Source: Jonesia denitrificans DSM 20603 | GTDB taxonomy: Bacteria; Actinomycetota; Actinomycetes; Actinomycetales; Cellulomonadaceae | Reading direction: 5' to 3' | Assembly: GCF_000024065.1 (NCBI RefSeq) | Contig: NC_013174.1 | Span: 1,302,001 to 1,366,000 of the forward strand | Length of the DNA: 64,000 nucleotides | In this document: one piece after another, positions 1 to 64,000 of the stretch | Layout: each line of letters begins with the position of its first letter | Numbering within the stretch: position 1 is the first letter of the stretch | Made by a program: the position numbers and the translations under genes | The notes under the pieces: model-generated | What the model saw: only the letters and a program-made list of their open reading frames with translations | The model's database searches: none | What the model was told of the DNA's origin: nothing

Positions 1-664
1 GTTGGGTGCTTTTTTGCCGCGTGGTGTGGATCTTCGTGTGGTGGGGGAGGCCAATGATTATGTGGCGAAGGGGTTGTCTGGTGGGACTGTTGTCGTGAGT
101 TGTCCTGCTGATGCTGGTCATGGGGCTGAGGGCAATGTGATTGCGGGGAACGTGGTTGGGTATGGTGCGACGTCGGGGAAGGTGTTTATTAACGGGCGTA
201 GTGGTGAGCGGTTTGCGGTGCGTAATTCGGGTGCGTCTCTTGTTGTGGAGGGTATTGGGGACCACGGGTTGGAGTACATGACTGGTGGTGAGGTGTTGAT
301 TGTGGGGCCGACTGGGCGCAATTTGGGTGCAGGGATGTCGGGTGGTGTGGCGTGGGTGTTGGATCTTGATTCGTCGTGTGTGAATCCTGCTGCGGTGGAC
401 AGTGGTGAGTTGTTGTTGGAGGGGCTTGATGAGGGGGATGCTGCTCGGGTGGTTGCTTTGCTTGAGGAGCATGTTCGGTTGACGGGTTCTGTGATGGCGT
501 CAACTTTGCTTGCGGATGTGCCTGCGTCGTTGGGTCGGTTCACGAAGGTTGTTCCGCGGGACTTTGTTCGGATGCGGGCGGCGTTGGATCAGGCTCGTGT
601 TGCTGGTCTTGATTTTTCTGCTCCTGGTGTGTGGGACGAATTGTTGGAGGTGGCTCGTGGCTGA
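1..664 (+). CDS. gltB: Glutamate synthase large subunit, C-terminal part (5' end outside window)
   Basis: This is the last ~220 residues of the large (alpha) subunit of NADPH-dependent glutamate synthase, which makes two glutamates from glutamine and 2-oxoglutarate. Only the C-terminal GXGXG beta-helix domain is visible: repeated glycine pairs such as GLSGGTVVV, AGNVVGYGATSG and GRNLGAGMSGGVAW, typical of GOGAT and related FwdC/FmdC domains. The gene enters from the left edge, so the true start is not here. The stop codon overlaps the GTG start of gltD by 8 bases, indicating translational coupling of the two subunits. Third codon positions are strongly G/T on this strand, unlike pyk downstream. 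Confidence 0.95.
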   Translation, partial: LGAFLPRGVDLRVVGEANDYVAKGLSGGTVVVSCPADAGHGAEGNVIAGNVVGYGATSGKVFINGRSGERFAVRNSGASLVVEGIGDHGLEYMTGGEVLIVGPTGRNLGAGMSGGVAWVLDLDSSCVNPAAVDSGELLLEGLDEGDAARVVALLEEHVRLTGSVMASTLLADVPASLGRFTKVVPRDFVRMRAALDQARVAGLDFSAPGVWDELLEVARG

Positions 665-2120
665 TCCACGTGGGTTTTTGAAGGTTCGTGAGCGGGAGCT
701 TCCTGGATATCGTCCGGTGAGTGTGCGGTTGATGGATTATGCGGATGTGATGGTGAAGCGTGATCCGACGTCGCCTTATTTGGCGCGGCAGGCGTCTCGT
801 TGTATGGATTGTGGGATCCCGTTTTGTCATCAGGGGTGTCCGTTGGGAAATCTCATTCCTGATTGGAATGATTTGGTGCGGCGTGGCTTGTGGCGTGAGG
901 CGAGTGATCGGTTGCATGCGACGAATAATTTCCCGGAGTTTACTGGGCGTGTGTGTCCTGCTCCGTGTGAGGACAGTTGTGTGTTGGGGATTAGTCAGCC
1001 TGCGGTGACGATCAAGAATATTGAAGTGTCGATTGTTGATGAGGCTTTTCGGCAGGGTTTTTTGCCTCCTGTTGTTCCTGAGCGGTTGTCGGGGAAGACG
1101 GTGGCTGTTATTGGGTCTGGGCCGGCTGGGTTGGCTGCGGCGCAGCAGTTGACTCGTTCTGGTCATACGGTGGTGGTGTTTGAGCGGGATGAGGCTGTGG
1201 GTGGGCTTCTTCGGTTTGGGATTCCTGATTTCAAGTTGGAAAAGCACCATATTGATCGCCGTATTGAGCAGATGGTTGCTGAGGGGACACGTTTTCGGGT
1301 GTCGACCCAGGTGGGTGTGGATGTGTCGTGGGCTGAGGTCTATGAGACGTTTGATGCGGTGGTGGTGGCGACGGGGGCTCCGGTTCCTCGTGATTTGCCG
1401 TTGCCGGGTCGTGATTTGGGTGGGATTCATTTCGCGATGGATTATCTTGTGCGTTCGAATAGGCAGTGTCGTGGCTCTGAGGTGAGTGACCCTATTGATG
1501 CGCGTGGTAAGCATGTCATTGTTATTGGGGGTGGGGACACGGGGTCTGACTGTATTGGGACGGCGTTACGTCAGGGTGCTGCGAGTGTGACGAACCTGGC
1601 AATTGGTGTGGAGCCTCCCAAGGTGCGTCCGGAGAGTGAACCGTGGCCGGTGACGCCACGCCTGTTTGAGGTCTCGAGTTCTCATGAAGAGGGTGGGTCT
1701 CGGGAGTTTTTGGCGTCGACTGTGGAGTTTGTGGGTTCACATGGGCAGGTTGAAGCGTTGCGGGTTGCGACGACTGAGTATTTGTCTGATGGTCGACGTG
1801 TGCCCACCGCTGGGACGGAACGGGATCTTCCTGCCGATCTTGTGTTGATTGCGTTGGGGTTCACGGGCGCTGAGACAGACACGTTCGTGGACAGTGCTGC
1901 GCTTTCTTGTGATAAGCGGGGTAGAATCGCACGGACGGACGAATATGAGTCCTCAATGCCGGGTGTCTTTGTCGCTGGCGACGCAGGTCGCGGACAATCT
2001 CTCATCGTGTGGGCGATTGCAGAGGGACGGGCGGCGGCAGCGAGTGTCGATGAATATCTGCAGGGAGGAACTGAGCTTCCTCGACCAGTGAAAGCATCGA
2101 CCATGGCGTTGCGTCCCTGA
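657..2120 (+). CDS. gltD: Glutamate synthase small subunit
   Basis: The beta subunit of glutamate synthase passes electrons from NADPH through FAD and Fe-S clusters to GltB. The start is the GTG overlapping the gltB stop, giving 487 residues. Cysteines 49, 52, 57 and 61 (CMDCGIPFCHQGC) and a second set near residues 95-106 (CPAPCEDSC) are the conserved cluster ligands. Two dinucleotide folds follow: VIGSGPAG near residue 146 for FAD and VIGGGDTG near 293 for NADPH. The C-terminal FVAGDAGRG motif is the usual FAD site. Codon usage changes near base 1870 from G/T-ending to C-ending codons. Confidence 0.96.
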   Translation: MADPRGFLKVRERELPGYRPVSVRLMDYADVMVKRDPTSPYLARQASRCMDCGIPFCHQGCPLGNLIPDWNDLVRRGLWREASDRLHATNNFPEFTGRVCPAPCEDSCVLGISQPAVTIKNIEVSIVDEAFRQGFLPPVVPERLSGKTVAVIGSGPAGLAAAQQLTRSGHTVVVFERDEAVGGLLRFGIPDFKLEKHHIDRRIEQMVAEGTRFRVSTQVGVDVSWAEVYETFDAVVVATGAPVPRDLPLPGRDLGGIHFAMDYLVRSNRQCRGSEVSDPIDARGKHVIVIGGGDTGSDCIGTALRQGAASVTNLAIGVEPPKVRPESEPWPVTPRLFEVSSSHEEGGSREFLASTVEFVGSHGQVEALRVATTEYLSDGRRVPTAGTERDLPADLVLIALGFTGAETDTFVDSAALSCDKRGRIARTDEYESSMPGVFVAGDAGRGQSLIVWAIAEGRAAAASVDEYLQGGTELPRPVKASTMALRP

Positions 2121-2149
2121 GGTCCCATACGAGCCATGTCTGCCATGGC

Positions 2150-2155
2150 TAGAAT
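2150..2155 (+). promoter_or_regulatory. Candidate -10 box of pyk (TAGAAT)
   Basis: TAGAAT matches the actinobacterial TANNNT -10 consensus and lies 64 nt before the pyk start codon. No convincing -35 element is seen. It sits in the 98-base gap after gltD. Confidence 0.4.
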
Positions 2156-2218
2156 GTGTGAGACAAGGGAAGCACAACGTCCCCACAGCTGAGATTTTCC
2201 AACACATAGGCTGGAGCT

Positions 2219-3637
2219 ATGCGCAAAGCAAAGATCGTTTGCACCATCGGACCCGCAACTTCTTCCCCGGAAAACATGCTTCGGCTTGTGAACGCCGGCA
2301 TGGATGTGGCACGTATTAACCGTAGCCACGGTGGGTACGAAGAACACGAGGCTGTTTACCGGAACATCCGGGCAGCAGCTGAAGAGGCCGGGCGTAACGT
2401 CGCGGTTCTCGTTGACCTGCAAGGACCAAAGATTCGTCTGGGCAAGTTCGAGGAAGACCGCAAGTACTTCCTTGAGGTGGGCGACATTTTCACGATCACC
2501 ACTGACGACATCCTTGGCAACCAGGAGATCTGCTCCACCACCCACAAGGGTCTTCCTCAGGATGCACGTGTTGGTGACCCTATCCTCATCGATGACGGTA
2601 AAGTCACCGTCCGGGTCATTGAGGTTGAGGGCAACAAAGTTGTCACCAAGTGTGAAGTTCCTGGCCCGCTGTCCAACAACAAGGGTTTGAACCTTCCTGG
2701 TGTGGCTGTTTCTGTACCAGCCATGTCAGACAAGGACGAAGATGACCTTCGTTGGGCGATCCGCTTGGGTGCTGACATCATCGCTTTGTCATTTGTGCGC
2801 AGTGCACGTGACTACGATGACGTGCGCAAGGTCATGGAAGAAGAAGGACGTATCCTTCCTGTTGTGGCGAAGGTTGAAAAGCCACAGGCCGTTGACAACC
2901 TCGCTGAGATTGTTGATGCGTTTGACGCCATCATGGTTGCCCGCGGTGACCTTGGTGTGGAACTTCCTTTGGAACAGGTTCCACTCGTCCAAAAGCGTGC
3001 TGTTGAGCTTGCCCGCCGGGCAGCAAAGCCTGTCATTGTGGCCACCCAGGTCCTTGAGTCAATGATTAGCTCACCTCGCCCCACCCGTGCAGAAGCCTCT
3101 GACTGTGCAAACGCCATCCTTGATGGTGCTGACGCTGTGATGCTCTCGGGCGAAACATCAGTGGGTGACTTCCCCATTGAGGCCGTTGAGACCATGGCGA
3201 AGATCGTGGAGGCCACCGAAGAACTTGGCCGTGAACGAATCGCGCCCTTGGGGTCAACCCCACACACCCGTGGTGGAGCTATCACTCGGGCGGCCGCTGA
3301 AATCGGCGAAACCCTTGGTGTGAAGTACATTGTGACCTTTACTCAGTCAGGTGACTCCGCACGTCGTTTCGCACGACTGCGCTCACCATTGCAGCACCTT
3401 GCATTCACCCCACGTTCTGACGTGCGTTCCGTTCTTGCCCTGTCATGGGGGGTCACCTCGCGCCAGGTTGACCAGGTGGAATCAACTGATGCGATGGTTC
3501 GTCAAGTAGACGCGAAACTCCAAGAAGACGGTCTCGCTGAATCAGGCGATCTCGTCGTTGTTGTCTCCGGTGCCCCTGTTGGGGTCTCTGGGACCACGAA
3601 CTCGATTCTCGTGCACCGCATCGGTGACGACATCTAG
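2219..3637 (+). CDS. pyk: Pyruvate kinase
   Basis: Catalyses phosphoenolpyruvate + ADP to pyruvate + ATP, the last step of glycolysis, in the cytosol. The protein has 472 residues, the usual length. It begins MRKAKIVCTIGPAT, carries the N-terminal VDLQGPKIRLG substrate-site segment, the signature region VAKVEKPQA with the catalytic lysine, and IMVARGDLGVELP. The C-terminal allosteric domain is present. A GGAG ribosome site precedes the ATG. It is transcribed separately from gltBD (TAGAAT box at 2150) and followed by a strong hairpin. The other glycolytic genes in this window are pfkA and gap-pgk-tpiA. Confidence 0.97.
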   Translation: MRKAKIVCTIGPATSSPENMLRLVNAGMDVARINRSHGGYEEHEAVYRNIRAAAEEAGRNVAVLVDLQGPKIRLGKFEEDRKYFLEVGDIFTITTDDILGNQEICSTTHKGLPQDARVGDPILIDDGKVTVRVIEVEGNKVVTKCEVPGPLSNNKGLNLPGVAVSVPAMSDKDEDDLRWAIRLGADIIALSFVRSARDYDDVRKVMEEEGRILPVVAKVEKPQAVDNLAEIVDAFDAIMVARGDLGVELPLEQVPLVQKRAVELARRAAKPVIVATQVLESMISSPRPTRAEASDCANAILDGADAVMLSGETSVGDFPIEAVETMAKIVEATEELGRERIAPLGSTPHTRGGAITRAAAEIGETLGVKYIVTFTQSGDSARRFARLRSPLQHLAFTPRSDVRSVLALSWGVTSRQVDQVESTDAMVRQVDAKLQEDGLAESGDLVVVVSGAPVGVSGTTNSILVHRIGDDI

Positions 3638-3659
3638 TTCACAGCACCACGCGTCATCC

Positions 3660-3692
3660 TGTGGCCGGCCCCCGCTAAGGGGACCGGCCACA
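3660..3692 (+). terminator. Hairpin after pyk
   Basis: TGTGGCCGG-CCCC and GGGG-ACCGGCCACA form a long GC-rich stem around a GCTAA loop. There is no T tract, so it is a factor-dependent or processing hairpin at best. Confidence 0.6.
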
Positions 3693-4040
3693 GTGCGTTG
3701 TGGCCGCCAATGTGCGTACCATCCACCACACACGTTGACACTAGGCGACCGGGAAATAGAACGCTTGGCGCAACGCACACCGCACGCATCAATCGTCATT
3801 ATTGTTCCAGGTGATCAAGAACAAGCCCGCGACGTCGAACACCGACACCCACAGCTCACGGGGCGCATCATGGCATCAACCAGCGCCCACCAGGAAGTGG
3901 GCCTCGTCGTCCGCGCTGGATTGCAACAATCAGGAACATTTGTCGTCCAGCAATCAACGGTGAACTACGTGCGCGCAGCACACATTCCCTTAGGAAGCTT
4001 TGACGCCAAAGAAACAGCCACAGCCATTGACGGCCACTAA
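3693..4040 (+). CDS. Hypothetical small protein, start uncertain
   Basis: An open frame of about 115 codons between the pyk hairpin and the tRNA terminator. I do not recognise the product. The codons look used as in neighbouring genes (C-ending and A-ending), and the stretch ASIVIIVPG followed by GLVVRAG suggests alternating beta strands. No signal peptide or membrane segment is seen. The GTG at 3693 directly abuts the hairpin and lacks a clear ribosome site. TTG 3735 and ATG 3870 are other in-frame starts. It lies between pyk and a convergent tRNA gene. Confidence 0.4.
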   Translation: MRCGRQCAYHPPHTLTLGDREIERLAQRTPHASIVIIVPGDQEQARDVEHRHPQLTGRIMASTSAHQEVGLVVRAGLQQSGTFVVQQSTVNYVRAAHIPLGSFDAKETATAIDGH

Positions 4041-4084
4041 CGCAACACCTACACATCGAGCGTCGACAATTCTCACGAAAACAC

Positions 4085-4123
4085 AAAAATCCCTCAGCAC
4101 GATGAACCGCAGTGCTGAGGGAT
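4085..4123 (-). terminator. Rho-independent terminator of the tRNA-Leu gene
   Basis: The arms ATCCCTCAGCAC (4089-4100) and GTGCTGAGGGAT (4112-4123) form a 12-bp stem. Read on the minus strand it is followed by five T residues (4089-4085), just after the tRNA 3' end. Confidence 0.85.
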
Positions 4124-4128
4124 TACTG

Positions 4129-4202
4129 TGCCCCGGGTGGGATTCGAACCCACACTGGATCGGGTTTGAGCCGAACGCCTCTGCCGGTTGGGCTACCGGG
4201 GC
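4129..4202 (-). tRNA. tRNA-Leu (anticodon CAA) with a short variable loop
   Basis: On the minus strand a 74-nt cloverleaf folds cleanly. The acceptor GCCCCGG pairs with CCGGGGC and the discriminator is A. The D arm has GCC/GGC and a GG pair in the loop. The anticodon arm is TTCGG-CTCAAAC-CCGAT, and the T arm is GTGGG-TTCGAAT-CCCAC. The loop CTCAAAC puts CAA at positions 34-36 (bases 4168-4166), reading UUG (Leu). The variable loop is only CCAGT (5 nt), whereas bacterial tRNA-Leu normally has a long arm. CCA is not encoded. A terminator follows on the same strand. The Leu identity rests on the anticodon alone. Confidence 0.85.
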
Positions 4203-4370
4203 ACTAAGGAAACAACCCGTCATATCTCCTGACGAACCGTGTTCCTTCAGGTGACAACTTTACATGGCGAACCAGCAGTTGCGAAATCCACGGACATGTT
4301 CACTGCGTGACGTTCATTTCATTCTGCGACGAACATGGCACGAAACTCCCACGAGCGCGAGTTCGCGGAC

Positions 4371-4376
4371 TAGAAT
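4371..4376 (+). promoter_or_regulatory. -10 box TAGAAT of the ANTAR regulator, leaderless spacing
   Basis: TAGAAT ends exactly six bases before the GTG start at 4383. That would place the transcription start on the start codon itself. No Shine-Dalgarno sequence precedes the gene, consistent with a leaderless mRNA. Confidence 0.6.
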
Positions 4377-4382
4377 AGATAC

Positions 4383-5072
4383 GTGACCAAAAGCAACGAC
4401 GAACTCAGCGCAGAAGCTGCCGAACGCGCAGACTCCATCATCAACTTCGACGACGTCACGACGACGGTCGACAACGCCGCGCAGGAGAGCCCACGTGGCC
4501 CCAAACGCCGGGCAGTTGTCGCTGAAGACGAAGCGCTCATCCGGATGGATGTTGTGGAGACCCTCACCGAGGCAGGTTACGAGGTCGTTGGAGAGGCAGG
4601 CGACGGAGAAACCGCCGTGCGACTAGCCACGGAACTAACCCCTGACGTCGTTGTCATGGACGTGAAAATGCCCGAACTCGACGGCATCTCAGCTGCTGAA
4701 CGCATTGCGAAAGCCCACGTTGCACCAGTCGTCCTCCTCACCGCGTTTTCCCAAACAGAACTCGTTGAAAGGGCTCGCGACGCAGGAGCTATGGCCTACG
4801 TCGTTAAACCATTTAGCCCTGCGGACCTTCTGCCCGCCGTCGAAATTGCCATCTCACGCTACAAAGAAATGGCTGCACTGGAATCAGAGATCGCCGACCT
4901 CTCAGAGCGCTTTGAAACCCGTAAACGCGTTGATCGGGCCAAAGGACTCTTGATGTCAAAAATGGGATTGAGTGAGCCAGATTCATTCCGATGGATCCAA
5001 AAGACCTCGATGGACCGTCGCCTGACAATGCGAGAAGTCGCAGACGCAGTAATCGACCAGGTGGGCGAGTAG
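4383..5072 (+). CDS. pdtaR: Response regulator with ANTAR RNA-binding domain (PdtaR-like)
   Basis: A two-component output protein predicted to bind RNA and act by antitermination. Residues ~43-155 form a receiver domain (AVVAEDEALIRMD; phosphoacceptor D93 in VVVMDVKMPELDG; T120; K142 in YVVKPF). Residues ~165-229 form an ANTAR domain (ETRKRVDRAKGLLMSKMGLSE...). The length, 229 residues, is slightly long because of an acidic ~40-residue N-terminal extension. The domain order matches mycobacterial PdtaR (Rv1626). No partner histidine kinase lies nearby. It starts with GTG six bases after a TAGAAT box and ends in a strong terminator, so it is likely monocistronic. Confidence 0.93.
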   Translation: MTKSNDELSAEAAERADSIINFDDVTTTVDNAAQESPRGPKRRAVVAEDEALIRMDVVETLTEAGYEVVGEAGDGETAVRLATELTPDVVVMDVKMPELDGISAAERIAKAHVAPVVLLTAFSQTELVERARDAGAMAYVVKPFSPADLLPAVEIAISRYKEMAALESEIADLSERFETRKRVDRAKGLLMSKMGLSEPDSFRWIQKTSMDRRLTMREVADAVIDQVGE

Positions 5073-5078
5073 TAGCAC

Positions 5079-5115
5079 CAAAAGCCCCATGGACCCACAA
5101 CCCGTGGGGCTTTTG
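5079..5115 (+). terminator. Rho-independent terminator after the ANTAR regulator gene
   Basis: CAAAAGCCCC at 5079-5088 pairs with GGGGCTTTTG at 5106-5115. The stem ends in a T run, giving a typical intrinsic terminator 6 nt after the stop codon. Confidence 0.88.
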
Positions 5116-5271
5116 TCTGTCCTGGCAATCTGGGATCAACTGACTATTGCGCCTGGGTGAAGTTCGTTGTTTGATGATCGTCTGAGGGTGCATCACCGCC
5201 GATATACCCTTCACGGCGACACAACACTGTGGTTCCGCCACCGTGACCGCTTCAGGGAAAAGGAGGAAGAC

Positions 5272-5940
5272 GTGAAACTCGGTATCAGCGTCACCGACCT
5301 CGACCCCGAGCACCTGGACGAGCTTGCCGCCCTATGTCTCACCGCACGAGATGAAGCTGCTCTCGGAGCTCACATCTGTGTTGCAGACCAGGCAGGGTTA
5401 CGACAACAACTGTGCACGTACGCAGAACTTCCCGGAACACGCATCTTCGTTGCTTACCTTGATGGTTCCATCGTGGGATTCTCCCTCACCCGCGACATCA
5501 TGCCAGGCCAGTTCCTCACAAACTCCATGCTCTATGTAGAACTCATCTACGTGGACGAGGGCGCGCGGCGCCGCGGAGTGGGCCACCAACTCATGTCAAA
5601 GATTGCACAAACAGCACACGACAACGGCGCACACGACATCTACGCACTGCCACTGCCAGGATCACGGGGGATGCAACGCTTCTACGCTCGACTCGGATTC
5701 GCACCAGCTGCCGCACACCGTGTAGTCACCACTCAAGCGCTACTTCGTCATCTCGCGACCGAAACCAAACGCCCGCGCCGGGGGGTTACCCCCATTGAAG
5801 ACATCATTGCGCGGCGCCGTCGAGCCCGAAGCGAAACCCACTCAGGTCCACTGGACCTACGTGCATTCCAGGCCACCTACACATCATCACAACCTATCGC
5901 TGTGGTACCTCCTCAACGACACCCCCGCAACATCGACTAA
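5272..5940 (+). CDS. GNAT-family N-acetyltransferase
   Basis: A cytosolic acetyl-CoA-dependent acetyltransferase of unknown substrate. The start is the GTG at 5272, chosen because AGGAGG lies at 5261-5266, giving 222 residues. The GNAT core is visible: motif D/A with VELIYVDEGARRRGVGHQLM (acetyl-CoA-binding R-x-x-G-x-G/A) near residue 100, then GMQRFYARLGF (motif B). A basic C-terminal tail of ~50 residues (RRGVTPIEDIIARRRRARSE) extends past the domain. It is convergent with the thioesterase gene, with 5 bases between the stops. Substrate cannot be inferred. Confidence 0.85.
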   Translation: MKLGISVTDLDPEHLDELAALCLTARDEAALGAHICVADQAGLRQQLCTYAELPGTRIFVAYLDGSIVGFSLTRDIMPGQFLTNSMLYVELIYVDEGARRRGVGHQLMSKIAQTAHDNGAHDIYALPLPGSRGMQRFYARLGFAPAAAHRVVTTQALLRHLATETKRPRRGVTPIEDIIARRRRARSETHSGPLDLRAFQATYTSSQPIAVVPPQRHPRNID

Positions 5941-5945
5941 CCTCC

Positions 5946-6404
5946 TCACGATTCATTGCCGCGAACCTGTGGCTGGTCAATAATCATGCATGTTAACCGA
6001 GCAGAGGCAACAAGGTGGCCTGACTGACTAATCGCCACCGAATACGTCGCAGTTGAACGGCCACGGTGAAGAGCCCGCGCCTCACCAGTGACACAACCTG
6101 ACGTCACCGAACGATGATGCGTGATATTCAGATCAACCCCCACCGCGACTTTTCCCGCTCCAGCATGAACACCAGCAGCAAAAGACCCCAAAGTTTCCGC
6201 CAACACGGCACTCGCGCCACCGTGAAGCAAACCGTAAGGCTGGGTGTTACCAGCAACGGGCATCGTGCCTTGTGCACTGATCGCATCAACGTGAGTCAAC
6301 ACAATCCCCATACGCCCAAGGAGGGACTGAGCGAGCTGTTCGTCGGTCAAAGTCAGTGTGTACTTGTCATCCATACCGTATACATTGGCAGGTGTGAATG
6401 ACAT
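5946..6404 (-). CDS. Hotdog-fold thioesterase (PaaI/YbdB type)
   Basis: A predicted acyl-CoA thioesterase of the hotdog superfamily. The diagnostic segment YGLLHGGASAVLAETLGSFAA (glycine-rich HGG plus catalytic Glu) lies mid-protein and is followed by GVDLNITHHRSVTSG. With the ATG at 6404 it has 152 residues; the ATG at 6374 (MDDKYTLT) would give 142. Neither has a clear ribosome site. Its 5' end overlaps the divergent polA start region, so the two genes share their promoter DNA. The physiological substrate is unknown. Confidence 0.85.
   Translation of the reverse strand: MSFTPANVYGMDDKYTLTLTDEQLAQSLLGRMGIVLTHVDAISAQGTMPVAGNTQPYGLLHGGASAVLAETLGSFAAGVHAGAGKVAVGVDLNITHHRSVTSGCVTGEARALHRGRSTATYSVAISQSGHLVASARLTCMIIDQPQVRGNES
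6364..6386 (+). promoter_or_regulatory. polA promoter: TTGTCATCC-N8-TACATT, RecA-NDp-like
   Basis: TTGTCATCC at 6364-6372 is followed by exactly 8 bases and the TANNNT box TACATT at 6381-6386, seven bases before GTG 6394. The mycobacterial RecA-NDp damage promoter is TTGTCRGTG-N8-TANNNT. The first six bases and the spacing match; the last three (TCC) do not. The element lies within the thioesterase coding sequence. Confidence 0.4.
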
Positions 6405-9087
6405 TGTGCGACCCAGACTGCTCATCATCGACGGACACTCCATGGCTTTTCGCGCGTTTTTCGCGCTCCCGGCCGATAAATTTATGACGTCGGGAGGTGC
6501 CTACACCAACGCCGTCCACGGGTTTATTTCCATGTTGGCCACACTCATCAAAAATGAACAGCCCACCCACGTTGGTGTCGCCTTCGATGCGGGAGCTCAC
6601 ACATTCCGCACTGAGGTGTTCCCACAGTACAAAGGAACCAGAGACGCAACTCCCGAGCCGTTCAAAGGTCAGGTCGCACTGATCAAAGAAGTTCTTGACG
6701 CGATGAACATTCGCTACCTGGAAAAAGACCGATTCGAAGCTGACGATATTCTTGCTACTTGGTCCACCTGCGCGGCAGAAGCCGGTATGGAGGTCCTGCT
6801 GTGTTCAGGTGACCGTGACACCCTCCAACTCGTTAACGATCATGTCACTGTGTTATACCCCGTCAAAGGCGTGTCAGAACTCAAGCGCTACACACCAGAG
6901 GCGGTCGAAGAAAAATATGGTGTTCGCCCCGAACAATACCCAGACCTTGCAGCCCTCGTTGGTGAAACCTCAGACAACATTCCTGGGGTCCCAGGAGTAG
7001 GTCCCAAGACCGCCGCGAAGTGGGTCAACCAGTTTGGCAGCCTGACCGAAGTGCTGAACTCAGCCGAGACCATTAAGGGAAAAGTGGGGGAAAAGCTTCG
7101 CGACCACCTCGACCAAGTGCGCCAAAACCGTGAAATCAACCGTCTCCTGACAGACGTTGACCTCGACGTCATGCCCAATGATCTCACCGTCCAACAATGG
7201 GACCGGAATAAGCTTCACGAAATCTTTGACATGCTGGAGTTCCGCACCTTACGCGAACGCCTGCTTGCCATGATGGGGGCAGTCGACCAGGGAACGCACG
7301 ATGAAGGCGGTGCAGCGCAGGGCGCTTCGACGCAGATCATGGAGGTGGCCGCGGGGGAGTTGGCACAATGGCTGAGCTCAACACGACAACCGATGGGTCT
7401 GGCTGTCGCAGGAAAAGGCGTTCCATCACGCGGGACCGCATGGCAGATCGCGCTCAGCGCGACACCAGAGTCCGCCGTCGTTGTTACCCTCGATGAGTTA
7501 AGTGACGCTGATAGCGTCGCCCTACGCCAGTGGCTCATGGACCCTCACTACCCCAAGATCGTCCACAGCGCGAAAGAGGCATGGCACGCGCTCCACAGCT
7601 TCAGCGGCGGTGTTAAAGGTGTGATCGCAGACACTGAACTTGCCGCCTACCTGGCGTTTCCTGACCAACGTTCCTACGGGCTCGAAGACCTCTCCATCCG
7701 CTACGTGTCACGTGACATCACCCCTGTGGCACACCAAGCACAAGGATCACTGGACCTTGGTTTGGATGACACAGACGATGCGCTGCGAGCGCTGGCTAAC
7801 CGTGCGGCGGTATTGCCTCAGCTAGCTCAGGCGTTGGATGCTGAATTGTCGGATCGTTCGTTGACTGCGTTGTACCAAGAGATGGAATTGCCTCTTACTG
7901 TGGTTCTTGCTCAGATGGAACACGTGGGTGTGGCTGTTGACCTGGAGCAGCTTCGCTCTTTGGATGCTTTCTTTGCTCACCAAGGAAGCGAGGCTCAAAA
8001 AGCGGCGTTTGAGGCGATTGGTCGACAGGTGAATCTTGGGTCGCCTAAGCAACTGCAGGAGGTGTTGTTTGACCAGCTTGACATGCCGAAGACGAAGAAG
8101 ATTAAAACTGGTTACACCACTGATGCGGCATCACTTGCTGACTTGTTCGTGAAAACTGGGCACCCGTTTTTGCAGCATCTGCTGGAGTATCGTGACTCGA
8201 CGAAGTTGCGGCAAACAGTTGAGGGGTTGTTGAAGTCCGTTGCAGATGATGGTCGTGTGCACACCACCTTTCAGCAAACGGTGGCTGCCACTGGTCGGCT
8301 GTCGTCCACAGACCCTAATTTGCAAAACATCCCGATCCGTACTGAAACAGGTCGGCGTATCCGGCAAGGTTTTGTTGTCGGTGAGGGGTTGGACACTCTT
8401 TTAACTGCGGACTATTCGCAAATTGAGATGCGGATCATGGCTCACCTCTCTCAAGATGACGGGCTGATTAGTGCTTTCCAAGCAGGTGAGGACCTCCACA
8501 ATTTTGTGGGTGCCCGGGTTTTTGGTGTGTCGATCGATGAGGTGACCCCTCAGATGCGTTCCAAGGTAAAAGCCATGAGTTATGGGCTCGCCTATGGGTT
8601 GTCTGCCTTTGGTTTGTCGAAACAGCTCAACATCAGTGTGGGGGAGGCCTCCACACTGATGGATGACTACTTCACCCGGTTTGGTGGGGTGCGTGATTAC
8701 CTCACCTCAGTTGTTGCCCGTGCACGAACAACGGGATACACCGAGACGATCATGGGCAGGCGCCGTTATCTGCCAGATCTCACCAGTGATAACCGGCAGC
8801 GCCGAGAAAACGCGGAGCGTGTTGCGTTGAATGCTCCTATTCAAGGCAGTGCTGCAGATGTGATTAAGCAAGCAATGTTGGGGGTAGATGCTGCTTTCAG
8901 GAGTGAAGGGCTTTCCTCACGTCTTCTGCTTCAGATACACGACGAACTGATTGTGGAAGTGGCTCCCGGAGAGCAAGAAATCGCTGAGCGCATTGTCCGG
9001 GAAGAGATGGCTGGAGCGATGCAGTTGTCCGTCCCGTTGGCGGTGTCTGTTGGCACTGGGCAAAACTGGCATGACGCGGGGCACTAG
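6394..9087 (+). CDS. polA: DNA polymerase I
   Basis: Repair and Okazaki-fragment polymerase. The 5'-3' exonuclease domain is at the N terminus (LLIIDGHSMAFRAFFALP; GDRDTLQL; GVPGVGPKTA). The polymerase motifs are A (TADYSQIEMRIMAHLSQDD), B (RSKVKAMSYGLAYGLSAFG) and C (QIHDELIVE). The central 3'-5' exonuclease domain lacks the DxE motif, so it is probably proofreading-deficient, as in other actinobacteria. The start is set at GTG 6394 (897 residues); GTG 6406 is possible. It appears leaderless. Near base 7850 codon choice changes abruptly from C/A-ending to T/G-ending. Its stop shares CTAG with the convergent methyltransferase gene. Confidence 0.96.
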   Translation: MNDIVRPRLLIIDGHSMAFRAFFALPADKFMTSGGAYTNAVHGFISMLATLIKNEQPTHVGVAFDAGAHTFRTEVFPQYKGTRDATPEPFKGQVALIKEVLDAMNIRYLEKDRFEADDILATWSTCAAEAGMEVLLCSGDRDTLQLVNDHVTVLYPVKGVSELKRYTPEAVEEKYGVRPEQYPDLAALVGETSDNIPGVPGVGPKTAAKWVNQFGSLTEVLNSAETIKGKVGEKLRDHLDQVRQNREINRLLTDVDLDVMPNDLTVQQWDRNKLHEIFDMLEFRTLRERLLAMMGAVDQGTHDEGGAAQGASTQIMEVAAGELAQWLSSTRQPMGLAVAGKGVPSRGTAWQIALSATPESAVVVTLDELSDADSVALRQWLMDPHYPKIVHSAKEAWHALHSFSGGVKGVIADTELAAYLAFPDQRSYGLEDLSIRYVSRDITPVAHQAQGSLDLGLDDTDDALRALANRAAVLPQLAQALDAELSDRSLTALYQEMELPLTVVLAQMEHVGVAVDLEQLRSLDAFFAHQGSEAQKAAFEAIGRQVNLGSPKQLQEVLFDQLDMPKTKKIKTGYTTDAASLADLFVKTGHPFLQHLLEYRDSTKLRQTVEGLLKSVADDGRVHTTFQQTVAATGRLSSTDPNLQNIPIRTETGRRIRQGFVVGEGLDTLLTADYSQIEMRIMAHLSQDDGLISAFQAGEDLHNFVGARVFGVSIDEVTPQMRSKVKAMSYGLAYGLSAFGLSKQLNISVGEASTLMDDYFTRFGGVRDYLTSVVARARTTGYTETIMGRRRYLPDLTSDNRQRRENAERVALNAPIQGSAADVIKQAMLGVDAAFRSEGLSSRLLLQIHDELIVEVAPGEQEIAERIVREEMAGAMQLSVPLAVSVGTGQNWHDAGH

Positions 9088-9929
9088 CTGCGCGCATCGG
9101 TTGTTGATGCGTCCGGGGGGCTTGCTGGGCGCCCCGGACGCTTTGCGCGGATGATGAGGGTGCCTGGTAGTAGGGCACCACGCACTGGTCCCCAGCCACC
9201 CCACACCTGATTGTTGTGTGCTTGCCACTGTGGTTCCACCACCGTGTCGAGATGGAAACCAGCTGCGATGACATCATTGATGTGGTCAGCGAGCGTGCGA
9301 TGAAATTCTACGTAGGCGACCTGACCTTGGGCGTCACGTTCCACGTACGGTTCGCGAGCAAAGTAGGAGCGGGTGATCGTCATACCATGTTCGGTTGGGT
9401 CGTCGGGAAACATCCACCGTGCTGGATGTGTGACCGAGAAAGTCCAGTGGCCACCTGGGCGGAGCACTCGGTGCACCTCGCGGTGCACGCCACGCGCATC
9501 AAAAACAAAGGGAAGAGCTCCAAAGCTTGTGAACACCTGGTCAAAACTTTCATCGTGGAAAGGTAACGCTAGCGCATCGGCGCACACACGGGAGGGGACT
9601 GGTTGTCCGCTAGCCAACATGTGCACGGCAACATCAGTCGCGCATACTTGTGCCCCCTGAGCAACGAGCCAAGCGCTGCATTGTGCTCCGCCGGCACCAA
9701 TTTCAAGGATGCGCTGTCCCGCTAGTGATTGAGGGGGCCCGAGCAGTTGCGCCTGGGATTCTGTGAGACCTTCGGGTCCCCACACAAATCCGTGATCGGT
9801 GAGGAAATCACCGTGTTCGTGAAGGTACTCATCAGCGTGTGTGTCCCACCAGGTGCGTGCCGCACGCGACGCATCTCGATCGGAGACGAAAAAGTATCCC
9901 ACTTCGCTTGGAGAATCAGTGCCAGTCAT
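9084..9929 (-). CDS. SAM-dependent methyltransferase, class I
   Basis: A methyltransferase of unknown target. The SAM-binding motif I is ILEIGAGGAQCSAWL, followed by DALALPFHDESFDQVFTSFGALPF (motifs II-III) and VLRPGGHWTFSVTHP. The ATG at 9929 (MTGTDSPSE) gives 281 residues; an in-frame ATG at 9986 would add 19. Similar actinobacterial proteins have the same WWDTHADEYLHEHGDFL region near the N terminus. It converges on polA, and the two stops overlap within CTAG. It is divergent from pfkA. Confidence 0.85.
   Translation of the reverse strand: MTGTDSPSEVGYFFVSDRDASRAARTWWDTHADEYLHEHGDFLTDHGFVWGPEGLTESQAQLLGPPQSLAGQRILEIGAGGAQCSAWLVAQGAQVCATDVAVHMLASGQPVPSRVCADALALPFHDESFDQVFTSFGALPFVFDARGVHREVHRVLRPGGHWTFSVTHPARWMFPDDPTEHGMTITRSYFAREPYVERDAQGQVAYVEFHRTLADHINDVIAAGFHLDTVVEPQWQAHNNQVWGGWGPVRGALLPGTLIIRAKRPGRPASPPDASTTDARS
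9109..9144 (+). terminator. Terminator-like hairpin of polA inside the convergent gene
   Basis: GCGTCCGGGG at 9109-9118 pairs with CCCCGGACGC at 9132-9141, followed by TTT. It lies 21 bases after the polA stop but within the coding region for the C terminus of the opposing methyltransferase. Confidence 0.55.
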
Positions 9930-10100
9930 GCCACCATCGTAAAACCCGTGCTGCTGTTCACTGTCAGGGGACCAAAGATTCACCACCGATGCGCGACATG
10001 CAGGTAAGGTTGTGACCAGCCAGGAGGCGCTTGGTCCGGCCCGCGAACCGGGATCAGTTGTCTCATCTGTTCACCCACTGTGCAATGACAGGGAGAATTC

Positions 10101-11123
10101 ATGCGTATCGGTCTGCTCACCGGTGGTGGTGACTGCCCCGGTTTGAACGCCGCGATCCGTGCAGTTGTTAAACAAGCCCTTGGAGAATATGGGCACCAAG
10201 TCATTGGTTTTCGAAACGGGTGGAAAGGCGTCGTTGATGGCGATGTCATCCAACTCGACCGATCCAATATCCGTAATATCCTTCCGCAAGGTGGAACAAT
10301 GCTGGGAACAGCCCGGTTCCACCCGCATTCGGCAGGTGCCATGGACCAGGTGATGGCGACGTTTGAGGCCGAACGTATAGACGCTGTCATCTGCATCGGT
10401 GGTGACGGAACACTGAACGCCGCCTCGAAAGTTGCGGAACAGGGCATTAATGTCATTGCGATCCCCAAGACGATCGACAACGACGTGTGGGGAACGGACC
10501 TGTCAATTGGTTACCACACGGCAGTGAACATAGCGACAGAAGCGATCGACCGTATCCACACCACAGCAGAATCACATAACCGTGTCATGGTCGTTGAGGT
10601 AATGGGACGTCATGCCGGGTGGATTGCTGTTGCCTCAGGTATTGCTGGTGGAGCGGAAATTGTGCTTGCTCCCGAAGAACCTTTTGACATCGAACGGATC
10701 GTCAAGTTCTTGCGCCACCGTCACCGTGCGCACGCGAACTTCTCGATCGTTGTGGTCGCGGAAGGCGCCGAGCCAGCGAAGGGCTCAGCTATGGACTACG
10801 AAGTTCAACTCGGCCAGTTCGGGGAGATCATCGCCGGAGCAGTGGGGGAGCGAGTCGCCCACGAAATCCAAGAACGTACCGGGTTCGATACCCGCCTGAC
10901 CGTTCTTGGACACGTGCAACGCGGTGGGACACCCACACCAACAGACCGCATCCTTGGGTCACGTTTTGGTGTTGCAGCTGTTGATGCCGTCACAGCAGGA
11001 AAAACCAACGTCATGACCGCCTTGCACAACGAAGAGGTCGTGCTTGTCCCGCTGGAAGACATTGCAGGAAAGGTGAAACCTGTTCCTGAAGATCTGTTGA
11101 GGGTCGCTCGCGTCCTTGCGTAA
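10101..11123 (+). CDS. pfkA: 6-phosphofructokinase
   Basis: Phosphorylates fructose 6-phosphate to the 1,6-bisphosphate. The protein has 340 residues. It begins MRIGLLTGGGDCPGLNAAIR; the phosphate-donor site is CIGGDGTLNAA and the catalytic site IPKTIDND. G103 (GGDG) is the ATP-type residue, but K123 (PKTIDND) is the residue typical of pyrophosphate-using enzymes, so the donor is ambiguous. VEVMGRHAGWIA and the substrate motif GHVQRGGTPTPTDR are present. A purine-rich site (AGGGAG) precedes the ATG. It stands alone, followed by a hairpin. Confidence 0.95.
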   Translation: MRIGLLTGGGDCPGLNAAIRAVVKQALGEYGHQVIGFRNGWKGVVDGDVIQLDRSNIRNILPQGGTMLGTARFHPHSAGAMDQVMATFEAERIDAVICIGGDGTLNAASKVAEQGINVIAIPKTIDNDVWGTDLSIGYHTAVNIATEAIDRIHTTAESHNRVMVVEVMGRHAGWIAVASGIAGGAEIVLAPEEPFDIERIVKFLRHRHRAHANFSIVVVAEGAEPAKGSAMDYEVQLGQFGEIIAGAVGERVAHEIQERTGFDTRLTVLGHVQRGGTPTPTDRILGSRFGVAAVDAVTAGKTNVMTALHNEEVVLVPLEDIAGKVKPVPEDLLRVARVLA

Positions 11124-11136
11124 TCCTGGTTGGTCA

Positions 11137-11183
11137 ACGTGGGCAGGGGAGGGTCTTCATGTGAGGGCCTACCCTGCCCACGT
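11137..11183 (+). terminator. Hairpin after pfkA
   Basis: ACGTGGGCAGGG at 11137-11148 pairs with CCCTGCCCACGT at 11172-11183 across a 23-nt loop. No T tract follows. Confidence 0.5.
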
Positions 11184-11236
11184 GAGCATGGTGGTGAGGT
11201 TCACAAGTCGCGAAGGGGCTTTCTCCCTGCGGACGT

Positions 11237-11265
11237 TTGACCGCTTTGCTCCACGCGGGTAGGCT
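11237..11265 (+). promoter_or_regulatory. rpsA promoter (TTGACC-17-TAGGCT)
   Basis: A near-consensus pair: TTGACC at 11237-11242, a 17-base spacer and TAGGCT at 11260-11265. It implies a leader of about 160 nt before the rpsA ATG. The leader holds small inverted repeats (GGCCAgattTGGCC near 11311 and the palindrome TGCACACGTGCA near 11330). These could serve autoregulation by S1, which is my inference. The 311-base gap between pfkA and rpsA otherwise holds only the pfkA hairpin. Confidence 0.75.
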
Positions 11266-11434
11266 GAGACGCGGTGTTCTCGATAGTTATGCCATTTTTC
11301 ACCAGTGATACGGCCAGATTTGGCCTCATGCACACGTGCACAGGCACGGTGTATGACATCCAGGGGAAGTGCGTCATCGAAGGCACTAGTCCATATTCAC
11401 ACTACATCCTGTCCGCATCGGAGCTTCGAACTCA

Positions 11435-12901
11435 ATGACCATCTCTACCCCACAGGTTGCCGTCAACGACATCGGCACTGAGGAAGACTTCCTCGCAGCG
11501 ATTGACGCCACCATCAAGTACTTCAACGACGGCGACATTGTTGAAGGCACGATCGTCAAAGTAGACCGCGACGAGGTTCTCCTCGACATCGGCTACAAAA
11601 CCGAAGGTGTCATCCCTTCGCGCGAACTGTCCATCAAGCACGATGTCGACCCGGGTGAGGTTGTCAACGTCGGCGACTCGGTCGAGGCTCTTGTTCTCCA
11701 GAAGGAAGACAAAGAAGGACGCCTGATCCTGTCGAAGAAGCGCGCACAGTACGAACGTGCGTGGGGCACCATCGAAAAGATCAAGGAAGAAGACGGAGTC
11801 GTTACCGGTACCGTCATCGAGGTTGTCAAGGGTGGACTGATCCTCGACATCGGCCTGCGCGGCTTCCTTCCTGCATCACTCGTTGAAATGCGTCGCGTCC
11901 GCGACCTTCAACCATACGTTGGCAAAGAAATCGAAGCGAAGATCATCGAGCTCGACAAAAACCGCAACAACGTTGTGCTTTCACGTCGTGCATGGCTCGA
12001 GCAGACTCAGTCTGAAGTTCGCTCCACCTTCCTGCAGACCCTCCAAAAGGGCCAAGTTCGCCCCGGTGTTGTCTCCTCGATCGTCAACTTCGGTGCGTTC
12101 GTTGACCTCGGTGGTGTTGACGGTCTCGTCCACGTGTCTGAGTTGTCGTGGAAGCACATCGACCACCCCAGCGAAGTTGTTGAGGTCGGTCAAGAGGTCA
12201 CCGTTGAGGTACTCGACGTCGACTTCGACCGTGAGCGTGTGTCCCTGTCGCTGAAGGCAACCCAGGAAGACCCATGGCAGACCTTCGCCCGCACCCACGC
12301 GATCGGGCAAGTTGTTCCAGGTAAAGTCACCAAGCTCGTTCCATTCGGTGCGTTTGTGCGTGTCGAAGACGGCATTGAAGGCCTCGTGCACATCTCTGAG
12401 CTTGCAGTACGCCACGTTGATCTGCCCGAACAGGTCGTCAACGTCGGTGATGACGCATTCGTCAAGGTCATCGACATTGACCTTGAGCGTCGTCGGATTT
12501 CGCTCTCCCTTAAGCAAGCAAACGAGGGTGTGGACCCAGAGTCCGAAGAGTTCGACCCAGCACTGTACGGAATGGCTGCTGAGTACGACGAGCAGGGTAA
12601 CTACAAATACCCAGAAGGCTTCGACCCTGAGACCGAAGAATGGCTCGAGGGCTACGAAACTCAACGTGAAGCTTGGGAAGCAGAATATGCTGCAGCTCAC
12701 TCACGCTGGGAAGCTCACCGCAAGCAGGTTGCCGCTGCACAGAAGGCTGACGCCGAGGCAGCAGCAACAGCCGGCGAAGCAGCCGCAGAAGATGCACCCG
12801 CATCCTACTCGTCCAACGCTCAAGCTGAGGTCGCTGCAGAAGGAACCCTGGCTTCGGATGAAGCTCTTGCCGCTCTGCGCGAAAAGCTCACCGGTAACTG
12901 A
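11435..12901 (+). CDS. rpsA: 30S ribosomal protein S1
   Basis: The mRNA-binding ribosomal protein S1, 488 residues. Four S1 (OB-fold) repeats are visible. They start near residues 33 (GDIVEGTIVKVDRDEVLLDIGYKTEGVIP), 118 (GVVTGTVIEVVKGGLILDIG), 205 (GVVSSIVNFGAFVDLGGVDGLVHVS) and 290 (GKVTKLVPFGAFVRVEDGIEGLVHIS). Repeats 3 and 4 are the best conserved. The acidic, alanine-rich tail (AAEDAPAS...) is typical of actinobacteria. The start is the ATG after a long leader, with only GGAG 11 bases upstream. A 30-bp palindrome follows. Confidence 0.96.
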   Translation: MTISTPQVAVNDIGTEEDFLAAIDATIKYFNDGDIVEGTIVKVDRDEVLLDIGYKTEGVIPSRELSIKHDVDPGEVVNVGDSVEALVLQKEDKEGRLILSKKRAQYERAWGTIEKIKEEDGVVTGTVIEVVKGGLILDIGLRGFLPASLVEMRRVRDLQPYVGKEIEAKIIELDKNRNNVVLSRRAWLEQTQSEVRSTFLQTLQKGQVRPGVVSSIVNFGAFVDLGGVDGLVHVSELSWKHIDHPSEVVEVGQEVTVEVLDVDFDRERVSLSLKATQEDPWQTFARTHAIGQVVPGKVTKLVPFGAFVRVEDGIEGLVHISELAVRHVDLPEQVVNVGDDAFVKVIDIDLERRRISLSLKQANEGVDPESEEFDPALYGMAAEYDEQGNYKYPEGFDPETEEWLEGYETQREAWEAEYAAAHSRWEAHRKQVAAAQKADAEAAATAGEAAAEDAPASYSSNAQAEVAAEGTLASDEALAALREKLTGN

Positions 12902-12934
12902 GTAACCCTTCACACCGCTCAGGTGTGACAAGAC

Positions 12935-12966
12935 TGTGGCCCCACTGGATATCCAGTGGGGCCACA
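12935..12966 (+). terminator. Palindromic hairpin after rpsA
   Basis: TGTGGCCCCACTGGAT and ATCCAGTGGGGCCACA form a perfect 32-base palindrome 33 bases after the rpsA stop. Only a short T-rich stretch (cTTGTa) follows. Confidence 0.6.
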
Positions 12967-13034
12967 CTTGTATCACACCAGGTGTGGATAATACCGCATG
13001 ACGCACACACTAGTAGGAAGAGACAACACCGACC

Positions 13035-13661
13035 ATGATCCTGATGACATCCTTCGAACCGTTTGACGGGGACACCTATAACCCGTCAATGGACGTGGTC
13101 GCCTTCGCTGAACAAGAACTCATCACGCGCGGACATCACGTCGTATCCACTGTCCTGCCATGCGCGTTTGACCCGGCACAACACCGTGTGTGGGAACTCA
13201 TGGAACGATGGAAACCCGCACTCACCGTCAATGTGGGGGTCGCAGCAGGACGCCCCAACCTCACTATTGAACGTGTCGCGATCAACCTCATTGACGCCCG
13301 TATCCCTGACAATCACGGGAACCAACCCGTCGATAAACCTGTGGTTGTGGACGGCCCTGCCGCCTACTTCACCCGGTTCCCAATCAAACGTGCTATCAGT
13401 GCATTACAGGCTCAAGGCCACACCGCAGAAGTGTCATACAGTGCAGGCACCTACGTGTGTAACCACGTCATGTACTCCGCTGCGCATGCTCTCACTCGTG
13501 TCAACACCAACGCGCGCAGCGTGTTCGTTCACGTCCCCATGCCAGACGCTGATTCCCGCGGTGAACGATGCGCACGTGATGGCTCAGCTCTTGTCACACT
13601 GGCGGAAACAGGTCTCACACACACCACCGACATTCCACACTCGGCAGGAACACTCTGGTAA
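13035..13661 (+). CDS. pcp: Pyroglutamyl-peptidase I
   Basis: A cytosolic cysteine peptidase that removes N-terminal pyroglutamate. The 208-residue length is usual. It begins MILMTSFEPFDGDTYNPS, the family start. The catalytic triad is visible as E79 (TIERVAIN), C142 (GTYVCNHVMY) and H166 (VFVHVPMP). It lies between rpsA and the convergent ABC exporter gene with 68 bases to the latter. I see no clear operon partner. Confidence 0.93.
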   Translation: MILMTSFEPFDGDTYNPSMDVVAFAEQELITRGHHVVSTVLPCAFDPAQHRVWELMERWKPALTVNVGVAAGRPNLTIERVAINLIDARIPDNHGNQPVDKPVVVDGPAAYFTRFPIKRAISALQAQGHTAEVSYSAGTYVCNHVMYSAAHALTRVNTNARSVFVHVPMPDADSRGERCARDGSALVTLAETGLTHTTDIPHSAGTLW

Positions 13662-13729
13662 TCAACACTGTGGACACCACGACGCGTCCTCACACAGTGC
13701 AACCGTCCACGGAAGACTCACTTCACGCA

Positions 13730-15625
13730 CTACCGGGCTTGATCAGCAAATTGTGTGTGGTACAACTCAGCGTAAAGCCCTTCTCGGGTAAGGAGCTCTT
13801 GGTGCGTCCCTTGTTCCACGATGCGTCCTTGATCAAGGACAAGGATTGCATCAGCGTCACGCACTGTGGACAACCTGTGTGCAATGACCAGCGCTGTTCG
13901 CCCTGCGAGGGCCTCACGGAGGGCGGCCGACACTGCTGCTTCTGATTCGGAGTCGAGATGAGCTGTGGCTTCATCCAACACCACAATGTCTGGCTCTTTG
14001 AGCAGGAGTCTGGCGATCGCCAGACGCTGGCGTTCCCCTCCTGACATACGATAACCACGGTCCCCAATGACAGTGTTGATGCCTTGGGGCAGGGTGTTCA
14101 CGAGAGGAAGGATGTGGGCACGGGCCAGTGCTTGGGTGAGTTGTTCGTCGGTTGCTTGTGGGTTAGCGTAGCGGAGATTATCGGCAATGGACTGGTGAAA
14201 CATGTGGGCGTCTTGCATGACGACCCCCACTGAGGCTCGGATGCTATCCAGCGACGCGTCAGTGAGCTGAGTCCCAGCGATGCGGATAGCGCCATCAGTA
14301 GGGTCATAGATGCGTGCGATGAGGTGAGATAACGTCGTCTTCCCCGCACCGGAGGGCCCGACAAGGGCCACTGTAGTCCCAGGTTCCACGGTGAAACTCA
14401 AGGAGCGCAATGTGGGACCCGTGGGGTCGTTGGTGAGGTGGGTGACACTTTCTAAAGAAGCGATGGAAACGTCAGTGGCTCGCGGGTAAGTGAAGCTGAC
14501 GTTATCGAATTCGATGCGGGCGCCATGGTGAGCGATCGCCTGGGTGAGGTTGATGGGATGGTCGATTTCTTTGATCATCGGTTGTAGGTCAAGGACCTCA
14601 AGGACCCGTTCAAAGGAGACGAGCGCCGTCATCACAGTGACGTGGACATTTGAGAGTGCTGTCAGGGGAGCGTAAAGCTGCCCCAGGTAGGCAGCCAACG
14701 CTACGACGACACCAACACTGAGCTCACCATTAATGGCTGAAAGCCCGCCCAACCCATACACTGCCGCGATTGCGAGCGCAGACACTGTGGTCAGTGTGAC
14801 ACGGAAGACAACTTGATAAAGAGCTGTTGTGACACCGATGTCCCGGACTTGGCTGGCTTGGTTGGAGAATGTCGTGAGGTCGTTCTCGGGGCGACCGTAG
14901 GTGTGGGCAAGGTAGGCACCGGCGACGTTGAAGCGTTCGTTCATGGTGTGAGCCGCATCGGCGTTGAGGTCGTAGCTTTTCCTTGTGATGGCGGCAAGGC
15001 GTGGACCGATCCACCGGGCAGGGAAGATGAAGGCAGGGAGCAAAATGAGGGCCAGCAGTGTGAGTTTCCACGACAGTGTCATCATGGCGGCCAGGACGAA
15101 GATGACGGTCAGCGTGTTGGAGACAACTTGGGACAACGTTGAGGTGAAGGCTTGTTGTGCCCCAAGGACGTCTGAGTTGAGTCGCTGGACCAGCGCGCCT
15201 GTTTTTGTGCGGGCGAAGAACGCGATGGGCATACGTTGAACGTGGGCGAAGATGGCGGTGCGTAGGTCGTAGATGATTCCTTCGCCGATTTTTGCTGAGG
15301 TGATGCGTTCTGCGATGGTCAGGCCCGCAGAGGCGAGCGCGAGTCCAGCGATGAGGAGGGCATAGGTGATGACGGTGTGACGGTCGTTTTGGGTGATTCC
15401 TTGGTCGATAATGCGTTGGAAGAGGAGGGGTTGGAGTGCTGTGGTTGCGGCGGCGGCTGCAATGAGGGTGAGGAAAATGGTGAGTTGGCGCGTGTAGGGG
15501 CGCCCAAAGCTGATTACCCTGCGCAGGGTGTCTGCACGCAGTTCGTGGTTGGTGACGGAGGAGTCTTGCTGGAAGCTTCGAAATGGGCTTCCGGGGCCGC
15601 CGCCTCCGGGGCGATGCATTGTCAC
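13730..15625 (-). CDS. ABC transporter, fused membrane and ATPase domains (exporter type)
   Basis: A half-transporter exporter. Residues ~60-330 hold six predicted membrane helices (e.g. LTIFLTLIAAAAATTALQPL, LTVIFVLAAMMTLSWKLTLL). The ATPase follows, with Walker A GPSGAGKTT, Q-loop VMQDAHMF, signature MSGGERQRLAIARLLL, Walker B DIVVLDEATAHLD and switch histidine AHRLSTVRDAD. GTG 15625 is preferred because AAGGA lies seven bases before it; ATG 15619 is the alternative. The substrate is unknown (lipid, peptide or drug). The glycine-rich start HRPGGGGPGSPF is typical of actinobacterial MsbA/BmrA-like proteins. It is divergent from coaE (62-base gap). Confidence 0.9.
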   Translation of the reverse strand: MTMHRPGGGGPGSPFRSFQQDSSVTNHELRADTLRRVISFGRPYTRQLTIFLTLIAAAAATTALQPLLFQRIIDQGITQNDRHTVITYALLIAGLALASAGLTIAERITSAKIGEGIIYDLRTAIFAHVQRMPIAFFARTKTGALVQRLNSDVLGAQQAFTSTLSQVVSNTLTVIFVLAAMMTLSWKLTLLALILLPAFIFPARWIGPRLAAITRKSYDLNADAAHTMNERFNVAGAYLAHTYGRPENDLTTFSNQASQVRDIGVTTALYQVVFRVTLTTVSALAIAAVYGLGGLSAINGELSVGVVVALAAYLGQLYAPLTALSNVHVTVMTALVSFERVLEVLDLQPMIKEIDHPINLTQAIAHHGARIEFDNVSFTYPRATDVSIASLESVTHLTNDPTGPTLRSLSFTVEPGTTVALVGPSGAGKTTLSHLIARIYDPTDGAIRIAGTQLTDASLDSIRASVGVVMQDAHMFHQSIADNLRYANPQATDEQLTQALARAHILPLVNTLPQGINTVIGDRGYRMSGGERQRLAIARLLLKEPDIVVLDEATAHLDSESEAAVSAALREALAGRTALVIAHRLSTVRDADAILVLDQGRIVEQGTHQELLTREGLYAELYHTQFADQAR

Positions 15626-15687
15626 GTTGGTGTCCTTCGGTGTGTGGCGCTGCGTAATGGTTGTGCAGGCCTGCAAGTATTGAGTCT

Positions 15688-16284
15688 ATGAGAAGAGTGG
15701 GACTCACTGGTGGGATTGCGTCAGGTAAGTCGACTGTGGCTGAGTGTTTGCGGGATTTGGGGGCGGTTGTTGTTGATCATGATGGCTTGGCGCGCCAGGT
15801 GGTGGAGCCTGGGTCCTCTGGGTTAGCGGAGATTGTGGCGCGCTTTGGTGCTGGTGTGTTGCAGCCTGATGGTTCGTTGGACCGGGGGGCGTTGGGGGCG
15901 GTAGTTTTTGGTGATCCCAAGGCGCGCGGTTTACTGAATTCGATCGTGCATCCACGGGTGGTTGATGCGGCGCGGGTGGCCCAGTTGGCGGCGCAGGAGG
16001 CTGGAGCTCTCGTCGTTGTCCACGATATTCCGTTGTTGGTTGAGACGGGGCAGGCGGGGGATTTTGATGTGGTGCTTGTCGTGGAGGCACCTGAGGATGT
16101 GAGGGTGGAGCGGATGGTGCGGGATCGGGGGATGCGCAGTGACGATGCGCGTGCCCGGATTCGTGCGCAGGCTTCTGATGATGAGCGGCGTGCAGTGGCG
16201 GATGTGGTGTTTCGTAATGATGGGTCGCGGAAAGACTTGTGTGATCAGGTCGTGCGGTGGTGGGATCGGTGGTCTGATCGGTGA
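15688..16284 (+). CDS. coaE: Dephospho-CoA kinase
   Basis: The last step of coenzyme A synthesis: ATP-dependent phosphorylation of the ribose 3'-OH. The protein has 198 residues. It starts MRRVGLTGGIASGKST (P-loop), then VVVDHDGLARQVVEPG (substrate Asp), IVHPRV and HDIPLLVETG. The longer frame upstream is rejected because the P-loop sits at the N terminus in this family. Third positions are strongly G/T. The stop is followed by a long intergenic region before narK. In many actinobacteria coaE lies between rpsA and uvrB; here an ABC exporter and the nar/moa block interrupt that order. Confidence 0.95.
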   Translation: MRRVGLTGGIASGKSTVAECLRDLGAVVVDHDGLARQVVEPGSSGLAEIVARFGAGVLQPDGSLDRGALGAVVFGDPKARGLLNSIVHPRVVDAARVAQLAAQEAGALVVVHDIPLLVETGQAGDFDVVLVVEAPEDVRVERMVRDRGMRSDDARARIRAQASDDERRAVADVVFRNDGSRKDLCDQVVRWWDRWSDR

Positions 16285-16514
16285 GAGTCGCCGGTACTTC
16301 ACCCACTAATTGTGGCGAGTGTCACAGTGGTTCGGTAGATTACTTGTGTGACCTGTGAAAACTATCAGCAGCCTTCACTGTTGAGGTGTTTGTTGCAAAA
16401 CTATCGCACCTCTGGCCGAGCTGCGTCGACGACTCGACGGCCTGGTCAGGGGTGTGCGTCGTGGCGACCGGTAGATTCTGACAATTTTCTAGAACAAAAC
16501 TGGTTCCCGCGAGA

Positions 16515-16527
16515 GAATAAAAACGAA
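16515..16527 (-). promoter_or_regulatory. Upstream copy of the nar/moco motif at narK, inverted
   Basis: Read on the minus strand it is TTCGTTTTTATTC, matching 10 of 13 bases of the motif near the narK start. With the 16593 copy it forms the inverted repeat AAACGAAC...GTTCGTTT. Confidence 0.35.
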
Positions 16528-16582
16528 CACGATTTGGGTTCATCATGCCTCTCACCTGCGCACGGGACCAAGGGCCCCGCAG

Positions 16583-16611
16583 TTTTCACAAGTTCGTTTC
16601 TATCGTAGTTT
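16583..16611 (+). promoter_or_regulatory. Candidate narK promoter
   Basis: TTTTCA at 16583-16588, a 17-base spacer and TAGTTT at 16606-16611. The TTCGTTTCTATCG motif (16593-16605) fills the spacer, a position from which a bound protein would block RNA polymerase. Confidence 0.45.
16593..16605 (+). promoter_or_regulatory. nar/moco motif at narK (TTCGTTTCTATCG)
   Basis: Matches the narG upstream copy in 12 of 13 bases. AGTTCGTTTCTA (from 16591) is identical over 12 bases to the copy upstream of moeZ. Confidence 0.5.
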
Positions 16612-16646
16612 GTGACAATGCTGGTCCACCAACAACCGGAGTTCTC

Positions 16647-17984
16647 ATGACCCCGACTTCCTCATCCACGCCACAACCGGTCACAGTGAGCAACGACGCT
16701 CGCCGCGACTTGGTTGGCTGGGATCCCAATAACGACAGAATCTGGGATTCACGCATTGCTTGGTCCACTTTGTGGGTGACCACTTTCAACCTGGTTCTTG
16801 CTTTTGTCATCTGGTACCTCCCTGGCGCACTGGTCCCTACCCTTGGAACGCTGACCGGCTGGAACCTCACCGAGAGCCAGTCCTACTGGCTTCTGGCCAT
16901 GCCTGGACTCACTGGTGGTGCTTTGCGGTTGGTGTGGATGACACTCCCTCCCATGATTGGGACCCGCAAGATGCTCACGCTGTCCACATTACTCATGCTC
17001 ATCCCCTTTGTGGGGTGGACCTGGGTTGTGACGCTCCCTGAGCAACCCGCCTACGGACTCCTTGTGGCGCTAGCTTTGGCTGCCGGTATTGGCGGTGGGG
17101 TCTTTTCTGGGTACATGCCGTCAACATCGTACTTTTTCCCCAAGGCCAAGCAGGGGACAGCGCTCGGTTTGCAGGCGGGGATTGGAAACTTTGGTGTTTC
17201 CATCGTTCAGTTTGTTGTCCCCTGGGCAATTGGATTTTCGCTCTTTGGTGTTGCCGGCCAAGTGGCTCAGACTGACAGCGGTGAGCGCACCGTGTGGTTG
17301 CAAAACCCAGGGCTGATTTTCATTCCCTTCGCAGTAGTGGGCGTCATCCTTGCGTGGACGATGCTCAGGTCAGTTCCCATGAAGGTTAACCTGCGCCAAC
17401 AGTTCGACATTTTCAGCAACAAGCACACATGGCTGATGACCATGCAATATGTGCTCACCTTTGGGATCTTTTCAGGACTGGCAGGCACATTTGGCATGTT
17501 GTTGAACGTCCAGTTCGGGGCGCAGTATCTCACCTGGGTGTTTCTTGGCGCATTTGTTGGGTCACTGGTGCGGATGTGCTGGGGGCCGTTGTGTGACCGT
17601 TTTGGCGGTGGAATTTGGACCTTTGTTTCTGGCGTGGGCATGGCTGTGTCTGCTGGTGTGGTTCTCTTTGGTCAAATCACTGCCGGAGATGAAGGCCCGT
17701 CACTGGGTATTTTCATGACCGGGATGCTCATGATTTTCTTCTTCGCCGGGGTGGGCAATGCGTCAACATTTAAACAGATGCCCATGATCTTCCCCGCTCG
17801 CCAAGCTGGCGGTGTCATTGGATGGACTGCGGCGATCGCAGCGTTTGGGCCATTCATATTCTCGATGGCCTTCAACTTCTTCTCCCGTGAAGCAGTGTTC
17901 ACCTTCATCATTGTGTACGCGCTGGCTTGCGCTGCAGTGTCGTGGTTCTACTACGCACGACCAGGGGCGGAGGCAAAGAGCTGA
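16647..17984 (+). CDS. narK: Nitrate/nitrite transporter
   Basis: A major-facilitator membrane protein, 445 residues, predicted to import nitrate and/or export nitrite at the cytoplasmic membrane. About 12 helices are visible (e.g. WVTTFNLVLAFVIWYLPGAL, FAVVGVILAWTM). The nitrate signature glycine-rich segment AGIGGGVFSGYMPSTSYFFP and the second GLQAGIGNFGVS are both present. The ATG is chosen because CCGGAG lies a few bases upstream; the frame extends 34 codons further without support. It precedes the divergent regulator and narGHJI, so it belongs to the nitrate respiration cluster but has its own promoter. Confidence 0.94.
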   Translation: MTPTSSSTPQPVTVSNDARRDLVGWDPNNDRIWDSRIAWSTLWVTTFNLVLAFVIWYLPGALVPTLGTLTGWNLTESQSYWLLAMPGLTGGALRLVWMTLPPMIGTRKMLTLSTLLMLIPFVGWTWVVTLPEQPAYGLLVALALAAGIGGGVFSGYMPSTSYFFPKAKQGTALGLQAGIGNFGVSIVQFVVPWAIGFSLFGVAGQVAQTDSGERTVWLQNPGLIFIPFAVVGVILAWTMLRSVPMKVNLRQQFDIFSNKHTWLMTMQYVLTFGIFSGLAGTFGMLLNVQFGAQYLTWVFLGAFVGSLVRMCWGPLCDRFGGGIWTFVSGVGMAVSAGVVLFGQITAGDEGPSLGIFMTGMLMIFFFAGVGNASTFKQMPMIFPARQAGGVIGWTAAIAAFGPFIFSMAFNFFSREAVFTFIIVYALACAAVSWFYYARPGAEAKS

Positions 17985-18028
17985 TTGCGACCGTGGCGTC
18001 GGAGTTACCGACGCCACGGTTCAGTTGG

Positions 18029-18883
18029 TTATTGAGGCGCTGGAGAGGAAGGGATCGAAGCGTGGTGAGAGACAAAACGAGTATCAACGATGACACCCTC
18101 ACTGTCCTCAAACCCTCGCGCAACAGTTGTCAACGGGGCAGCACAGTGGTGTTGACCAAGCAACGGAACAATACGCGTGGTTCGTTGCGTGGAGTTCAAC
18201 TCTTCCAAAGACCCGTTGAGCAAACCCGCATGCAACGCACACACAGCCTCCGGGGCGCTACGGGCCGCGTCAGCGAACGGGCAGTTGTGAAACAGCAACC
18301 CACGCTCATCAAAACGGTGTTCTTCGTCGGGGGCGATATTGGTTTTTCCCGTGACTTGGTCGGCGTCACGAGTGGATTGCCCCAAGTCGTCGGTCAACTC
18401 CGGAGCGAACCACAACGCGTCAAGTTTTGTCAGCACTCGGGTCAGCAGATCGTCTTCACTAGGGTGCTCAGCCTCACTGGGAGCTTCGGTGACAAACTGT
18501 CCCCATCGTTTCCCCACGGAGTACATGATGGCCGATGCGTCAGGCACGTTATCAGCAACCGCGATCGTCAATGCCTCAGCAAGGACCCGGTAGGCCTGAG
18601 CACGTTCGTGAGTCTGGTTGGGCAGTGTACCCAGATACAAGATCTTTGGGCGCCCTGGTGTGGAACGAGGTTGCTGCGTGCGCTGTGCAAGGCCCGAATC
18701 GACAAGGGACTCCAAGTGAAAGCGGGCGGTGTTGAGATGGATGCCCACTCGGTCGGCCACTTCAGACACCGACAACGGGTCTTTGGAGTCGCGGAGCAAT
18801 TGAATGATGTGCGTACGGCGGCCTCCGTAGTCGGAACGCCCAGTTGTTCCGTCAAACCCGAAGTGGCCAATGGATTTTGGCAT
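18029..18883 (-). CDS. Winged-helix regulator with C-terminal cysteine motif, divergent from narG
   Basis: A predicted DNA-binding regulator, 284 residues. Residues ~25-85 form a winged helix (HIIQLLRDSKDPLSVSEVAD, GIHLNTARFHLESL, STPGRPK wing), as in SufR/ArsR-like proteins. The C-terminal part has C201, C215 and C247 (HNCPF, AVCALHAGLL, HHCAAP), a spacing like that of Fe-S-binding SufR-type regulators. It is divergent from narG with 188 bases between. AAGGGA precedes the ATG. By position it resembles ArnR of Corynebacterium, an Fe-S repressor of narKGHJI. Orthology and cluster binding are inferences. Confidence 0.8.
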   Translation of the reverse strand: MPKSIGHFGFDGTTGRSDYGGRRTHIIQLLRDSKDPLSVSEVADRVGIHLNTARFHLESLVDSGLAQRTQQPRSTPGRPKILYLGTLPNQTHERAQAYRVLAEALTIAVADNVPDASAIMYSVGKRWGQFVTEAPSEAEHPSEDDLLTRVLTKLDALWFAPELTDDLGQSTRDADQVTGKTNIAPDEEHRFDERGLLFHNCPFADAARSAPEAVCALHAGLLNGSLEELNSTQRTTRIVPLLGQHHCAAPLTTVARGFEDSEGVIVDTRFVSHHASIPSSPAPQ

Positions 18884-18954
18884 GGCGTGTGTCCCTTACT
18901 GGTCTTCCGTGATCGGTTGTATGCTTCACGGATTACTGAATATTCCCAAAGATT

Positions 18955-18967
18955 TTCGTTTCAATCG
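18955..18967 (+). promoter_or_regulatory. nar/moco motif upstream of narG (TTCGTTTCAATCG)
   Basis: Differs from the narK copy at one base in 13. It lies 104 bases before the narG ATG, in the regulator-narG divergent region, which also carries the palindrome GAATATTC near 18938. Confidence 0.5.
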
Positions 18968-19071
18968 ACAAAATACCTGATATGTACCTCACAGTGCGGG
19001 CCCAAAGGCCCACATAGAGGAGAAAAACTGAGCTGGATCGTGATCTCGCATCAATCGAAGGAGTGCACCCC

Positions 19072-22000
19072 ATGACCGCACCAACCAACGAGTCGATGTC
19101 GCCACTTGTGAAGAAACTCCTCGCCTCCCGCGGGTTGCTCCCTCACACCGAAGTGTTCGACAACTCCCACGCCTACGTGGAAACAAACCCATCGGAGTGG
19201 GATGAGTTCTACCGTAACCGATGGTCGCACGACAAGATCGTCCGATCGACACACGGGGTCAACTGCACAGGGTCGTGCGCGTGGGATGTTTACGTCAAGG
19301 ACGGACTGATCACCTGGGAGCACCAGGGAACGAACTACCCAACAACAGGTCCAGACAGCCCTGAGTACGAACCTCGTGGTTGCCCGCGTGGTGCGTCATT
19401 TTCGTGGTACACCTACTCACCGGGGCGCGTGAAATACCCATATATCCGCGGCGTCCTGCTTGAGCTGTATCTCAAAGCAAAAAAGGAACACCCAGACCCG
19501 GTGGATGCATGGGAATCAATCGTCACCTCCCCTTTGAAATCCGCGATGTACAAAACAGCTCGCGGAAAAGGAGGGCTTGTTCGCGCAAACTGGGAGTTGG
19601 CGACCGAAATCATGGCCGCCGCCCATGTGTACACCATCAAGAACTTTGGACCGGATCGGTGCGTAGGGTTCACCCCAATCCCCGCAATGTCCATGGCCTC
19701 ATTTGGGGTAGGAACCCGATTCCTATCCATGATTGGCGGGACCCTACTCAGCTTTTACGACTGGTACGCCGACCTGCCACCAGCATCCCCACAAATCTGG
19801 GGCGACCAAACAGATGTCCCAGAGTCGGGGGACTGGTGGAACGCCGGATACATCATGATGTGGGGATCAAACATTCCCGTCACAAGAACACCCGACGCCC
19901 ACTTCCTCGCCGAAGTACGGTACAAAGGAACCAAAGTCGTTGCGGTATCCCCTGACTATGCTGAAAACGTCAAATTCGCTGACGACTGGCTTGCTCCCGC
20001 TCCAGGAACAGATGGGGCCCTCGCCCTAGCAATGGGTCATGTCATCCTCACCGAGTTCTACCGGGACCGCACCGTTGAATACTTCACCCGCTATGCCAAG
20101 AAGTTCACCGATTCCCCGTTCCTAGTGTCCCTCGACAAAGGGGACAATGACGGAACCTACCGGGTTGGCAAGTTCTTGACCGCCGCAGACCTCAACCCCA
20201 CCTCAGTGCACGGAGCTACCGGCGACCGTGCCGAGTTCCGCCCCGTTTTCCTCGACTCAGTCACCAACAGCGTGACTGTTCCCAACGGAACCCTGGCCGA
20301 CCGGTGGACTGACGAAGGCAAAGGGCGATGGAACCTCGACCTTGACGGTCAAGACCCACACCTGACGCTGCTTGACACGACCTACCAAGGCCAAACCGCA
20401 TCGTCAGCCACTGTGCTCATGCCACGTTTTGACGAAGGAGCGACCGAAGGTGGCAGCACCATTACCCGTGGTGTGCCCACCCTCACCATTGACGGACACG
20501 TGGTGACCACCGTTTTTGATCTGCTCCTGGCCAACTACGGTGTTGGACGTGATGGGCTGCCCGGCCAATGGCCAACCGGCTATGACGATGCCTCGGTTCT
20601 TGGCACACCCGCGTGGCAAGAAAACCTATCCGGAGTCACTGGTGAACAATGTGCACGCATCGCACGGGAATTTGCCCGTAACGCGGAGATGACACAAGGG
20701 CGATCCATGATCGTCATGGGCGCGGGCACCAACCACTGGTACCACTCGGACACGATCTACCGCACCTTCATCTCCCTGCTCACCATGACCGGTTGCCAAG
20801 GTGTGAACGGTGGGGGATGGGCGCACTACGTTGGACAAGAAAAAGCTCGACCTGTGACTGGACAACAGCACATGTCCTTTGCTCTTGATTGGCAGCGCCC
20901 AACCCGCCACATGGCAGGCACCGCGTTTTGGTACACAGCAACTGACCAGTGGCGGTACGAAGGATTCGACGCTGATGAGTTCACCTCACCAGCTGCAGCC
21001 AAAGGGTTCACCCGCTCCGCTATTGCAGACTGTCTTGCTCAAGCTCAACGCCTCGGCTGGACACCAGCGCACCCCGGGTTTGACCGCAACCCTCTTGACA
21101 TTTGCGATCAAGCCCAAGAAGCGGGGAAAACCGTCCCCACATACGTTGTTGATGAACTCAAAGGTGGCCGCCTCAAGTTCGCCATGGAAGACCCCGACAA
21201 CCCCGTCAACTTCCCACGGGTTCTCACCTTGTGGAGATCGAACCTCATTGGTAACTCCGCCAAAGGCAACGAGTACTTCCTCAAGCACCTGCTGGGCACA
21301 ACCGACGCGATCCGGGGGAAGGAAACACCCCCAGAAAACCGTCCCAAAGATATTGTGTGGCGGGAAAAGGCCGCGGAGGGCAAGCTTGACCTGCTGACCA
21401 ACATTGACTTCCGTATGACGGGAACGTCATTGTTCTCTGACATCGTGCTTCCAGCTGCCACATGGTACGAAAAACAAGACCTGTCCACCACGGACATGCA
21501 CCCGTTTGTTCACGCCCTCAACGCAGCGATCACACCAGCATGGGAGTCACGTACCGACTACGATGCTTTCCTTGGACTGGCAGACAAAGTCTCTGAGTTG
21601 GCGCACACCCACCTGGGAACTCGCACCGATGTCATCGCGGCTCCGCTGACCCACGACACCCCCGACGAAATGGCGCAACCACACGGCATTGTCCGTGACT
21701 GGAAAGACGGAGAATGTGACCCTATTCCCGGTGTCACCATGCCTCGGCTTGTCACCATTGAGCGTGACTACACAAAAATCGGTGAGAAGATGCGCGCCGT
21801 AGGGCCACTGATCTCCAGCGCAGGGACCACCATTAAGGGGGTAACGATCGTTCCTGACAGCGCCATCAGCCACCTTGAAAAGGCGAACGGTGTGCAACGG
21901 TCAGGAATCGGTCAAGGACGCCCACGCCTGGACACCGCAGCTCATTTCTGTGAAGCGATTCTTGCGCTGTCTGGAACCACAAATGGTGCAGTGTCTGTGG

Positions 22001-22797
22001 CCGGGTTTAAAGCACTCGAGCAACGCACCGGCGTCACGATGCACGACCTTGCTGAAGAAAACGAGGAACGGATCATCACCTTCCCTCAAGCACTATCAGG
22101 ACCACAACCAGTGTTTACTTCGTATGAATGGTCTGGGTCGGAAAAGGGAGGTCGTCGCTACTCTCCGTTCACAATCAACGTGGAACGCGATAAACCATGG
22201 CACACCATCACCGGGCGGCAACACTTCTTTGTTGACCACGACTGGATGCAAGCACTGGGAGAACAATTCCCGGTGTACCGGCCCCCATTGGACATGGCCC
22301 GCCACTTTGGGGACCAAGGGTTCACCGACGACGGCGATGCCGGAGTCACCGTACGGTACTTGACTCCGCACTCCAAGTGGTCGATCCACTCCCAGTATCA
22401 AGACAACCCCTACATGCTGGGTCTTTCCCGTGGCGGTCCCGTCATATGGCTCTCCGTCGAGGACGCTAATAAAGCGGGCATTGCTGACAATGACTGGATC
22501 GAAGCAGTCAACCGAAACGGGGTGGTGGCGTGCCGTGCTGTGGTGTCCCACCGTATGCCACAAGGCACTGCGTACATGTACCACTCAAAAGACCGCAACA
22601 TTGACGTCCCCAAAACAGAGACGTCCGGCAAACGTGGTGGTATCCACAACTCACTGACCATGATCATGATGAAGCCCTCGCACTTCCTTGGTGGTTATGG
22701 CCAGTTCACCTATGCGTTCAACTATTACGGCCCCACCGGAAATCAGCGTGATGAGTTCACGGTGATCCGCCGCCGCACCCAGGAGGTTCAGTACTGA
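19072..22797 (+). CDS. narG: Respiratory nitrate reductase, alpha (catalytic) subunit
   Basis: Reduces nitrate to nitrite with the bis-MGD molybdenum cofactor, on the inner face of the membrane. The protein has 1241 residues, the usual length. The FS0 [4Fe-4S] ligands H61, C65, C69 and C104 are seen (STHGVNCTGSC, PRGCPRG). The Mo-ligand region IWGDQTDVPESGDWWN matches the site with the E. coli Asp ligand. There is no twin-arginine leader, as expected for the NarG type. The ATG is chosen for GAAGGAG eight bases upstream; GTG 19063 would overlap that site. It overlaps narH by one base in TGATG. Confidence 0.97.
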   Translation: MTAPTNESMSPLVKKLLASRGLLPHTEVFDNSHAYVETNPSEWDEFYRNRWSHDKIVRSTHGVNCTGSCAWDVYVKDGLITWEHQGTNYPTTGPDSPEYEPRGCPRGASFSWYTYSPGRVKYPYIRGVLLELYLKAKKEHPDPVDAWESIVTSPLKSAMYKTARGKGGLVRANWELATEIMAAAHVYTIKNFGPDRCVGFTPIPAMSMASFGVGTRFLSMIGGTLLSFYDWYADLPPASPQIWGDQTDVPESGDWWNAGYIMMWGSNIPVTRTPDAHFLAEVRYKGTKVVAVSPDYAENVKFADDWLAPAPGTDGALALAMGHVILTEFYRDRTVEYFTRYAKKFTDSPFLVSLDKGDNDGTYRVGKFLTAADLNPTSVHGATGDRAEFRPVFLDSVTNSVTVPNGTLADRWTDEGKGRWNLDLDGQDPHLTLLDTTYQGQTASSATVLMPRFDEGATEGGSTITRGVPTLTIDGHVVTTVFDLLLANYGVGRDGLPGQWPTGYDDASVLGTPAWQENLSGVTGEQCARIAREFARNAEMTQGRSMIVMGAGTNHWYHSDTIYRTFISLLTMTGCQGVNGGGWAHYVGQEKARPVTGQQHMSFALDWQRPTRHMAGTAFWYTATDQWRYEGFDADEFTSPAAAKGFTRSAIADCLAQAQRLGWTPAHPGFDRNPLDICDQAQEAGKTVPTYVVDELKGGRLKFAMEDPDNPVNFPRVLTLWRSNLIGNSAKGNEYFLKHLLGTTDAIRGKETPPENRPKDIVWREKAAEGKLDLLTNIDFRMTGTSLFSDIVLPAATWYEKQDLSTTDMHPFVHALNAAITPAWESRTDYDAFLGLADKVSELAHTHLGTRTDVIAAPLTHDTPDEMAQPHGIVRDWKDGECDPIPGVTMPRLVTIERDYTKIGEKMRAVGPLISSAGTTIKGVTIVPDSAISHLEKANGVQRSGIGQGRPRLDTAAHFCEAILALSGTTNGAVSVAGFKALEQRTGVTMHDLAEENEERIITFPQALSGPQPVFTSYEWSGSEKGGRRYSPFTINVERDKPWHTITGRQHFFVDHDWMQALGEQFPVYRPPLDMARHFGDQGFTDDGDAGVTVRYLTPHSKWSIHSQYQDNPYMLGLSRGGPVIWLSVEDANKAGIADNDWIEAVNRNGVVACRAVVSHRMPQGTAYMYHSKDRNIDVPKTETSGKRGGIHNSLTMIMMKPSHFLGGYGQFTYAFNYYGPTGNQRDEFTVIRRRTQEVQY

Positions 22798-24320
22798 TGC
22801 GTGTTATGTCTCAAGTCGCGATGGTCATGAACCTCGATAAGTGCATTGGATGTCACACCTGTTCAGTCACGTGCAAACAAACCTGGACAAACCGTGACGG
22901 GGTTGAGTACGTGTGGTTCAACAACGTGGAAACCAAACCCGGTTTGGGTTACCCACGCGGATACGAAGACCAAGAACGGTGGAATGGCGGGTGGACCCTA
23001 GACCGCAAGGGACGGTTACAACTGAAATCAGGGGGACGGTTGAAACGATTGGCATCAATTTTTGCCAACCCGAACCTTCCCACCCTGGATGACTACTATG
23101 AACCTGCCACCTACGATTTTGATCAACTCGTCAATGCGCCTGCCCAAGACGATGTACCTACAGCACGCCCAAAGTCGGTGATCACTGGGAAAGACATGAA
23201 AATCGAATGGGGAGCTAACTGGGATGACGACCTTGCCGGGTCCCCAGAGATCGCCCATCTCGACCCGAACCTGAAAAACATGTCCGAACAAGTGAAGATG
23301 TCTTTTGAGCAGACCTTCATGTTCCACCTGCCACGGATTTGTGAACACTGCCTCAACCCTGCGTGCGTGTCGGCATGCCCGTCATCCGCGATGTACAAAC
23401 GCGTTGAAGACGGCATCGTCCTGGTGGACCAAGACGCATGCCGTGGCTGGCGCATGTGTGTGTCCGCCTGCCCGTACAAGAAGGTGTACATCAACCACCA
23501 AACAGGTAAAGCAGAAAAATGTACGTTTTGCTTCCCCAGGATCGAAGAAGGGCTTCCCACGGTCTGCGCTGAAACGTGTGTGGGCCGACTTCGGTACATC
23601 GGCATCGTGTTCTACGACGCAGACAAAGTCTCAGAAGCCGCATCTGTCACCGACGAAAAAGACCTCCTCGACTCGCAACGCGACATCATCTTGAACCCGT
23701 TCGATCCTGAGGTACTGGCAGCAGCACGAGCGGAGGGCATCCCTGAGGACTGGATCAAGGCAGCTCAAGACTCGCCCATCTACAAACTCATCCACACCTA
23801 CAAAATCGCGTTGCCGCTGCACCCGGAATACCGCACCCTCCCGATGGTGTGGTACGTCCCGCCGCTGTCACCAGTCCTTGACGTCACGACAGAACTGGGA
23901 CGAGACAACACCGACGCAGATGACGTGTTCCACACCATCTCCTCACTGCGCATCCCCATGGAATACCTTGCCTCGATCTTCACTGCAGGCGACGTTGACA
24001 CAATCGCTGGTGTGTTGATGAAACTCGCGGGAATGCGCACCTTCATGAGGAACCGCACCATCAACGGTGACGTGTCCAACGAAGTTCTCGAACGAATCGG
24101 TATGTCCGCCCAGGACGTCGAAGACATGTACCGCCTCCTGGCGATCGCCAAAATGTCCGATCGGTACGTGATCCCGAAAGCCCACACAGAGCGGGCAGCA
24201 GAACTTGCTTCCTGGCAGTCCGGGTGCTCGCTTGATGGCCCCGGTGGGCCAGGGATGAGCAACGTATCAACCCGCGGTGGCAAGGTACCACTGACCCTGG
24301 CACGCAGGAGGCCACGATGA
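22797..24320 (+). CDS. narH: Respiratory nitrate reductase, beta (Fe-S) subunit
   Basis: The electron-transfer subunit linking NarI hemes to NarG, 507 residues. It carries four cysteine groups for three [4Fe-4S] clusters and one [3Fe-4S] cluster: CIGCHTCSVTC (residues ~16-26), CEHCLNPACVSACP, CRGWRMCVSACP and CTFCFPRIEEG...CAETC. The tryptophan in CRGWRMC replaces a cysteine, as in E. coli NarH, which explains the [3Fe-4S] cluster. AGGAGG at 22781 precedes the ATG. It overlaps narJ in ATGA, so the operon is translationally coupled. Confidence 0.97.
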   Translation: MRVMSQVAMVMNLDKCIGCHTCSVTCKQTWTNRDGVEYVWFNNVETKPGLGYPRGYEDQERWNGGWTLDRKGRLQLKSGGRLKRLASIFANPNLPTLDDYYEPATYDFDQLVNAPAQDDVPTARPKSVITGKDMKIEWGANWDDDLAGSPEIAHLDPNLKNMSEQVKMSFEQTFMFHLPRICEHCLNPACVSACPSSAMYKRVEDGIVLVDQDACRGWRMCVSACPYKKVYINHQTGKAEKCTFCFPRIEEGLPTVCAETCVGRLRYIGIVFYDADKVSEAASVTDEKDLLDSQRDIILNPFDPEVLAAARAEGIPEDWIKAAQDSPIYKLIHTYKIALPLHPEYRTLPMVWYVPPLSPVLDVTTELGRDNTDADDVFHTISSLRIPMEYLASIFTAGDVDTIAGVLMKLAGMRTFMRNRTINGDVSNEVLERIGMSAQDVEDMYRLLAIAKMSDRYVIPKAHTERAAELASWQSGCSLDGPGGPGMSNVSTRGGKVPLTLARRRPR

Positions 24321-25063
24321 GTCCCACAACAACACGTAAAGCTGTGACCATCCCCCTGTTTCGCCGCTCCAAGCGGCGTGACCTCACTGACATTCCCGGC
24401 CGGTCAGAAGTGCTGGGACTGTGCGCAGTGCTGTTGGGCTACCCTGACGATGCGTTTATTGCGTTACGCAACGACCTTGCGCAGGCAGTCACGGAACTAC
24501 CCAACTCACCAGCCGCATCGAAAATCAGGGAATTTTGGTCGCTTTTTACCGACTTCACCGCCATCGAGGCACAACGACACTACGTGGAAACCTTTGACAT
24601 GAGGCGCAACTCGTCGTTGTTCCTCACCTACTACCTCCACGGGGACACACGCCAACGGGGGATGTCGCTGCTGATGTTCAAACAGCGCTACCGAGCCTAT
24701 GGGTTTGCACCACCCGAAAACGAGCTACCCGACTACCTGCCCATGGTCTTGGAGTTCGCGGCGATTACCGGACCTGGGGTCGGCGAAGGACTCCTGCGCC
24801 TACACCGGAGCGGTTTTGAAGTGATCCGCACCGCACTGAACGATCGCGGCTCACTGTATGCCCTGCTGCTGGACGCTGTAGCAGACGTTCTTGGCCCAGT
24901 CACCGCACGCCAACAAGAAGAAGTTTCCCAACTTGTTGCAGCGGGCCCACCTGCCGAAACCATCGGGTTGGAGTCACCTCTTGCCCCCTATTCCACCCTT
25001 GCCGGGGGAGCCGACGAACCATTCGGACCACCGGAATTCACCTGCTCTCCGAAAGGATCATGA
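24317..25063 (+). CDS. narJ: Nitrate reductase assembly chaperone
   Basis: A cytosolic chaperone of the TorD/NarJ family that binds apo-NarG and helps cofactor insertion. It is not part of the final enzyme. The 248-residue protein is predicted all-helical, with family segments YVETFDMRRNSSLFLTYYLHGD, RGMSLLMFKQRYRAYGF and ELPDYLPMVLEFAA. It starts within the narH stop (ATGA) and ends 3 bases before narI. Confidence 0.94.
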   Translation: MSPTTTRKAVTIPLFRRSKRRDLTDIPGRSEVLGLCAVLLGYPDDAFIALRNDLAQAVTELPNSPAASKIREFWSLFTDFTAIEAQRHYVETFDMRRNSSLFLTYYLHGDTRQRGMSLLMFKQRYRAYGFAPPENELPDYLPMVLEFAAITGPGVGEGLLRLHRSGFEVIRTALNDRGSLYALLLDAVADVLGPVTARQQEEVSQLVAAGPPAETIGLESPLAPYSTLAGGADEPFGPPEFTCSPKGS

Positions 25064-25066
25064 CCC

Positions 25067-25783
25067 ATGTGGGCGAACTTCTGGTTTGTGATTTTCCCCT
25101 ATATTTGTGTGGCGATCTTCGTGGTCGGTCACATCTGGCGGTACCGGCACGACCAATTCGGGTGGACAACCCGCACGAGCCAAGTCTTAGAAAGCCGATG
25201 GCTCAGTTGGGGCTCCCCACTTTTCCACTTCGGGGCACTCTTTGTCATTGCCGGACATGTTGGTGGGCTACTCATCCCACAAGAATGGACCCGCGCACTT
25301 GGGGTCAACGACCACATGTACCACAACCTGTCCATGTACATCGGGACAGCGGCAGGCGTAGCGCTCGTCGCCGGCACGATCATCCTCATCATCCGCCGGT
25401 TTGTCACCTCACAACGCATCCGCGTTGTCACCACTGCCTGGGACTACGCTCTCTACGCCTTGCTCGTCATCGAAATCTTCGTCGGCATGTGGCAAAAGAT
25501 TTCCACCAACATTGTGGGTGAAGGCTACGACTACCGCGGAACAGTGTCTGTGTGGTTCCGACAACTCTTTATTTTGCAACCAGATGCAGCACTCATCATG
25601 GACGCCCCCACAATTTATGCGATCCACGCGATCCTTGGCTGCCTGCTCATTGCAATCTGGCCATTCACTCGGCTTGTCCACGTGTGGTCAATCCCCGTGG
25701 CCTATCTGGCTCGCCCCTACGTGGTCTACCGCAGAAAACACACACCAGATGTGTCTCCCTTAACCAAAAGCATGCGCAAATAA
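25067..25783 (+). CDS. narI: Respiratory nitrate reductase, gamma subunit (cytochrome b)
   Basis: The membrane di-heme subunit that oxidises quinol, 238 residues. Five membrane helices are visible (FWFVIFPYICVAIFVVGHIW, PLFHFGALFVIAGHVGGLLI, MYIGTAAGVALVAGTIILII, YALYALLVIEIFVGM and AIHAILGCLLIAIWPFTRLVHVWS). Histidines at the helix ends (HIW, HFG, GHVGG, HAIL, LVHVWS) fit the axial heme ligands of the family. It is the last gene of narGHJI, followed by a hairpin. Confidence 0.96.
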   Translation: MWANFWFVIFPYICVAIFVVGHIWRYRHDQFGWTTRTSQVLESRWLSWGSPLFHFGALFVIAGHVGGLLIPQEWTRALGVNDHMYHNLSMYIGTAAGVALVAGTIILIIRRFVTSQRIRVVTTAWDYALYALLVIEIFVGMWQKISTNIVGEGYDYRGTVSVWFRQLFILQPDAALIMDAPTIYAIHAILGCLLIAIWPFTRLVHVWSIPVAYLARPYVVYRRKHTPDVSPLTKSMRK

Positions 25784-25790
25784 CCACACC

Positions 25791-25821
25791 GTGCGGCGGA
25801 TTCAAGGTGAATCCGCCGCAC
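25791..25821. terminator. Hairpin between narI and moeA
   Basis: GTGCGGCGGATTCA and TGAATCCGCCGCAC form a perfect 14-bp stem with an AGG loop between two convergent genes. There is no T tract on either strand. Confidence 0.6.
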
Positions 25822-25828
25822 ACCTACC

Positions 25829-27067
25829 TCATGAACTCACACCACTGCCCCACGGCAGTGCAAGACTCGGCACAACACAACCAGCCCCCACCCCACCAGG
25901 TGGGATCACCATGACCCCATCAGCACACGCAAAACCGCGTAACATCCCCGAACCAAGCCACCCCGTTTCCTGAGCAACCACACGACCGGCCACCCACGAA
26001 ACCGAAAACGGAACCAACCGAGAATCACGGGCAGGCGCAACCACCGCATCGGCTGTCACAACCTGGCCTAACACCGGGGCAGGGCGACCCAGCAAGCCAT
26101 ACACAAGAGGCCGAACAAGCGTCAACATCCCACCCAAGGTGGCTGACAAGGGATTGCCCGGCAACCCGACAATGTACTGACCATCACGACGAGCAAGGAG
26201 GTTTGGATGCCCAGGGCGCATCGCAATCGAGTCAATGACCAACTCAGCACCAACAGCCTCCAACCCGCGATGAAGGTGGTCGCGCGGGCCAGCGGCCGTT
26301 CCACCCGTGGTGATGATGACGTCAGCGTCACTGTCACGCAAGGCACGCACGGTAGCGTCAAGGGTATCGGGAACAAACATCACCTGCGTCACGTCCACCC
26401 CCAACAACTGCAAATAGGCGGGGAACTGTGGAGCAAACGCATCCCGAACTTGGCCTGCACCCGGTACTCCACGGTGTGTCACCTCATCACCCAACACAAT
26501 GAGATCAACGGTCACCGAACGACGAACACGAACCGTGTCCACACCCGCCATCGCAGCCAACCCCACACGTGGGGGAGTCAACACCTGACCTGCGTGAACA
26601 ATGACCTCATCCAGGCTTGCCTCAGCCCCAGCAGGCCGGACATGCGACCCATCCCACGGTTCATTGTCCGAGACCGAAGAAATAAACTCACCACCATCAA
26701 CCGACGTGACCTGCGCGTACTCACGCCGCACAACCCCGAACGTGCCGTGCGGCACAACACCACCAGTAGCAATAACCACAGCCTCACCAGGCTCCAACTC
26801 GCGCGCCCCCACATGACCTGCGAGAGCCGGCGCATCAACGAGCCGCCAGGGCCCAGACGAGTCGCCTACCGCGTACCCATCCATAGCGGACGTCGTATCG
26901 CGCGGAAGAGCAGTCGCGCTCCTCAGGTCGTGGGCAAGGACACGTCCGGTAGCCTGATGAAGTGGCAGGGTCACCACACCAACCAGGTGAGGGGTCATAT
27001 GTGCAGTGCCGTGGGCAACGTCCCAGGCGGGTTCAGTCAACGTCTCATGGTGGGTCACATGTCCCAT
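25829..27067 (-). CDS. moeA: Molybdopterin molybdenumtransferase
   Basis: Inserts molybdate into adenylylated molybdopterin. The protein has 412 residues from ATG 27067. The frame extends upstream into the moaC gene and is not used there. The N-terminal LHQATGRVLAHDLRSATALP and TSAMDGYAV match the family, followed by VVIATGGVVPHGTFGVVRREYA. The MoCF-binding motif is IITTGGTAAGPRDH, then PGHPNLLARRDGQYIVGLPGNPLSA. It is divergent from moaC-mog with 28 bases between the starts. It provides cofactor to NarG. Confidence 0.94.
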   Translation of the reverse strand: MGHVTHHETLTEPAWDVAHGTAHMTPHLVGVVTLPLHQATGRVLAHDLRSATALPRDTTSAMDGYAVGDSSGPWRLVDAPALAGHVGARELEPGEAVVIATGGVVPHGTFGVVRREYAQVTSVDGGEFISSVSDNEPWDGSHVRPAGAEASLDEVIVHAGQVLTPPRVGLAAMAGVDTVRVRRSVTVDLIVLGDEVTHRGVPGAGQVRDAFAPQFPAYLQLLGVDVTQVMFVPDTLDATVRALRDSDADVIITTGGTAAGPRDHLHRGLEAVGAELVIDSIAMRPGHPNLLARRDGQYIVGLPGNPLSATLGGMLTLVRPLVYGLLGRPAPVLGQVVTADAVVAPARDSRLVPFSVSWVAGRVVAQETGWLGSGMLRGFACADGVMVIPPGGVGAGCVVPSLALPWGSGVSS

Positions 27068-27095
27068 CTTGCCAAGGGTCAAGGAGATTCGTGAA

Positions 27096-28148
27096 GTGGT
27101 AGCTTCTCGTGGGTTAACACACGTCAATGAGCAGGGCGCTGTGCGTATGGTGAGTGTGGGCGATAAGCCCGTCACTGACCGTGGGGCGGTGGCCCGCGCC
27201 CGGGTGGTCGTTACTGCTGACGTGATTGATGTGTTGCGCCGTGGCGAACTGCGCAAGGGCGACGCGTTAGCGGTCGCCCGGATCGCTGCGATTAGCGCGG
27301 TGAAGAAAACCCCGGACCTCATCCCGTTGTGCCACCCTCTTGCCATCACCGGAGTTGATGTCACAGTGAGCCTGGGAGATGGGTGCGTGGAGCTTGAAGC
27401 CAGTGTGCGGACGGCTGACCGCACAGGTATCGAAATGGAGGCGCTGACCGCGGTGACAGTGGGGGCGCTCAACATCATTGACATGGTGAAGGCACTTGAT
27501 CGGGGGGCCTTCCTTGAGTGGGCACGTATTGAACGCAAGGAAGGTGGCGCCTCAGGGCAATGGGTGCGTGACGCACACGGGCAAATGTTGCGCGAAGAAC
27601 CGGGTGAGTCCACGACCAGTGAAGCGAGGGATGCTTGTGTGACTCCGGATGAACCGTTTGGTTACGTGTTGACGGTGTCAGATCGTGCAGCGGCAGGTGC
27701 GCGAGTTGATGAAACAGGACCCATGATTGTTGAGGCTGCGTCCCAATGGGGATCGCAGTGTATGCACGAGGTTGTCCCTGATGACGCTGTGATGATCCGT
27801 GATCGGGTGCGGGCTGCGGTCCGTCAGGGGGCATGGTTTGTTGTGACCACCGGGGGGACAGGGATTACGTCACGCGATGTGACTCCCGATGCGGTGGCAC
27901 CGTTGCTTGACAAGCCGCTCCCGGCTTTAGCGCATCAGTTACAGGTCAGCGGGGTGGGGCGTGCTCCTGGTGCGTTGCTGTCGCGGTCTGTTGCGGGGAT
28001 TTCGGAAGGGGCGTTGGTGGTGACTTTGCCTGGTTCGGTGGGTGCGGTGCGTGACGGGTTGGAAGTGTTAGGTCCGATGATGGGACATGTACGTGAGCAA
28101 CTTGCTGACGGGGATCATGAGCGAGGGGAGGCGCATGATGATGGGTGA
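27096..28148 (+). CDS. moaC: Fused MoaC cyclic pyranopterin monophosphate synthase and Mog/MoaB domain
   Basis: A two-domain cofactor enzyme of 350 residues. The first ~160 residues are MoaC (ARMVSV-like start, KKTPDLIPLCHPLAITG with the catalytic lysine region, RTGIEMEALTAVTVGALNIIDMVKA). A linker of ~25 residues follows, then a Mog/MoaB domain (GYVLTVSDRAAAGARVDETGP, VVTTGGTGITSRDVTPDA, PGSVGAVRDGLEVL). MoaC makes the pyranopterin; the Mog domain adenylylates molybdopterin. GTG 27096 is chosen for AAGGAG nine bases upstream. It overlaps moaE by 14 bases. Confidence 0.93.
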   Translation: MVASRGLTHVNEQGAVRMVSVGDKPVTDRGAVARARVVVTADVIDVLRRGELRKGDALAVARIAAISAVKKTPDLIPLCHPLAITGVDVTVSLGDGCVELEASVRTADRTGIEMEALTAVTVGALNIIDMVKALDRGAFLEWARIERKEGGASGQWVRDAHGQMLREEPGESTTSEARDACVTPDEPFGYVLTVSDRAAAGARVDETGPMIVEAASQWGSQCMHEVVPDDAVMIRDRVRAAVRQGAWFVVTTGGTGITSRDVTPDAVAPLLDKPLPALAHQLQVSGVGRAPGALLSRSVAGISEGALVVTLPGSVGAVRDGLEVLGPMMGHVREQLADGDHERGEAHDDG

Positions 28149-28563
28149 GGTGACATGGACTGCTGTGACAGTCGATCCGTTGGTTGTTGCGTGGCATGAG
28201 GACAAGGTTGCGCACGCTCACATGGGTGCTGTCGTGACGTTTTGTGGTGTCGTGCGTGATCATGATGGTGGTCTTGGTGTGCGTGCTTTGCATTATGAGG
28301 GGCACCCACACGCTGCGGACATGCTTGCTCAGATCGCTGACGATGTCGCGCGGCGTTATGGGGGTGTGCGTCTTGCGGTGAGCCACCGGGTTGGGGATCT
28401 GGTGGTCGGAGATGTGGCATTGGTGGCAAGCGTGTCGTCAGCGCACAGGAAGTTGGCGTTTGAGGTATGTGACGTGCTGGTAGATGAGGTGAAGAAGCGC
28501 CTTCCCGTGTGGAAGGAACAATTTTTTGTTGATGGGTCTAGCCAGTGGGTGGGAGCGCTATGA
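28135..28563 (+). CDS. moaE: Molybdopterin synthase, large (catalytic) subunit
   Basis: Transfers sulfur from MoaD thiocarboxylate to precursor Z. The protein has 142 residues. Family segments GAVVTFCGVVRDHDGG, LHYEGHPHAADM, RVGDLVVGDVALVASVSSAHRKLAF and VKKRLPVWKEQFFVDG (with the catalytic lysine) are present. The ATG at 28135 follows GGGGAGG; the longer frame lies within moaC-mog. Its stop overlaps the moaA start in ATGA. Confidence 0.95.
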   Translation: MMMGEVTWTAVTVDPLVVAWHEDKVAHAHMGAVVTFCGVVRDHDGGLGVRALHYEGHPHAADMLAQIADDVARRYGGVRLAVSHRVGDLVVGDVALVASVSSAHRKLAFEVCDVLVDEVKKRLPVWKEQFFVDGSSQWVGAL

Positions 28564-29621
28564 CGGTGTCGTTAGGGCTTCCCCGTGTTCTGTCTCCGAT
28601 GGTGGTGGGGCAGGGTGCCAACACCAAGTTAGGGCCGGAGTTGCTCACTGACCGGTTTGGCCGTGTGCACCGTGACCTGCGGATTTCGTTAACTGATAAA
28701 TGTAATTTGCGGTGCACATATTGCATGCCAGAAGAAGGCATGGAGTGGATCGCGAAGAGCCAGCAGTTGAGCGTGGATGAAATGGTGAGGATCGCTGCGG
28801 TGGCGGTTGGGCATGGCATCACGGAGATTCGGTTGACCGGCGGTGAGCCGTTGTTGTACCCGCAAGTTGTGGAAATCACCCAACGGCTTGCCGCGCTTGA
28901 TGGTGCTCCTGAAGTGTCCATGACGACTAATGGGTTACGTCTCGCCTCGCTTGCTGGTCCTTTACGTGACGCGGGGTTGACTCGGCTCAATATTTCTCTC
29001 GATACCGTTCGTGCAGACCGTTATTTCGCATTGACTCGCCGTCGCCGTTTTGCTGATGTCATGGCGGGATGTGATGCGGCAGATGCTGCGGGGTTCACGG
29101 GAACGAAGCTGAACTCAGTTCTCATGCGTGGCGTCAACGATGATGAAGCGGTGGATCTAGTTGAGTTCGCGGTGGCCCGCGGATATGAGCCGCGATTCAT
29201 TGAACAGATGCCGCTTGATGCTGGGCACACGTGGTCGCGTGAAGCGATGGTCCCAGCGGACGAAATTTTTGATGCGCTTGCTCGCGTGTATGAGTTGACA
29301 CCTGTTCCACATCGAGGGGCAGCGCCTGCACAGCGGTGGTATCTGAACGGTTCACATGCCACCGTGGGAATCATTGCTTCAGTGACTCGGCCCTTTTGTG
29401 GGGCATGTGATCGGTTGCGGTTGACCTCAGATGGCCAATTGCGTAACTGTCTGTTTCAACGTGGTGAGTCTGATCTGCGTACCCTGGTACGTCAGGGGGG
29501 CACCGATGATGATATCGCCTACGCGTTGGGGGCATCGGTTGCCCAGAAATTGCCTGGCCACGGCATCAACGATCCAGGGTTCATTCAACCTGACCGGGGA
29601 ATGTCAGCTATTGGTGGGTAG
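28560..29621 (+). CDS. moaA: GTP 3',8-cyclase
   Basis: A radical-SAM enzyme that starts molybdopterin synthesis from GTP. The protein has 353 residues. The radical-SAM cluster is C48, C52 and C55 (DKCNLRCTYCMPEEG). SAM-site segments IRLTGGEPLLYP and MTTNGLRLA follow. The second cluster is formed by FCGACDRLR and LRNCLF. The C terminus ends in Gly-Gly, required to interact with MoaC chemistry. It overlaps moaE in ATGA with GGGAG upstream. It converges on moaD (5-base gap). Confidence 0.97.
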   Translation: MTVSLGLPRVLSPMVVGQGANTKLGPELLTDRFGRVHRDLRISLTDKCNLRCTYCMPEEGMEWIAKSQQLSVDEMVRIAAVAVGHGITEIRLTGGEPLLYPQVVEITQRLAALDGAPEVSMTTNGLRLASLAGPLRDAGLTRLNISLDTVRADRYFALTRRRRFADVMAGCDAADAAGFTGTKLNSVLMRGVNDDEAVDLVEFAVARGYEPRFIEQMPLDAGHTWSREAMVPADEIFDALARVYELTPVPHRGAAPAQRWYLNGSHATVGIIASVTRPFCGACDRLRLTSDGQLRNCLFQRGESDLRTLVRQGGTDDDIAYALGASVAQKLPGHGINDPGFIQPDRGMSAIGG

Positions 29622-29626
29622 GGTGG

Positions 29627-29881
29627 TCACCCGCCAGCGAAGGGTGGAAGGACGTCAAGGGCGACGTCGCCGGTGAGGGTGGAATCGAACGTGTCTTTGT
29701 CCACGTAGGTTCCTTCGCGTAACAGCGAACTGATGTTGAGGACTTTGTCCATGTCAGCCCCATGCTGGTTGGCTGCTTGTGCAAGAGCATCGCTCAGTGT
29801 CGATGCGTGAAATGATTCTTGTGTGATGCCGCCAGCTGCTGCACGGGCAGCAGCATAGTAGGTCAAGGTCACAACAGACAC
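29627..29881 (-). CDS. moaD: Molybdopterin synthase sulfur carrier subunit
   Basis: A ubiquitin-fold sulfur carrier of 84 residues. It begins VVTLTYYAAARAAAG, typical of MoaD, and ends PPFAGG; the terminal Gly-Gly is activated by MoeB/MoeZ and converted to a thiocarboxylate. It follows the DUF6457 gene on the minus strand with 2 bases between. moeZ, which would activate it, heads the same minus-strand run. Confidence 0.93.
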   Translation of the reverse strand: MSVVTLTYYAAARAAAGGITQESFHASTLSDALAQAANQHGADMDKVLNISSLLREGTYVDKDTFDSTLTGDVALDVLPPFAGG

Positions 29882-29883
29882 TG

Positions 29884-30153
29884 TTAATCGTTGCCTTCCT
29901 GTGTAGGGATGAGGTCTCGTAGTTCGGTGATGATCTCGCGGGCTTTGTCGACGTCGCCTCCGGCGAGACCGACGGCAAGCCCTACGTAGTATGTGGTGAC
30001 GGGCCCAGCTGGACGGGCAACATTGTGTGCAACCTCCCGGGTGAGGTCAAGCAACTCTGCAAGAGGCGCATTGTGTGCCGCTGGGGTATTCAAGTGCAGA
30101 GTGTGGGTGAGGGTGTGCGCCCACTGGTTCATGGCATCATATGGCGTCGTCAT
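29884..30153 (-). CDS. DUF6457-like protein in the molybdenum cofactor operon
   Basis: A small predicted all-helical protein of 89 residues. ATG 30153 is chosen because AGGAGAAG lies eight bases upstream; the ATG at 30180 has no such site. It looks like the DUF6457 family, which I recall as a neighbour of mobA in actinobacteria; this rests on memory of the pattern (PLLDLTREVAHNVARPAGPVTTY, GLAGG). It overlaps the end of mobA by 17 bases and precedes moaD. Function is unknown; a role in cofactor synthesis is inferred from position only. Confidence 0.75.
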   Translation of the reverse strand: MTTPYDAMNQWAHTLTHTLHLNTPAAHNAPLAELLDLTREVAHNVARPAGPVTTYYVGLAVGLAGGDVDKAREIITELRDLIPTQEGND

Positions 30154-30781
30154 CGGGGTCTTCTCCTGTGGTGTGTGCACGTTCTGAGGTGGTCAAGGAC
30201 CTCATCTGAGAGTAGTCCTGTGGAGTGTCAACGTCGAATGTCCACAGCTGTGGCAGTGGCACTGTAGTGATATTCAATGCCGCGATGAGGTGTTTTACTG
30301 GCCGGTGGGCGAGCCCACCCGAGTCCCGCAGTGCGTCCAGTGCTGTTGCTAATGCTGCAACGTCGTAGACGGCGACAAGTGGTTGCCACCGTCCCTCCTT
30401 ATCAACTGCGAGCGCCGCGTCCTGGTGTGTTGTGGTGAGTGCGTGTGTGAGGGGGGTGATGGCGTGGGCTGCATGGGGGGTGTCGCAGGCGAGGATTGTG
30501 GTGTAGGTGGTCTGGGGTGGGAGGTGGGTGGTGGCGTGAGCGATGGCGGCGAGTGGACCGGTGTGTGGGGGGTGTTCTTGGGTGGTGATGACGGGTATGT
30601 GGGTGGGTGTGTGGGGTGGTGGGCCAACGAGGATGGTGGGGTGGTGGAAGGAGGGGAGGGTGGTGAGGATGTGGTTAAGGAAGGTGGTGGTGCCAAGGGG
30701 GAGTTCTGCTTTGTTGGTGGTGCCGAGGCGGGAGCCGTGGCCGCCGGTGAGGATGATGGTGGCGTGTGTTGTTGTGGTCAT
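30137..30781 (-). CDS. mobA: MobA-like molybdenum cofactor nucleotidyltransferase
   Basis: Predicted to attach GMP to molybdopterin to give the MGD form used by NarG. The protein has 214 residues. The nucleotide-binding motif is ILTGGHGSRLGTTNKAELPLG, a variant of LAGGxSxRMGxDKxxLPLG, and ILACDTPHA resembles the metal-binding LACDMP motif. The protein is very rich in Thr, His and Pro, reflecting A/C-rich codons on its coding strand. It overlaps moeZ by 4 bases (ATGA type) and the DUF6457 gene by 17. Confidence 0.85.
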   Translation of the reverse strand: MTTTTHATIILTGGHGSRLGTTNKAELPLGTTTFLNHILTTLPSFHHPTILVGPPPHTPTHIPVITTQEHPPHTGPLAAIAHATTHLPPQTTYTTILACDTPHAAHAITPLTHALTTTHQDAALAVDKEGRWQPLVAVYDVAALATALDALRDSGGLAHRPVKHLIAALNITTVPLPQLWTFDVDTPQDYSQMRSLTTSERAHTTGEDPDDDAI

Positions 30782-31893
30782 TGTGGTGGACCTGGGTGGG
30801 CGGAGACGTCGGTGAGGCCTGCGTCGGTGAGGGTGAGGGCTGCAAGCTGGGCGGTTGTTCCTGATTCGCAGTAGATGATGCGAGGTGCGGGGTGTGTGGC
30901 GAGGCGGGTGGCGGTGGCGTGTGGGTTAGCGAGGATGTCAGGTAGGGGGATGGTGAGGGTGGTTGGCCACGGGTTTGTGTGGGTGGTGTGGGGTGGGCGA
31001 ATGTCGATGGTGGTGGCGGTGGTGAGTGCTGATGGGTGGTTGGTGAGTGCTGATGGGTGGTTGGTGAGTGCTGATGGGTGGTTGGTGGGTCTGGTTGGTG
31101 GTGGTGGGTCTGGTTGGTGGTGTGGGGTGGTGGTGGGTTTGGTTGAGCAGGTGGGGCAGGTGGGTGATGGGTTGAGGGGGAGGTAGTTCCAAGTGTTCGT
31201 GTGCCCGGAGTAGGTGGCGAGCGTTCCAGTGAGTGGTGTGCCGATTCCGGTAATGAGGGTGATTGCTTCGTGTGCTTGGGTTGTTCCGATGAGTCCGGGA
31301 AGGGTGGGGAGGACTCCGGTTTGTGCGCAGGTGGGTACGGTGTTGGGTGGTGGCGGTGTGGGGTGTAGGCATCGGTAGCACGGTGTGTGGGGGAGCGCGA
31401 AGACGCTGATGTGGGCGTCCCAGGCGGAGATTGCTGCCCAAATGTAGGGGGTTGCTGTGGTGACGCAGATGTCGTTGATGAGGTAGCGGGTAGCAAAGTT
31501 GTCGGTGCCGTCGATGACGAGGTCTGCTCGGTTGATGGCGTCGTAGGCGTTGTTGTGGGTGAGTCGGGTGGGGTGGGTGATGATGGTGATGTGGGGGTTG
31601 AGTTGCGTGAGGGTTGTGGCTGCTGAGTCGGTTTTGCGTTGTCCGATGCGGGGGTAGGAGTGGATGAGTTGGCGGTGGAGGTTGGAGGGGTCGACTGTGT
31701 CGTCGTCGTATATTTCGAGGGTGCCTACTCCGGCGGCGGCGAGGTGCATGAGGGCGGGGGAGCCGAGGCCACCGGCTCCGATGACGAGGACGTGGGCGTC
31801 GCGGAGGGCTTGTTGCGCAGTGTGTCCAAAACCAGGTAGCGCCATTTGGCGTGCGTAGTGGATGGTTTCAGCGGTGGTGAAGTCCGGTGTCAC
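30778..31893 (-). CDS. moeZ: MoeB/MoeZ-type adenylyltransferase with C-terminal rhodanese-like domain
   Basis: Adenylylates the C terminus of MoaD (and possibly other sulfur carriers) and supplies sulfur. The protein has 371 residues. The E1-like domain has VLVIGAGGLGSPALMHLAAAGVG, IYDDDTVDPSNLHRQ, DGTDNFATRYLIND and a zinc site from CYRC and CPTC. A Pro/Thr linker contains three copies of NHPSALT from 21-bp DNA repeats. The rhodanese domain is short but keeps the active cysteine (IIYCESGTTAQLAA). The GTG start follows AGGAGG. It heads the minus-strand moeZ-mobA-DUF6457-moaD run. Confidence 0.9.
   Translation of the reverse strand: MTPDFTTAETIHYARQMALPGFGHTAQQALRDAHVLVIGAGGLGSPALMHLAAAGVGTLEIYDDDTVDPSNLHRQLIHSYPRIGQRKTDSAATTLTQLNPHITIITHPTRLTHNNAYDAINRADLVIDGTDNFATRYLINDICVTTATPYIWAAISAWDAHISVFALPHTPCYRCLHPTPPPPNTVPTCAQTGVLPTLPGLIGTTQAHEAITLITGIGTPLTGTLATYSGHTNTWNYLPLNPSPTCPTCSTKPTTTPHHQPDPPPPTRPTNHPSALTNHPSALTNHPSALTTATTIDIRPPHTTHTNPWPTTLTIPLPDILANPHATATRLATHPAPRIIYCESGTTAQLAALTLTDAGLTDVSAHPGPPQ
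31021..31083. repeat. Three perfect 21-bp tandem repeats within moeZ
   Basis: The unit GGTGAGTGCTGATGGGTGGTT occurs three times head to tail, followed by a partial copy (GGTGgG). It is in frame and encodes NHPSALT three times in the linker before the rhodanese domain. Confidence 0.95.
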
Positions 31894-31939
31894 TGCGGCC
31901 TCCTGTGCAGGTGGGTGCTGTGTGTGTCCTTAGTATGAC

Positions 31940-31952
31940 AGGTAGAAACGAA
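31940..31952 (-). promoter_or_regulatory. nar/moco motif upstream of moeZ (TTCGTTTCTACCT)
   Basis: On the minus strand this reads TTCGTTTCTACCT, preceded by AG. AGTTCGTTTCTA is identical to the narK copy. It lies 47-59 bases before the moeZ GTG, a distance similar to that at narK. uvrB is divergent, so it could also act there. Confidence 0.45.
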
Positions 31953-31988
31953 CTTTTTTGTGGATAAGGTCCTGGTGCGTGGTGCGTG

Positions 31989-32011
31989 GTGTCAGGGGCG
32001 GGCACTATGTT
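31989..32011 (+). promoter_or_regulatory. uvrB promoter: GTGTCAGGG-N8-TATGTT, RecA-NDp-like
   Basis: GTGTCAGGG at 31989-31997 matches TTGTCRGTG in seven of nine bases. Exactly eight bases later comes TATGTT (32006-32011), a TANNNT -10 box six bases before the ATG. This is the layout of the mycobacterial RecA-NDp DNA-damage promoter (PafBC-dependent). Confidence 0.55.
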
Positions 32012-32017
32012 GGGTGT

Positions 32018-34087
32018 ATGAGTTCTCACCGTGAATTAACCCGTGTTGATTTCCAGTTTGATGTTGTGTCGGAGTTCTCACCGTCGGGGGATCAGCCCAG
32101 TGCGATTGCTGAGTTGACGCGGCGTATTCAGGGTGGGGAAAAGGACGTTGTGCTCCTGGGGGCGACGGGGACGGGGAAGTCGGCAACCAGTGCGTGGCTC
32201 ATTGAGCAGTTGCAACGTCCCACGTTGATTATGGCGCCGAATAAAACGTTGGCTGCGCAGTTAGCGACGGAGTTTCGAGAGTTGCTTCCCAACAACGCTG
32301 TTGAGTATTTTGTCTCATATTACGACTATTACCAGCCTGAGGCGTATATTGCCCAAACTGACACCTACATTGAGAAGGACTCCTCAATTAACGAGGAAGT
32401 GGAGCGTCTTCGTCACTCGGCGACCAACTCTTTGCTGACCCGCCGTGACGTGGTTGTTGTCGCGTCTGTGTCCTGCATTTACGGGTTGGGTACCCCGCAA
32501 GAATATGTCGATCGGATGGTTCAGATCGATGTTGGTGATGAAATTGACCGTGATGGTCTGCTGCGCCACTTCGTGTCGATGCAGTACACGCGCAACGATG
32601 TGGCATTTACGCGGGGCACGTTCCGGGTCCGAGGTGACACCGTGGAAATTATCCCTGTCTATGAGGAACTAGCGATTCGGCTTGAGTTCTTTGGGGACGA
32701 CATCGAAGCGATCTACACACTGCACCCGCTCACCGGTGAAGTTGTGTCCCAAGTGCAACGGATCCACATTTTTCCTGCGTCACACTACGTGGCTGGTCCC
32801 GAACGGATGGAACGAGCCATCGCATCGATTGAAGCGGAACTAGAAGAACGGCTTGCTGAGCTCAACCGGGACAACAAGTTACTTGAAGCGCAGCGCTTAT
32901 CGATGCGCACCACCTATGACATCGAAATGATGCGTCAGGTGGGGTCGTGTTCTGGGATTGAAAACTACTCACGGCACATTGATGGTCGTGCTCCCGGTAG
33001 CGCACCACATACGCTGTTGGATTACTTCCCCGATGACTTTTTGCTGATCATTGATGAATCGCACGTCACTGTGCCACAAATCGGGGCGATGTATGAGGGG
33101 GACGCTTCGCGAAAACGTTCTCTCGTGGAGCATGGGTTCCGTCTCCCCTCAGCAATGGATAACCGGCCATTGACATGGGAAGAGTTCACCGAACGTATTG
33201 GACAAACAGTCTACCTATCCGCCACACCAGGCGATTATGAACTGGCACTGTCCAACGGCACAGTTGAACAGATCATTCGTCCAACCGGCTTGGTCGACCC
33301 GAAGATCACGGTGAAACCCACCAAAGGCCAAATCGATGACCTTCTTGACGAGATCAACGAACGGACCGCCAAGAACGAACGCATACTTGTCACTACCCTC
33401 ACGAAGAAAATGTCTGAAGACCTGACCGACTATCTCCTCGACAAAGGTGTAGCCGTTCGCTATCTTCACTCAGACATTGACACTCTCAAACGAGTGGAGC
33501 TCCTTCGAGGGCTGCGACTTGGTGAGTTTGATGTTCTTGTGGGGATCAACCTCCTGCGTGAGGGACTTGACCTCCCCGAGGTGTCCCTGGTCGCGATCCT
33601 CGACGCCGACAAACAAGGGTTCCTACGTTCCCCTCGTTCGCTTATCCAAACCATTGGACGTGCCGCACGTAACGTGTCCGGTGAAGTGCATATGTATGCC
33701 GACAGCATCACCCCGGCCATGGCACAAGCCATCGAAGAAACTGAGCGACGCAGAGAAAAACAGATCGCATACAACACTGAACATGGTGTTGACCCACAAC
33801 CGCTGCGAAAAAAGATCGCCGACGTCACCGACATGCTCGCTCGAGAAGACATCGATACACAAGAACTCCTTGCCGGTGGGTACCGTCAAACAACTACACC
33901 CACACCAGCGCACACACCATCAGGTGTGCCCAGCGCAACAGGTGACCTCAGCGCCCTCATTACCCAACTCACCGAACAAATGCACCAAGCAGCAGCAGAG
34001 CTTCAATTTGAACTCGCAGCGCGCCTACGCGACGAACTCTCCGACCTCAAACGAGAACTCCGCCAGATGAAAGACGCCACCTCGTGA
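32018..34087 (+). CDS. uvrB: Excinuclease ABC subunit B
   Basis: The DNA-damage-verifying helicase of nucleotide excision repair, 689 residues. Walker [16 protein letters not shown], the beta-hairpin region [25 protein letters not shown]-like [11 protein letters not shown], motif [18 protein letters not shown] and [19 protein letters not shown], and the C-terminal UVR domain ([19 protein letters not shown]) are all present. ATG 32018 is chosen; upstream in-frame codons lie in the promoter. There is no Shine-Dalgarno sequence, so the mRNA is probably leaderless. Early codons are G/T-ending and later ones C-ending. It overlaps the PfkB gene in GTGA. Confidence 0.97.
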
Positions 34088-35016
34088 CCCAACCAATCAG
34101 CCTCTTTGTTGGGCTCACCACGCTCGATATTGCAACACGCATCACCACGTTTCCCACACCCAACGAAAAACTCACGGCCCACCATCAAGATATTGCAGCA
34201 GGAGGCCCAGCAGCCAACGCAGCTGTCACCTGCGCTGCACTTGGTGGTCACGCTATTCTCCTGACCGTGATCGGGACGAGTCCTCAAGCACGCATCGCAG
34301 CGGCCGACCTTGCCGCCCACAACGTCACCGTCATCGACCTTGCCGGACCTGACCACGGTCTGTCTGTATCCAGCATCCTCATCACCGAACACACCGGGGA
34401 ACGAGCCGTTATTTCTACCGATGCTCAACCCCACACGCTGACACCTCAGATGACCAGCCGCCTCACCACGCAGCTAAGCACACTACTGCCACGTGTCCAT
34501 GCGATCCTCATCGACGGACACCACCCCCATCTTGCGCGCCACATCCTCGCCCAACGGCCCACCAATGCTGCCCCCATCATCGTTGATGCCGGACGGTGGA
34601 AACCTGCGTTTGACGATCTCATCCCGCACGCCCAACACATTATTGCTTCAGCAGATTTCCACGACCCACACGGCTGGGTGCCACTCACCCCCGAGAACCG
34701 CACCACACTCACTACCGCACCAACAATCGTGCGTACACACGGTGAACACCCCATCACCGTGTGGCATCCCACCACCACAACCACGATCAGCCCACCAGGC
34801 GTTGTCACCCGTGACACCCTCGGTGCCGGAGATGTTTTCCACGGGGCATATACCCACTTCGTTGCCACCCACCACCACACCCACAACCACCCGCCCACCG
34901 ACCTAGCCGACATCACAGCCGTCACAACCAACGCATCGGTCATTGCGGCACATCGGGTCGCCACAGTTGGCCTGCGAAGTTGGATCACACAACTCGCCGA
35001 CCCCACTCAACTGTGA
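34084..35016 (+). CDS. PfkB-family carbohydrate kinase
   Basis: A ribokinase-fold sugar kinase of 310 residues, substrate not predictable. The N-terminal motif [20 protein letters not shown], the glycine pair region [18 protein letters not shown] and the C-terminal catalytic motif [17 protein letters not shown] (Asp base and anion hole) are clear. The C-terminal half is rich in His, Thr and Pro ([11 protein letters not shown]). It starts with GTG within the uvrB stop, so it is translationally coupled to uvrB. Confidence 0.87.
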
Positions 35017-35086
35017 CGAACAACGCGCCACCGAACGGTGAATCACGATCACACCTGAGCCCACGGTGGCCCATAATAAACAAGAA

Positions 35087-35190
35087 TTGAAGGGGAGTAT
35101 CCCACGAACACTGGTTTCGTCACCACGGCCATCCCGATGATGCGCCCGGAACCAGTTGCCAGGTTCACGCCGCGCGGGAGAGACCTTCGG
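35087..35190 (+). ncRNA. yybP-ykoY manganese riboswitch upstream of terC
   Basis: The conserved 5' part GAAGGGGAGTA (35089-35099) and the 3' part GGGAGAGACCTTC (35176-35188) match the yybP-ykoY core. P1 is GAAGG (35089-35093) with CCTTC (35184-35188). An internal stem ACTGGTT/AACCAGT (about 35110-35116 and 35150-35156) fits a hairpin arm. The aptamer is placed directly before a TerC-family gene, the classic partner of this Mn2+-sensing class. Family assignment is by eye. Confidence 0.85.
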
Positions 35191-35215
35191 TACCAACCAC
35201 CCGTACCGGAGGTAC
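35189..35215 (+). promoter_or_regulatory. Expression platform with alternative hairpins over the terC ribosome site
   Basis: GTACC (35203-35207) can pair with GGTAC (35211-35215), locking the Shine-Dalgarno GGAGG (35208-35212) in a tight hairpin. The same GTACC can instead pair with GGTAC at 35189-35193, directly after riboswitch P1, which frees the Shine-Dalgarno. The two pairings exclude each other. This suggests translational control by manganese. Confidence 0.6.
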
Positions 35216-35219
35216 ACCT

Positions 35220-36212
35220 ATGGATGTCCACGCCTCACTGTGGATCATCACCGTCGGCATCATCTTGACAATGCTCACCGTTGATTTCGTCGGACACGTC
35301 CGCACCCCGCACGCACCGACACTCAAAGAGGCCGGAATCTGGTCAGCGATTTACATCGCGATCGCACTGATATTCGGTGTTGTCATCTGGCAAATATACG
35401 GATCCACGTACGGGACCGAATACTTCGCCGGATACCTCACCGAGAAGTCACTGTCACTCGACAACCTTTTCGTGTTCATCCTCATCATCGCCGCATTTAA
35501 AGTGCCCCGCGAAGACCAACAAAAAGTACTCCTCTTTGGCATTGTTGTTGCGCTGATTTTCCGGACCGTGTTCATCTTCCTCGGCGCAGCACTGATCGAA
35601 AACTTCTCCTGGGTGTTCTACATTTTTGGGGCATTCCTTATCTGGACCGCCATCCACCAAGCAATCCCCGCGAAAGAAGAAGAGGAATACCACGAAAACT
35701 TCCTCATCCGGAAACTGCGCGGGATCCTGCCTATCACGGACTCCTACGTCGGTGACCGCGTGTTTGTCCGCATCGATGGACGCACCATGGTCACCCCCAT
35801 GCTTATCGTCATGGTGGCAATCGGGTCAGCGGACTTACTCTTCGCCGTCGACTCCATTCCAGCGATTTTTGGTCTCACCCAAGAACCGTTCCTCGTCTTC
35901 GCCGCCAACGCATTCTCTCTCCTTGGTCTGCGGCAGCTGTTCTTCCTCGTCGATGGCCTCTTGGAAAAGCTGGTCTACCTCAACTACGGGCTCGCTGTCA
36001 TCCTGGGATTCATTGGGGTGAAACTCGTTCTTCACGCTCTACACGTCAATGAACTTCCCTTCATTAACAACGGCCAACCCGTCCTCGCGGCCCCTGAAGT
36101 AACCATCGCACAATCCATGACCGTGATCGTTGGGACAGTGATCATCACGACGATCGCGTCGGTGTGGAAAACCAACCGAGACCTCAAACGCGGAATCACA
36201 CCACCTGCATAG
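35220..36212 (+). CDS. terC: TerC/Alx-family integral membrane protein, probable Mn2+ exporter
   Basis: A 330-residue membrane protein with about nine helices (e.g. LWIITVGIILTMLTVDFV, AIYIAIALIFGVVIW, VLLFGIVVALIFRTVFIFLG). The family motifs EKSLSLDNLFVFILI and SADLLFAVDSIPAIF carry the conserved acidic residues thought to bind metal. TerC/Alx/MeeY proteins act in manganese efflux and metallation of exported proteins. The upstream yybP-ykoY riboswitch supports a manganese role. The ATG lies 8 bases after GGAGG. A hairpin separates it from convergent yciI. Confidence 0.92.
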   Translation: MDVHASLWIITVGIILTMLTVDFVGHVRTPHAPTLKEAGIWSAIYIAIALIFGVVIWQIYGSTYGTEYFAGYLTEKSLSLDNLFVFILIIAAFKVPREDQQKVLLFGIVVALIFRTVFIFLGAALIENFSWVFYIFGAFLIWTAIHQAIPAKEEEEYHENFLIRKLRGILPITDSYVGDRVFVRIDGRTMVTPMLIVMVAIGSADLLFAVDSIPAIFGLTQEPFLVFAANAFSLLGLRQLFFLVDGLLEKLVYLNYGLAVILGFIGVKLVLHALHVNELPFINNGQPVLAAPEVTIAQSMTVIVGTVIITTIASVWKTNRDLKRGITPPA

Positions 36213-36245
36213 CCACCGTCTACCTGCATAAGCATGCTCAACACA

Positions 36246-36280
36246 CAGCAGGGCGGCCCCATATTGGGACCGCCCTGCTG
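36246..36280. terminator. Bidirectional hairpin between terC and yciI
   Basis: CAGCAGGGCGG(C)CCC and GGG(A)CCGCCCTGCTG form a long stem around CATATT between two convergent genes. T content after the stem is low on both sides. Confidence 0.6.
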
Positions 36281-36315
36281 TTCTGCACGGATCAATGCGT
36301 GATCAAGAACAAGAC

Positions 36316-36609
36316 TTACTCGGTCTCTGCCCACGCACCAATGACAATGTTCCACTCCACAACAGCACGATCTAACACCAACCCCTGCTGCCAAAACGGA
36401 TCGCCTTCTAACAAAGCGATCGCTGCACCGGCATGCGGGGCCTGAACAATAATGAGTGCCCCAGTCATGTCTTCCTGACGCACGGGACCAGAGGCAAGAA
36501 GCGAACCAGACGCCGCCAACGCACTCAAATACGCACGATGCGCAGGCCGATGCTCATCCAACGCCGCCGTGTCCTCGGAATACACATAGGTGATCGCAAA
36601 AGTCTGCAT
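36316..36609 (-). CDS. YciI-family protein
   Basis: A small ferredoxin-like alpha-beta protein of 97 residues. It starts MQTFAITYVYSEDT and shows the family layout: DEHRPAHRAYLSALAASGSLLASGPVR, with the conserved His-Arg-x-x-His region, then GALIIVQAP and LLEGDPFWQQGL (the FAxxDPF motif). ATG 36609 is chosen as the frame before it shows no conserved features. The function of YciI proteins is poorly known. It is divergent from uvrA, and the LexA-like box lies about 100 bases upstream of it. Confidence 0.85.
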   Translation of the reverse strand: MQTFAITYVYSEDTAALDEHRPAHRAYLSALAASGSLLASGPVRQEDMTGALIIVQAPHAGAAIALLEGDPFWQQGLVLDRAVVEWNIVIGAWAETE

Positions 36610-36708
36610 GCCCACATTCAACCACGGAGCCCTCACCAAACCACGCGCCGAAACGTTACGATCCGGTATACCCACGGTGCGAACTTCACCCCGTGACATC
36701 TCCAACGT

Positions 36709-36724
36709 TCGAACATCTGTGCGA
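36709..36724 (+). promoter_or_regulatory. LexA (SOS) box upstream of uvrA
   Basis: TCGAACATCTGTGCGA matches TCGAAC-N4-GTTCGA in 11 of 12 specified bases (G for T at base 36721). It ends 17 bases before the -10 box TAAGAT (36742-36747), i.e. over the -35 region, where LexA would block initiation. Confidence 0.7.
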
Positions 36725-36741
36725 TATCGGCGCCTGCGGCA

Positions 36742-36747
36742 TAAGAT
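36742..36747 (+). promoter_or_regulatory. -10 box TAAGAT of uvrA, leaderless spacing
   Basis: TAAGAT ends exactly six bases before GTG 36754, predicting transcription from the start codon. AAGGGA fills the gap and could be a fortuitous ribosome site if transcription starts further up. Confidence 0.55.
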
Positions 36748-36753
36748 AAGGGA

Positions 36754-39669
36754 GTGACTGATCGACTCATCGTCCAAGGTGCCCGCGAACACAACCTCCG
36801 ATCCGTAGATATTTCGCTGCCGCGTGACCAACTCATCGTCTTTACCGGCCTGTCGGGCTCCGGAAAGTCGTCTTTGGCATTTGACACCATCTTCGCAGAA
36901 GGTCAACGGCGATACGTCGAATCCTTGTCTGCTTATGCCCGGCAGTTCCTTGGTCAAATGGACAAACCTGACGTCGACTTCATCGAAGGGTTATCCCCAG
37001 CGGTCTCTATCGACCAAAAATCCACAAATAGGAATCCGCGGTCAACAGTCGGAACGATCACAGAGATCTATGACTACTTACGTCTGCTGTTTTCACGAGC
37101 TGGAACGCAGCATTGCCCGGTGTGCGGGGAACGCATCACAGCCCAAACCCCGCAACAAATCGTCGACAAGCTTCTTGAACTTCCTGAAAAAACCCGCTTT
37201 CAGGTGCTCGCACCTGTCGTGCGTGGGAGGAAAGGGGAGTACCACGAACTCCTCGCCGATCTGCAAGCCAAAGGGTTCTCCCGGGTCCGCATCGACGGGG
37301 AACTACACCAACTCGCAAGCCCGCCCACGCTCGAAAAGAACATCAAACACAGTATTGATGTTGTGGTTGACCGATTAGCACTGCGGGACGGAATCCGGCA
37401 ACGGCTCACTGACTCCATCGAAACCGCACTCAACACAGCAGATGGACGTGTCATCATCGACATGGTCGATCTTGCGGAGAACGACCCACACCGTGAACGG
37501 CGGTTCTCCGAGAAACGGGCCTGCCCCAACGATCACCAACTGACGCTTGATGAAATCGAACCCCGGACTTTCTCATTTAACGCGCCCTATGGTGCCTGCC
37601 CCGAATGCACCGGGATCGGGATGCGACTTGAAGTTGACCCTGAACTCATCATCCCCGATGATGACAAATCCATCGCCGACGGCGCCATCGCGCCCTGGTC
37701 TGCGACGTCCTCGGAATACTACGACCGTATCCTGACCGGGCTGTCCGACGAACTCGGGTTTTCTCTGGACACACCGTGGAAGAAGCTCCCCGGCTCCATC
37801 CAAGACGCCATCTTGTACGGCAAGGACTACCAAGTCCACGTGAAATACCGTAACCGATGGGGTAGAGAACGTGCATACACCACCGGCTTTGAAGGGGTCA
37901 TCGCGTCGATTGAACGACGACACTCCGAAACCGAATCCGAGTGGTCCAAAGAAAAATACGAAGCGTACATGCGTGAAATCGCATGCCCCACGTGTCGCGG
38001 TGCGCGCCTCAAACCCGAAGTGCTTGCCGTAAAAGTCGGTGGAAAATCTATTGCAGAGGTCTGTGAACTGTCCATGCGGGACTGTCAACAGTTCCTGAAC
38101 ACAATCGAACTCGGCACCAGAGAAAAACAGATCGCAGCCGCTGTATTAAAAGAAATCCTTGACAGATTAGGTTTTCTCCTTGATGTGGGTCTTGATTACC
38201 TCACCCTCGCGCGCGCTGCAGGAACCCTCTCTGGTGGAGAAGCACAACGCATCCGGTTAGCCACACAAATTGGGGCAGGACTTGTGGGTGTGCTCTACGT
38301 CCTTGATGAACCCAGTATTGGCCTGCACCAACGCGACAACCGCCGTCTCATTGACACCCTCACTCGGCTTCGTGACCTTGGAAACACACTCATCGTCGTC
38401 GAACATGACGAAGACACGATCCGCGCCTCTGACTGGGTCGTCGACATCGGCCCAGGCGCCGGGGAACACGGGGGAGAGGTCGTCCACTCGGGCACCTACC
38501 ACGACCTCCTCACCAATGACCGCTCCATCACCGGCGCATACCTGTCAGGCCGCCGCGCCATTGCATTACCCTCAGCCCGCCGCGCCATCAACCCCTCACG
38601 CTCATTAACTGTTATCGGGGCGAAGGAAAACAATCTCCGCGGCGACAACGTCACCTTCCCGCTGGGTGTTCTCACGGCAGTCACAGGTGTGTCTGGGTCC
38701 GGAAAATCGACCCTCGTGAACTCCATCCTGTACACAGTGCTCGCCAACAAACTGAACGGCGCGCGACTCGTCGCAGGACGCCACCGGCGCATCGACGGAC
38801 TAGAGAACCTCGACAAAGTTGTTCACGTTGACCAAGGCCCCATCGGACGCACCCCACGTTCCAACCCAGCTACCTACACCGGGGTGTGGGACCACGTGCG
38901 CAAACTCTTTGCCGGCACCACCGAAGCGAAAGTCCGCGGGTATGGTCCAGGTCGTTTCTCGTTCAACGTCAAAGGTGGTCGCTGTGAGGCATGCTCAGGG
39001 GACGGAACAATCAAAATTGAGATGAATTTCCTCCCCGACGTGTACGTACCCTGCGAGGTGTGCCACGGCGCCCGATACAACCGGGAAACCCTCGAAGTCA
39101 CCTTCAAAGGCAAGACCGTTCAAGACGTACTTGACATGCCCATTGAGGAAGCCTCGAACTTCTTCTCAGCTGTCCCCGCGATCGCCCGGCACCTCAACAC
39201 ACTCGTCGATGTTGGATTGGGGTATGTCCGACTTGGACAACCTGCCCCCACCTTGTCCGGGGGAGAAGCCCAGCGTGTGAAGCTCGCAGCCGAATTGCAA
39301 AAACGGTCGACCGGCCGCACCATCTACGTGCTGGACGAGCCCACAACCGGACTACATTTCGAAGACATTCGTAAACTGTTGTCCGTCCTGCAAGGTTTGG
39401 TGGACAAAGGAAACTCAGTCATCGTGATCGAGCACAACCTCGATGTCATCAAGAACGCGGACTGGATCATTGACATGGGCCCAGAAGGTGGATCAGGAGG
39501 CGGACTAGTCGTTGCGGAAGGAACACCTGAACAAGTTGCGCAGGTTTCAGAATCCCACACCGGATACTTCCTCAAGGAAATTCTTAATGCACACCCCGCA
39601 GTGCCCCTAGGAGATCAAGTACCCGACATTGCTCCACCCACACCACGGGCAACCAAAAAGAAACGCTAA
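36754..39669 (+). CDS. uvrA: Excinuclease ABC subunit A
   Basis: The damage-recognition ATPase of nucleotide excision repair, 971 residues. Two ABC ATPase domains are present. Walker A sites are [15 protein letters not shown] (~residue 32) and [14 protein letters not shown] (~650). Signatures are [12 protein letters not shown] and [12 protein letters not shown]. Zinc fingers are CPVCGER...; CPNDHQ/CPECTG and CEACSGDG...[10 protein letters not shown]. The end is basic (RATKKKR). GTG is the start. uvrC follows after 32 bases, so the two are probably co-transcribed from the LexA-controlled promoter. Confidence 0.98.
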
Positions 39670-39701
39670 CCCCTGACCCACACGGGAGTGTCAACACCAC
39701 G

Positions 39702-41645
39702 ATGGCTGACCCAACCACCTATCGCCCTGCACCTGGTGATATCCCCACCGCCCCAGGTGTCTACCGATTTCGCGATGATCAGGGCCGCGTCATCTATGTA
39801 GGTAAAGCAAAGAACCTGCGCGCCCGCCTATCGAACTACTTCCAATCACTCAGTGCCCTGCACCCGCGAACTCAAGCGATGGTCACCTCAGCTGCCGGAG
39901 TTGAGTGGACTATCGTGTCAACCGAAGTCGAAGCACTCGCACTGGAATACACCTGGATCAAAGAGTACGACCCACGATTCAACGTAAAATATCGTGACGA
40001 CAAGTCATACCCCTACCTGGCAGTGAGCATGTCACAGCAAGTTCCGCGTGCGTTTGTGACACGCTCGGCGAAGAAACCCGGTGACCGATACTTTGGTCCT
40101 TTTGGCCACGCATGGGCCATCAGAGATACCCTTGACCAGCTATTGCGGGTATTCCCGGTGCGTACTTGTACACAAGGTGTCTACAACCGTGCGCAACGAT
40201 CCGGGCGTCCTTGTCTGTTGGGGTACATCGACAAATGCTCCGCACCGTGCACAGGCAACATATCTCAGGACGATCACCGGCAACTCGCAGAAGATCTGTG
40301 CGACTTTATGGCCGGACACACTGGTCGTTTCATCTCTGATGTCAAACAGCGCATGATGGACGCCTCTCAAGCGCTCGACTTTGAAACTGCTGCCCGGTTA
40401 CGTGACGATCTGCGTGCCTTGGAAAGGGCATTGGAAAAGAACGCGGTGGTGTTATCTGATGCAACTGACGCTGATGTCTTTGCGGTCGCATCAGATGAAC
40501 TGGAAGCAGCAGTGCAAGTGTTCCATGTCAGGGGCGGCCGTATCAGAGGGCAACGCGGGTGGATCGCGGAAAAAGTGGAAGCGCTTCGCGACGACGAGTT
40601 TATTGAGCATCTCCTTCAACAGGTGTACGGCGTCCACGATGACTCTGTAACTCCAGGTCATGCCGCCCAAGCGATCCCACGCCAAGTTCTAGTTCCCGTC
40701 CTCCCTGCGGATTCAGAGACGATGACAGCCTGGCTCAGCACACTGCGTGGGAGCAAAGTCGCTGTGCGGATACCGCAGCGCGGCGAAAAAGCGCAGCTGG
40801 CTGCAACAGTTCACGCGAACGCAGAGCAAGCGTTACGCCTCCACAAATCCCGGCGTGCTGGGGATCTCACCACCCGCTCTCAAGCGTTACGCGAACTCCA
40901 TGACGCTCTGGAACTCAGTGAAGCCCCGCTACGCATTGAATGTTACGACGTCTCCCACAACCAAGGCACGTTCCAAACAGCATCCATGGTCGTCTTCGAG
41001 GACGGCCTCCCCAAGAAAAGCGCTTACCGACTTTTCCATATCAAAGGAAACGAAGGAGACGGGGCGCGGGATGACACTGAAGCAATGTATGAAGTGATCT
41101 CCCGGAGATTCAAACGCCACCTCATACACAAAGAAACCCGGCAGACAGTCACCACTGGTGAAGTCGACGCACACGACAACTCCAGTGAAAGCCCAGTGTT
41201 CGCTTACGAACCGTCACTCGTTGTCGTTGATGGTGGCGCACCGCAGGTTGCAGCGGCTGTCCGGGCGCTGACCGACCTGGGAATCACCGACGTCGCGGTG
41301 TGCGGGCTCGCGAAACGGCTGGAAGAAATTTGGATACCACATGACGAGTTCCCTGTCATTCTTGAACGTCAATCCGCAGGACTGTATTTGCTCCAACACC
41401 TGCGCGACGAAGCGCATCGCTTTGCAATTAAGGCACATCGAAAGCGCCGTTCCCAGGGAATGACAGTTTCCCAGCTTGACGGCATACCTGGTCTTGGGCC
41501 AACCCGTGTGAAGGCCTTGCTCAACCACTTTGGTTCAGTGAAAAAAATCAAAGAAGCGTCAGTGGACGACATCGCAGCAGTGAAAGGGATCGGACGAACG
41601 ACGGCGACACAAGTTGTTGAGTTCCTTCATCCACGCGCAGAGTAA
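39702..41645 (+). CDS. uvrC: Excinuclease ABC subunit C
   Basis: The nuclease that makes both incisions after UvrAB, 647 residues. The GIY-YIG domain is at the N terminus ([31 protein letters not shown]). The UVR motif, which contacts UvrB, lies in the middle ([23 protein letters not shown]). The RNase H-like domain carries [11 protein letters not shown] with catalytic Asp and [11 protein letters not shown]. The C terminus has tandem HhH motifs ([35 protein letters not shown]). It lies directly after uvrA. Confidence 0.97.
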
Positions 41646-41726
41646 CAGTGTTGATGACCAGGTAAGGGCGTTCTTGCTCGGTGTGGCATCTACCCGAACA
41701 CCCCCATTGTTTGGCATGCTGAAGAC

Positions 41727-42665
41727 ATGACCCGCGAACCTGACCCTCTCACCGTCCCTCAAGGTATTCCTCTGGTAGAAGCCGCTGCGCACAATCCCGA
41801 CGGCAACGTCTCCGAAGTACTGATCGTCACCGGGATGTCAGGCGCGGGGCGGTCAAAGGCTGCTGAAGTATTGGAGGATCTTGACTGGTACGTCATCGAT
41901 AACCTCCCTCCTAAAATGCTTCTACCGCTGGTTGACATGATGACGCATGCCAACTCTACGATCAACCGGTTGGCTGCTGTGGTCGATGTGCGAGGCCGCG
42001 AGTTCTTCAACGACCTTTACGATGTGTTGCAGCGGTTTAAGAGCTACAACTTGGCGTTTCGTATCATGTTTCTCGATGCGAGCGATGAGGCGCTCGTGCG
42101 ACGATTTGAACAGGTACGCCGACCACACCCGCTTCAAGGCGATGGTCGGATCCTCGATGGAATCACCATTGAGCGTTCCTTGTTAGCGGGCATGAAAAAT
42201 CGTGCTGACTACATCATTGATACCTCTGACCTCAACGTGCACGACCTTGCCCGCCAAGTGCGTTCGTGCGTTGCAGAGGACACGCATGATCAGTTACGTA
42301 TCAACGTCGTGTCATTCGGGTTTAAGTACGGTATTCCTTTGGATGCTGACCACGTTGTGGATATGCGGTTCCTCAAAAATCCGTACTGGATTGATGAGCT
42401 TCGACACCTCACCGGTCGTGATGAGGCTGTGTCAGATTATGTTCTAGGGCTTGATGGTGCCAGAACGTTCATTGAGCGTTACGTGTCGGCGCTGGAACCG
42501 GTCCTCGCCGGCTACACGAAGGAAGAAAAACGGTACGTCACGATCGCCGTGGGGTGCACTGGTGGCAAACACCGTTCTGTGGCGGTCAGTGAAGAGCTGG
42601 GGGCTCAGTTGCGGCACGCCGGGCACCGTGTTGTCGTGACTGCTCGAGACCTCGGCAAGGAGTAG
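41727..42665 (+). CDS. rapZ: RNase adapter protein / nucleotide-binding protein RapZ
   Basis: A P-loop NTPase-like protein of 312 residues. The phosphate loop is VTGMSGAGRSKAAEVLEDLDWYVIDNLPP, where Arg replaces the usual Lys (common in actinobacteria). The C-terminal domain has FGFKYGIPLDADHVVDMRFLKNPYW and the sulfate-binding-like VGCTGGKHRSV. In E. coli RapZ controls GlmZ RNA decay; in Gram-positives it belongs to the yvcJ-yvcK-whiA trio involved in cell envelope and division. No ribosome site is clear. yvcK starts 3 bases after the stop. Confidence 0.95.
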   Translation: MTREPDPLTVPQGIPLVEAAAHNPDGNVSEVLIVTGMSGAGRSKAAEVLEDLDWYVIDNLPPKMLLPLVDMMTHANSTINRLAAVVDVRGREFFNDLYDVLQRFKSYNLAFRIMFLDASDEALVRRFEQVRRPHPLQGDGRILDGITIERSLLAGMKNRADYIIDTSDLNVHDLARQVRSCVAEDTHDQLRINVVSFGFKYGIPLDADHVVDMRFLKNPYWIDELRHLTGRDEAVSDYVLGLDGARTFIERYVSALEPVLAGYTKEEKRYVTIAVGCTGGKHRSVAVSEELGAQLRHAGHRVVVTARDLGKE

Positions 42666-42668
42666 GAG

Positions 42669-43622
42669 GTGGGGACCGCTGTCGTTGCTTTGGGGGGCGG
42701 GCATGGACTGTCAGCGAGTTTGTCTGCTCTTCGGTTGATGACCCACCAGATCACGGCGATTGTCACGGTGGCTGATGACGGTGGATCCTCTGGTCGTTTG
42801 CGTGATGAACTCGATGTTCTGCCACCCGGTGACCTGCGTATGGCCTTATCAGCTCTGTGTGATGATTCAGAGTGGGGGCGGTTGTGGCGTGATTTGTTGC
42901 AGCACCGCTTCACCTCTGAAGGAGACCTCGACCGGCATGCTGTAGGTAACCTCCTCATTGTTGCGCTGTGGGAGCTTCTTGATGACACGGTGGCTGGACT
43001 TGATTGGGTCGGAAAGCTCTTGGGAGCCCGCGGTCGCGTCCTGCCGATGGCTTCAGTTCCGTTGTCCATCGAAGCTGACATGGTGGTTGGGCAGGACCAG
43101 TTCACGGTTCGTGGCCAATCATTGGTTGCCTCCACGCCTGGTCATGTCGAGTCGCTACGTCTCATTCCGAGCGATCCGCCTGCCTGTGCGGAAGCAGTTG
43201 ACGCGGTCATAAACGCGGATTGGGTCATTCTTGGACCTGGTTCATGGTTTTCTTCTGTGATGCCGCACCTTCTTGTGCCCCAGTTACGTGAGGCGCTGTT
43301 GACCACCACCGCCAAACGGTGCCTGACACTAAATCTCAGTATGCACGGCACGGAAACCTTTGGTATGTCAGCGGCCGATCATCTTCGGGCGCTTGCTAAA
43401 CACGCACCGACTTTGCGCATCGATGCGATTCTTGCTGATCCTTCTGCGATTGATGATGCCGATGATCTGATTGCTGCTAGTGGGCTGCTTGGGGCGCAGG
43501 TATTGTTTCGACAAGTGCGTCGCGGGGATGGTAGTGCACGTCACGATCCGCTTCGTCTCGCCGCCGCATACCAGGATGTTTTCGACCGTTTCCTCGGTGA
43601 TGTGGGCACTGTCTCGCCGTAG
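42669..43622 (+). CDS. yvcK: Gluconeogenesis factor YvcK-like protein (CofD family)
   Basis: A 317-residue CofD/YvcK-fold protein implicated in central carbon metabolism and envelope growth. In several Gram-positives it binds UDP-sugars. It begins with VVALGGGHGLSASLSALRL (glycine-rich nucleotide-sugar loop), then TVADDGGSSGRLRDELDVLPPGDLR and GNLLIVALWEL, ending with an ILGPGSWFSSVMPHLLVPQL motif. GTG 42669 is used with AAGGAG six bases upstream. It is tightly linked to rapZ and followed by whiA. Confidence 0.95.
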   Translation: MGTAVVALGGGHGLSASLSALRLMTHQITAIVTVADDGGSSGRLRDELDVLPPGDLRMALSALCDDSEWGRLWRDLLQHRFTSEGDLDRHAVGNLLIVALWELLDDTVAGLDWVGKLLGARGRVLPMASVPLSIEADMVVGQDQFTVRGQSLVASTPGHVESLRLIPSDPPACAEAVDAVINADWVILGPGSWFSSVMPHLLVPQLREALLTTTAKRCLTLNLSMHGTETFGMSAADHLRALAKHAPTLRIDAILADPSAIDDADDLIAASGLLGAQVLFRQVRRGDGSARHDPLRLAAAYQDVFDRFLGDVGTVSP

Positions 43623-43661
43623 GGCACACCATGACGCGCCCGAAAGTGGCACTATTGCTTC

Positions 43662-44642
43662 ATGGCTTTGACTGCTCAGGTGAAAGATGAACTTGCTCGT
43701 GTAAAGGTGGACCGTACCTCCTGCCGCAAGGCAGAGGTGTCTGCAACGCTGAGGTTTGCAGGTGGTCTGCATATCATTTCTGGGCGCATCGTCATTGAGG
43801 CGGAACTTGACACAGCGGTCGCTGCGGATCGTCTTCGCACCGCGATTTCCGATGTGTATGGGCATACCAGTGAACTGATCACTGTGTCTGGAGGTGGGAT
43901 CCGCAGGGGGGCACGATATGTGGTGCGTGTTGTGCGTGAAGGGGAGTCGCTTGCGCGGCAAACGGGTCTTTTGGACAGCCGGGGTCGCCCCGTGCGTGGG
44001 CTGCCACCGCATATTATTTCTGCAGGTGTCGCGGAAGCGGAGGCCGCGTGGCGTGGGGCATTTCTTGCGCATGGTTCACTCACTGAGCCAGGACGCTCAT
44101 CGGCGCTTGAAGTGACGTGTCCTGGGCCGGAGGCGGCTCTTGCGCTTGTGGGGGCGGCCCGTCGTCTTGGGATTACTGCCAAGGCACGGGAGGTTCGCGG
44201 GGTCGATCGCGTGGTCATCCGCGATGGTGAAGCGATCGGTGACCTTCTCGTTCGGTTAGGTGCAACAGATACTGTCCATGTGTGGGAGGAACGGCGTAAG
44301 CGTCGTGAGGTTCGCGGAAACGCCAACCGGCTTGCAAATTTTGATGACGCGAACCTGCGTCGTTCTGCACGCGCGGCAGTCGCTGCGGGTGCCCGGGTTG
44401 AGCGTGCGTTTGACATTCTGGGTGACGACCTTCCGGAACATTTGCGTGAAGCGGGTCGGTTGCGTCTGGAACATAAACAGGCGTCGTTGGAAGAACTAGG
44501 GCAGCTCGCGGACCCTCCGCTGACAAAAGATGCGGTTGCTGGGCGTATTCGCCGTCTATTGGCAACAGCGGATAAACGAGCTCGCGAGTTGGGGATCCCG
44601 GACACTGAGTCGGGTTTGTCTCAGGATTTACTCGACCTGTGA
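43662..44642 (+). CDS. whiA: DNA-binding protein WhiA
   Basis: A sporulation/division regulator of actinobacteria and other Gram-positives, 326 residues. The N-terminal part resembles LAGLIDADG endonucleases without catalytic residues ([17 protein letters not shown]). The C-terminal helix-turn-helix is visible in [25 protein letters not shown]. The sequence order rapZ-yvcK-whiA is conserved. This organism need not sporulate: WhiA also acts in division in non-sporulating relatives. The gap operon follows after 297 bases. Confidence 0.96.
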
Positions 44643-45944
<1,302 letters not shown>

Positions 45945-45996
45945 TCTTTCGATCGGTCAGAAACACCCGCTGGGATAACAGATCCTGTTGACGAGG

Positions 45997-46045
45997 CGCC
46001 CGCGTGAGTGACAAGCCGAAAGGCACCGGTCACCACGCGGGCGTT
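45997..46045 (+). terminator. Hairpin with T tract between gap and pgk
   Basis: CGCCCGCGTG-AGTGAC pairs with GGTCAC-CACGCGGGCG, followed by TTTCTCGTTT. It should reduce read-through from gap into pgk, allowing gap to be expressed at a higher level. Confidence 0.7.
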
Positions 46046-46074
46046 TCTCGTTTCACAACACTTTGGGAGAACTC

Positions 46075-47274
46075 ATGAAAACAATCGCAGACCTCGGCGA
46101 TCTGCGCGGCAAGCGCGTCCTCGTCCGTTCCGACTTCAATGTTCCACTCGACGGCTCCACCATCACCGATGACGGTCGTATTCGAGCTGCACTACCAACT
46201 TTGAAAAAGCTTGTTGATGCTGGTGCTCGAGTCATCATCACTGCGCACTTGGGGCGTCCTAAGGGGGAACCGGACCCTAAGTACACTTTGGCGCCGGTAG
46301 CGACTCGCCTCGAGGAGCTCCTGGGGGCGTCAGTAACACTGGCAGGCGATGTTGTCGGTGACTCGGCAAAAGACGCTGTCGCCCAGTTGACCGACGGCAA
46401 CGTCGTCTTACTGGAGAACATCCGGTTTGATGCCCGTGAGACGTCAAAAGTTGACTCGGAGCGTGAAGAGCTCGCCCGCGAACTCGGTGCTTTTGCGGAC
46501 TTCTTCGTCTCTGACGGATTTGGTGTTGTGCACCGCAAGCAAGCATCAGTGTATGACGTAGCACGTGTCGTTCCTGCTGCTGTGGGTGACCTCGTTCAAA
46601 AAGAAGTGGAATCACTGAGCAAGGCAACAACAAACCCTGAACGCCCCTATGCTGTGGTTCTCGGTGGCTCGAAGGTATCAGACAAACTCGGAGTCATTGG
46701 TAACCTTCTGAACAAAGCTGACCGTCTCTTGATCGGTGGCGGTATGCTCTTCACTTTCCTCGCCGCAAAGGGTTACTCAGTGGGTAACTCACTGCTTGAA
46801 GAGGACCAAATCGAGACCGTGAAGGGATACCTCGACACTGCTGAAAAGAACGGCGTCGAGATTGTCCTTCCCGTGGACATTATTGTTGCGCCGGAGTTCA
46901 AAGCCGATGCTCCCGCAACCGTTGTTGCAGCCGACGCCATCCCTGACGGTCAGATGGGTCTTGACATCGGCCCCGAGTCGCAAAAGCTCTTTGCCGCTAA
47001 ACTGAGTGACGCAAAGACCATCGTGTGGAATGGCCCTGCTGGTGTCTTTGAATTTGATGCTTTTGCAGGAGGTACCCGTGCTGTCGCCCAAGGAATCATT
47101 GACGCGACTGCCGCAGGTGCTTTCTCCGTTGTTGGTGGTGGAGACTCAGCGGCAGCAGTGCGCATCCTCGGTTTTGACGAAGCAGGGTTCAGCCACATCT
47201 CTACCGGTGGTGGCGCCAGCCTTGAGTTCCTTGAAGGAAAAGAACTGCCCGGCATCGCTGTCCTCGACGCGTAA
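46075..47274 (+). CDS. pgk: Phosphoglycerate kinase
   Basis: Transfers phosphate from 1,3-bisphosphoglycerate to ADP, 399 residues. [13 protein letters not shown] is the N-terminal substrate signature, [20 protein letters not shown] and [13 protein letters not shown] follow, and [14 protein letters not shown] is the nucleotide-site loop. ATG 46075 follows GGGAGAA; the upstream in-frame codons are not used. tpiA starts 24 bases after its stop, so pgk-tpiA are co-transcribed. Confidence 0.97.
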
Positions 47275-47298
47275 GACTTCATCAGAAAGGTGTCATTC

Positions 47299-48081
47299 GT
47301 GACCAACGCACGTACCCCGCTCATTGCTGGTAACTGGAAAATGAACCTCGACCACAACGAGGCGATTCACACAGTCCAAAAGCTCGCATGGGCGTTGAAA
47401 GATGCACAACACGACTACAACGCTGTTGAGGCGACAGTTTTGGTGCCCTTCACCGACATTCGTTCCGTCCAGACACTTGTTGACTCCGACAAACTGGGCA
47501 TCACCTACGGTGCGCAGGACCTCTCCGCACAGGTTTCTGGTGCGTATACCGGTGAAATTTCACCAGTGTTCCTCTCACGTCTTGGCGTGAAGTATGTGGC
47601 TGTGGGGCACTCTGAGCGCCGCCAGTACCACGGTGAAGACGACGCCCTTGTGAACGCAAAGACCAAAAACGCACTTGCGCACGACATTGCACCAATCGTG
47701 TGTGTGGGGGAGCCTCTTGAGGTTCGCAAAGCCGGTGACCAAGTGCCGTTCACACTTGCACAGGTCGATGGTGCATTTGCTGACATCTCAGCTGAGGACG
47801 CCGTCAAGGTTGTTGTTGCCTACGAACCTGTGTGGGCAATCGGAACTGGCGAGGTTGCAACACCAGCAGATGCACAAGAAGTCGCCCAGGCTATTCGTGC
47901 TCGGCTGGCGGAACTGTACTCACAAGACGTCGCTGACGCTGTCCGCGTCCTGTACGGCGGTTCTGTGAAGTCATCGTCAATCAAGGAACTCATGAACGAA
48001 GCTGACGTCGATGGGGCCCTTGTTGGTGGCGCTTCGCTTGACCCAGAAGAGTTCGCCAAGATTGTCCACTACCAGGACTGA
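47299..48081 (+). CDS. tpiA: Triosephosphate isomerase
   Basis: Interconverts dihydroxyacetone phosphate and glyceraldehyde 3-phosphate, 260 residues. It starts [16 protein letters not shown] (catalytic Asn, Lys). VAVGHSERR holds the catalytic His and [13 protein letters not shown] the catalytic Glu. [11 protein letters not shown] binds phosphate. GTG 47299 follows AAAGG eight bases upstream. A strong terminator follows. Confidence 0.97.
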
Positions 48082-48092
48082 TCTCATCCCTG

Positions 48093-48133
48093 GATGGCTC
48101 ACCTGCTCCCAGTAGGTGAGCCATCTGGCTTTT
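48093..48133 (+). terminator. Rho-independent terminator after tpiA
   Basis: GATGGCTCACCT (48093-48104) pairs with AGGTGAGCCATC (48114-48125), followed by TGGCTTTT. Confidence 0.85.
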
Positions 48134-48227
48134 GTAGCCCAAAGTGGACTAGTCTAGTCAGCGGTGCCGCATGGCATGAACACCTGTCTAGCGGCACGCT
48201 AGACCACACAACGAAGGACAACCACCC

Positions 48228-48473
48228 GTGGATATTCTGCGCATCTCACTTGAAGTGCTCCTTGTCGTGACTTCGATCCTCCTGATCCTTTTAGTTCTTA
48301 CTCACAAAGGCAAGGGCGGTGGCATGTCTGACATGTTCGGTGGTGGTGTCTCCACATCCATCGGAAACGCAGGCAACGCCCAAACAAACCTCAACCGTAT
48401 TACTATCGCCTTCGCGATCGTTTGGTTCGCGGCTATCGTCTTGTTGGGGCTCTTCCCAAAGGTCACCGGCTAA
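48228..48473 (+). CDS. secG: Preprotein translocase subunit SecG
   Basis: A small Sec translocon subunit of 81 residues. Two membrane helices are visible: ISLEVLLVVTSILLILLVLT and ITIAFAIVWFAAIVLLGLF. The conserved cytoplasmic loop HKGKGGGMSDMFGGG lies between them. The start is GTG. It is a separate unit between two terminators. The short palindrome GACTAGTCTAGTC near 48148-48160 lies in its promoter region. Confidence 0.95.
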   Translation: MDILRISLEVLLVVTSILLILLVLTHKGKGGGMSDMFGGGVSTSIGNAGNAQTNLNRITIAFAIVWFAAIVLLGLFPKVTG

Positions 48474-48486
48474 CCACACCACATGA

Positions 48487-48528
48487 GAAGAAGAGGCTCA
48501 CCACAGTGACGTGGTGAGCCTCTTCTTC
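48487..48528. terminator. 18-bp hairpin between secG and pgl
   Basis: GAAGAAGAGGCTCACCAC and GTGGTGAGCCTCTTCTTC pair perfectly around AGTGAC. It can serve secG on the plus strand and pgl on the minus strand. Confidence 0.8.
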
Positions 48529-48603
48529 GTCGACAACATCACAGCGCGTGAGCTGATAGTTGCGTGCCTGCCTGTGCGCCTGTTTGCCGCCACGCCATGA
48601 GGA

Positions 48604-49353
48604 TTAAGGGACTTCTGCGACCTCTATAGCTGATGCAGCAGAAGCATCGATGAGCCACAGAGTTTCTACGACACCGCACACAGCTGAGGCTGGCAGCGAT
48701 ACTGGATCAACACTCACAAGTGCCTGAGCGACAGCTTGCGCCTTCTCTTCTCCCGCAGCAATCACCCACACTCGGCGTGCGGCATTGATCGCGTCATACG
48801 TTAACGACACCCGTGACGGCGGGGGCTTCGGGGAATCATGGACTCCCACTGCGACCCCTGACGTCATGGCGTCAGGGTGACCCGGGAATAATGACGCCAC
48901 ATGCCCATCTGGTCCCATACCAAGAAGGAGCACATCAAAGTTCAGGCCAGATTTGTCACTGTGCGCCAGCTGCAGATCACGGGCATACCGTTGTGCTGCC
49001 TCGTCCACATCAATGCCGTCATCAGTTGAGGACACCTCGTGGATGTTACCTGCCGGCAAAGGAAGATCAGCAAGCAACGCCTCGTAGGCTTGGCGAGCAT
49101 TACGCTCTGGCGAATCCTTGGCGACGAAACGCTCGTCTCCCCACCACACGTGAACGATCGACCAATCAACATCTCGGACAATGGGGTTTTGCGCAGCCAT
49201 CGCGAGGGTGCGGATACCCACCGTGCCACCGGTGAGCACCACATCAACACGATCCTGGACCGCACACAAATCAATGAGGGTGACCAGGAGCCGCGCGGCT
49301 GTAGTGCGTGCTAACGCGTCACTGTCGCTATGGATAACAACCCGCTTTGTCAT
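48604..49353 (-). CDS. pgl: 6-phosphogluconolactonase
   Basis: Hydrolyses 6-phosphogluconolactone in the oxidative pentose phosphate pathway, 249 residues. The family motifs VVLTGGTVGIRTL, VHVWWGDERFV, FDVLLLGMGPDGHVASLFPGH and RVSLTYDAINAARRVWVIAAGEEKA are present. It starts with ATG after GAGGAGG and its start overlaps the opcA stop by 4 bases. It is the last gene of zwf-opcA-pgl. Confidence 0.95.
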   Translation of the reverse strand: MTKRVVIHSDSDALARTTAARLLVTLIDLCAVQDRVDVVLTGGTVGIRTLAMAAQNPIVRDVDWSIVHVWWGDERFVAKDSPERNARQAYEALLADLPLPAGNIHEVSSTDDGIDVDEAAQRYARDLQLAHSDKSGLNFDVLLLGMGPDGHVASLFPGHPDAMTSGVAVGVHDSPKPPPSRVSLTYDAINAARRVWVIAAGEEKAQAVAQALVSVDPVSLPASAVCGVVETLWLIDASAASAIEVAEVP

Positions 49354-50285
49354 GGCGAAACCTCCTCGTGGCGTCGAATCAACGGTAACCCGTGCAGGAG
49401 AACATCTGTGTAGATCTCGTCCGGGTGCAGACGACGAAGTTCTTCTGCAATGCAGTCTTCCAAGGAACGAATGGGCAAATTGATACTTTGCTCTGGCATA
49501 CCTGGTTGGCGCAGCGTGGCACGCCGACCATCTTGGCGCGTGAACTCAATGTCCGATCCATCGGCACGGATGAGCGCAACCCGAGTAAGCCCCAACGCTC
49601 CAGGAACAAACTTAGTGGACACCTGATCGGTGAGGTGCAGCCCTAACCACCCTGCCAACAAATTGACGGAAGGGTGTTCGCTTTGCCCTTCAATCTCAAC
49701 TCGTTCTACCGGAACAAAAGGAGGCTGATCCAGTACGGACGCAATTAGGCTGCGCCAAATTGTTGCCCGCGTCCAGGCCAAGTCCACATCTCCGGGCTCG
49801 TGATGGCATCGTAACGCATCAAGGTCAGCACACGGCTGCGATGATTGGAGCGTGTCAGTGAGCCGTGTTTGAGCCATCGCTCCCAGCGGTTCCCGCGAGG
49901 GGGCAGCAGGTGCTTGACCAGGCCACCACGCCACGATCGGAGCATCAGGAAGTAGGAGCGGCATAATCAGGGTGTCTGTGTGCGCCACCTGGTCGGCTGT
50001 CCCTTGCAAGACGATCACCTCGGAAGCTCCAGCATCGCCACCAACTCGAATTTGAGCATCGAGCTGCTGTGAGCCTTCTGCACCGGCAGCAACGGCAATA
50101 ATTCGACACGGGTGTTCGTTGGAGGCGATATTTGCGGCGGTAATCGCGGCGTCTAACTCGTCGCGGTCTCCAAGAATGACGAGGTTTAGCACTCGCCCAA
50201 GAGCGATTTGCCCGCCCTCTTCACGAATTTTCACAAGCTTTTTTGCTACTTGTGAGGTGGTGGTACCTGGCAGATCAACAATCAT
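49350..50285 (-). CDS. opcA: Glucose-6-phosphate dehydrogenase assembly protein OpcA
   Basis: A partner of Zwf that in cyanobacteria and actinobacteria helps assemble and redox-regulate glucose-6-phosphate dehydrogenase, 311 residues. The N-terminal MIVDLPGTTTSQVAKKLVKIREEGGQ and the segment LLLPDAPIVAWWPGQAP are typical. It lies between zwf (20 bases upstream) and pgl (4-base overlap), the conserved actinobacterial order. Confidence 0.93.
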   Translation of the reverse strand: MIVDLPGTTTSQVAKKLVKIREEGGQIALGRVLNLVILGDRDELDAAITAANIASNEHPCRIIAVAAGAEGSQQLDAQIRVGGDAGASEVIVLQGTADQVAHTDTLIMPLLLPDAPIVAWWPGQAPAAPSREPLGAMAQTRLTDTLQSSQPCADLDALRCHHEPGDVDLAWTRATIWRSLIASVLDQPPFVPVERVEIEGQSEHPSVNLLAGWLGLHLTDQVSTKFVPGALGLTRVALIRADGSDIEFTRQDGRRATLRQPGMPEQSINLPIRSLEDCIAEELRRLHPDEIYTDVLLHGLPLIRRHEEVSP

Positions 50286-50305
50286 GTCTTTTCACTTCCC
50301 TGTCA

Positions 50306-51847
50306 TTACGGGCGGCGCCAGGCGCGGCCATCGCGCTTGAGCATCTCATCGGCAGTGTCAGGTCCCCACGTTCCTGCACGGTAAGGTGCGGGGGAACCGT
50401 GCTGAGCCCAGTGTGCCGTGATGGGGTCAAGGATCCGCCACGACAACTCCACTTCCTCGTGCCGAGGGAAGAGCGGAGGCTCACCGAGGAGGACATCAAG
50501 GATGAGGCGTTCGTACGCTTCAGGGGAGGACTGGGTGAACGCGTGTCCATAACCGAAGTCCATGGTCACATCGCGAATTTCCATTTGCGTTCCGGGGACC
50601 TTCGCCCCGATCCGCATGGTGACTCCCTCATCTGGTTGGACACGAATCACCAGGGCATTCTCACCGAGTTTGGTTGTTGCGGTGGACTCAAAAGGCAGAT
50701 GCGGCGCCTTCTTGAACACAATCGCAATCTCTGTCACACGCCGGCCAAGGCGTTTCCCGGCACGTAAGTAGAAGGGCACACCAGCCCAGCGACGGTTGTC
50801 GATGTCAACGCGGATAGCGGCGAAAGTTTCCGTGACCGAGTCGGCGGGGATGCCGTCTTCTTCGAAGAACCCATTGACCTTTTCGCCGCCCTGCCAGCCT
50901 GCAGTGTATTGTCCTCGTGCTGTGTGCGCATCGATGTCGTCAGGGACCCGGGTTGCGGCAAGGACCTTGATTTTTTCGGCGATGAGATCGCGGGCGGAGA
51001 AGGAAGCAGGTTCTTCCATTGCGGTGAGTGCGAGCAGTTGCAACAGGTGGTTTTGAATGACGTCTCGGGCAGCTCCGATGCCGTCGTAGTACCCAGCGCG
51101 CGACCCGATTCCGATGTCTTCAGCCATCGTGATTTGCACGTGGTCGACGTAGTGGGAATTCCAGATTGGTTCATACATTTGGTTTGCGAACCGCAAGGCA
51201 AGAATGTTCTGGACTGTTTCTTTACCGAGATAGTGGTCAATACGAAAGACGTCTTCGGCGGGGAACACTTCTGAGACAACGTTGTTGAGTTCCTGTGCTG
51301 ACTCAAGGTCGTGTCCAAATGGTTTTTCGATCACGACTCGACGCCAGGCATCTTCTTCAGATTGGGAGAGACCGCATTCTGCTAGCTGTCGGCACACCAA
51401 GGGGAATGCTGATGGCGGAACAGACAGGTAGAAAGCGTGGTTACCCCCAGTGCCGCGCTGTTCGTCGAGTTCTTTGACGGTGTCATTGAGTCTCATGAAC
51501 GCGTCTGTGTCGTTGAAAGTCCCTTGAACAAAGCGAATGCCGTCAACCAGCTCATCCCAGACAGCTTGTTTGAAAGGAGTCCGTGCGAACTGTTTGACTG
51601 CCTCACGCGCATAGTGGGCGAAGTCTTGATGGGACCAGTCACGTCGGCCAAAGCCGGTGAGCGCAAATCCGGGGGGCAGTAACCCTCGGTTGGCAAGGTC
51701 GTAGATCGCGGGGATGAGCTTTTTGCGTGCGAGATCACCGGTGACCCCGAAGATGACGATGCCACACGGGCCTGCGATGCGCAGGAGTCGTTGATCGCGT
51801 GGATCGCGGAGCGGGTTTTGCCGGGTCGTTGAGGCAACTGGCTGCAC
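50306..51847 (-). CDS. zwf: Glucose-6-phosphate 1-dehydrogenase
   Basis: Oxidises glucose 6-phosphate with NADP, the entry to the pentose phosphate pathway. The protein has 513 residues. IFGVTGDLARKKLIPAIYDL is the coenzyme site, FRIDHYLGKETVQN the substrate and catalytic site. The start is GTG 51847 without a clear ribosome site. It heads zwf-opcA-pgl. In many actinobacteria tal and pgi lie between tkt and zwf; here only 261 non-coding bases separate them. Confidence 0.96.
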   Translation of the reverse strand: MQPVASTTRQNPLRDPRDQRLLRIAGPCGIVIFGVTGDLARKKLIPAIYDLANRGLLPPGFALTGFGRRDWSHQDFAHYAREAVKQFARTPFKQAVWDELVDGIRFVQGTFNDTDAFMRLNDTVKELDEQRGTGGNHAFYLSVPPSAFPLVCRQLAECGLSQSEEDAWRRVVIEKPFGHDLESAQELNNVVSEVFPAEDVFRIDHYLGKETVQNILALRFANQMYEPIWNSHYVDHVQITMAEDIGIGSRAGYYDGIGAARDVIQNHLLQLLALTAMEEPASFSARDLIAEKIKVLAATRVPDDIDAHTARGQYTAGWQGGEKVNGFFEEDGIPADSVTETFAAIRVDIDNRRWAGVPFYLRAGKRLGRRVTEIAIVFKKAPHLPFESTATTKLGENALVIRVQPDEGVTMRIGAKVPGTQMEIRDVTMDFGYGHAFTQSSPEAYERLILDVLLGEPPLFPRHEEVELSWRILDPITAHWAQHGSPAPYRAGTWGPDTADEMLKRDGRAWRRP

Positions 51848-52050
51848 GTTGGTGTCACCGTTCTGTCGCTGTGGCCATGTGTTTGCGGGCTGGCCAAGGT
51901 TGGTTGTGGAGAGCAGTTGAAGTTACGTCGATCTTATCGGGCATGCCGCATCTTGAGCATGGCGATGCCACAATGCGGTTGGTTTCTTTACGTGGCGTTG
52001 CACACCCCGCAGTGGTTGGTGGGGGTGGTGAGGTGATGATAGATGCGCAA

Positions 52051-52086
52051 AAGGCTGGTCAGTGTCATATGACACTGACCAGCCTT
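52051..52086 (-). terminator. Terminator of tkt (36-bp perfect palindrome)
   Basis: AAGGCTGGTCAGTGTCAT and ATGACACTGACCAGCCTT form a perfect palindrome 23 bases after the tkt stop; on the minus strand it ends in TTTT. The remainder of the 261-base tkt-zwf gap shows nothing recognisable. Confidence 0.85.
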
Positions 52087-52108
52087 CATGCTGCACTATT
52101 TGCTGGGT

Positions 52109-54229
52109 TTAGCCACGCACTGCTGCGAGTGAATCGCGTGCTGCTTGTGCCACAGCTTCGGGCGTGAACCCAAACTCGCGGAAGAGGGTTTTAGCGTCAG
52201 CGGATGCACCGTAGTGCTCGAGGGATACAATACGGCCAGCGTCACCAACCAGTTCACGCCACCCCAGTCCCAATCCAGCTTCGACTGAGACACGTGCCTT
52301 CACAGTCGAGGGGAGGACTGACTCACGGTAAGACTCATCTTGTTCCGCAAACCATTCAAGGCAGGGGATCGATACCACACGGGCACCGATTCCTTCGGCC
52401 TGGAGTGCTTCACGCGCGGCAACTGCCAGCTGAACTTCGGATCCTGTTGCTAGCAGAAGAACATCCACATCGCCGTTGGCGTCAATGAGGGTGTATGCAC
52501 CCTTCTCAACCATTGATGCAGCCGCGAAGGTCTGTCCAGTTGCTTCACCTTCGCCACGCTCATAGGTTGGGATGTTCTGGCGTGTCAGGATGATGCCAGC
52601 GGGACGGTCGGTTTTCTCGATGATTGTCTTCCAAGCCCATGCGACTTCGTTCGCGTCACCTGGGCGAACAACGTCGAGCCCTGGAATTGCGCGCAGAGCG
52701 GCGAGGTGCTCGATGGGCTGGTGCGTTGGGCCATCTTCTCCGACTCCAATGGAATCGTGTGTCCACACGAAGATCGTGGGGATTTCCATGAGCGCAGCGA
52801 GACGAACGGCTGGGCGCATGTAGTCGGAGAAGACAAGGAAGGTTCCACCGTAGGCGCGCGTCGCTCCGTGGAGCACGATCCCATTGAGGATTGCCCCCAT
52901 TCCGTGCTCGCGGATCCCAAAGTGCAAGGTCCGTCCGTATGGATTCCCGGAGAACGAACGAGTTGACCGGTGTTCGGGGAGGAAGGAGGGCTCTCCTGCC
53001 ATTGTCGTGTTGTTCGAACCGGCAAGATCTGCTGAGCCGCCCCACAGTTCTGGTAGCACGGGAGCAAGGGCAGACAGGACCTTCCCAGAAGCCGCACGAG
53101 TTGCCAGGTCAGTTCCAGCATCGAACACTGGAAGCGCATCGTGCCAGTTCGCTGGTAGTTCACGAGCCTGGAGCCGGTCGAATAGTGTGACACCTTCGTG
53201 GCCCGAGTCGCGCCATGCGTTGTAGGCTGAAGCCCACGCATCATGGAGATCACTTTGACGTGACGCAACGGACCGCGTGTAGGCCAGAACGTCATCATCA
53301 ATGTGGAATGTGACCTCTGGGTCAAGACCGAGAGCTTCCTTTAAGCCAGCGACCTCACTGCCGCCTAGTGCAGACCCGTGAATCCCACCGGTGTTCTGTT
53401 TGGTAGGGGAGGGCCAACCAATGATGGTGCGAAGAGCGATGATCGATGGCTTGTTGGTGACCTTGTTCGCTTCTTGAATTGCTGAGTACAACGCGTCGAC
53501 GTCTTCGCTGTATTCGGTTCCACCGTGAGTCCAGTCAACACGTTGGACGTGCCAGCCGTAGGATTCGTAGCGAGCGAGGACGTCTTCTGAGAAGGAAACG
53601 TCGGTGTCGTCCTCAATGGAGATGTGGTTCTGGTCGTAGATCACGACAAGGTTGCCGAGTTCTTGGTGCCCAGCCAGCGAGGACGCTTCAGAGGTGACTC
53701 CTTCTTGGAGGTCCCCGTCACCAGCGATGACATAAACGTTGTGGTCAAATGCTGACTCACCGTCGGCAGTTTCGGGGTCAAAAAGACCGCGTTCACGGCG
53801 CGCTGCGAATGCCATACCTACTGCGGAGGCAAGACCCTGCCCAAGTGGACCAGTAGTGATTTCAACGCCCTCTGTGTGTCCGTACTCGGGGTGCCCTGGT
53901 GTCTTGGAACCCCAGGTACGAAGTGAGGCGATGTCGTCCATTTCGAGACCGTAACCGGCTAAGAACAACTGCAAGTAGATTGTCAGTGAGGAGTGACCTG
54001 CTGACAAGACGAACCGGTCGCGGCCCACCCATTGGGGGTCCGCTGGGTTGTGACGCATAACCTTCTGGAAGAGCAGGTAGGCGGCGGGGGCCAAGGAAAT
54101 TGCTGTTCCTGGGTGTCCGTTGCCGACTTTCTCAACTGCGTCTGCTGCGAGAGCTTTGATTGAAGTTACTGCGCGGTCATCGAGTTCTGACCACTCAAGC
54201 TTATTAGCTGTCGGGGTGAAAGCGTTCAC
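52109..54229 (-). CDS. tkt: Transketolase
   Basis: A thiamine-diphosphate enzyme of the pentose phosphate pathway, 706 residues. GNGHPGTAISLAPAAYLLF, the ThDP motif GDGDLQEGVTSEASSLAGH, KPSIIALRTIIGWPSP and the pyrimidine-domain HDSIGVGEDGPTHQPIEHLAALRAIPG are all seen. The start is GTG after GAGG. It has its own terminator and lies upstream of zwf on the same strand. ctaB is divergent, as usual in actinobacteria. Confidence 0.97.
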   Translation of the reverse strand: MNAFTPTANKLEWSELDDRAVTSIKALAADAVEKVGNGHPGTAISLAPAAYLLFQKVMRHNPADPQWVGRDRFVLSAGHSSLTIYLQLFLAGYGLEMDDIASLRTWGSKTPGHPEYGHTEGVEITTGPLGQGLASAVGMAFAARRERGLFDPETADGESAFDHNVYVIAGDGDLQEGVTSEASSLAGHQELGNLVVIYDQNHISIEDDTDVSFSEDVLARYESYGWHVQRVDWTHGGTEYSEDVDALYSAIQEANKVTNKPSIIALRTIIGWPSPTKQNTGGIHGSALGGSEVAGLKEALGLDPEVTFHIDDDVLAYTRSVASRQSDLHDAWASAYNAWRDSGHEGVTLFDRLQARELPANWHDALPVFDAGTDLATRAASGKVLSALAPVLPELWGGSADLAGSNNTTMAGEPSFLPEHRSTRSFSGNPYGRTLHFGIREHGMGAILNGIVLHGATRAYGGTFLVFSDYMRPAVRLAALMEIPTIFVWTHDSIGVGEDGPTHQPIEHLAALRAIPGLDVVRPGDANEVAWAWKTIIEKTDRPAGIILTRQNIPTYERGEGEATGQTFAAASMVEKGAYTLIDANGDVDVLLLATGSEVQLAVAAREALQAEGIGARVVSIPCLEWFAEQDESYRESVLPSTVKARVSVEAGLGLGWRELVGDAGRIVSLEHYGASADAKTLFREFGFTPEAVAQAARDSLAAVRG

Positions 54230-54589
54230 CGATCCTCTTTTCTTCCGGCAGGCGGAGCCGGAATCTGGGTGTCGAAACTGTCACAGGTATAGTGCCGAAG
54301 CAGTCTCTGTCTCGTTCAGAATAACAAATCTGATGTTTTGCACGGTGGTTGTCTGCTCTGGATCACGACTCTGTGGAGCTTTGGGTTGTCCTTTGTAGTC
54401 TACAGCCCTTAACCACCGAATGTGAGCGTTAACATTGCAGTTTTTCGGCGCATTCTGTCAGCAAGTCCCTGAGGTCTAGGACTTTCGACCAACGTCACAC
54501 AGCCTGTCGTTCGCTATATGTGCCGCTCCCACTACTATGGAATGAGCGCCCAAGCACCAGCATGAGACCAGAACGGAACGTCGAGACGC
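54230..54589. other. Divergent promoter region between tkt and ctaB
   Basis: These 360 bases contain no gene. On the minus strand TATACC lies near 54290 as a possible tkt -10. An imperfect palindrome AATGTgAGCGTTaACATT (54419-54436, 7 of 9 pairs) is near the centre. On the plus strand TACTATGG near 54534 could belong to the ctaB promoter. None is firm. Confidence 0.4.
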
Positions 54590-55588
54590 GTGCACAACAC
54601 TGATCACGGGAAGATCCACGCCACTACTGTCCCCGAGGACACTAGTTCATCGGACGCTCCTGGCCGCTCTCACAGCGCACACTCGATGTCCCGCCGTCAG
54701 TTCCTTGCCATGAAGGCTGGGGCGTATCTCGCGTTGACAAAACCCCGGGTCATCGAGCTTCTTCTGGTCACGACATTTCCTTCCATGATCCTTGCGCAAG
54801 GCGGGTTACCCAACCTCGTCCTGGTACTCCACACACTCATTGGCGGCGCCCTTGCTGCTGGGGCTGCAGGTGTGCTCAATTGCTACATTGACCGCGACAT
54901 TGACGAAGTCATGAACCGCACAAAGCGCCGACCGCTCGTGACAGGGGAAGTGTCTCCGCGAGAGGCTCTGGTGTTTGGATGGGTGCTCACAGCAATTTCC
55001 TTGGCATGGTTTGCAGTGTTCGTCCACATCCAAGCTGCTCTGCTGACCGCGGGCGCAATCGCTATTTATGTCGTGGGGTACACGATCATTTTGAAACGGC
55101 GAACAGCGCAAAACATCGTCTGGGGCGGTTTAGCTGGATGCATGCCGGTCTTCATTGGCTGGTCTGCGGTCACAGAGACACTGTCGTGGGGAGCAGTCAT
55201 GCTCTTCCTCGTGATTTTCTTTTGGACTCCGCCGCATTATTGGCCCCTGTCCATGAAGTTCAAACGTGATTACGCCAATGCGGGTGTTCCCATGCTTCCT
55301 GTGGTCGCTGGTACACGGCGTGTCGCATTCGAGATGATTGCCTACACGATCGCGATGATCATCGCGTCTTTGGGGGTGTGGTTCTTCGAGCGCGACAAGA
55401 TGACTTGGGTCTACCCGGTTGTCGCTCTTGCCTTGGGTGTGTGGTTCTTATGGATGTGCATCGACATGTACCGAAAAGCCCGCTCAGGTGCCCGGAAAGT
55501 TGGTGAGATGAAGGTCTTCCATGGGTCTATCACGTACCTCACTCTCCTGTTTGTCGCGGTCGCTGTTGACGTGTTCCTCCCGTTGTAA
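54590..55588 (+). CDS. ctaB: Protoheme IX farnesyltransferase (heme O synthase)
   Basis: A membrane prenyltransferase that makes heme O for cytochrome oxidases, 332 residues with this GTG. The first ~45 residues (Ser/His-rich, SHSAHSMSRRQFLAMK) form an extension before the usual AYLALTKPRVIELLLVTTFPSM; ATG 54689 would be the shorter start. The catalytic NCYIDRDIDEVMNRTKRRPL and the second aspartate-rich site YANAGVPMLPVV are present, with about nine membrane helices. It is divergent from tkt and precedes xerD. Confidence 0.93.
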   Translation: MHNTDHGKIHATTVPEDTSSSDAPGRSHSAHSMSRRQFLAMKAGAYLALTKPRVIELLLVTTFPSMILAQGGLPNLVLVLHTLIGGALAAGAAGVLNCYIDRDIDEVMNRTKRRPLVTGEVSPREALVFGWVLTAISLAWFAVFVHIQAALLTAGAIAIYVVGYTIILKRRTAQNIVWGGLAGCMPVFIGWSAVTETLSWGAVMLFLVIFFWTPPHYWPLSMKFKRDYANAGVPMLPVVAGTRRVAFEMIAYTIAMIIASLGVWFFERDKMTWVYPVVALALGVWFLWMCIDMYRKARSGARKVGEMKVFHGSITYLTLLFVAVAVDVFLPL

Positions 55589-55614
55589 TGGCGTCTCCTA
55601 GGCAATGACACACG

Positions 55615-56547
55615 ATGAGTGACACCTCTGATAGGGATATCGTTCAAGGCTATCTGCAACATCTTCTTGTAGAGCGCGGCGTATCGCCGAATACGCTCGC
55701 TGCGTACCGTAGGGATCTTGCCCGTTACCTTGACTATCTTTCTCACAGAGAGCTCTCGCTTCACAGCGTTACGCAGAGCACCATTGATGATTTCCTGGTG
55801 GCGTTACGTGAGGGGAGCCTCGGCCAGTCTTTGAGTCAAAGCTCTGTCTCCCGTCATCTTGCTTCATTGCGCGGTCTGCATCGATATGCGGAGGCAGAGG
55901 GTGTCGTGGCGGGAGACCCAGCCGTGTCTGTACGTCCGCCAAAGCTCCCGCAACGCCTTCCTGATGTGCTCTCAACGCATGACGTCGAACGCTTGCTCAC
56001 TACCCCTCCTCTCGACAGTGCGGTGGGGCTTCGTGACCGGGCATTGCTGGAGTTTCTTTACGCAACCGGTGCGCGGATCTCTGAGGTGGTTGGTCTCGAT
56101 CGTGATGATGTGATCGCAGATGATGGTTTTGTTGTTGCGCGTGTGCTTGGGAAAGGTCACAAAGAACGACTTGTGCCCGTGGGGTCTTGCGCTTATGACG
56201 CATTGAATGCCTACTTGGTGCGTGCTCGCCCCGAGCTTGCAGGAGCGGGGGTCGGAACTCCAGCGTTGTTTCTTAACACCCGTGGACGCAGATTATCGCG
56301 TCAAAGCGCTTTCGGTGTCGTTCGGTCTGCTGCTCGTCTCGCTGCGATTCCTGGCGCGGAATCAGTCTCTCCCCACACACTTCGACATTGTTTTGCAACG
56401 CACATGCTCAGTGGCGGCGCTGATATTCGAGTTGTCCAGGAACTTCTAGGGCATGCTTCTGTGACCACTACACAGATTTATACCCATGTTTCTGCCGATG
56501 CGCTGCGTGAGGTGTATGCCAGTAGTCACCCGCGCGCATTGAGCTAG
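55615..56547 (+). CDS. xerD: Tyrosine recombinase XerD
   Basis: Resolves chromosome dimers at dif, with XerC and FtsK. The protein has 310 residues. The N-terminal SAM-like domain starts at VQGYLQHLLVERGVSPNTLAAYRRDL. The catalytic residues are visible: Arg in ATGARISEVVGL, Lys in VLGKGHKERLVPV, His-x-x-Arg in SPHTLRHCFATHM, His in LLGHASVTTTQ and the nucleophile Tyr in IYTHV. It is upstream of parA-scpAB, the usual actinobacterial arrangement. It is a housekeeping enzyme; no mobile element surrounds it. Confidence 0.95.
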   Translation: MSDTSDRDIVQGYLQHLLVERGVSPNTLAAYRRDLARYLDYLSHRELSLHSVTQSTIDDFLVALREGSLGQSLSQSSVSRHLASLRGLHRYAEAEGVVAGDPAVSVRPPKLPQRLPDVLSTHDVERLLTTPPLDSAVGLRDRALLEFLYATGARISEVVGLDRDDVIADDGFVVARVLGKGHKERLVPVGSCAYDALNAYLVRARPELAGAGVGTPALFLNTRGRRLSRQSAFGVVRSAARLAAIPGAESVSPHTLRHCFATHMLSGGADIRVVQELLGHASVTTTQIYTHVSADALREVYASSHPRALS

Positions 56548-56677
56548 GTGCAGAGGTCTTCACTTGCAGCTCATGTCCTAGCAACAGGGCGGCGGAGTCG
56601 CGGGAACTTCACCCTCTGTGGTCCAGATGACCCTCGACACCACGGTGTGCTTACCTCACGGCCGTGGAACAGTGTTG

Positions 56678-56683
56678 TAACGT
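56678..56683 (+). promoter_or_regulatory. -10 box TAACGT of parA, leaderless spacing
   Basis: TAACGT fits TANNNT and ends six bases before GTG 56690. No Shine-Dalgarno sequence is present, so the parA-scp operon probably starts with a leaderless mRNA. Confidence 0.45.
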
Positions 56684-56689
56684 GAACGT

Positions 56690-57571
56690 GTGACAAGTGA
56701 GCCACTGTTCGCAACAAGCCAAGATACCCCTGACCTCGACCCTGTTGGTCGAGTGATCCCTAATTTCCCAGCACCGTCACGCCTGTCATCGCATGGTCCC
56801 GCTCGGATTATTGCGATGTGCAACCAAAAGGGTGGTGTGGGCAAAACAACGACAACGATCAATCTTGCAGCAGGTCTCGCAGAGTTAGGTCGTCGTGTAC
56901 TCATTGTAGATTTTGATCCTCAAGGGGCCGCATCAGTTGGGTTGGGGGTAGCAACACATGAGCTGGATGCTACGGTCTACAACTTGCTCGTTGACCGGTC
57001 GTGGCCCGTGGAGGAAGTCATCGTCCCCACTGAGGTTCCTGGTCTCGATATTTTGCCTGCCAACATTGACCTGTCGGCGGCGGAAGTTCAGCTGGTTGGT
57101 GAGGTTGCGCGTGAGTCAGTGTTGACTCGTGTTCTGCGCCCAGTGATGGACATTTATGATGTCATCTTGATTGATTGCCAGCCTTCTCTTGGTTTGCTCA
57201 CTGTGAATGCGTTGACGGCAGCTGACGGCGTCTTAATTCCTCTTGAGTGCGAGTTCTTTGCCTTGCGTGGGGTTGCTCTTCTTGTGGAAACTATTGAGAA
57301 AGTACGCGACCGGCTCAATCCTCGACTTGAAGTTGATGGCATTATTGCCACCATGTTTGATGCTCGTACTTTGCATGCGCGTGAAGTGATTGCACGTGTG
57401 TATGAAGCTTTCGGGGATACTCTCATGCACACAGTCATTGGTCGAACAGTGAAGTTTCCCGATGCGTCAGTGGCAGCCGAACCCATTACGACCTACGCGC
57501 CTGGACACTCAGGCGCTCAGGCGTATCGGCAGCTTGCGCGGGAACTGATTGCACGTGGTGATGCAGCCTAA
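56690..57571 (+). CDS. parA: ParA-family ATPase (scp operon)
   Basis: A deviant-Walker ATPase, 293 residues, resembling chromosome-partitioning ParA/Soj. IIAMCNQKGGVGKTTTTINLA is the Walker A with the signature lysine (~residue 45), VLIVDFDPQGAAS the A' motif and VILIDCQPSLGLLTVNAL the Walker B. It lacks an adjacent parB. In actinobacteria this copy sits next to scpAB and probably supports chromosome organisation. Its end overlaps scpA. Confidence 0.92.
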   Translation: MTSEPLFATSQDTPDLDPVGRVIPNFPAPSRLSSHGPARIIAMCNQKGGVGKTTTTINLAAGLAELGRRVLIVDFDPQGAASVGLGVATHELDATVYNLLVDRSWPVEEVIVPTEVPGLDILPANIDLSAAEVQLVGEVARESVLTRVLRPVMDIYDVILIDCQPSLGLLTVNALTAADGVLIPLECEFFALRGVALLVETIEKVRDRLNPRLEVDGIIATMFDARTLHAREVIARVYEAFGDTLMHTVIGRTVKFPDASVAAEPITTYAPGHSGAQAYRQLARELIARGDAA

Positions 57572-58442
57572 TTCAGCCCCACACAACGTCTCAGCGGTGG
57601 GGGACTTCCACCTGGATCTTGACAACTTTTCTGGGCCGTTTGATTTGCTGTTATCACTTATTGCGAAGCACAAACTTGATGTCACTGAGGTTGCCCTTGC
57701 TCATGTGACAGACGAGTTTATTGCGTATTTACGGCATGCACGGGAATCAGCAACCGGTGACGAGTTAGTTGCTCACAGCCCTCAAAAGAACCTTGGGTTG
57801 GCCAGTGAATTTCTTGTTGTCGCTGCGACGCTCCTTGATCTCAAGGCGGCCCGGTTGTTACCTGCGCACGAACAAGACGACGAGGAAGCGATCGCTCTTC
57901 TCGAAGCTCGGGACGTTCTTTTTGCCAAACTGTTGCAATATCGCGCCTACCGGCAACTTGCACAGGTGTTTGATGAGCGGCTTCATGCCCAGCAACAGTT
58001 CGTGCCTCGATCTGTGGCCTTGGAACCACAATTTGCTAGCGCACTGCCCGCGTTAGTGTGGACGCTCAGCCCTCAGCGGCTTCATCAACTCGCGGAACGT
58101 GCTTTGACAGAACAAGCGTCCGAACCTCCAACACCTGCTGTTCGAGTGGATCATCTTCATGGATCCGCGGTGACACTCGACACGGAAACCCCTCAAATAC
58201 TTCGTGTTTTGAACACCAGCGAGCAGGGGAGTGCAACCTTCCATGAACTCATTGGCGATGTCACCGACCGGCTAGTCATCGTCGTTCGGTTCCTCGTACT
58301 TCTGGAACTTTTCCGCACAGGAATTATTACTCTGTCCCAGGATTCGCGTGATTCTCATCTCGTTGTTTCACTTCTCGATAAGCAAGTACCCCCGCATGAC
58401 CAACAGCCCTTAAAAGCATCGCTGGGAGCACCTAATGGCTGA
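57561..58442 (+). CDS. scpA: Segregation and condensation protein A
   Basis: The kleisin subunit of the SMC-ScpAB condensin, 293 residues. FHLDLDNFSGPFDLLLSLIAKHKLDVTEVAL is the conserved N-terminal SMC-binding part; ASEFLVVAATLLDLKAARLLP follows. The C-terminal winged helix includes DRLVIVVRFLVLLELFRTGIITLSQ. Starts at ATG 57561 or GTG 57555/57558 all overlap the parA stop. It overlaps scpB by 8 bases. Confidence 0.94.
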   Translation: MQPNSAPHNVSAVGDFHLDLDNFSGPFDLLLSLIAKHKLDVTEVALAHVTDEFIAYLRHARESATGDELVAHSPQKNLGLASEFLVVAATLLDLKAARLLPAHEQDDEEAIALLEARDVLFAKLLQYRAYRQLAQVFDERLHAQQQFVPRSVALEPQFASALPALVWTLSPQRLHQLAERALTEQASEPPTPAVRVDHLHGSAVTLDTETPQILRVLNTSEQGSATFHELIGDVTDRLVIVVRFLVLLELFRTGIITLSQDSRDSHLVVSLLDKQVPPHDQQPLKASLGAPNG

Positions 58443-59061
58443 CAAACTCACAGTTGATCCACACATACTCGGGGGATGCGAAGCAGTCCTCATGGTCGCT
58501 GATTCACCTGTGACCACCCACGACTTCGCTGAAGCGCTTGGTGTGAGTGTGGAACACGTCAAGGACGCGCTGACCTACCTTCGTGATGAGTATGACGGAC
58601 TCCATGACGGACGAACACGTGGTTATCAGTTGCGGACCACTGGTGCGGGGTGGCGCATCTACTCTTCCGCGCACTACCACGACATTGTCACTCATTTTGT
58701 CACCGCAGGTAAGACCGCTAGACTCTCTGGGGCTGCACTAGAAACTTTGGCGGTCATCGCGTATCGCCAGCCAGTCACACGAGCAGCCATCCAAACTATT
58801 AGAGGTGTCAGCGTTGATGGAGTAGTCCGCACACTACTGAGTCGTGAACTCATTGAGGAAGTGGGCTCCGAACCAGGAACCGGGGCATCCTTGTATGGGA
58901 CCACCGCCACATTCCTCGAACGCATGGGGTTAGCTTCCCTCGAGGAACTACCACACCTTGCCCCAGCGCTGCCGGATCGCCAGGAAATGGCTGAGCTCGC
59001 ACGCACCGTTGAAGACTATGACCACAGCGACCCAGGTCGCTCACCACTTGCAGGACGCTGA
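58435..59061 (+). CDS. scpB: Segregation and condensation protein B
   Basis: The dimeric winged-helix partner of ScpA in condensin, 208 residues. Key segments are CEAVLMVADSPVTTHDFAEALG, GYQLRTTGAGWRIYSSAHY, LSGAALETLAVIAYRQPVTRA and IQTIRGVSVDGVVRTLLSRELIEEVG. Tight overlap with scpA and 14 bases to rluB indicate one operon. Confidence 0.95.
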   Translation: MADKLTVDPHILGGCEAVLMVADSPVTTHDFAEALGVSVEHVKDALTYLRDEYDGLHDGRTRGYQLRTTGAGWRIYSSAHYHDIVTHFVTAGKTARLSGAALETLAVIAYRQPVTRAAIQTIRGVSVDGVVRTLLSRELIEEVGSEPGTGASLYGTTATFLERMGLASLEELPHLAPALPDRQEMAELARTVEDYDHSDPGRSPLAGR

Positions 59062-59075
59062 AGGAGATCGCACAC

Positions 59076-59873
59076 ATGGGACACACCCGAGGTGGGCGTC
59101 GACGCCCCCAGCAACAACAGCCAGCACCCACGCACGACGTCCACGTCGCTGATGGTATCCGACTCCAAAAAGTCATGGCAGACGCTGGGGTTGGATCCCG
59201 TCGTGAATGCGAGAACCTTATTCGACAAGGACGTGTTGAGGTCGATGGTCAGATCGTCATGGAACTTGGTGTGCGGGTGGACCCGACTGCACACGTTGTC
59301 ACTGTTGACGGTTTACGGATCATGGCAGACGCATCGAAAATCACGATTGCGGTGAACAAACCACAAAAAATGGTCGCAACCATGCACGACCCAGAGGGTC
59401 GAGCCACTGTCGCAGATTTGGTCTCTAAGCGTACCGAACGTCTCTTCCACGTCGGGCGACTCGACTATGAATCTGAAGGACTTCTCCTCCTCACAAACGA
59501 CGGAGAGCTTGCTAATCGTTTGTCCCACCCCCGCTACAACGTGCGAAAAACCTACGTGGTTACGGTGAAGGGGCGCGTTGCCAACGGAGTCGGATCCCAA
59601 CTTCTGCGAGGCATCACCTTAGAAGATGGCGAGGTCGCACTCGACTCATACCGTGTGATCGACCAAACAGACACCGAGACCATGATCGAAGTGCAACTAC
59701 ACTCAGGCCGCAACCGAATTGTCCGCAGGATTTTTGACTCCCTTGGTCACCCTGTCACGCGTCTCGTGCGGACCTCAATCGGCCCCATCAAACTTGGAGA
59801 TCTCAAGCAAGGACGAACCCGTGTACTCAACCGCACCGAGGTCGCTACTCTCATGACCCTGGTCGGCTTGTAA
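59076..59873 (+). CDS. rluB: 23S rRNA pseudouridine synthase, RsuA/RluB family
   Basis: Modifies a uridine of 23S rRNA, 265 residues. An S4 RNA-binding domain is at the N terminus (IRLQKVMADAGVGSRRECENLIRQGRVEVDG). The catalytic aspartate lies in FHVGRLDYESEGLLLLTNDG. The Q-rich basic tail RRRPQQQQPAP is a disordered start. The E. coli target (U2605) is only presumed here. It follows scpB and precedes cmk. Confidence 0.93.
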   Translation: MGHTRGGRRRPQQQQPAPTHDVHVADGIRLQKVMADAGVGSRRECENLIRQGRVEVDGQIVMELGVRVDPTAHVVTVDGLRIMADASKITIAVNKPQKMVATMHDPEGRATVADLVSKRTERLFHVGRLDYESEGLLLLTNDGELANRLSHPRYNVRKTYVVTVKGRVANGVGSQLLRGITLEDGEVALDSYRVIDQTDTETMIEVQLHSGRNRIVRRIFDSLGHPVTRLVRTSIGPIKLGDLKQGRTRVLNRTEVATLMTLVGL

Positions 59874-59903
59874 CGGTTCCACACCGACACCCTAAGGAAA
59901 ACC

Positions 59904-60614
59904 ATGACCACGCCCTCACCATTGACCGTTGCCATTGACGGTCCCTCAGGCTCCGGCAAATCAAGCGTGTCCCGTGCTGTCGCGCAACGCCTGGGGCTGG
60001 CCTACCTCGACACGGGGGCAATGTACCGTGCGGCAACGTGGTGGTGCCTGCGTGAAGGAGTCAACCTCGCTGACCAGGAAGCCGTGGCAGCAGTTGTCGA
60101 CACAATGCCCTTGACAATGGCACTCGATCCTCAATCGCAGGTGATCCGTGTTGATGACATTGTCATCACTGAGGCAATTCGTGAATCTGGGATCTCCCTC
60201 AAAGTCTCACAAGTGGCAACAAACCTCGAGGTTCGAGCCATCATGAAACGCGAACAACAATCGATCATTCGTGCTGAGCGTGCCGGTGGTTTCTCCCAAG
60301 GCCGAGGGATCGTCGCTGAAGGACGTGACATCACCACAGTGATCGCCCCTGATGCTAACGCCCGCATCCTTCTCACCGCATCTGAAGAAGCGCGCCTTGC
60401 ACGGCGCGCAACCGATGTTCACGGAACAGCAGATGATGCAAGTGTTGCGGCGACACGAGAAGAGGTGGTCGCCCGCGACGCTCGCGACTCCACGGTGTCG
60501 CAGTTTATGCAAGCCTCCGATGGTGTGGTCACAATCGATTCCTCAGAACTCACCTTTAACCAAACCGTTGACGCAGTCTTGGCCGCAATCCAACACACCA
60601 GCTCTGACAAGTAA
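59904..60614 (+). CDS. cmk: Cytidylate kinase
   Basis: Phosphorylates CMP and dCMP, 236 residues. The P-loop region VAIDGPSGSGKSSVSRAVAQRL and YLDTGAMYRAATWW start the protein; FSQGRGIVAEGRDITTVIAPDA is the CMP-binding part. An AAGGAAAACC ribosome site precedes the ATG. It sits between rluB and der, the conserved order scpA-scpB-rluB-cmk-der. Confidence 0.96.
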   Translation: MTTPSPLTVAIDGPSGSGKSSVSRAVAQRLGLAYLDTGAMYRAATWWCLREGVNLADQEAVAAVVDTMPLTMALDPQSQVIRVDDIVITEAIRESGISLKVSQVATNLEVRAIMKREQQSIIRAERAGGFSQGRGIVAEGRDITTVIAPDANARILLTASEEARLARRATDVHGTADDASVAATREEVVARDARDSTVSQFMQASDGVVTIDSSELTFNQTVDAVLAAIQHTSSDK

Positions 60615-60638
60615 CACATCACCACATCACACTTCTCG

Positions 60639-60673
60639 CATCCTGCCATCCGCACTGTGCGGATGGCAGGATG
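60639..60673 (+). terminator. 16-bp hairpin between cmk and der
   Basis: CATCCTGCCATCCGCA and TGCGGATGGCAGGATG pair perfectly around CTG, followed by CAACTTT. It lies inside the operon, 26 bases before the der start, so it may attenuate or process the transcript. Confidence 0.55.
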
Positions 60674-60698
60674 CAACTTTCCTGAAAGAATGGCTGCT

Positions 60699-62162
60699 AT
60701 GAGCACACCCGATCACCACCTCGACGATGACGCACAACGGGAACAAGCCCTCCTCGCAGGTCTTGAAGAGTATGAACTCGGCGAGGAGGATCGCGCGCTC
60801 CTCGCTGGAGACCACGACGATGACCACGACGCTCCAGTGCCCGCTCCACTACCAGTCCTTGCCATTGTGGGACGCCCTAACGTGGGCAAATCGACACTCG
60901 TGAACCGGATCCTGGGACGCCGTGAAGCAGTTGTTGAGGACACACCAGGGGTGACCCGTGACCGGGTGTCCTACCCAGCAGAATGGGCGGGACGGGATTT
61001 TATGCTTGTCGACACTGGCGGTTGGGAAGCCGACGTGCTCGGCATCGATGCCAGCGTAGCCCAGCAAGCAGAGGTCGCTATTAATCTTGCTGACGCAGTG
61101 ATCTTTGTCGTGGACTCGACCGTTGGGGCAACAGCAACTGACGAGCGGGTTGTTCGTCTGCTGCGCCAATCGGGGAAACCTGTTGTTTTGTGTGCCAACA
61201 AAGTTGACTCCTTTAAGGCAGAAGCGGATGCCACGGCACTGTGGTCACTCGGGTTGGGGGAGCCCTACCCGGTTTCTGCCCTCCACGGCCGCGGCACAGG
61301 TGATCTCCTTGATGCTGCGATGAAGGCCTTGCCACGAATCTCCGAGCATGGCACTGTTCGTCCAGATGGGCCTCGCAGAGTAGCGTTAGTTGGCCGCCCC
61401 AACGTAGGTAAGTCCTCGCTTCTGAACAAGGTTGCCCACGAGAACCGTGTCGTCGTAGACGACACGGCAGGTACCACGCGTGACCCAGTTGACGAACTCA
61501 TTGAGCTCAAAGGCCGCCCGTGGATCTTCGTGGACACCGCAGGTATTCGCCGACGCGTCCACATGATGAAGGGAGCGGACTACTACGCATCACTGCGGAC
61601 AGTCGCTGCAATTGAGAAAGCTGAAGTCGCTGTCATTTTGCTCGACGCGTCAACGACCGTCAGTGAGCAAGATCAACGCATCATCTCCTCCGTCGTCGAC
61701 TCCGGCCGCGCGGTCGTCGTCGCGTTCAATAAGTGGGATCTCGTCGATGAAGATCGTCGGCGATTCCTCGATCGAGAAATCGAACGAGACCTCGGTCAAA
61801 TCCAATGGGCACCTCGTGTCAATGTGTCCGCAAGAACTGGGTGGCACCTCGACAAGCTTGTTCCTGCCCTAGACCGCGCACTGACTTCGTGGGACACACG
61901 CATTCCTACTGGTCGGCTGAACTCATTCCTCGGAGAACTTGTCTCAGGAAATCCCCACCCTGTCCGGGGAGGAAAGCAACCACGCATCCTCTTCGCCACC
62001 CAGGCCTCAACCCGCCCACCGCGGTTCGTCCTGTTTGCCACGGGATTTATTGAGCCGGGATACCGGCGTTTCATTGAACGCCGACTGCGCGAAGAGTTCG
62101 GGTTTGAGGGTACGCCCATAGAGATATCGGTCCGCGTGCGCGAGAAGCGTAAGCGCTCGTAG
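60699..62162 (+). CDS. der: Ribosome-associated GTPase Der (EngA)
   Basis: A two-GTPase-domain ribosome biogenesis factor for the 50S subunit, 487 residues. The two G1 motifs are [13 protein letters not shown] and [17 protein letters not shown] and NKWD are the two G4 motifs, and a KH-like C-terminal domain ends in RVREKRKRS. An acidic N-terminal extension of ~45 residues ([12 protein letters not shown]...) is common in actinobacteria. ATG 60699 is chosen over ATG 60690 for better spacing from GAAAG. The stop TAG overlaps promoter-like bases of the next gene. Confidence 0.96.
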
Positions 62163-62165
62163 CGT

Positions 62166-62171
62166 TAGGCT
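62166..62171 (+). promoter_or_regulatory. -10 box TAGGCT of the UDP-glucose pyrophosphorylase gene
   Basis: TAGGCT ends six bases before ATG 62178 and lies just after the der stop. It suggests a separate leaderless transcript. Confidence 0.45.
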
Positions 62172-62177
62172 GTGACC

Positions 62178-63560
62178 ATGTCACATGGTCTTGAACAGTC
62201 AGTGAGTAAAATGCGAGAGGCTGGCGTCAGCGAGCCGGCGATTCGTTCCTTTAGCCGCCTTTACGAACGTCTCCTTGCACACGATGATGGAATCATCCAC
62301 GAACGGGATATCACTCCGCTCGTGGATGTTCCGCATATGCACGATCTCCCAGGTGCGTCTACAGCACAGGCATTAGCGAAAACAGCCTTCATTCGCCTCA
62401 ACGGTGGGCTGGGCACCTCCATGGGAATGGACAAAGCAAAGTCACTGCTGCCGGTGCGAGATGACCTGTCCTTCCTTGATGTCATTGTCAATCAAGTAAG
62501 AAAAGCCAGGGCAGAACACAATATTTCGTTGCCACTTGTGTTCATGAACAGTTTCCGCACCGAAGAGGACACACTTGGTGCACTCGCCCCCTACAGTGAC
62601 TTACCAATTCCTGGTTTGCCACTGTCGATGCTCCAAAACCAAGAGCCAAAACTTCAGGCGAAGACTCTGACCCCAGTGACATGGCCTCAGGACCCCACTC
62701 TTGAATGGTGCCCACCTGGGCACGGGGATGTTTACACAGTGCTGTACACATCTGGGGTCCTTGACGCCCTTGCTGATATGGGATTTGAGTACCTGAACAT
62801 TGCCAACGCGGACAATCTTGGAGCCTACCCAAGCCCAGAAATTGCGCAGTGGTTCGCTGACAGCGGGGCTCCGTTCGCTGCGGAGGTGGCGGAACGGACA
62901 CCAGCCGACCGTAAAGGTGGGCACCTTGTTGTGCGCGACGGGCGCATCGTTTTGCGGGAAACTGCCCAGACAGCTGCGGACGACGTCGAGGCAGCTGCCG
63001 ATATTTCACGTCACCAGTATTTCAACACGAACACCCTGTGGATGAGGGTCGCGGCGCTCCGTGAGCTGTTGGCGCACCATGACGGTGTGATGCCCCTGCC
63101 ACTCATCAAAAACGAGAAAACGGTGGACCCTACCCGTCCCGACTCTCCCGCAGTCATCCAGATCGAGGTGGCGATGGGTGCTGCGATCGAGCTCTTCGAG
63201 GGGGCACAGACTCTTTGCGTTGACCGCAGACGTTTCCTTCCCGTGAAAACGACCAATGACCTGCTGTTAGTGCGTTCAGATGTGTATGACCTCACTGAGG
63301 AGTACCGCCTTCAAGCAACCGGTCAGGAACCGTTGATTACGCTCGATCCTGGTTCATACAAGTTGATTTCGGACTTTGAGAACCGTTTCTCGCGTGGCAT
63401 TCCGTCGCTCAAGGGTGCGTCATCCTTCACCGTAGAAGGACCCTACAGATTTGGCGTGGGGCAAAGAGTTGAAGGTGAGGCGTTTCTAGGACCAGCCGAC
63501 AATGAGATCACCATCCCTGACCACGCAATCATCAACAGTGACGGGTACCACACTGTGTGA
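62178..63560 (+). CDS. UTP-glucose-1-phosphate uridylyltransferase (UDPGP family)
   Basis: Makes UDP-glucose from UTP and glucose 1-phosphate, 460 residues. Unlike bacterial GalU, it belongs to the eukaryotic-like UDPGP family, common in actinobacteria. The nucleotide site is IRLNGGLGTSMGMDKAKSLLPV, followed by PLVFMNSFRTEEDT, EWCPPGHGDVYTVLYTSG (UTP/glucose site), YLNIANADNLGAYP and the C-terminal hexapeptide-like part. ATG 62178 is preferred because TAGGCT ends six bases before it; GTG 62172 adds two residues. Confidence 0.92.
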   Translation: MSHGLEQSVSKMREAGVSEPAIRSFSRLYERLLAHDDGIIHERDITPLVDVPHMHDLPGASTAQALAKTAFIRLNGGLGTSMGMDKAKSLLPVRDDLSFLDVIVNQVRKARAEHNISLPLVFMNSFRTEEDTLGALAPYSDLPIPGLPLSMLQNQEPKLQAKTLTPVTWPQDPTLEWCPPGHGDVYTVLYTSGVLDALADMGFEYLNIANADNLGAYPSPEIAQWFADSGAPFAAEVAERTPADRKGGHLVVRDGRIVLRETAQTAADDVEAAADISRHQYFNTNTLWMRVAALRELLAHHDGVMPLPLIKNEKTVDPTRPDSPAVIQIEVAMGAAIELFEGAQTLCVDRRRFLPVKTTNDLLLVRSDVYDLTEEYRLQATGQEPLITLDPGSYKLISDFENRFSRGIPSLKGASSFTVEGPYRFGVGQRVEGEAFLGPADNEITIPDHAIINSDGYHTV

Positions 63561-63567
63561 CCTGCTT

Positions 63568-63588
63568 GAAAACGTCTCCCGTTTTTTC
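63568..63588 (+). terminator. Weak terminator after the UDPGP gene
   Basis: GAAAACG and CGTTTTTTC flank a TCTCC loop, giving a short AT-rich stem running into T residues. Confidence 0.4.
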
Positions 63589-63607
63589 TTTCTCCACGTT
63601 CGTAGGG

Positions 63608-63621
63608 TAAGATTCTAGAGT
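63608..63621 (+). promoter_or_regulatory. Candidate -10 boxes of tRNA-Pro
   Basis: TAAGAT (63608-63613) and TAGAGT (63616-63621) both fit TANNNT, about 60-70 bases before the mature tRNA. No clear -35 is seen. Confidence 0.4.
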
Positions 63622-63681
63622 TGCTTCAGGCAGTGAACCGGTCAGAAGTGTCTCTGACCAGTGACACAAAGCACGAAGCAT

Positions 63682-63755
63682 CGGGCTATGGCGCAGCTTG
63701 GTAGCGCGTCCGTCTGGGGGGCGGAAGGTCGTGGGTTCAAATCCCGCTAGCCCGA
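63682..63755 (+). tRNA. tRNA-Pro (anticodon GGG)
   Basis: A 74-nt cloverleaf. Acceptor CGGGCTA/TAGCCCG with discriminator A, D arm GCGC/GCGC, anticodon arm TCCGT-CTGGGGG-GCGGA, T arm GTGGG-TTCAAAT-CCCGC. Loop positions 34-36 are GGG, reading CCC. CCA is not encoded. Confidence 0.95.
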
Positions 63756-63760
63756 CAGGA

Positions 63761-63786
63761 AAGTCCACCTACGGGTGGACTTTTTT
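63761..63786 (+). terminator. Rho-independent terminator after tRNA-Pro
   Basis: AAGTCCACC pairs with GGTGGACTT around a CTACG loop, followed by a T6 run (63781-63786). Confidence 0.9.
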
Positions 63787-63829
63787 GTTGCCTCGGCGCG
63801 CCCAACGGCCCCCATGGAACAGCGCCATT

Positions 63830-63840
63830 ACACTCAGTGT
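63830..63840. promoter_or_regulatory. Palindrome ACACTCAGTGT over the -10 box of the HipB-like gene
   Basis: A perfect 11-base inverted repeat overlapping TACACT (63829-63834), 28 bases before the ATG. It is well placed for autorepression by the encoded helix-turn-helix protein. Confidence 0.45.
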
Positions 63841-63867
63841 CGTAGAGACGACGACGAAGGGGGCATC

Positions 63868-64000
63868 ATGCGTGTGCGCGATGCACAAGAGCTGGGGCGT
63901 CTTGTTCGAGCCCGCCGCATGGAACTTGGGCTGAGCCAATCAGAACTTGCCGCTCGCGTCGGCTCAACCCGACAGTGGCTTTCCCGGTTCGAACAGGCCA
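63868..64000 (+). CDS. Helix-turn-helix (XRE/HipB-like) regulator, 3' end outside window
   Basis: The first 44 codons of a Cro/C1-type DNA-binding protein. The ATG follows GAAGGGGG. RDAQELGRLVRARRMELGLS leads into the helix-turn-helix QSELAARVGSTRQWLSRFEQ, close to HipB antitoxins. The gene runs off the right edge, so whether a HipA kinase follows is not visible here. A palindrome over the -10 box fits autoregulation. Confidence 0.85.
   Translation, partial: MRVRDAQELGRLVRARRMELGLSQSELAARVGSTRQWLSRFEQA

Follow-up and report, generated by a model that had tools for sequence, protein, structure and literature searches.

The leader of terC in Jonesia denitrificans is likely to be a Mn2+-responsive riboswitch of the yybP-ykoY type, which would switch on terC translation through a strand shared by the aptamer helix P1 and an anti-Shine-Dalgarno (anti-SD) helix. 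Computations on the window (the whole 64-kb stretch analysed) and on related leaders gave conserved, covarying aptamer helices and two helices that compete for a common strand, with no terminator-like site in positions 34950–35300. As no terminator follows the leader, control is probably translational, in agreement with the first-pass annotation of this DNA.

By analogy with the family, the switch would operate as follows. Without Mn2+, P1 would be open and its 3′ strand, CCUUCGGUAC, would bind GUACCGGAGG, with the Shine-Dalgarno sequence (SD) buried in a 10-bp helix (OFF). Mn2+ would dock the L1 and L3 loops and stabilise P1 (GAAGG/CCUUC). The closed P1 would claim the SD-side part of the anti-SD strand, and the ribosome would open the remaining half of the helix (ON). 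The ON direction, the L1/L3 docking and the action on translation rather than transcription would each follow from membership of the family.

The locus and its class assignment

The terC gene starts with an ATG at 35220, and the leader is preceded by an ORF with a PfkB domain that ends at 35016. The gene product is a TerC/Alx family metal homeostasis membrane protein (TIGR03718, PF03741), and its closest named relative found, from J. quinghaiensis, is 92% identical. The features of the locus are as follows.

35048–35077, forward strand: promoter-like site (ATCACA, 18 nt, CATAAT) just 5′ of P1, a match to consensus only
35087–35093, forward strand: P1 5′ strand UUGAAGG (core GAAGG, 35089–35093)
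35094–35099, forward strand: L1 motif GGAGUA, opposite GAGA 35180–35183; identical in all 68 aligned leaders, partly by selection, GGAGTA being a selection criterion
35100–35103, forward strand: P1.2 5′ strand UCCC, partner GGGA 35176–35179, with covariation
35110–35116, forward strand: P2 5′ strand ACUGGUU, partner AACCAGU 35150–35156, with covariation
35118–35128, forward strand: L3 motif CGUCACCACGG; conserved in relatives partly by selection, CGTCA being a selection criterion
35184–35193, forward strand: shared switch strand S, CCUUCGGUAC, comprising the P1 3′ strand (CCUUC) and the anti-SD strand
35203–35212, forward strand: SD strand GUACCGGAGG, the partner of 35184–35193 in the proposed OFF state, containing the SD GGAGG (35208–35212)
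35211–35215, forward strand: third 5-mer GGUAC, the triloop partner, whose conservation is not general
35220–36212, forward strand: terC/alx gene, 330 aa (TIGR03718, 374.2 bits vs a cut-off of 246.4; PF03741)

The leader was compared with relatives in an alignment of 68 distinct actinobacterial leaders, all 68 of which have a TerC relative downstream. Within 32 nt 5′ of P1, a TANNNT box was present in 58 of the 68 (11.8 expected from shuffling), starting mostly 13–15 nt before P1, so the transcript probably starts near P1. Both Jonesia leaders have CATAAT at this place, where TANNNT is not matched. Covariation supported the aptamer helices P1.2 and P2: 96.3% of cells were paired in P1.2, with double changes at three of four pairs, and 92.6% in P2, with double changes at all seven. 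Taken jointly, the two helices were 94.0% paired with a covariation score of 0.782, compared with 0.244 after shuffling. The predicted fold of the window leader includes a terminal hairpin, and a variable arm lies before the P1.2 3′ strand. The A of CACGG in L3, which we take to be the metal-contacting (Mn2+-sensing) adenosine, is kept in 66 of 68 rows, including the window. In two leaders (L004 and L034, alignment column 42) this otherwise constant A is replaced by C, possibly reflecting an altered ligand or lost sensing.

A covariance model, R1, was built from this alignment. The window leader was its sole match at E ≤ 10, both in the 64-kb window and in the genome, and R1 detected Escherichia coli alx in place (L114:2373–2520, 37.1 bits, E = 4.4e-7); in the E. 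coli loci searched, mntP was not matched. The current RF00080 model for the manganese riboswitch gave no match at its cut-off within the window; in the leader nothing of this family reached E ≤ 10, and genome-wide no match fell at the leader position. This is a weak test, because the same model misses alx (unlisted at E ≤ 1) and places E. coli mntP under its cut-off (41.6 vs 45 bits). When 118 genomes of the class were searched at E ≤ 0.01, R1 matched 78 and RF00080 matched seven, a comparison in which R1 has the advantage of having been made from the same phylum. Three of the seven RF00080 places coincided with R1 places, and RF00080 scored above its cut-off in none of the 118 genomes. These counts indicate that most actinobacterial members escape the current Rfam manganese model. 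R1 matched 56 of the 80 terC loci fetched, many of which had served to build it, and left 24 without a match; TerC was downstream in all 29 sites fetched from the class survey.

We take an L1 GGGGAGUA and an L3 CGUCANCA-type motif to define the riboswitch class, in part on the basis of the Rfam consensus. In the window these lie at 35092–35099 (as GGGGAGTA) and 35118–35125. The leader thus has the class motifs, covarying P1, P1.2 and P2 helices, homology to alx and a metal-handling gene downstream, and very probably belongs to the Mn2+ (yybP-ykoY) riboswitches, as had been annotated at first; Mn2+ as the ligand would be that of the family. A second GGGGAGTA in the genome (L001, E = 0.52 to RF00080) was discarded as a candidate, being inside a 646-aa reverse-strand ORF and without an R1 match. 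Two snoRNA-like Rfam matches in the leader (E = 0.18 and 6.9) and three weak Rfam matches in other loci were treated as chance.

The same aptamer was also found 5′ of GDT1 (UPF0016) divalent cation antiporter genes, in 10 of 10 loci scanned by Pfam (L145, L147, L149, L150, L151, L154, L156, L161, L163 and L164). At these sites the likely start codon lies 31 to 72 nt beyond the end of the model match, suggesting that the expression platform is different there. A relay, in which S would free or block a second, SD-containing hairpin, was considered for the GDT1 leaders and was not supported as a general scheme: when 11 nt of S were held, SD exposure went clearly up in three of ten leaders (L149, L154 and L163), changed little in five and went down in two (L147 and L150).

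Two helices on one strand

The first-pass annotation had noted three complementary 5-mers, GGTAC (35189), GTACC (35203) and GGTAC (35211), beside GGAGG (35208–35212), and all were confirmed in the sequence. In its scheme, the 35203/35211 pairing hides GGAGG in a triloop hairpin and the 35189/35203 pairing frees it. The latter pairing, however, is prolonged by CCUUC/GGAGG, which makes it a 10-bp helix, CCUUCGGUAC/GUACCGGAGG, closing a 9-nt loop. The SD-proximal half of this helix is formed by CCUUC (35184–35188), which is also the P1 3′ strand and pairs either with GAAGG (35089–35093) or with GGAGG; the pairing thought to release the SD is therefore the distal half of the hairpin that hides it. 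A small set of mutually exclusive pairings adjoining P1 was thus borne out, while the roles given to the elements were not, the competitor being the P1 3′ strand CCUUC.

Covariation is seen for both helices in the 68 leaders and is clearest in P1 and in the distal part of the anti-SD helix. P1 was 89.3% paired, with 37 double-change cells compared with 11.2 after shuffling and a score of 0.287 compared with 0.160. At column pair 6/171 there were 36 GC, 26 AU and 6 UA pairs, with zero misfits in 68 rows; the weak pairs of P1 are its two outer wobbles (30 and 20 misfits of 68). Other measures of P1 were less clear, the count of double-change pairs being reached by 179 of 500 shuffles and that of pair types by 395. 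The whole anti-SD helix was 88.6% paired, with 49 double-change cells (23.4 shuffled), much of this in the distal half, and a score of 0.258 (0.161 shuffled, at most 0.103 when slid); the count of double-change pairs was reached by 77 of 500 shuffles and that of pair types by 40. As the aligned sequences are related, these counts from shuffling cannot be read as probabilities.

Support for the SD-side half of the anti-SD helix is modest, both in the 68 leaders and in 29 further sites of the class. In the 68 leaders its five pairs were 95.6% paired, with 16 double-change cells (7.2 shuffled) and a score of 0.215 (0.156 shuffled, at most 0.143 slid), and showed no excess of double-change pairs or types (483 of 500 shuffles reached both). 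The SD base follows the shared base in part (CG 34, UG 21, UA 5, other 8), and Arthrobacter rows with A-A account for five of the eight others. In the 29 further sites these five pairs, which were absent from the model used to find and align the sites, were 96.5% paired with a score of 0.125 compared with 0.074, and had double changes at two of five pairs, in 4 cells compared with 0.6 expected. There the whole anti-SD helix was 85.4% paired and scored 0.233 compared with 0.105, with double changes at seven of ten pairs, five of which sat in the aligning model. P1 varied little in these sites (86.1% paired, 0.180 compared with 0.143; double-change pairs reached by 405 and types by 457 of 500 shuffles). 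Pairing of S with its own SD strand also exceeded that with SD strands from other leaders (8.1 vs 7.0 of 10 possible Watson-Crick pairs), and did so in 61 of 68. Counted from the SD side, at least seven contiguous pairs could form in 54 of the 68 leaders and at most three in 14.

The triloop was near control level by the same measures. It was 62.2% paired compared with 59.5% after shuffling (reached by 17 of 500), and its covariation score was 0.153, compared with 0.133 shuffled (55 of 500 shuffles reached it) and, after a slide of two columns, 0.148. At least five triloop pairs were possible in 6 of 49 GGAGG leaders, compared with 3.9 expected when the 8 nt after the SD are permuted; these six are the leaders of both Jonesia species and L090, L092, L095 and L098. 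Covariation in relatives had been put forward as a check on the annotated pairings: P1 and the anti-SD helix pass it, while for the triloop as an SD-hiding element it is not clear and few leaders can form it.

Predicted switching and rival explanations

Taken as single sequences, the window folds are thermodynamically ordinary, with z = −1.12 for 35185–35225 and z = −1.26 for the leader 35080–35225 (for each, 22 of 200 shuffles were at least as stable), and the case therefore rests on the relatives. The 10-bp helix has a predicted energy of −14.3 kcal/mol, the 5-bp 35189/35203 part alone −3.7 and the triloop −3.6. In the free whole leader the 10-bp OFF form is 5.8 kcal/mol more stable than P1 combined with the short hairpin, a difference that ligand binding must make up.

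When the first five bases of S were held, as they would be by P1, the median predicted cost of opening the SD fell from 9.2–9.6 to 2.3–3.5 kcal/mol over the 68 leaders; with five loop bases held as a control it stayed at 9.6–9.7 kcal/mol. Depending on the segment end, 54 to 59 of the 68 leaders gained 1 kcal/mol or more in ease of opening, and 9 to 14, mainly from Arthrobacter and Microbacteriaceae, gained less. The predicted cost fell from 9.6–9.7 to 2.5–6.1 kcal/mol in the window, 6.1 being the value for one of four segment ends, and from 7.6–9.5 to 4.1–5.9 in J. quinghaiensis. With S held, the predicted probability that the SD core is unpaired rose on average from 0.10 to 0.42 over the 68 terC leaders, the rise exceeding 0.3 in only 34; in the window this probability went from 0.00 to 0.14, a value that depends on the segment end. 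An SD-hiding helix that excludes the ligand-bound helix is thus predicted in the window and in most leaders, and is weak in 9 to 14 of 68, so the scheme is not universal. Five Microbacteriaceae leaders (L046, L048, L077, L078 and L081) have CUUUC with an SD of GAAAG and a longer loop; as folding predicts little switching in most of these five, control may differ there.

The switch first annotated, in which Mn2+ chooses between an SD-hiding triloop and an SD-freeing 35189/35203 pairing, is very improbable given these results. All three 5-mers are present and both Jonesia species can form the triloop. With P1 closed the alternatives are near in energy (−46.5 vs −45.4, whole leader), and three of the four segment ends used in the window gave the triloop as the predicted local structure. 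Against this, its covariation and its frequency among GGAGG leaders are near those of the controls, and the fold that the free leader favours by 5.8 kcal/mol has GGAGG hidden in the 10-bp helix. What the energies suggest is that in Jonesia the triloop may be able to form once P1 is closed. Coaxial stacking is not included in the energy model used; the 35189/35203 hairpin might promote release by stacking in this way on P1.

Two other explanations keep the aptamer and change what it does. It could act on transcription, through intrinsic or Rho termination, instead of or besides translation, which we consider rather improbable. Lactococcus lactis and Xanthomonas oryzae relatives are described as acting on terminators through P1.1 (PMC11087558, PMC6754395), and Rho has been linked with the riboswitch at E. 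coli mntP (PMC11647493). Intrinsic termination is at odds with the lack of a terminator-like site in 34950–35300, and the competing helix holds the SD, with UACACCU and the AUG coming after it. That the fold senses another metal or pH seems more improbable still than either of the foregoing. The A of CACGG is missing from two of the 68 leaders, and PMC9603457 describes tighter Mn2+ binding of the mntP element at alkaline pH and cites an alkaline response of alx; the window, however, has this A, the downstream genes are TerC and, at weaker sites, GDT1, and Vibrio mneA and terC stand behind a Mn-sensing riboswitch according to PMC13274385. Mn2+-dependent release of the SD through the shared P1/anti-SD strand is the reading we prefer.

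Comparison with known riboswitches

The Jonesia leader combines known parts and is a variation on a known mechanism. According to PMC11647493 the mntP ribosome-binding site is closed without Mn2+ and freed with it, and PMC9294342 states such release by Mn2+ for the class. The translational E. coli systems alx and mntP share the aptamer motifs of the Jonesia leader; alx is matched by R1, and mntP differs in having no R1 match. In L. lactis and X. oryzae, the switch helix P1.1 is stabilised by Mn2+ at the expense of a competing hairpin further downstream (PMC6754395, PMC11087558). Exclusion of a downstream hairpin by a Mn2+-stabilised helix is likewise what we propose for Jonesia, but the competitor is a terminator in those species and would be the SD strand here. 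An actinobacterial terC leader, that of Corynebacterium glutamicum cg2157, was assigned to RF00080 at 49.13 bits with the 2013 Rfam and has an observed 5′ UTR (PMC3890552).

No description of a shared-strand platform in actinobacteria was found in a literature search that covered few subscription papers, and no claim of novelty is made from this. It is possible, though we regard it as doubtful, that the terC leaders of actinobacteria make up a separate and widespread platform, with one strand serving both P1 and the anti-SD helix, and that Jonesia has a three-state switch. The P1 5′ strand would then be roughly a copy of the gene's own SD, the three strands would co-evolve, and the Jonesia triloop would be a third pairing that lowers the ON level.

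The leader is a compact case of competing riboswitch helices with one common strand. As both helices can be traced by comparison, the switching logic could be tested with a few paired changes in a reporter.

In the Jonesia leader the direct pairing partner of the P1 3′ strand is the gene's own SD, whereas in alx a similar hairpin lies about 65 nt before the start codon. In the alx leader (L114:2493–2514), GACCUUGC holds the P1 3′ side and an 8-nt partner, GCGAGGUC, is immediately 3′ of it, a layout that resembles the terC arrangement.
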